Positions 1-5,633 of a stretch of 5,633 bases of DNA are shown here, piece by piece. Each line of letters begins with the position of its first letter. Position 1 is the stretch's first letter. The position numbers and the translations under genes were made by a program. Origin of the DNA: an uncultured Eubacteriales bacterium (GTDB taxonomy: Bacteria; Bacillota; Clostridia; Oscillospirales; Acutalibacteraceae); contig ONXZ01000135.1 in the NCBI GenBank assembly GCA_900321905.1, forward strand, positions 1 through 5,633. The letters are read 5' to 3'. A model generated the notes under the pieces. It ran no database searches, was not told the DNA's origin, and saw only the letters and a program-made list of their open reading frames with translations.

Positions 1-1636
1 CCAGTCCACCCTCTTTGTAATTTGCAATATTAAATTTTGCAGAATTTCTACTATGAAAAGCGGTAAACGCATTAATTAGTCTTTTATAATTTACAGCATA
101 GATAGTAGATTTAGAAAATGTTGTTGATCTTGAATTAGTATCCTCAATTTTAAATGTAGGAGTTACTGAATAGAGATTTTCACTAACAGCATTAGGATCA
201 AGATAAAGTGTACTCGAATAATAGCGGTTACTTGTTTGCTGCGCAAAAGCATACTCCGAAGTATTGTAATAACCCCTCCCAGTTTCTGAAGTAGATGTAA
301 CATAAGTAGCGCTTGAACCGGGTCCATGCCAACCATGGTAAAGACGACATGCATCAGAACTACTAATCATAATGTACCTTGCTCTGCCGGTGCCAGTACC
401 CCAGTTTCTATACTGCATACAATTTATTGGACAAGCCATTTTATCGCCATTGTTCAAAAAAACAATTACACCGAATTGAACGCCGCCTTGAACTTGAGTT
501 TGAACTGCACTAGTGGTAGTCTTACCTGTTACATAAGCTGCATTACCGCCTACACCATACGTCCATAAAACATTTTCCATTTCATCGCCATCAACCAATG
601 TGCTTCTGGAGTATGAATTGTCATAAGCTGACGTTTTATTTCCTTGTGCGATTTTGCTTGCTCTGCCCAGTGAAATTTCGTTCAGCGCAAGGGTCTTTTC
701 AAACAGATTCTTTGAATAAGTAGTAAAGTCAATACTTTCTTCACCATACAAATAAGCATCATACTTTTGGCTTATAATACAATAATCGTCATAAGCCGTT
801 TTCATGTTAGTATATATGCCATTTGCCATTTTATACTCGTACCAACTCATCGACTCTGTAGCACTTGACGCGACATTAGACAAACTAAAGAAACGTAGAT
901 TTTTAATATAACCATTAAGACATTCTGAACCCGTAGCACCGGCACCAACATATAACTTAGTGAAATTCTTCATTGCGTTTGTCAAAACACTATTATTCAT
1001 AGCACCGTTTGATGATGCAGAATAATCTGAACGGAATTTACCATAAAGTTCATTATTGACATAATAATCAAACGTACCGCTTGGTTCCATATAAAGCGTC
1101 ACAGTATACCAAGTGTCGTTGTCAGGCTTCCACTGAGTACCCGTTGTGCTGCAATGGTCGCCGTTTGCAAGGTCGTTGGAATAGTAACTGTTATAAGCAC
1201 CGTTAACAACGCCAAAAGTAAGTCCTCTATCCCACTCAGTATCAGTGTTACTGCCGGCATTAAAAGTAAACCTATTATTATTAGTACCATCTGATAACGC
1301 GAAAACAAAACCCCAATGTGGATTAGAAGAATTTTTCTTAAATTCAAATGAAACTGCGAAACCCGTAGATGAAGTTACATTTGAAAATGCATCGAAGTTA
1401 TTAATACTAAGATAGTTAGATCCGGTAAAGCGTGCAGCTTTCTCAGTATTATCCCAAGTAACGCTACCATTATTAGTAAACGCACTATCAATTCCGTTAT
1501 TCAAAAATGCGTGTGAGGACGGAACTGTGTTCTTTGCGTTTGCTGTAATTGCAAATGTAGGAAGCATTGTTACTACCATAAGCACGGATAGTAACAGGGA
1601 CAATGCTTTTTTGCCTATTCGTGTTTTAGATTTCAT
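1..1636 (-). CDS. Secreted LamG-like surface protein, N-terminal 545 residues (3' end beyond window)
   Basis: The frame is open from the ATG at 1636 to the window edge: 545 codons, no stop. AGGAGG at 1644-1650 is well spaced and fixes the start. The N-terminus is a signal peptide: basic residues 1-10, a hydrophobic core at about 11-25, and a likely cut after TANA (residue 34). Residues about 45-253 resemble a concanavalin A-like/LamG jellyroll domain, typical of extracellular carbohydrate or ligand binding; characteristic strands are WYTVTLYMEPSGTFDYYVNN (176-195) and GYIKNLRFFSLS (242-253). Residues 255-330 look helical and linker-like. Residues 340-545 are rich in Ser, Thr, Tyr and Gly and I do not recognise them. 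No anchor is visible, since the C-terminus is missing. The gene is visibly AT-richer than the oxidoreductase genes. The surface or secreted call is firm; the ligand is unknown. Confidence 0.85.
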   Translation of the reverse strand, partial: MKSKTRIGKKALSLLLSVLMVVTMLPTFAITANAKNTVPSSHAFLNNGIDSAFTNNGSVTWDNTEKAARFTGSNYLSINNFDAFSNVTSSTGFAVSFEFKKNSSNPHWGFVFALSDGTNNNRFTFNAGSNTDTEWDRGLTFGVVNGAYNSYYSNDLANGDHCSTTGTQWKPDNDTWYTVTLYMEPSGTFDYYVNNELYGKFRSDYSASSNGAMNNSVLTNAMKNFTKLYVGAGATGSECLNGYIKNLRFFSLSNVASSATESMSWYEYKMANGIYTNMKTAYDDYCIISQKYDAYLYGEESIDFTTYSKNLFEKTLALNEISLGRASKIAQGNKTSAYDNSYSRSTLVDGDEMENVLWTYGVGGNAAYVTGKTTTSAVQTQVQGGVQFGVIVFLNNGDKMACPINCMQYRNWGTGTGRARYIMISSSDACRLYHGWHGPGSSATYVTSTSETGRGYYNTSEYAFAQQTSNRYYSSTLYLDPNAVSENLYSVTPTFKIEDTNSRSTTFSKSTIYAVNYKRLINAFTAFHSRNSAKFNIANYKEGGL

Positions 1637-1643
1637 AAAAGTT

Positions 1644-1650
1644 CCTCCTT
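1644..1650 (-). promoter_or_regulatory. Ribosome binding site of the surface protein gene
   Basis: The minus strand reads AAGGAGG, then AACTTTT, then ATG: a near-perfect Shine-Dalgarno with 7-nt spacing. It lies only 6 nt after the end of the long inverted repeat at 1657-1783, so folding of that leader could affect ribosome access. Confidence 0.85.
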
Positions 1651-1656
1651 TAGTAT

Positions 1657-1783
1657 TAGTGACGAAATATATTGTTTTGCGATGATTGTTAAATAATTAA
1701 CACACCAAGGTGCATTAATCCGAATTTCTGCCTTTGTTTACTGACCGCACAAATGGCAGGCAAAACAAAATATGTTGTCACTA
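1657..1783 (-). promoter_or_regulatory. Structured 5' leader: 24-bp imperfect inverted repeat enclosing two hairpins
   Basis: Arms 1657-1680 and 1760-1783 are complementary at 21 of 24 positions, and the outermost seven (TAGTGAC/GTCACTA) are perfect. Inside are two further stems. In one, 1728-1737 pairs with 1749-1759, 10 bp with one bulged base; it abuts the outer stem and could stack on it. In the other, 1697-1718 forms an imperfect TTAA...TTAA hairpin with an AA-centred CACC/GGTG core. The transcript could therefore fold into a three-way junction. GTTAA/TTAAC at 1688-1701 is an alternative pairing that would disrupt the second hairpin. It matches no riboswitch class I know. A leader RNA fits its position between promoter and ribosome binding site. 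A small inverted-repeat transposon remnant (arms ending in TA) is the main alternative. Confidence 0.55.
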
Positions 1784-1792
1784 TACAACTCT

Positions 1793-1807
1793 TTTAGTTA
1801 AACTAAA
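1793..1807. promoter_or_regulatory. Operator-like perfect palindrome
   Basis: TTTAGTT-A-AACTAAA is a perfect 7+7 inverted repeat with a one-base centre. It lies about 18-30 nt downstream of the predicted transcription start of the surface protein gene, a common place for a repressor operator. It is AT-rich and short, so chance is possible; no cognate regulator is in the window. Confidence 0.3.
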
Positions 1808-1831
1808 TAAAAATACGCCTATTTTATTACA

Positions 1832-1865
1832 ATTATAGTATAAAATAGACATTTGTCAAAGTCAA
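1832..1865 (-). promoter_or_regulatory. Sigma-A promoter of the surface protein gene (two overlapping registers)
   Basis: The minus strand has TTGACA (1854-1859), a 16-bp spacer and TATAAT (1832-1837). An overlapping register has TTGACT (1860-1865), a 17-bp spacer and TATACT (1837-1842). Either would start transcription near 1825-1830, giving a leader of about 190 nt. Both registers point at the surface gene and no other gene lies between. Confidence 0.75.
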
Positions 1866-1957
1866 GCAGAATGTTAACAATGTGTGAACTTTTGTATATA
1901 TGCACAAAAAATCAGACATTTTCTCGCATAAGTAACAAATTCGCGATTTAAATATAT

Positions 1958-1984
1958 AAAAACCGTACACCAGATTGGTATACG
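1958..1984 (-). terminator. Weak hairpin terminator candidate
   Basis: On the minus strand an 8-bp stem with one mismatch (1977-1984 with 1964-1971, loop 1972-1976) is followed by GTTTTTATAT. It could stop read-through from the tRNA side before the surface gene promoter. The stem is short and the T-run modest. Confidence 0.3.
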
Positions 1985-1990
1985 AAAAAA

Positions 1991-2001
1991 TGCGAGAGAC
2001 G
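1991..2001 (-). repeat. 11-bp direct copy of the tRNA-Leu 3' end
   Basis: TGCGAGAGACG here is identical to 2062-2072 and to 2310-2320 inside the tRNA-Leu gene (acceptor strand plus start of the T-arm), in the same orientation. An 11-bp match to a tRNA 3' end in a few hundred bases is unlikely by chance. It is best read as an old attachment-site half left by an integrative element. Confidence 0.45.
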
Positions 2002-2060
2002 TGTCAACCGGCACACCTCGAGCATCAAAAGAAAAACCCATAGTATCTATCAGAGTAGAT

Positions 2061-2078
2061 GTGCGAGAGACGGGACTT
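2061..2078 (-). repeat. 18-bp exact direct copy of the tRNA-Leu 3' end (att-like)
   Basis: The 18 bases GTGCGAGAGACGGGACTT are identical to 2309-2326, which cover the discriminator, the acceptor 3' strand, the T-stem 3' strand and the edge of the T-loop of tRNA-Leu. Similarity stops abruptly on both sides, and the rest of a tRNA is absent, so this is not a second tRNA gene. Same-orientation duplication of a tRNA 3' end is the classic footprint of a tyrosine-integrase element. No integrase gene lies in the window. Confidence 0.6.
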
Positions 2079-2095
2079 TCGTCGTCACAAATTCC

Positions 2096-2135
2096 GTGAT
2101 GTGAGCATAACGCTACGCATTATGCTATTCATCAC
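2096..2135. other. Long interrupted hairpin in gene-free DNA
   Basis: GTGATG (2096-2101) pairs with CATCAC (2130-2135), and AGCATAA (2104-2110) with TTATGCT (2120-2126), giving 13 bp around a small internal loop. A competing pairing joins GTGAGC (2101-2106) to GCTCAC (2143-2148). On the plus strand the hairpin lies just before the terminator at 2153-2176, so it could belong to the tail of a plus-strand transcript or to a recombination site. No promoter or gene for such a transcript is evident. Confidence 0.4.
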
Positions 2136-2152
2136 TCCATAGGCTCACAATT

Positions 2153-2176
2153 AAAGCACTCTACGGAGTGCTTTTT
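2153..2176 (+). terminator. Orphan plus-strand intrinsic terminator
   Basis: AAAGCACTC (2153-2161) and GAGTGCTTT (2166-2174) form a perfect 9-bp stem around a TACG (UNCG-type) tetraloop, followed by T's on the plus strand. No plus-strand gene precedes it. It may be the surviving end of a gene, such as an integrase, that once read toward the tRNA. Confidence 0.65.
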
Positions 2177-2198
2177 GTTATCTTGTTATAACTTGTAA

Positions 2199-2250
2199 TT
2201 CCACAAAAAAATAGCAATATTAAAATTTAGTTCCACAAAAGTTCCACAAT
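2199..2250. repeat. Phased TTCCACAA direct repeats (possible integrase arm sites)
   Basis: TTCCACAA occurs at 2199-2206, 2231-2238 and 2242-2249. The last two belong to an 11-bp tandem (AGTTCCACAA plus A or T at 2229-2250), and the first is 32 bp away, so spacing is about one and three helical turns. Such phased repeats beside an att core resemble arm-type binding sites of tyrosine integrases. The AT-rich setting leaves room for chance. Confidence 0.4.
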
Positions 2251-2264
2251 CCGATATTTGGAAA

Positions 2265-2302
2265 TAAAAAAAGTGGCGTAAACCCAATGGTTTAGCCACT
2301 TT
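2265..2302 (-). terminator. Intrinsic terminator of the tRNA-Leu gene
   Basis: Starting five bases beyond the encoded CCA, the minus strand forms AAGTGGC-TAAACC paired with GGTTTA-GCCACTT, with one extra base on the 3' side and a short loop, followed by a run of T's (plus-strand A's 2266-2272). Strong stem, classic U-tract. Confidence 0.85.
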
Positions 2303-2306
2303 CCTG

Positions 2307-2391
2307 TGGTGCGAGAGACGGGACTTGAACCCGTACGAGTCGCCTCACACGCCCCTCAAACGTGCGCGTCTGCCGATTCCGCCACTCTCGC
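2307..2391 (-). tRNA. tRNA-Leu, anticodon GAG, CCA encoded
   Basis: The 85-nt gene folds as a complete class II tRNA. The 7-bp acceptor is GCGAGAG/CTCTCGC. The D-arm is GCG/CGC with loop GAATCGGCAGA. The anticodon stem CACGT/GCGTG carries loop TTGAGGG, giving anticodon GAG (reads CUC and CUU). The long variable arm has a GAG/CTC stem. The T-arm is ACGGG-TTCAAGT-CCCGT. The discriminator is A, followed by genomic CCA at 2307-2309. It has its own promoter and terminator. Its 3' end appears to have served as an integration site (copies at 2061 and 1991). Confidence 0.97.
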
Positions 2392-2403
2392 TCAACGAAA
2401 TGA

Positions 2404-2432
2404 ATTATATCAAATGTTGGCATAAATGTCAA
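2404..2432 (-). promoter_or_regulatory. Consensus promoter of tRNA-Leu
   Basis: TTGACA (2427-2432), a 17-bp spacer and TATAAT (2404-2409) are perfect matches to the sigma-A consensus, with the mature tRNA 5' end 12 nt after the -10 box. TGTTG/CAACA (2415-2419 and 2430-2434) makes a small inverted repeat across the -35 that could be accidental. Confidence 0.9.
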
Positions 2433-2445
2433 CACTTTTTTTAAA

Positions 2446-2477
2446 ATTAATTATATGGGCGGAAAAAATCCGCCCAT
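2446..2477 (-). terminator. Intrinsic terminator of the oxidoreductase operon
   Basis: Eighteen bases after the beta-subunit stop, ATGGGCGGA and TCCGCCCAT (2469-2477 and 2455-2463) form a perfect 9-bp stem around TTTTT on the minus strand. The tail that follows is AT-rich (ATAATTAATTTT) rather than a pure T-run. It separates the operon from the tRNA promoter. Confidence 0.75.
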
Positions 2478-2495
2478 TACGATTTTCTGTTTGGA

Positions 2496-3443
2496 TTAAT
2501 AACTGAATTTGTGGCCGTCGCAACGCTTGAGAAGTTCATCCCAGCGGCGGTCTACTTCCTTTTGGAAAGTTTCAATCATCCACTCATTGCCCGGCTTGAA
2601 CATATGCTTGAACCTGCCTTGCTTGACGAGCCATTCCTCAATAGGAACGTATTTTGCCGGCTCGTAGTTAAGAATCCACTTGCCGTCAACTACCTCGAAC
2701 AGCGGCCAGTAGCGGGTTTCAACAGCGAGTTTGCAGATATCCATAATATCGTAAGTAGGATATCTCCAGCCGCGCGGACAAGGCGCCATTATGTTGAGAA
2801 ATGCCGCGCCTTTTGTGTAAATTGCCCTCTCGCTCTTGCAGTGAAGGTCGCGGAAGTTCTTGACAAACGTTGTCTGCGCAACATACGGAATCTGATGTTC
2901 AGCAATAATTGCAGCCAAATCCTTGCGGTATTCAATTTTACCGTCTGACTGCCTGCCGACAGGCGTTGTGGTTGTATCTGCAAACATCGGCGTTGCAGAT
3001 GAACGCTGAATACCTGTGTTCATATACGCGCCGTTATCGTAGCAGACATAAACCATATCGTGGTTACGCTCCATTGCACCCGAAAGTGACTGGAAACCGA
3101 TATCGTATGTGCCGCCGTCGCCGCCAAAGGTGATGAACTTGAAGTTATCATCCTTCAGTTTGCCCTTGCGTTTAAGTGCATTGTATGCACCCTCTACGCC
3201 CGAAAGTGTTGCGCCTGCATTCTCAAACGCATTGTGAATATATGAGTCCTTATATGCAGTATAAGGGTACATAAAACTCGAAACTTCAAGACAGCCTGTT
3301 GCGTTGCCGACTACAGCGTGGTCGCCCTCGTGAATGGCTTTCAGCACGTTCCTGACAGCAATAGTACCGCCGCAACCTGCACACATTCTGTGACCCGGGG
3401 CGAGTCTGTCCTCACGTGACACAAATTCTTTAAAATTGTACAT
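2496..3443 (-). CDS. porB: 2-oxoacid:ferredoxin oxidoreductase beta subunit (PorB/VorB-type, TPP-binding)
   Basis: This 315-residue subunit holds thiamine pyrophosphate and the proximal [4Fe-4S] cluster of a cytoplasmic enzyme that converts a 2-oxo acid plus CoA to acyl-CoA, CO2 and reduced ferredoxin, reversibly. Visible are CAGCGG (C21, C24), C51 in GNATGCLEV and C222 in APCPRGW, the four expected cluster ligands. GGDGG (107-111) and CYDNGAYMNTG (134-144) form the TPP/Mg motif. Length fits archaeal and Thermotoga POR or VOR beta chains (about 310-325). The start follows AAGGAGGGG and lies 12 bp after the alpha stop; it is the last gene of the operon. Pyruvate versus branched-chain specificity cannot be read from the sequence; the T-box leader favours a role in amino-acid supply. 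Confidence 0.93.
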   Translation of the reverse strand: MYNFKEFVSREDRLAPGHRMCAGCGGTIAVRNVLKAIHEGDHAVVGNATGCLEVSSFMYPYTAYKDSYIHNAFENAGATLSGVEGAYNALKRKGKLKDDNFKFITFGGDGGTYDIGFQSLSGAMERNHDMVYVCYDNGAYMNTGIQRSSATPMFADTTTTPVGRQSDGKIEYRKDLAAIIAEHQIPYVAQTTFVKNFRDLHCKSERAIYTKGAAFLNIMAPCPRGWRYPTYDIMDICKLAVETRYWPLFEVVDGKWILNYEPAKYVPIEEWLVKQGRFKHMFKPGNEWMIETFQKEVDRRWDELLKRCDGHKFSY

Positions 3444-3455
3444 ACTCTCCCCTCC

Positions 3456-4640
3456 TTACTCACGGACACCCATATATCTGTATGGGTTATCGACCTTGCC
3501 CTCTTGGGCAATTTTTTCAAGTTCTTCATAAACATCAATCATATGTTTAACACGCACGTCACGTCCGCCGAGACCGTAAACGTAATTGACAGTCAGGCAG
3601 TCGCTTTTTGCACGGTAAAGCGCAGTTGTGACGTCTGCGCCAAGCGGTCCGCAGGAATCGTTATATGACTCGGTTCTGTCCATAATTGCAACTGCTTTGA
3701 CGCCTTCAAGCGCCTTTGCGATTTCATCTGCCGGAAACGGACGGAACAGTCGAATTTTAATCATACCGACTTTTTTGCCCCACTCGTCACGCATTTTGTC
3801 AACGGCTTCTTTAGTAGTGCCTGCCGCAGAGCCAATGATTACAACAGCATACTCGGCGTCGTCCATACGGTATTCTTCAAAAAGTCCGTATTCCCTGCCA
3901 GTGAGTGCTGCATATTCTTTAGCAACGTCAAGTGTAACCCGCTTAGCGTTTTTAAGCGCTTCTGCCTGTGCGCGTTTAGCCTCAAAATAGTAATTTGTAA
4001 CGCTGTAAGGACCAACCGCCATTGCGCAGTCAGGGTCGAGAAGCGAGTGTTCAGGTTCGTATTCGCCTACAAAGTTTTTAACTTCGTCGTCCTCGTTAAG
4101 CGTAATATTTTCAACAGCGTGCGACGTAATAAAACCGTCCTGACAAATCATAACAGGAAGTTTTACGTCCTTATGCTCACCGATTCTGTATGCCATACAG
4201 AGGTTGTCGTAAACCTCCTGATTATTCTCTGCGTAAATCTGAATCCAGCCCGAATCACGCGCTCCCATTGAATCTGAATGGTCGCAGTTGATATTGATAG
4301 GACCTGAAAGCGCACGGTTAACAAGAGTCAGAACAATTGGCAGACGGTTTGAAGCGGCGAGGTAGAGTTCCTCCCACATAAGCGCCATACCCGCTGATGA
4401 AGTGGCTGTAACCGACCTTGCGCCTGCTGACTCAGAGCCGATAACTGCAGACATTGCTGAGTGCTCGCTCTCTACAGGAATGAACTCGCTGTCAACCTTG
4501 CCGTTAGCGACAAGTTTTGAAAAATACTGCGGAATCTCCGTTGACGGCGTTATAGGAAAAGCCGCCATAACGTCGGGGTTAATCTGTCTTAAAGCCTCGG
4601 CAACGGCTTCGTTACCGGACATTCTGTCTTTCTTTGCCAT
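3456..4640 (-). CDS. porA: 2-oxoacid:ferredoxin oxidoreductase alpha subunit (PorA/VorA-type)
   Basis: The 394-residue alpha chain has the usual length for four-subunit POR/VOR enzymes. The N-terminal pyrimidine-binding domain (about 1-240) contains FPITPST (28-34; T31 matches the family's substrate-contact Thr), VESEHSAMSAVIGSESAGAR (56-75) with the Glu expected to activate TPP, TATSSAGMALM (78-88), and NRALSGPINI...DHSDSMGARDSGW (108-132). The C-terminal transketolase-like domain (about 255-380) holds VVIIGSAAGTTKEAVD and RLFRPFP. With beta it forms the TPP active site. Its ATG overlaps the delta stop as TAATG, preceded by GGAGGGGG inside delta, implying translational coupling that the damaged delta frame may weaken. 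All visible motifs are intact. Substrate (pyruvate, branched-chain or aromatic 2-oxo acid) is undetermined. Confidence 0.93.
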   Translation of the reverse strand: MAKKDRMSGNEAVAEALRQINPDVMAAFPITPSTEIPQYFSKLVANGKVDSEFIPVESEHSAMSAVIGSESAGARSVTATSSAGMALMWEELYLAASNRLPIVLTLVNRALSGPININCDHSDSMGARDSGWIQIYAENNQEVYDNLCMAYRIGEHKDVKLPVMICQDGFITSHAVENITLNEDDEVKNFVGEYEPEHSLLDPDCAMAVGPYSVTNYYFEAKRAQAEALKNAKRVTLDVAKEYAALTGREYGLFEEYRMDDAEYAVVIIGSAAGTTKEAVDKMRDEWGKKVGMIKIRLFRPFPADEIAKALEGVKAVAIMDRTESYNDSCGPLGADVTTALYRAKSDCLTVNYVYGLGGRDVRVKHMIDVYEELEKIAQEGKVDNPYRYMGVRE

Positions 4641-4880
4641 TACTTAACCCCCTCCATAGTAAGTGCGCCCGTCGGGCAGGTTTTTACGCAAATGCCGCAG
4701 CCTTTGCAGTGGTCATAATCAATAGGTCCTCGCGCTGTAGTGCCTTTGACAACAGCGATGCAACTAAGCCCACTCGCCTGTGTTAAAATCAACAGACGTA
4801 CTGCTGCCGTAAATCTGCATACCTTCTGTAAGGTCGGTCCATTTGCAATCAAGACCGAGATTTGAAAGATCGCTTTTCAT
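4640..4880 (-). pseudogene. porD: Delta (ferredoxin) subunit, frameshifted with internal deletion
   Basis: The delta subunit normally carries two [4Fe-4S] clusters that pass electrons from alpha/beta to free ferredoxin; about 100 residues is usual. Here the ATG at 4880 (TAATG overlap with gamma) opens a typical delta N-terminus ending DFNTGEWA (residue 38), then hits TAG at 4766-4764. The rest continues in the +1 frame: SCIAVVKG, IDYDHCKGCGICVKTCPTGA and a stop at 4642-4640. The second cluster motif CxxCxxCxxxCP is present. The first, expected between GEW and the SCIAV region, is missing. The remaining 241 bp are not a multiple of three and fall some 65-70 bp short of normal, which fits one internal deletion. 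A real mutation or an assembly error are both possible; a functional 38-residue product is unlikely. Confidence 0.85.
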
Positions 4881-5455
4881 TAACCGCGCACCTCCTCAAA
4901 TGCCATTTTAAGGGCGTTCATATTACCCTCGATAACTTCGGGTTTTGATGAGAATTTATGTTCAAACGAAGTCTGCATTTCTTTGAAGAACACATTCTCC
5001 TCCATAACGCGTGAAACTTTGACAATCGCCGCAAGCATTGGAGTGTTAGGAAAATATCTGCCAAGGCACTGCTTTGAAACCTTGCGAGCGTCAATTGTGA
5101 ACACCTTGCCGCTATAACCTCCGAGGTGCTTTTTTATCTCAGAAACAGACTTTTTAGTGTTAACAACTATTGCGCCGTCCTCCGACAGACCGTCAGTTAC
5201 ATCAACAACGTCAAGGAGTCCCTCGTCAACAACCACAACATAATCAGGGTGGTAGATGTTAGAGTGAACTCTGATTGGCTTATCTCCTATTCGGTTATAA
5301 GCGGTGATAGGCGCACCCATTCGTTCCGGACCGTATTCAGGAAAGCCCTGAACAAACTTGCCGGTTTTGAAGGCAACGTCCGCAAGCAGAAGAGCCGCAG
5401 TTTTTGCGCCCTGTCCGCCCCTGCCGTGCCAGCGGATTTCAACTACATTATCCAT
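4880..5455 (-). CDS. porC: 2-oxoacid:ferredoxin oxidoreductase gamma subunit (PorC/PorG-type)
   Basis: The 191-residue gamma subunit matches the 185-192 of Thermotoga and Pyrococcus enzymes. Family hallmarks are IRWHGRGGQGAKTAALLLAD (7-26) and GFPEYGPERMGAPITAYNRI (37-56), then a Rossmann-like stretch with VVVVDEGLLD and a conserved GRYFPNTPMLAA region. It is called PorC or PorG depending on species, and in some organisms is shared between POR and VOR. I chose the ATG at 5455 (MDNVVEIRW) because GGGG at 5464-5467 lies 8 nt upstream and the family starts here; the in-frame ATG at 5557 would place 34 codons inside the T-box and terminator. It is the first gene of the operon, directly under T-box control, and its TAA overlaps the delta ATG by one base. 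Confidence 0.92.
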   Translation of the reverse strand: MDNVVEIRWHGRGGQGAKTAALLLADVAFKTGKFVQGFPEYGPERMGAPITAYNRIGDKPIRVHSNIYHPDYVVVVDEGLLDVVDVTDGLSEDGAIVVNTKKSVSEIKKHLGGYSGKVFTIDARKVSKQCLGRYFPNTPMLAAIVKVSRVMEENVFFKEMQTSFEHKFSSKPEVIEGNMNALKMAFEEVRG

Positions 5456-5476
5456 AATATCGTCCCCTTTTAAATC

Positions 5477-5510
5477 AAAAAAGCCTCCTAACCCTAAAGG
5501 GTTAAGAGGC
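5477..5510 (-). terminator. T-box regulated intrinsic terminator
   Basis: GCCTCTTAACCC and GGGTTAGGAGGC form a 12-bp stem (one G-T pair) with a TTTA loop, followed by TTTTTT (5482-5477), ending 21 bp before the gamma ATG. The 5' arm contains CTCTT, which also pairs with AAGAG next to the T-box sequence, so terminator and antiterminator exclude each other. Confidence 0.93.
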
Positions 5511-5633
5511 GATATAAATACCGTGGTACCACTCTTATTCGCTGATAAACAGCGCACTCTCGCATACTCTGAAACAGGTGATATGCTGACTCTGTAACGG
5601 GAGTAACCGTATGTGCTTACTTAATTCTGCACA
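5483..5633 (-). ncRNA. T-box riboswitch leader (3' portion; Stem I and specifier largely outside window)
   Basis: T-box leaders bind a specific uncharged tRNA and then prevent termination. The conserved T-box is at 5521-5536, AAGAGTGGTACCACGG on the minus strand. Its AAGAG can pair with CTCTT (5508-5504) in the terminator arm, leaving a UGGUACC bulge; CGGUAU/AUAUCG gives the second antiterminator helix. Upstream are a Stem III-like hairpin (CGCTG/CAGCG, 5540-5554), a GCATAT/GTATGC stem (5562-5586), the conserved CTCCCGTTA region with ACGG/CCGT pairing (5597-5610) and an AAGTAAG element (5616-5622) like that following Stem I. The UGGU bulge predicts a tRNA ending ACCA, so discriminator A. The specifier codon should lie at or beyond the right edge. 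It controls the oxidoreductase operon. Confidence 0.92.

Follow-up and report, generated by a model that had tools for sequence, protein, structure and literature searches.

T-boxes switch genes on when their cognate tRNA is uncharged, and the presence of such a leader directly in front of a 2-oxoacid:ferredoxin oxidoreductase operon raises a question about which amino acid is sensed there and what the enzyme would contribute to its supply. The stretch of DNA analyzed here (the window, 5,633 nucleotides) is the whole of contig C220 from a 1.76-Mb assembly in 274 contigs that is 84% complete, and its minus strand, read from the contig end, carries first the 3' part of a T-box, then a terminator and then the genes for the gamma, delta, alpha and beta subunits. 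The leader part (5502..5633, minus strand) matches positions 107-219 of the 219 positions of RF00230 at 57.5 bits (cmscan, E 2.5e-12), a value short of the gathering score (93) because the contig ends within the T-box and lacks its 5' half; the antiterminator region is present, and Stem I is missing together with the specifier codon, which lies off the contig. A tRNA was the sole Rfam match at gathering score over the whole window, and the leader was overlapped by two weaker matches, to PyrG_leader (31.1 bits against a cut-off of 65, E 0.013) and to an Enterococcus sRNA (13.1 bits against 100), each far short of its threshold.

The T-box core AAGAGTGGTACCACGG was read from the sequence at 5521..5536 (minus strand), and its AAGAG can pair with CCTCTT (5509-5504) to form an antiterminator that would exclude the terminator, CCTCTT also belonging to the terminator 5' arm in the usual either-or arrangement. 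The intrinsic terminator (5477..5510, minus strand) consists of a hairpin with a 12-pair stem and a loop of 4 (5510-5483) followed by six T down to 5477. It was the one terminator found by the search, compared with a mean of 0.2 in shuffled sequences, and the fold of 5633-5465 had an energy of -50.3 kcal/mol (z -3.14), with 1 of 200 shuffles as good. The ATG of the gamma gene, at 5455, follows the T run after exactly 21 bases on the same strand. These data confirmed that a T-box leader, cut to its 3' part, and its terminator occupy the right end of the window before the oxidoreductase operon, as the preliminary description of this DNA had proposed.

The same description had taken the operon to encode a four-subunit enzyme, and the domains of all four subunits were indeed found in one gene row, which places the enzyme in the POR/KOR superfamily. 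On the minus strand, the gamma gene (4880..5455, POR/KOR gamma, 191 aa) matches PF01558 at 139 bits and TIGR02175 at 219 bits (cut-off 81), and it is followed by the ferredoxin-type delta gene (4640..4880), the gene for a pyruvate-synthase-type alpha subunit of 394 aa (3456..4640; PF01855, 241 bits; PF17147, 100 bits) and that for a TPP-binding beta subunit of 315 aa (2496..3443; PF02775). The part of the claim that did not stand for the window itself concerns delta, which is broken there: the piece 4640-4852 matches Fer4, TIGR02179 stays below its cut-off, and the gene measures 241 bases versus 309 in the relative L006, so that with 68 bases fewer it is out of frame and its first 4Fe-4S motif is gone. 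This defect is either an assembly gap or a true loss; delta is whole in the 49 close relatives described below, in each of which the delta ORF spans 100 aa or more. Beyond beta lie a tRNA-Leu(GAG) and then a large ORF without a Pfam match; the open frame at 2-1636 (545 aa, a signal-like start by eye, no Pfam match) is truncated at the contig end. The 3' end of tRNA-Leu(GAG) recurs as an exact 18-base copy 248 bases from the tRNA (2061-2078 and 2309-2326), and a third copy (72%) lies at 1990; this looks like an attachment-site remnant.

Related loci were taken from a scan with alpha as the best 80 of 422 candidates (L006-L085). A close group of 49 loci (L006-L054, 80-98% identity) comes mostly from metagenome-assembled genomes named Eubacterium, Oscillospiraceae, Ruminococcaceae or Clostridia, several of them from animal guts by title, with rumen or reticulum titles for 4 of the 49 (L006, L010, L012 and L032). 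The gamma gene is present in 48 of these loci, L050 being without it on its contig, and a T-box core was detected by motif pattern before gamma in 47 of the 48. An Rfam scan of 24 of the 48 gave a full-length RF00230 match above the gathering score at the operon in 23 (107-146 bits), and for the remaining 24 the T-box call rests on the motif. The one scanned locus that lacks a full-length T-box before gamma, L024 (3700-4110), which is also the sole member of the close group to have gamma and no leader, has GGCAGAGAGGCGTTTTTT at that place, which resembles the terminator 3' half of its relatives; because this half apparently remains, the leader was presumably lost there. A Gut-1-like RNA (48.0 bits, cut-off 50) lies upstream in L024.

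The distance from T-box core to gamma motif is 91-247 bases in the 47 loci, the longer spacers (164-247 bases) belonging to L033, L036, L039, L049 and L054, and within this spacing an ordinary-sized gene would not fit. In the 24 of the 47 leaders that were aligned, the AGAGTGGTACC and CGG columns are invariant, and compensatory changes occur in 34 of 61 predicted pairs, those of the terminator hairpin included. Terminator, shared CCTCTT arm and covariation agree with mutually exclusive antiterminator and terminator structures, and covariation and position together exclude a chance match as the source of the T-box. The gene order is gamma, delta, alpha, beta, and the commonest further neighbour is GroEL-like by eye (25/49 loci).

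In the distant group (L055-L085, 67-73% identity, mostly Lachnospiraceae), no operon T-box reached the gathering score in the 29 of 31 loci scanned (all but L084 and L085), a count that includes L068, L073 and L074, which have no gamma on their contigs, and L083 and L072, with only 199 and 408 bases before gamma. The sole T-box match in this group, at 7650-7919 of L078 (minus strand), is away from the operon. ZTP riboswitches occur downstream of the operon, on the same strand, in the distant loci L060, L070, L072, L074 and L077. A strict DNA pattern joining T-box core and gamma motif was found in a single one of 391 genomes of the class, that of the window, and in 2 of 150 genomes of the family, and it misses true cases such as G449, which has the T-box without the pattern. 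Alpha relatives at E 1e-120 or better were present in three of 150 genomes of the family (135 genera), all of the window's genus, and all three have the T-box (the window, L137 and L138); two of them, G449 and G572, are probably the same genomes as L034 and L027. As far as sampled, the operon T-box is confined to one close group.

With the window's own specifier off the contig, the codon was read in the relatives. The register was defined in the Rfam alignments as the codon after GAA-N on the 3' side of the Stem I loop and calibrated on the T-boxes of valS, cysE, asnS, thrS, leuA, proS, pheS and trpE, genes that were named from their sequences. Where GAA is shifted or absent (proS, leuA, trpE, thrS, some cysE and, in part, the oxidoreductase), the 3' anchor NNN-N-NNNN-[C/U/G]GA[G/A] was used; the pheS boxes, which partly have one extra base at the 3' anchor, follow GAA-N. 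The choice between two anchors leaves some freedom, and no box needed a third. In the window's own genome the T-boxes read GUA for valS, UGC for cysE, AAC for asnS and ACC for thrS, and a fifth, reading UUC, stands at a contig end. The thrS T-box at 1041-1519 of L005 has 293 unmodelled bases after Stem I. At the oxidoreductase operon the specifier is AUC, for isoleucine, in all 47 readable related loci (46 by a pattern preferring ATC and L031 by eye, all 47 being re-read), including L006, whose alpha is 98% identical to that of the window. At the position before AUC, 46 loci have U and L015 has A; at the one after it, 38 have C and 9 have A. The specifier thus names an amino acid with a 2-oxo-acid precursor, as expected for a T-box whose codon fits the downstream gene. 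The preliminary description had named three observations that would speak against it, namely a specifier unrelated to any 2-oxo acid substrate, a gene between T-box and operon, and relatives all free of the T-box, and none of the three was made.

To place this reading within the regulation of whole genomes, all T-boxes were assigned in four of them (G001, G006, G008 and G023). Each of the 32 matches could be assigned: 4 stand at the oxidoreductase operon (AUC), 26 read the amino acid of their own gene (4 valS GUA, 4 pheS UUC, 4 leuA CUC, 1 proS CCU, 4 cysE UGC, 1 asnS AAC, 3 trpE and 1 trpB-like UGG, and 4 thrS ACC) and 2 stand at aspS and read asparagine (AAC). The aspS boxes, at L089 and L097, are an indirect fit, AAC boxes being known for an AspRS that also charges tRNA-Asn. 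No T-box match was found in these four genomes at ileS, ilvA, ilvC or ilvD, and therefore the oxidoreductase operon alone has an isoleucine box there. In agreement with this observation, no T-box core lies within 600 bases upstream of ileS at 8 of 8 loci. One passage of Wels et al. 2008 (PMC2494555) describes the isoleucine box of ileS as the only one present in all T-box bacteria, and another passage of that paper gives, for ileS and some other ligases, a figure of at least 29 among 34 Firmicutes.

By its scores against NCBIfam models, the enzyme appears nearest to pyruvate synthase and not to the valine-type or indolepyruvate enzymes. Alpha scored best with NF040682 PorA_Arch (490 bits, cut-off 550), then with a general 2-oxoacid model (426 of 590), another pyruvate model (385 of 625), phenylglyoxylate dehydrogenase (353 of 700) and VOR, the 2-ketoisovalerate oxidoreductase (337 of 646), and beta with NF008819 PorB (339 bits, cut-off 405), VOR (287 of 405) and oxalate oxidoreductase (246 of 590). 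Neither subunit reached the equivalog cut-offs of the pyruvate synthase PorA/PorB or VOR models, and indolepyruvate oxidoreductase (IOR) is far off (alpha against IOR_alpha, 48 of 651; gamma against IOR_beta, 23 of 206). Because alpha and beta stay below the pyruvate-synthase cut-offs and other models also score, the family does not fix the substrate. The nearest solved structure, for alpha as for beta, is 9bt4, a pyruvate:ferredoxin oxidoreductase, followed by oxalate oxidoreductase.

Alpha keeps counterparts of Thr31, Arg114 and Ile123 of the Desulfovibrio enzyme, which we take to be its pyruvate-binding residues, and a neighbouring Phe/Trp is Asn both in the operon enzyme and in the T-box-free relatives compared. 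In the NRALSGPININCDH stretch of alpha no fixed difference sets the T-box group apart from its T-box-free relatives; the enzyme may therefore have a different main role, with the switch added to its regulation late. The near-fixed differences between the two groups, at 17 alpha and 8 beta positions, gave no hint of the substrate.

The pathway genes were analyzed in 40 genomes, namely the window's, 29 of the close group (the T-box-free L024 included) and 10 of the distant group. Threonine dehydratase IlvA (TIGR01127) was above its cut-off in 39 of the 40, the one miss being the 84% complete genome G000, and a loss of IlvA was accordingly rejected as the operon's reason. IlvC was above cut-off in 40 of 40 genomes and IlvD in 9 of 9; citramalate synthase was above cut-off in none of 9, its best score being 73 of 450 bits. 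Because IlvA is present, 2-oxobutyrate has another source, threonine, and the operon would therefore be an additional entry, induced by starvation. In the genomes inspected, the IlvA-like gene stands beside a RidA-like gene and not in an operon with ilvC; at L118, L119, L120 and L122 the two (named by eye) are on the same strand, a possible enamine-clearing pair. A POR_N frame whose length (850-1220 aa) is that of a one-chain PFOR is present in 33 of the 40 genomes and in 28 of the 30 of the T-box group, and so pyruvate oxidation need not depend on the operon. No CoA ligase or transferase was recognized by eye among the 25 commonest neighbour families.

Taken together, these results favour, with somewhat better than even chances, an isoleucine T-box that switches on a POR-type operon when tRNA-Ile is uncharged, the enzyme carboxylating propionyl-CoA to 2-oxobutyrate; induction by uncharged tRNA-Ile, the reductive direction and propionyl-CoA as substrate are what we infer here. 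As in T-box biology generally, the anticodon of uncharged tRNA-Ile would pair with the AUC specifier and its acceptor end with the UGGU bulge, by which the antiterminator (AAGAG with CCUCUU) would be stabilized over the terminator and the operon turned on. The enzyme, judged by its regulation and family, would then run reductively and form 2-oxobutyrate from propionyl-CoA and CO2 in a ferredoxin-dependent reaction, and IlvC and IlvD would carry this first isoleucine-specific intermediate on to isoleucine. A biosynthetic role, as already proposed when the enzyme was suggested to make amino-acid precursors, is argued for by T-box biology, because T-boxes raise expression when the cognate tRNA is uncharged. 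The choice of propionyl-CoA follows from the POR type, the isoleucine-only specifier and a precedent in PMC7476758, where a passage describes several anaerobes that turn propionate into 2-ketobutyrate by ferredoxin-dependent carboxylation. Against this explanation count another passage of that paper, according to which pyruvate formate-lyase may do the same job in some anaerobes, the presence of IlvA as another source of 2-oxobutyrate, with no T-box at ilvA, the family scores that leave the substrate unfixed, the lack of a recognizable CoA ligase or transferase among the 25 commonest neighbour families, the possibly late addition of the switch, and, in the window, the specifier lying off the contig and the broken delta.

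The preliminary description had favoured the salvage of branched acids, and the alternative that best survives is of this kind, the same isoleucine T-box controlling the carboxylation of 2-methylbutyryl-CoA to 3-methyl-2-oxopentanoate in the gut. We consider it unlikely, although it would need no IlvA, 2-methylbutyrate is an isoleucine precursor in rumen fermentation according to a passage of PMC7356843 (citing Robinson and Allison 1969), and four of the 49 close loci bear rumen or reticulum titles. For alpha as for beta, the pyruvate synthase models outscore those of VOR (490 versus 337 and 339 versus 287 bits), and the specifier names isoleucine only. VOR-type enzymes act on the valine, leucine and isoleucine oxo acids alike. 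An isoleucine-only specifier therefore favours 2-oxobutyrate, because a branched-acid enzyme would serve valine and leucine too. Branched-acid salvage is thus less well supported, with 2-methylbutyryl-CoA staying in the field as a rival, and the conversion of propionyl-CoA to 2-oxobutyrate appears to fit better.

Still less probable is a general pyruvate synthase or oxidoreductase for which tRNA-Ile charging would be a mere readout of the amino-acid or carbon state. Pyruvate synthase is the best family match and the presumed pyruvate-binding residues are kept, but pyruvate is not isoleucine-specific, the PFOR-like frame coexists with the operon in nearly all genomes of the T-box group, and the other T-boxes of the four genomes (26 of 28 reading their own amino acid, and the 2 at aspS reading asparagine) indicate that boxes are pathway-specific here. 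In fermenting bacteria such enzymes commonly run oxidatively, turning 2-oxo acids into acyl-CoA while reducing ferredoxin, and with IlvA-like beside RidA-like and not with ilvC, threonine could feed 2-oxobutyrate to the enzyme; a T-box that raises expression at isoleucine scarcity would, however, waste an isoleucine precursor, and we regard an oxidative enzyme whose T-box has no isoleucine-supply meaning as very improbable. A misread specifier that would in fact be UAU (tyrosine) and point to aryl-pyruvate synthesis is scarcely credible. UAUC, identical in 46 of 47 loci, speaks for it, but L015 has A and not U before AUC, so that the UAU frame is not conserved, and the register used here fits the other T-boxes assigned in five genomes.

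The preferred reading, propionyl-CoA carboxylation under an isoleucine T-box, matters because sequence is a poor guide to the direction in which such oxidoreductases run in heterotrophic anaerobes of the gut, and an amino-acid-specific RNA switch is a genetic argument for biosynthesis that also names the amino acid supplied. If it is true, isoleucine synthesis under tRNA control draws on propionate, one of the main acids of the gut, and can be followed by simple labelling tests; the operon would encode a T-box-controlled reductive carboxylase, and its leader would be a regulatory signature separating biosynthetic from fermentative 2-oxoacid:ferredoxin oxidoreductases. We give even chances to the wider view that a group of gut Clostridia have placed their isoleucine sensor at a ferredoxin-driven carboxylase and not at ileS, and so turn community propionate into isoleucine carbon.

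No description of a T-box paired with a 2-oxoacid:ferredoxin oxidoreductase was found in the literature searched, a scope that leaves aside supplementary tables and T-box databases, so a published table entry may exist. The passages compared were from PMC11477304, PMC2494555, PMC3766115, PMC5171806, PMC2700814 and PMC2940859, and 'ferredoxin' is absent from the main texts of three T-box surveys or reviews among them. The nearest precedent in these passages is a conserved sequence that precedes iorAB-paaK in Geobacter and appears under tryptophan in Table 2 of PMC2700814 ('possible promoters and riboswitches'). There, too, a conserved leader precedes a 2-oxoacid:ferredoxin oxidoreductase taken as biosynthetic, but it measures about 90-100 bases and is not called a T-box in that paper, where only that of leuA is, and the enzyme is of the indolepyruvate type and from a different phylum. 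Propionyl-CoA carboxylation in anaerobes (Buchanan 1969 and others, cited in PMC7476758) has the same proposed reaction and role, with no RNA control named in the passage concerned. The four-subunit pyruvate synthase PorABCD (9bt4) shares with the operon enzyme the subunit set, the domains and the best scores, whereas the operon enzyme stays below the equivalog cut-offs, has an isoleucine T-box in front and shares 28 of 30 genomes with a one-chain PFOR-like frame. The T-boxes of leuA, trpE and cysE in the same genomes are like that of the oxidoreductase in RF00230 architecture, terminator, codon specifier and a biosynthetic gene downstream, and they differ in that the gene controlled here is a ferredoxin-dependent oxidoreductase. 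Finally, the ileS T-box has the isoleucine specifier in common with the leader described here, but in the four genomes ileS is without a T-box and the isoleucine box stands at the oxidoreductase.
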